Assembly (NCBI GenBank): GCA_016209865.1
Contig: JACQVL010000285.1
Span: 1-6,491, forward strand
Direction of reading: 5' to 3'
Origin: Candidatus Latescibacterota bacterium
Lineage (GTDB): Bacteria; JAAXHH01; JACQVL01
DNA length: 6,491 nt
A program made the translations under genes and the position numbers. The notes below the pieces were generated by a model, which was not told the DNA's origin, did no database searches, and saw only the letters and a program-made list of their open reading frames with translations. Positions 1-6,491 of the stretch are shown here, piece after piece (position 1 is the first letter of the stretch; each line of letters starts with the position of its first letter).

Positions 1-20
1 CCCTGACCCCCGACCCCTGA
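1..20. repeat. Heptamer tandem repeat, cut by window edge
   Basis: Read on the minus strand, this is TCAGGGG, TCGGGGG, TCAGGG: a 7-bp unit in two full copies plus six bases, running off the window. It begins two bases after the stop codon of the M1 peptidase gene. It resembles the short tandemly repeated heptamers known from cyanobacteria and other genomes as a class. No hairpin or T-tract is visible, so I do not call it a terminator. The total copy number cannot be seen. Confidence 0.6.
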
Positions 21-22
21 TT

Positions 23-2245
23 TTATGCCACAAACGCTATCGTCTCCATCAGATGCTGCAGCCAGAACATCCATTTGGACGCCCACCGGTAGGCGGCGCG
101 GGAGCGGTAGTCCTTCTCCCGGAGCACCCGGCTGTTGTTGTTGGAATTGATGTCCATCACCAGGATGTGATTCGGGTCGACGGTCGCCGACCGGAGCTTG
201 GACGGTTTGGTGTACCGGTACTCCGCCCACCGGTACCGCCCGTCCCATCGCTCGTTTACGACCTCCCCGTTCTCGAACACCATCTGCACCTCGACGGGGA
301 AGATGGCCTCGCCTTCCCGCGCGACCCGCACCCGTGTCTCATACATCTTTTTTCCCCTCTGCTCCTCTGCCCCCTTGCCCCCCTGCGGTTTTCCATTGAA
401 GTTGAAGATCCCCTTTGCCTCCTTCACCGGCTCGCTCGTCGCGTCCGCGATCCGGTAGTCGAACACGTTCGAACTGTACCAGGTGTTCTGGAAGAACCAC
501 GTCATGTCCTTCCCGGTGACCTCATTGACAGTGTTGATGAAGTCCTGCGAAGTCGGGTGCTTGAACCGGTACCGGTGGTGGTACGTCCGCATCACCCGGT
601 ACATCATCTCCTCGCCTAAGTAGCGTTCCAGCGTGAGGAGGGAAAGGCCGGGCTTCCCGTAGGAGTTAATTCTGTAGGTATCCCAGTACTCCCAGCCTTT
701 CCGGGCCATCACATCGTGCTGTCCGGCGTTACGAAGGTCGCTGACGTTGCCCTCCTGCCGGTCGGGCTGGATGTCCTCGAAGGCGACCGGAATCCCCACC
801 GTCGTGCCCGCGCCATCCCCGCCTAAGTACCGCTGTGACTGCACGAACTTCTGCTTCCAGCCGGCGTGGAGGACTTTATCCGTCGAGTACGTGTTGAACC
901 CTTCATCTAACCACGCTTCTTCGAACTCGTTATTGCCGACCAGTCCGTACCAGAACTGGTGGCCGAACTCGTGGACGGTCACCCCTTCCGGCTGGGAGAC
1001 CCGGCCGGGCGTCCAGGCGTTCGCCCCGCCGGTGAACAGCGTCGGGTACTCCATCCCGCCCGACCGGCTGTCGTTCGCCGGGTCGACGACGGTCAGGTCG
1101 TCGTACGGGTACTCCCCGTACCATTCCCCGAAGAAGCGGAGGGCGTTCCGGGTGGCCGTCCAGTAGCGCTCCTCGAGGTGCGCGTGATGCGGCTGGAGGA
1201 GGATCGTCACGTGGACAGGCTTGAGCGGGATATGCCGGCCGGGGACGTCGTTCGAGTCGGGCGCGTCGTGGGTAAACTCTTTCTCGACCTTGATGAAGTC
1301 CGGAGAGGTTGTCCACGCGAAATCGTGGACGTCTCCCTGGGAGAACCGGTACGTCGTCGTGCCGTCCGGACTCTGTTTCGTCTCTTTCGGCCGTCCGCCC
1401 GTCGCGCCGATGACGTAAGCGCCCGGCACGGTGATCGTCACGTCGTACACCCCGTAGTCCGCGAAGAATTCCGTCCGGCGGTGGAACTGGTGGCAATTCC
1501 ACCCGCCTTTCCACCAGACGCCGATCTTGGGGAACCACTGCGCGACGAAATGGTACGTCCGCCGCGCCCCGGTCCGGGACAGGGGCAGGGGCTGCTTCGT
1601 CTCGAACTCAACCCGGAACCGCACCGTCAGGCTGTCCGGCACCGGCTTGGGCGTCCGCACCTGGCAGACGGTCTGGTCGTCCTTGTTATCGTCGTCCGGC
1701 TGGATGTACGCGAACGTGCCGGTGATGTCCGTCTCGTCGAACGCCGCCTCAGACGGCCATGCGCCCACGGGCGCGACTTTCACGGATTTGACGTTCGTGT
1801 ACCCGTAATCGTTCTCGGTCATCTTCTCCCGGCCGAGGTCGCCGCCGCCTTCTTTGGCGAACGTGCTCCGGTTATTCTTCCAGGCGTTGTGGTAGAGGTG
1901 GAACGGGAACTCCTGGAGGCTCTGCCCGGAGGTATTCGTCCACGTCAACTCTTCCCAGCCGCTGATGACGTTCGTCTTCGGGTCGAGCGTCACCTCCATC
2001 GTGTAGTTGGCGATCCGCGGGCTCTGACGGGGGAGGACGAGGCGCTGCATCCAGTCGGCCTCCGCGCTTGAGGACGGGCTCATCGGGGGAGGGAGTTCTA
2101 CCATGACGGTATCGGGCTGCGTCTCTGCCGCCTGTTGGGCGGCCCGGAGGCTCGACAGGGAGGGGGCGTCACTCCCGGCGAGCAGGAGCAGACCGAGCAG
2201 ACTGACGACGACACTCCAACGAATCACGACGAACGTTCGTGGCAT
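23..2245 (-). CDS. Secreted M1 family zinc metallopeptidase
   Basis: A zinc-dependent peptidase of family M1 (gluzincin, aminopeptidase-type), 740 residues. The zinc site is complete: HEFGH at 425-429 and the third ligand Glu448 in the EAWLDEGF motif, giving HEXXH-x18-E. GGMEY at 396-400 occupies the place of the exopeptidase GxMEN motif, and Tyr529 in SYGKPG fits the transition-state tyrosine. Residues 1-23 (basic start, then VVVSLLGLLLLAG) form a signal peptide without a lipobox cysteine, so the enzyme is probably exported. The C-terminus ends in an aromatic amphipathic stretch (WASKWMFWLQHLMETIAFVA). The start was chosen because AAAGGAGG lies 7 bp upstream; an ATG 33 bp earlier falls in repeat sequence. 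Residues 621-631 are encoded by an octamer repeat. It is last in the gene string, 112 bp after the Gfo/Idh gene. Family assignment is firm; substrate is unknown. Confidence 0.95.
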   Translation of the reverse strand: MPRTFVVIRWSVVVSLLGLLLLAGSDAPSLSSLRAAQQAAETQPDTVMVELPPPMSPSSSAEADWMQRLVLPRQSPRIANYTMEVTLDPKTNVISGWEELTWTNTSGQSLQEFPFHLYHNAWKNNRSTFAKEGGGDLGREKMTENDYGYTNVKSVKVAPVGAWPSEAAFDETDITGTFAYIQPDDDNKDDQTVCQVRTPKPVPDSLTVRFRVEFETKQPLPLSRTGARRTYHFVAQWFPKIGVWWKGGWNCHQFHRRTEFFADYGVYDVTITVPGAYVIGATGGRPKETKQSPDGTTTYRFSQGDVHDFAWTTSPDFIKVEKEFTHDAPDSNDVPGRHIPLKPVHVTILLQPHHAHLEERYWTATRNALRFFGEWYGEYPYDDLTVVDPANDSRSGGMEYPTLFTGGANAWTPGRVSQPEGVTVHEFGHQFWYGLVGNNEFEEAWLDEGFNTYSTDKVLHAGWKQKFVQSQRYLGGDGAGTTVGIPVAFEDIQPDRQEGNVSDLRNAGQHDVMARKGWEYWDTYRINSYGKPGLSLLTLERYLGEEMMYRVMRTYHHRYRFKHPTSQDFINTVNEVTGKDMTWFFQNTWYSSNVFDYRIADATSEPVKEAKGIFNFNGKPQGGKGAEEQRGKKMYETRVRVAREGEAIFPVEVQMVFENGEVVNERWDGRYRWAEYRYTKPSKLRSATVDPNHILVMDINSNNNSRVLREKDYRSRAAYRWASKWMFWLQHLMETIAFVA
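355..386 (-). repeat. In-frame octamer repeat inside the M1 gene
   Basis: Read on the minus strand: GCAGGGGG, GCAAGGGG, GCAGAGGA, GCAGAGGG, four 8-bp units in a row followed by G and a run of six A. The stretch encodes Q-G-G-K-G-A-E-E-Q-R-G (M1 residues 621-631), a polar low-complexity segment between FNFNG and MYETRV, beyond the catalytic region. The reading frame stays open. The composition is unlike the flanking coding sequence, so a repeat that expanded or inserted within the gene is likely. Confidence 0.75.
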
Positions 2246-2252
2246 GCAGCGG

Positions 2253-2260
2253 CCTCCTTT
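2253..2260 (-). promoter_or_regulatory. Ribosome binding site of the M1 gene
   Basis: AAAGGAGG on the minus strand, 7 bp before the ATG at 2245. It decides between two in-frame ATG codons: the upstream one at 2278 lies in the 9-bp repeat hairpin and would give MAFVVQKGGRC before the signal peptide. The hairpin begins only 4 bp from this site and could affect translation. Confidence 0.8.
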
Positions 2261-2264
2261 TTGA

Positions 2265-2328
2265 ACCACGAAGGCCACGAAGATCGCGAAGAAAGCGGAA
2301 CCTTCGTGACCTTCGTGCTCTTCGTGGT
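2265..2328. repeat. Inverted 9-bp repeat arrays forming a long hairpin
   Basis: Three 9-bp units of the CACGAAGGC type on the left (2268 onward) face three inverted units (CCTTCGTGA type, from 2301). The arms 2265-2292 and 2301-2328 match at 23 of 28 positions with an 8-nt loop (AAGCGGAA). The element almost fills the 112-bp gap between the Gfo/Idh stop and the M1 ribosome binding site. On the transcript it would form a strong stem. No T-run follows on the minus strand, so it looks more like an RNA-processing, stability or attenuation element, or simply a dispersed repeat, than a classical terminator. CACGAAGG-type repeats occur between genes in many environmental bacterial genomes. Confidence 0.8.
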
Positions 2329-2357
2329 AATCCCTTGCATTGAACCCTGCCAGTGAC

Positions 2358-3542
2358 TTACATCCACGGGGTCAGATCGACTCGCCGTCCGGCGATGGCC
2401 GACAGGTACGCGCCGTAGCTGACGACGACCACGTCACGCGCCAGCCACGCCCCGCTCTGCGGCTCCCGGCCGTGCGCGACCGCCTCGCAGAAGTCCTGCA
2501 ACTCGTTCGGGAACCCGTTCATCCAGTCCTCGTCCGGGTTGGTGTACTGCCAGCCGGCCGTCGTCTCGACTTTTTCCCGGATGTCCGGGGAGGGGAACAG
2601 GTGGCCGGCCGGGGCGTACGTCATCATCCCGGTGTTCGGGCTGATGTTGCACTGGATGACCGCCTTGCTGGAGTAAACGGTCATCCAGTTCTGCACCCCG
2701 CCTAAGGACACGTCGGCGGCGGTGATCTGGGCGACCGACCCGTCGTCGAACGTCACGACCATCGTCCCCCAGTCCTCGCAGTCTTTCCAGCCGAGCTGGA
2801 CCCAGCGTTCTGATTCGGCCAGGAAGGACTCGATCCGGGTGAGGTTACTGACGGCCGCCAGCACGTTCGCCGGACGGATGGACGTCCCGCGCCGGCGCAG
2901 CCCTTCCTGCGCCTTCAGGAAGAGCGCCCCGCTCAACGGATGGCATCCTTTATGGAACAGGCTACCCCCGCCCGCGTACCGCCATTCTTTCGAGTACGGG
3001 GAATGTGAGCCGCTGTGGGACTCCTCGGCTAAGATGCGCATTATCGTACCGTCCGCCTGGGCGAGCAGATGGTTGGCCTTCTGGACGCTGGGCGCGTAGA
3101 CCCAGTTCTCCGCGTACAGCAGGCGGACGCCGTTCCGGCCGATCGCCGCCAGCACCTCGTCCGTCCCCGCCACCGCCTGGTCGAGCATCGTCCGCGCGCC
3201 CGGCTCATCCGACGGGCGGTCGGTGAACACCCCGGTCAACGGCTTTTCGCAGGCGACGTGCTTCCCGACGTTCGCCGCCTGGATGGCCATCGGCCGGTGG
3301 AGATGGTTGGGGACGCACAGGTCGATCAGGGTGATCTCCGGGTCGGCTAACATCGCCTCGAACGTCGGGTACGCGACCTCCAGACCGTGCTGTTTGGCGA
3401 ACGATTCTGCGCTCTCCTCCGTCTTTGCTGTCACGCCCTTCACTCTGAGGTCCACCCCGTAGACTCGCCGGTAATTCCGGGCATGGAACGAGGCGGCGAA
3501 CTTCGCACCGACAAGACCGACAACGACACGCTGTCCAGGCAT
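2358..3542 (-). CDS. Gfo/Idh/MocA family NAD(P)-dependent oxidoreductase
   Basis: A 394-residue enzyme of the glucose-fructose oxidoreductase / inositol dehydrogenase family, expected to oxidise or reduce a sugar, inositol or related hydroxy compound in the cytoplasm. The Rossmann entry is VVVGLVGAKFAASFH (residues 6-20), with Lys14 where the second Gly of GxGxxG is usual. The hallmark CEKPLTG is present, with Glu-Lys-Pro at 99-101 carrying the family's catalytic lysine. GGGSLFHKGCHPL (191-203) matches the active-site segment that normally reads D-x-G-x-H; the Asp position is His197 and the catalytic-type His is His201. The start was chosen for GAGGAG 6 bp upstream; an ATG 18 bp earlier has only a poor site. 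The gene begins 21 bp after the MDR dehydrogenase stop, so the two are almost certainly co-transcribed. Substrate unknown. Confidence 0.93.
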   Translation of the reverse strand: MPGQRVVVGLVGAKFAASFHARNYRRVYGVDLRVKGVTAKTEESAESFAKQHGLEVAYPTFEAMLADPEITLIDLCVPNHLHRPMAIQAANVGKHVACEKPLTGVFTDRPSDEPGARTMLDQAVAGTDEVLAAIGRNGVRLLYAENWVYAPSVQKANHLLAQADGTIMRILAEESHSGSHSPYSKEWRYAGGGSLFHKGCHPLSGALFLKAQEGLRRRGTSIRPANVLAAVSNLTRIESFLAESERWVQLGWKDCEDWGTMVVTFDDGSVAQITAADVSLGGVQNWMTVYSSKAVIQCNISPNTGMMTYAPAGHLFPSPDIREKVETTAGWQYTNPDEDWMNGFPNELQDFCEAVAHGREPQSGAWLARDVVVVSYGAYLSAIAGRRVDLTPWM

Positions 3543-3548
3543 ACACGT

Positions 3549-3554
3549 CTCCTC
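3549..3554 (-). promoter_or_regulatory. Ribosome binding site of the Gfo/Idh gene
   Basis: GAGGAG on the minus strand, 6 bp before the ATG at 3542. It supports that start (MPGQRVVVG) over the ATG at 3560, which would add six residues, would swallow this site inside the coding region and has no comparable site upstream. Confidence 0.7.
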
Positions 3555-3563
3555 TGTCATCTT

Positions 3564-4574
3564 CTACGTTCCCGTCCAATCGATCACGACGCCCCAGTAT
3601 TCATCCTTGCGATTGAGCAGTCCCTCGTACGCATCCTGGATCTGGTCGGGTCTGATCGTATGACTGATCAGGTCGGCGACCCGCAGCCGGCCATCCTGGA
3701 GCATCCCGAAGAGGACATGCGAATTCGACTCGATCGACGTCCGGACCTGCTCACTGCCCCGCTGGGGAATCTGCCACTCCCAGCTACTCTTGATCGTCGC
3801 CCATTTGAGGAAAACTTGACGAAGAACCTCGGAGGCTAAGTGCGTGGACGGCTCACGAACAAGCCCGATGAGCAGGATTTGTCCGCCGCGCCGGAGGAGG
3901 TCGAGGCCGGTCATCACGCACTCCGTGCTCCCGATGGCATCGATGACCAGGTCGGTTCCCCGCCCGGACGTGAGGGTCATGACGACCTCTTTCACGTCGT
4001 GTCGTCGCGGGTTCACGGTGTGGGCGATCCCGCAGTGCCCGGCCGCCTCCAGACGCCGGTCGGCCAGGTCGACGCCGATGACCGACGCGCCGGCCAGTTG
4101 GAAGAGTTGGGCCGCCAGGTTGCCGACGAGACCCAGTCCAAAGACGACCACCCAATCGCCGAGGGTGAATGACGCGATCGTCGGAGCGGTGATCGAGACC
4201 GCCGCCAGCCGGACGAACAGCGCCGTCTTGGGGTCGAGTCCATCCGGGACTTTCAGGAAAAAAGCCCGACTCGTATCGAGGACGGTATGGGACGCATGGT
4301 GCGCATAACTGAAGAGCAGGTCTCCGGCCTGGATCCCTTTCACGTCGGAGCCCAGGTGAGTGACCCTGCCGATGTGCGTGTAGCCGGGACGACAGGGGAA
4401 CGAGACGAGGCCGGCTTCGAGGCCGGAATACATCGCCACCTCGGTCCCGGCGCTGATGAGGGTGTAGTGGGTTTCGATCAGGACTTCAGTCGGCCCCAGA
4501 CGCGCCGGGTCGAATGACACATCCTCCCAGGCGACCTGCCGGGCAGCGGGAAAGTGGACGCCACGTCCGTGCAC
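3564..4574 (-). CDS. MDR-superfamily dehydrogenase lacking zinc ligands
   Basis: A 336-residue medium-chain dehydrogenase/reductase, the family usually labelled zinc-type alcohol dehydrogenase. The N-terminal GroES-like fold contains ISAGTE (40-45), where zinc enzymes have C-G-S/T-D, and PGYTHIGRV (63-71), where they have GHE: the catalytic zinc ligands are missing. There is no four-cysteine structural-zinc lobe. The Rossmann motif VVVFGLGLVG (142-151) is intact, and Asp169 at the end of the second strand (VIGVDLADRR) suggests NAD(H). The ISAGTE signature is shared with BchC-like enzymes and with the MDR half of bi-domain oxidoreductases. It begins at GTG with AAAGGAG 6 bp upstream; the nearby ATG at 4590 is out of frame. 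It sits 29 bp after the C_GCAxxG gene and 21 bp before the Gfo/Idh gene. Fold is sure, substrate unknown. Confidence 0.9.
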   Translation of the reverse strand: MHGRGVHFPAARQVAWEDVSFDPARLGPTEVLIETHYTLISAGTEVAMYSGLEAGLVSFPCRPGYTHIGRVTHLGSDVKGIQAGDLLFSYAHHASHTVLDTSRAFFLKVPDGLDPKTALFVRLAAVSITAPTIASFTLGDWVVVFGLGLVGNLAAQLFQLAGASVIGVDLADRRLEAAGHCGIAHTVNPRRHDVKEVVMTLTSGRGTDLVIDAIGSTECVMTGLDLLRRGGQILLIGLVREPSTHLASEVLRQVFLKWATIKSSWEWQIPQRGSEQVRTSIESNSHVLFGMLQDGRLRVADLISHTIRPDQIQDAYEGLLNRKDEYWGVVIDWTGT

Positions 4575-4603
4575 GGACGGCTCCTTTCATGGGGGCATTT
4601 GCT

Positions 4604-5098
4604 CTATACACCCGGAATCGGGGTGATCTCGAAGTCCGCGCCGAATTCGATGAGAGTCTCGGCGACGACCTCCGCGACCTGCGCCGCGACGTTCGTGCAG
4701 AATGTCATCCGTTCCGGGCTCTTGAATTCCGCGAACTGGCCGGTCATGTGGTTGCAGATGATGTCCGGACTGGCGCCCCGGTCGACCCGGTGTTTCCACT
4801 GTTCGGTGTAGTACTGGATGGCCTGGCGGAGGGTGTCGGTCACCGCTCCCGTGGGGTCGGGATCGCCGAAATATTCCCCCAAGATCAATTCCCCCGCCTT
4901 GATCGCCCCGCACTGTCCCTCTCCGGTGATCCCTCCCCGGCGGAGCGCCTGGTAGGGGCGGGTGGGCAGGTTGAACGTCTCGGCCAGGCAGATTCCGCAA
5001 GACCGGTGCGGGATGGTCACCCCCTCGTACAGGATGTAGGCCTTCTCGCGTGCTTTGGCGATCAGGGCGTGTTTTTCAGCGTCGGATCGGGGCTTCAC
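4604..5098 (-). CDS. C_GCAxxG_C_C family putative redox protein
   Basis: A 164-residue cytoplasmic protein of the C_GCAxxG_C_C family (Pfam PF09719), described as putative redox-active proteins of unproven function. The cysteine pattern is present: Cys34 and Cys37 (HRSCGICLAETF), Cys63 in GGITGEGQCGAIKAG (CGAxxG at 63-69), Cys115 (IICNHMTG) and Cys134 (FCTNVAAQVAEVVAETL). Length is normal for the family. The chosen start is GTG with GGAGG only 4 bp upstream, a rather short spacing. An in-frame GTG at 5242 would add 48 residues but would read through the repeat and palindrome, so I reject it. It is the first of three tightly spaced genes with the MDR and Gfo/Idh enzymes, so it may act in redox relay or thiol chemistry for them; that is inference. 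Confidence 0.88.
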   Translation of the reverse strand: MKPRSDAEKHALIAKAREKAYILYEGVTIPHRSCGICLAETFNLPTRPYQALRRGGITGEGQCGAIKAGELILGEYFGDPDPTGAVTDTLRQAIQYYTEQWKHRVDRGASPDIICNHMTGQFAEFKSPERMTFCTNVAAQVAEVVAETLIEFGADFEITPIPGV

Positions 5099-5102
5099 AG
5101 GG

Positions 5103-5107
5103 CCTCC
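5103..5107 (-). promoter_or_regulatory. Ribosome binding site of the C_GCAxxG gene
   Basis: GGAGG (in TTTGGAGG) on the minus strand, 4 bp before the GTG at 5098. The spacing is shorter than usual but this is the only Shine-Dalgarno-like site before the conserved part of the protein, and it fixes the GTG start. Confidence 0.6.
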
Positions 5108-5112
5108 AAAGG

Positions 5113-5251
5113 CAGTGACGAGTGACGAGTTAACACAGGAAAGAAGATAGATTAGCCTGAAATGACAACCGAAAGCATCTTGACAACGTGAGTTCTCACG
5201 TCTCACTGATCCTCTCTCGTTGTTCTTCTCGTCACTCGTCACTCGTCACTG
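5113..5251. repeat. 139-bp segment bounded by perfect 18-bp inverted repeats
   Basis: CAGTGACGAGTGACGAGT at 5113-5130 recurs exactly inverted at 5234-5251. Both ends are built of a 7-bp unit (GTGACGA); the right end has three units (5231-5251), the left two and a half. The segment fills most of the 147-bp gap between cupin and C_GCAxxG genes, and its right arm supplies the last codon and stop of the cupin gene. It could be a small non-autonomous mobile element, but I see no target-site duplication in the flanks, so two inverted heptamer arrays is the plainer reading. No transposase is present. Confidence 0.75.
5186..5201. promoter_or_regulatory. Palindrome, possible operator or small hairpin
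   Basis: ACGTGAG-TT-CTCACGT: two perfect 7-bp arms around a 2-bp centre, lying near the middle of the inverted-repeat segment and about 90 bp before the C_GCAxxG start. The symmetry fits a dimeric regulator site, or a 6-bp RNA stem with a 4-nt loop. No convincing promoter lies next to it, so the role is a guess. Confidence 0.35.
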
Positions 5252-5641
5252 CTCTTGATACGGTATCCCCTCTCTCGCCAGCGCTCGCATCCTGTCCTGA
5301 AACCCGGCCGGGGAGAACGTCCAGGTGAGCTTCAGGGAGATGGTTCCGGTGTTGACGAGGCTGTGCCAGGTGTCTTTCGGGATGAAGACCGTCGTCTCCG
5401 GCCCGACGTCCTGGGTTTCGTCCCCGACCTGTATCCGTCCCTGGCCGTCGTAGATGAAGAGGATTTCTTCCGCGTCCGGATGGATGTGACGGGGGATTTC
5501 GCTACCCACATCGACCACTTCCAGCCCCATGGCGAACTGTTGAGAGCCGGTTGTGCGGGGTTCGATGAGGATGGAGATCTGGCGTGGAATATCCCGATAG
5601 ATCAACTTGTCCCCGTCTTGCCAGCGGAAGATCGTTCGCAT
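5246..5641 (-). CDS. Single-domain cupin protein
   Basis: A 131-residue protein with one cupin beta-barrel. Motif 1, G-x5-H-x-H-x4-E-x6-G, is complete: Gly46, His52, His54, Glu59, Gly66 (GSEIPRHIHPDAEE). Motif 2 gives the fourth metal ligand, His93, in FIPKDTWHSLVN (86-97). With three His and one Glu it should bind a divalent metal and may be an enzyme (isomerase, dioxygenase or decarboxylase-like) or a small-molecule sensor; the sequence does not tell which. No signal peptide, so cytoplasmic. It starts at ATG with GAGGAG 8 bp upstream and has its own promoter about 90 bp ahead. The final Gln codon and TGA lie inside the GTGACGA repeat, so the C-terminus may be set by the repeat. It precedes the C_GCAxxG gene by 147 bp. 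Confidence 0.92.
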   Translation of the reverse strand: MRTIFRWQDGDKLIYRDIPRQISILIEPRTTGSQQFAMGLEVVDVGSEIPRHIHPDAEEILFIYDGQGRIQVGDETQDVGPETTVFIPKDTWHSLVNTGTISLKLTWTFSPAGFQDRMRALAREGIPYQEQ

Positions 5642-5732
5642 CGTGACGTCTCCTCACGGGGCTGTGGTATCCACATGGTTGGAAGGATGGTGTACTGAGG
5701 CGGGACAACGCTGACGTTTTGCTCTCGAACAA

Positions 5733-5760
5733 AGTATAGGTTCTCTTCCTTACCCGTCAA
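5733..5760 (-). promoter_or_regulatory. Sigma-70-type promoter of the cupin gene
   Basis: On the minus strand TTGACG (5755-5760) and TATACT (5733-5738), each five of six to consensus, are separated by 16 bp. The expected start of transcription is near 5726, leaving a leader of about 85 nt before the cupin ATG. It is the best promoter I found in the window and may serve all genes to the left. The local AT-richness supports it. Judged by eye, not scored. Confidence 0.6.
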
Positions 5761-5783
5761 GGAGAGATTCATACGGACACTGG

Positions 5784-5802
5784 ATTCCGCTTTCGCGGGA
5801 AT
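5784..5802. repeat. dRS3-like dispersed hairpin with one-base deletion
   Basis: ATTCCGC-TTTC-GCGGGAAT. On the minus strand it reads ATTCCCGC-GAAA-GCGGAAT: a stem closed by a GNRA-type GAAA loop with one bulged C. The surrounding bases (GTCATTCCCGCGAAAGCGG) match a dispersed repeat common in many bacterial genomes and like the Neisseria dRS3 ATTCCC-N8-GGGAAT core. The usual form has a full 8-bp stem; here one C of the right arm is lost. It lies 24 bp past the hydrolase stop and just upstream of the cupin -35 box. No T-tract follows on the minus strand. Confidence 0.65.
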
Positions 5803-5824
5803 GACCATCAGGGAGAAGGTCTTT

Positions 5825-5845
5825 TTCACTCTTCACTCTTCACTG
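5825..5845 (-). repeat. GTGAAGA heptamer repeat at the hydrolase stop
   Basis: Three 7-bp units on the plus strand: TTCACTC, TTCACTC, TTCACTG. They encode the last residues (V-K-S-E-E) and the TGA stop of the hydrolase. The arrangement, two identical units plus a third ending in G at the stop codon of a minus-strand gene, is the same as GTCACTC-GTCACTC-GTCACTG at 5231-5251, with one base changed per unit. Confidence 0.7.
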
Positions 5846-6491
5846 CTTCTCTAATCATCCCCGCGCACTGACGAAATTCCCCGCTCTCGCACAGACTGGG
5901 TTGCGTCGTGAAAATCGCGCAGGACAGACCGGTGTCCGGGGCCGCCCAGACGACCGTCCCGGTCGCCCCGTAGTGGCCGAATGTCCGGGGCGAGAGGCCC
6001 GTCCCGAACGCCGTCTCCGGCCGGTTCAGCCGCCATCCCAATCCCCACGCTTCTTTCTGCTTCACCTCCGCCGGGAGGCGATCCATCAGCGCGGTCTGGT
6101 CGGTCGTCATCGCCCGGACGGTCGCCGGGTCGAAGACCCGGACGCCGCCGTACGCCCCGCCGCTCAGGAACGTCTGGCAGAAGACGCTCATGTCCCGCAC
6201 GGTCGAGAACATCCCGCCCCAGGGCGCGCCGAACGCCCGCCAGTAGGGTTTATTCCAGCCCCAATCTGCTTCGATTAAGTCGTCCGGCAGCCGGATTTCA
6301 GGAATACGTCCCAGCATCTCCGGCCTGACGCCGAGCGCGGTGTCCGCCATGCCTAACGGCTCGAACACTTCACGCCGGAGGAACTCCGGAAGGGGTGTTC
6401 CTGTCACTCGCCAGACGATCTCCCCTAAGATGGCGATCCCGGCGCTCTGGTACGAGATGTTCGTCCCCGGCTCGAACAGCAGGTCGAGGTC
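5826..6491 (-). CDS. Beta-lactamase family serine hydrolase, N-terminus missing
   Basis: The C-terminal 221 residues of a class C beta-lactamase / penicillin-binding-protein-like hydrolase (PF00144 family). The reading frame is open to the window edge, so the start and the SxxK nucleophile motif lie outside. Visible family marks: PGTNISYQSAGIAILGEIV (residues 8-26), with Tyr14 of the YxN-type motif, here Tyr-Gln-Ser; GGMFSTVRDMSVFCQTFLSGG; WGLGW; and FGHYGATG, with His173-Tyr-Gly for the HxG/KTG third motif. Such proteins are more often esterases, peptidases or transpeptidase-like enzymes than true resistance enzymes. The last five residues are encoded by a heptamer repeat, so the native C-terminus may have been altered. 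A GTG at 6407 is internal, not the start. It ends 184 bp before the cupin start and appears to be a separate transcription unit. Confidence 0.9.
   Translation of the reverse strand, partial: DLDLLFEPGTNISYQSAGIAILGEIVWRVTGTPLPEFLRREVFEPLGMADTALGVRPEMLGRIPEIRLPDDLIEADWGWNKPYWRAFGAPWGGMFSTVRDMSVFCQTFLSGGAYGGVRVFDPATVRAMTTDQTALMDRLPAEVKQKEAWGLGWRLNRPETAFGTGLSPRTFGHYGATGTVVWAAPDTGLSCAIFTTQPSLCESGEFRQCAGMIREAVKSEE

Follow-up and report, generated by a model that had tools for sequence, protein, structure and literature searches.

Why should one short stretch of bacterial DNA carry several different tandem repeats, most of them at the ends of genes? The 6,491-nt window analysed here had been described from its letters as containing five such arrays, four close to a stop codon and one inside the M1 gene. 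From this, an active process that generates or spreads repeats and targets gene ends had been proposed. Our analysis shows that, across the genome, such arrays are not stand-alone but are the arms of heptamer-armed palindromes.

Arrays in the window

All five tandem arrays are present where they had been described (Table 1), and the two closely spaced gaps of 21 bp (3543-3563) and 29 bp (4575-4603) do indeed contain none. A window of 6,491 nt should hold about 0.03 period-7 arrays by chance, as estimated from the control sequence introduced below. The preliminary description treated the arrays as unpaired units, and the inverted partners at 5112-5130 and 2265-2291 were missed or not paired. 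The latter faces the arm at 2301-2328 (fold z -8.9), and the former faces 5228-5252 across the entire cupin/C_GCAxxG gap (whole-element fold z -5.5). For the GTGAAGA array at 5825-5846, which provides the final residues and the stop of a beta-lactamase-like hydrolase, no inverted partner was found, and its stretch folds unremarkably (z -0.9). The contig is exactly the window and the TCAGGGG array lies at its end, hence pairing cannot be judged there.

Table 1. Repeat arms and associated palindromes in the window.
Feature	Positions	Strand	Context
TCAGGGG-type heptamer array (TCAGGGGTCGGGGGTCAGGG on the - strand)	1-20	-	begins 3 bp after the M1 stop; truncated by the contig end
G-rich period-8 array, GCAGRGGG-like	354-386	-	within the M1 coding sequence; encodes the loop KPQGGKGAEEQRGKKM
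Left arm of 9-mer-armed palindrome (ACCACGAAGGCCACGAAGATCGCGAAG)	2265-2291	+	about 20 bp from the M1 start
Right arm of 9-mer-armed palindrome (CCTTCGTGACCTTCGTGCTCTTCGTGGT; period 9, CACGAAGNN)	2301-2328	-	about 30 bp from the Gfo/Idh stop
Left arm of GTGACGA element (GCAGTGACGAGTGACGAGT)	5112-5130	+	upstream of the C_GCAxxG gene start
Interior of GTGACGA element	5131-5227	.	no likeness to other sampled interiors beyond 12-14-base matches
Right arm of GTGACGA element (CTCGTCACTCGTCACTCGTCACTGC)	5228-5252	-	contains the cupin stop codon (C-terminus ...YQEQ-stop)
Degenerate dRS3-like palindrome (GGATTCCGCTTTCGCGGGAATGAC)	5782-5805	.	adjoins the GTGAAGA arm
Single GTGACGA/GTGAAGA-family arm (GCAGTGAAGAGTGAAGAGTGAA on the - strand)	5825-5846	-	spans the hydrolase stop

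The period-8 array within M1 was considered as conserved coding sequence. This was rejected, as the encoded loop varies freely in both length and sequence among homologues (alignment of about 30 homologous loci). Similar G-rich runs are present in intergenic gaps of L054, L063 and L080.

Abundance and families

Array statistics were obtained with an approximate-repeat scan of a 443-kb sample of the same genome, with order-3 Markov sequence as control; the assembly comprises 3.75 Mb and is 83% complete. Period 7 gave 131 rows in the sample vs 2 in the control, placing the arrays well above chance, followed by period 8 (19 vs 2) and period 9 (14 vs 4), with other periods far below period 7. An excess at period 7 alone, as seen in a first exact-match scan, was dropped given the smaller excesses that the approximate scan gave at 8 and 9.

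The idea that each gene's array has its own private unit did not survive this survey. GTGACGA and GTGAAGA are two variants within a single family, GTGACGAGTGACGAG is present in 237 copies in the assembly (reversed control 0) and CACGAAGNNCACGAAG in 15, and about ten arm families are common to many loci. Arm length peaks at 30-31 bp, corresponding to four units, in the families AGTGACG (the largest, with 45/94 arms in the four-unit peak), ATTTTGG and AAGGACG, and less clearly in smaller families. Four G-rich units might be kept since four G-tracts form a quadruplex, a possibility discussed by Rehm et al. (2015, PMC4692102) that would agree with the four-unit preference and with the G-rich 5' arms described below. 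However, the AGTGACG unit, which lacks GG and is unable to form a quadruplex, still shows the four-unit peak. We therefore reject the quadruplex as general cause and consider it very improbable; it could still apply to GGGG-bearing families, and some minor families do have G-tracts.

Palindrome architecture

An inverted partner is present within the same gap for 50/108 arrays and a direct one for 3/108 (p about 7e-15); when partners were sought in other array-bearing gaps or in array-free gaps, 14/108 and 1/108 were obtained. In the relative G013, inverted partners were found for 32/77 arrays vs 4/77. All 22 close GTGACGA arm pairs (adjacent, under 300 bp apart) are convergent, and the 22 GTGACGA elements without exception fold better than shuffled sequence. 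The element reads AAAA-(G)C, three to four copies of a G-rich 7-mer and AAAA, then the interior, then TTTT, three to four copies of a C-rich 7-mer and G(C)-TTTT. The 5' arm is the G-rich one, a polarity rule common to a relative, and in 81/89 arms the outer edge is the edge nearer a gene. The outer flank is AAAAGC and not a GTAG-type tetranucleotide.

Interiors of about 20-120 bp, with loops mostly of 60-120 nt, are mostly unrelated in sequence and are not homologous between copies, except for a dRS3-like palindrome in several elements. Neisseria dRS3 reads ATTCCC-N8-GGGAAT; the likeness is one of sequence pattern, and the palindrome here is part of the interior rather than of the arms. Intact copies (ATTCCCGCNNNNGCGGGAAT) number 138 in the genome, which also holds a distinct palindrome family, GTAGGGGCGA. 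Arms from the same element resemble each other no more than arms taken from different elements do (permutation p = 0.86), and concerted evolution within the hairpin was rejected on this ground.

Arrays are enriched at contig ends (14 vs 4.6 expected), as in the window, which might point to an assembly or binning artefact. However, the majority of arrays are found inside contigs, flanked by ordinary genes, and the same architecture is repeated in G013, an independent genome, and in Xanthomonas genomes (PMC4692102), making an artefact extremely improbable.

Position relative to genes

After merging, 120/140 arrays are intergenic, vs 17 for random placement. The enrichment near stop codons, for which a check against random positions had been suggested, is clear in the 443-kb sample: 93/140 arrays lie within 100 bp of a stop vs 21 for random positions, and 80/120 are near stops vs 49 after randomisation within gaps (maximum 65 in 300 trials). 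One edge is usually at the stop codon, and the other lies ahead of the next gene's start. The median distances, 3 bp to the stop and 24 bp to the start (approximate, as gene starts come from a simple gene caller), together come close to the 31.5 bp of a median gap free of arrays, which is what entry of an element into an ordinary short gap would give.

While clustering at gene ends thus stands, targeting of 3' ends does not. Divergent gaps contain no stop codon and convergent gaps contain two. Arrays are nevertheless carried by 9/25 divergent vs 6/31 convergent gaps in this genome and by 14/51 vs 5/52 in G013 (pooled 23/76 vs 11/83, Fisher p = 0.012). Because divergent gaps are longer, we claim no preference for them; the excess shows the absence of a 3'-end preference. 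Given that the arms bracket junctions and that divergent gaps carry arrays at least as often as convergent gaps, 3'-end targeting was rejected as the cause. The clustering would instead be a by-product of tolerance: the last coding and first few intergenic bases can be disturbed and the ribosome-binding region cannot, which may explain why the arrays fit so closely to stop codons. An array with TGA in its unit also brings its own stop, in keeping with tolerance at this position.

Junctions in relatives

The window itself is unsuited to synteny, as its Gfo/Idh gene has no counterpart in relatives at E below 1e-30; the M1 gene is found among relatives only in G013, at 46% identity. Junctions were compared in a small set of 15 automated rows, together with gene pairs examined manually, all with distant relatives. 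Matching junctions in relatives are 3-34 bp long, have overlapping genes or carry arrays of different units. A junction of 142 bp in this genome measures 3 bp in G011, one of 226 bp measures 34 bp in a relative, and one of 72 bp corresponds to genes overlapping by 4 bp, the stop codon in this genome now lying inside the array. Three junctions keep arrays in relatives but with other units, and several are empty. The matching sites are mostly empty or differently filled, but one junction runs the other way, with 49 bp and an arm here vs 185 bp without arrays in G013.

None of the 15 same-order relatives or 43 further genomes that were searched has the GTGACGA unit, and this, with the hundreds of copies and the empty or differently filled sites in relatives, supports the proposed action of a repeat-spreading process in this lineage. 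GATTTTGGATTTTGGAT is abundant here (83 copies), in G011 (26) and in G044 (72) and G055 (27), which belong to unrelated families, and is absent from 53/59 genomes. The junction patterns support a lineage-specific spread combined with tolerance.

Could the arrays have arisen independently at each site? A small hairpin would arise in a gap, and polymerase slippage would amplify heptamers in both arms, seven bases being favoured by the polymerase footprint (Mrazek 2007, as relayed in PMC4692102 and PMC4679880). The dominance of period 7 is consistent with this, as are the different units that this genome and G013 hold at some shared junctions, and elements such as L182, in which each arm is homogeneous and the two are one base apart (GTGATTTG vs GTTGATTT). 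On the other hand, about a hundred sampled loci share unit, length and A-tract flanks, identical units are found in unrelated families, and the middle units of four-unit GTGACGA arms vary alike across loci (segment trimming may account for part of this). High-copy shared families with a common 30-31-bp peak and flanks would not be given by local slippage at each gene, and we regard slippage alone as unlikely.

The elements might also be RNA or DNA structures selected for transcription termination, transcript-end protection or nucleoid-protein binding. Their very stable stems, their 5' A-tract and 3' T-tract edges, which resemble a bidirectional terminator, and their positions hugging stop codons would suit such roles. 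Against this, loops are long, divergent gaps carry arrays as commonly as convergent ones, and elements are absent at matching G011 junctions and scarce in several same-order genomes. Moreover, in a 236-bp gap the terminator that G011 also has near the stop is retained, and the element has been added downstream of it. A terminator role is disfavoured by the lack of depletion between divergent genes and by this retained terminator, and selection for structure seems on the whole a rather poor prospect.

Comparison with known systems

The closest known case is that of the Xanthomonas GGGAATC heptamer arrays (Rehm et al. 2015, PMC4692102). Like the present arrays, these are intergenic, lie between genes of one orientation and no more than 50 bp from stops, prefer four units, form convergent inverted pairs (70 and 75), are nearer the gene on their 5' side whatever the gene orientation, and have no link to insertion sequences. 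Among related Xanthomonas species the gene context of arrays is kept in 83% (PMC4692102). The present arrays are dominated by period 7, mostly non-coding near gene ends, paired convergently and preferentially of four units. Whereas Xanthomonas has one G4-forming unit, about ten families coexist here, with GTGACGA unable to form G4, and the A-tract edges, the nesting and the junctions that relatives have empty or differently filled go beyond that case.

Cyanobacterial heptamers, namely GGGGA(C/T)T in Nostoc and, as cited in the same paper, heptanucleotide repeats in Calothrix, also comprise several intergenic families, but few inverted pairs are reported for Nostoc (PMC4692102). The TAACTGA repeats of Beggiatoaceae (MacGregor 2015, PMC4679880) are similarly intergenic heptamers, patchy across distant phyla; they differ in lying mostly just upstream of start codons, where a translational role was proposed, and only one indirect repeat was reported in the main genome. 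REPINs, the RAYT-mobilised REP pairs, are, as outlined in PMC3116915, also intergenic inverted pairs with many dispersed copies. Here, by contrast, the arms are tandem heptamers; no RAYT was found in the 83%-complete assembly, and no GTAG-type tetranucleotide stands beside the palindrome. Terminal inverted repeats as in a MITE are present, but a conserved interior is not.

Origin of the elements

The elements are intergenic, paired, polar and lineage-specific, fall into families, and occupy junctions where relatives have a short gap or overlapping genes. The best explanation, in which our confidence stops a little short of even, is that they are selfish hairpin-forming elements, copied to new sites and kept where tolerated at gene junctions. 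Hairpin-forming sequences would spread in a REPIN- or MITE-like manner through a putative copying machinery, after which arm units would mutate and copy number would shift by slippage. Insertions would survive where nothing essential breaks, on the stop-codon side of short junctions, where the array may often provide a new stop codon for the upstream gene, and occasionally inside a variable protein loop. Given the non-homologous interiors, no complete element is copied as a classical MITE would be.

Profile searches of the 83%-complete assembly gave 0 matches to RAYT (PF01797) and none to reverse transcriptase (PF00078), and mobilisation by either was rejected. An element-borne transposase was likewise rejected, with few long-range convergent arms and no high-copy transposase-like gene in the 443-kb sample. 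No target-site duplication could be defined, the relatives being too distant for exact boundaries.

A more speculative and improbable reading is that a common, undescribed mechanism, present in several phyla, makes or copies arms of 4 x 7 bases with fixed polarity, independent of unit sequence, so that architecture rather than sequence is inherited. In the 5' to 3' direction the G-rich strand would lead away from the adjoining gene, much as telomeric repeats lead towards the chromosome end; candidates would be an enzyme that adds templated short repeats to broken or hairpin DNA ends, or a trans-acting hairpin-copying nuclease.

Significance

This type of repeat was known already, and heptamer arrays in bacteria are without an accepted origin or role. 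New here are the many heptamer families in one genome, the G-rich-5'-arm polarity common to a relative, a four-unit rule that also applies to a unit unable to form a quadruplex, and one unit common to unrelated families. The basic unit of heptamer arrays is often an inverted pair, and the rules of length and polarity apply to unrelated units and recur in a second genome. As a general account of the four-unit preference, the quadruplex idea fails. Comparison of junctions, in which the same gene pair overlaps, lies 3 bp apart or carries either of two heptamer families, makes origin and spread testable. Finally, the elements split assemblies and, via stop codons, change protein C-termini, which matters for the annotation of environmental genomes.

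Array abundance and position

The window is the complete contig C248 of an assembly of 3.75 Mb in 356 contigs (83% complete), with genes for an M1 peptidase, a Gfo/Idh oxidoreductase, a zinc-type dehydrogenase, a C_GCAxxG protein, a cupin and a beta-lactamase-like hydrolase, all on the minus strand. All five tandem arrays named in the preliminary description were confirmed. For statistics we sampled 44 stretches of this genome (443 kb, chosen irrespective of repeats), in which gene calling by a simple hexamer model gave 87% coding sequence. Tandem Repeats Finder returned 131 period-7 rows, compared to 2 in an order-3 Markov control, with 19 versus 2 for period 8 and 14 versus 4 for period 9. 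After merging, 120 of 140 period-7/14 arrays are intergenic (17 expected by chance); counting all 140, 93 have a stop no more than 100 bp away and 76 a start, compared with 21 and 23 expected, respectively. With randomisation confined to intergenic sequence, stop-near arrays remain in excess (80 versus 49; simulated maximum 65 in 300 trials), and the start enrichment is much weaker (68 versus 54, inside the simulated range of 39-69). The clustering near stop codons proposed earlier is borne out in the sample. Co-directional gaps are occupied at both ends (31, 15, 4, 19 and 11 arrays in successive fifths from stop to start).

Outer edges lie a median of 3 bp from the gene on the stop side, with clusters at -5, -12 and -19 that place the gene's own TGA inside the array, and 24 bp on the start side. 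Since these medians sum to approximately the median array-free gap (31.5 bp), they fit insertion into ordinary short gaps, the ribosome-binding region being spared. Heptamer arrays are also over-represented at contig ends (14 no further than 150 bp from one, versus 4.6 expected), so that these repeats probably contribute to breaking up the assembly.

Arrays were found in 70/283 co-directional, 9/25 divergent and 6/31 convergent gene pairs, and in 46/325, 14/51 and 5/52, respectively, in the same-order relative G013. Pooled, divergent pairs exceed convergent ones (23/76 versus 11/83, p = 0.012); as divergent gaps are longer, this counts against the suggested targeting of gene 3' ends and disfavours a terminator role, rather than indicating a divergent preference.

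Palindromic architecture and polarity

An inverted partner is present in the same gap for 50 of 108 arrays and a direct partner for 3; other array-bearing gaps supply an inverted match for 14/108 and array-free gaps for 1/108. In the largest family (AGTGACG/GTGACGA), all 22 adjacent arm pairs less than 300 bp apart are convergent, the outer edge is closer to a gene in 81/89 arms, and arms follow the consensus AAAA-(G)C-AGTGACG-AGTGAC(A/C/G)-AGTGACG-AGTGACG-AGT-AAAA. ATTTTGG and AAGGACG arms likewise peak at 30-31 bp, and the inner flank is A-rich in most families. Families with a common length and flanks require dispersal, which makes slippage alone, with no spread, an unlikely origin. Interiors are unrelated to one another, the dRS3-like palindrome ATTCCCGCNNNNGCGGGAAT excepted, and have not been copied along; the two arms of an element resemble each other no more closely than arms drawn from separate elements do.

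Features with coordinates (stretches other than the window are samples of the same genome)
Stretch	Position	Feature	Fold z
Window	354-386	G-rich period-8 run coding for length-variable loop of M1 peptidase	
Window	2265-2328	9-mer-armed palindrome	-8.9
Window	5112-5130, 5228-5252	two arms of one element	-5.5
Window	5782-5805	degenerate dRS3-like palindrome (intact form ATTCCCGCNNNNGCGGGAAT)	
Window	from 5825	single GTGAAGA arm; surrounding stretch folds unremarkably	-0.9
L049	2150-2232	inverted period-8 pair, AACGTTNN/AACGTGNN type, short loop	
L053	51-135	as L049	
L090	18309-18394	as L049	
L038	1686-1780	palindrome GTAGGGGCGAAGCATTCGC...GCGAATGCTTCGCCCCTAC	
L054, L062, L075	contig ends	as L038	

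The run within the M1 peptidase suggests a repeat tolerated within a protein. ATTCCCGCNNNNGCGGGAAT has 138 copies in this genome, frequently inside heptamer-armed elements, and none in 15 same-order relatives.

G outnumbers C in the 5' arm of 37/42 elements (2 reversed, 3 equal) and in 29/32 paired arrays of G013, although sign-test p-values overstate this evidence, members of the same family not being independent of one another. The polarity agrees with Xanthomonas, where G-rich arrays lie closer to the gene on the 5' side whatever its orientation (PMC4692102). The window's 9-mer element is an exception, its left arm not being clearly G-rich. Quadruplexes fail as a general cause, since AGTGACG has no GG. 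Of the two main rivals to selfish spread, slippage alone and selected structures, the latter is the less probable.

Relatives and matching junctions

GTGACGAGTGACGAG has 237 copies here and none in 58 other genomes. The 7- and 8-mer families of G013 are its own but have identical architecture; among other same-order genomes sampled, six have almost no arrays and G011 a few. The 17-base heptamer run GATTTTGGATTTTGGAT is at high copy here, in G011 and in G044 (72) and G055 (27), which belong to two unrelated families, most genomes lacking it; G055 also has 27 sites of CACGAAGNNCACGAAG. Two further unrelated genomes are heptamer-rich (L227 and L234, 20 kb sampled).

At matching junctions, a 142-bp gap with a CAGTGGT pair corresponds to 3 bp in G011 and, in G013, to 54 bp that consist of two different heptamers, neither of them CAGTGGT; a 226-bp gap with a GTGACGA pair corresponds to 34 bp in G011; and where a 72-bp gap has an AAGGACG pair and the pair's TAA serves as the gene's stop, the G011 genes overlap by 4 bp. 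Gaps of 148 bp here and 104 bp in G013 both open with arrays directly after the stop, in different units, and one convergent junction has repeats of differing sequence in both genomes. Elsewhere, a terminator lies near the stop here and in G011, our element being downstream of it. The opposite case also occurs (49 bp with an arm here, 185 bp without in G013). From these few comparisons with distant relatives, we infer that elements may have inserted at junctions.

The GTAGGGGCGAAGCATTCGC...GCGAATGCTTCGCCCCTAC palindrome provides a gene's TAG stop, the G013 counterpart overlapping the next gene by 4 bp; all 15 GTAGGGGCGA sites in the 443-kb sample lie outside coding sequence. This palindrome resembles GTAG-type REPs; a search of the genome (assembly 83% complete) found neither a RAYT nor a reverse transcriptase.

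Origin of the elements

Heptamer arrays with inverted pairing have been described in Xanthomonas (PMC4692102), and heptamers patchily distributed across phyla elsewhere (PMC4679880). In the literature covered, we found no earlier account of the multi-family architecture, the polarity common to two genomes, a four-unit rule that holds in the absence of G-tracts or the same-junction, different-unit comparisons; we do not claim priority for them. Our tentative preference is that hairpin-forming arms would spread selfishly via some machinery, with slippage following after their spread.
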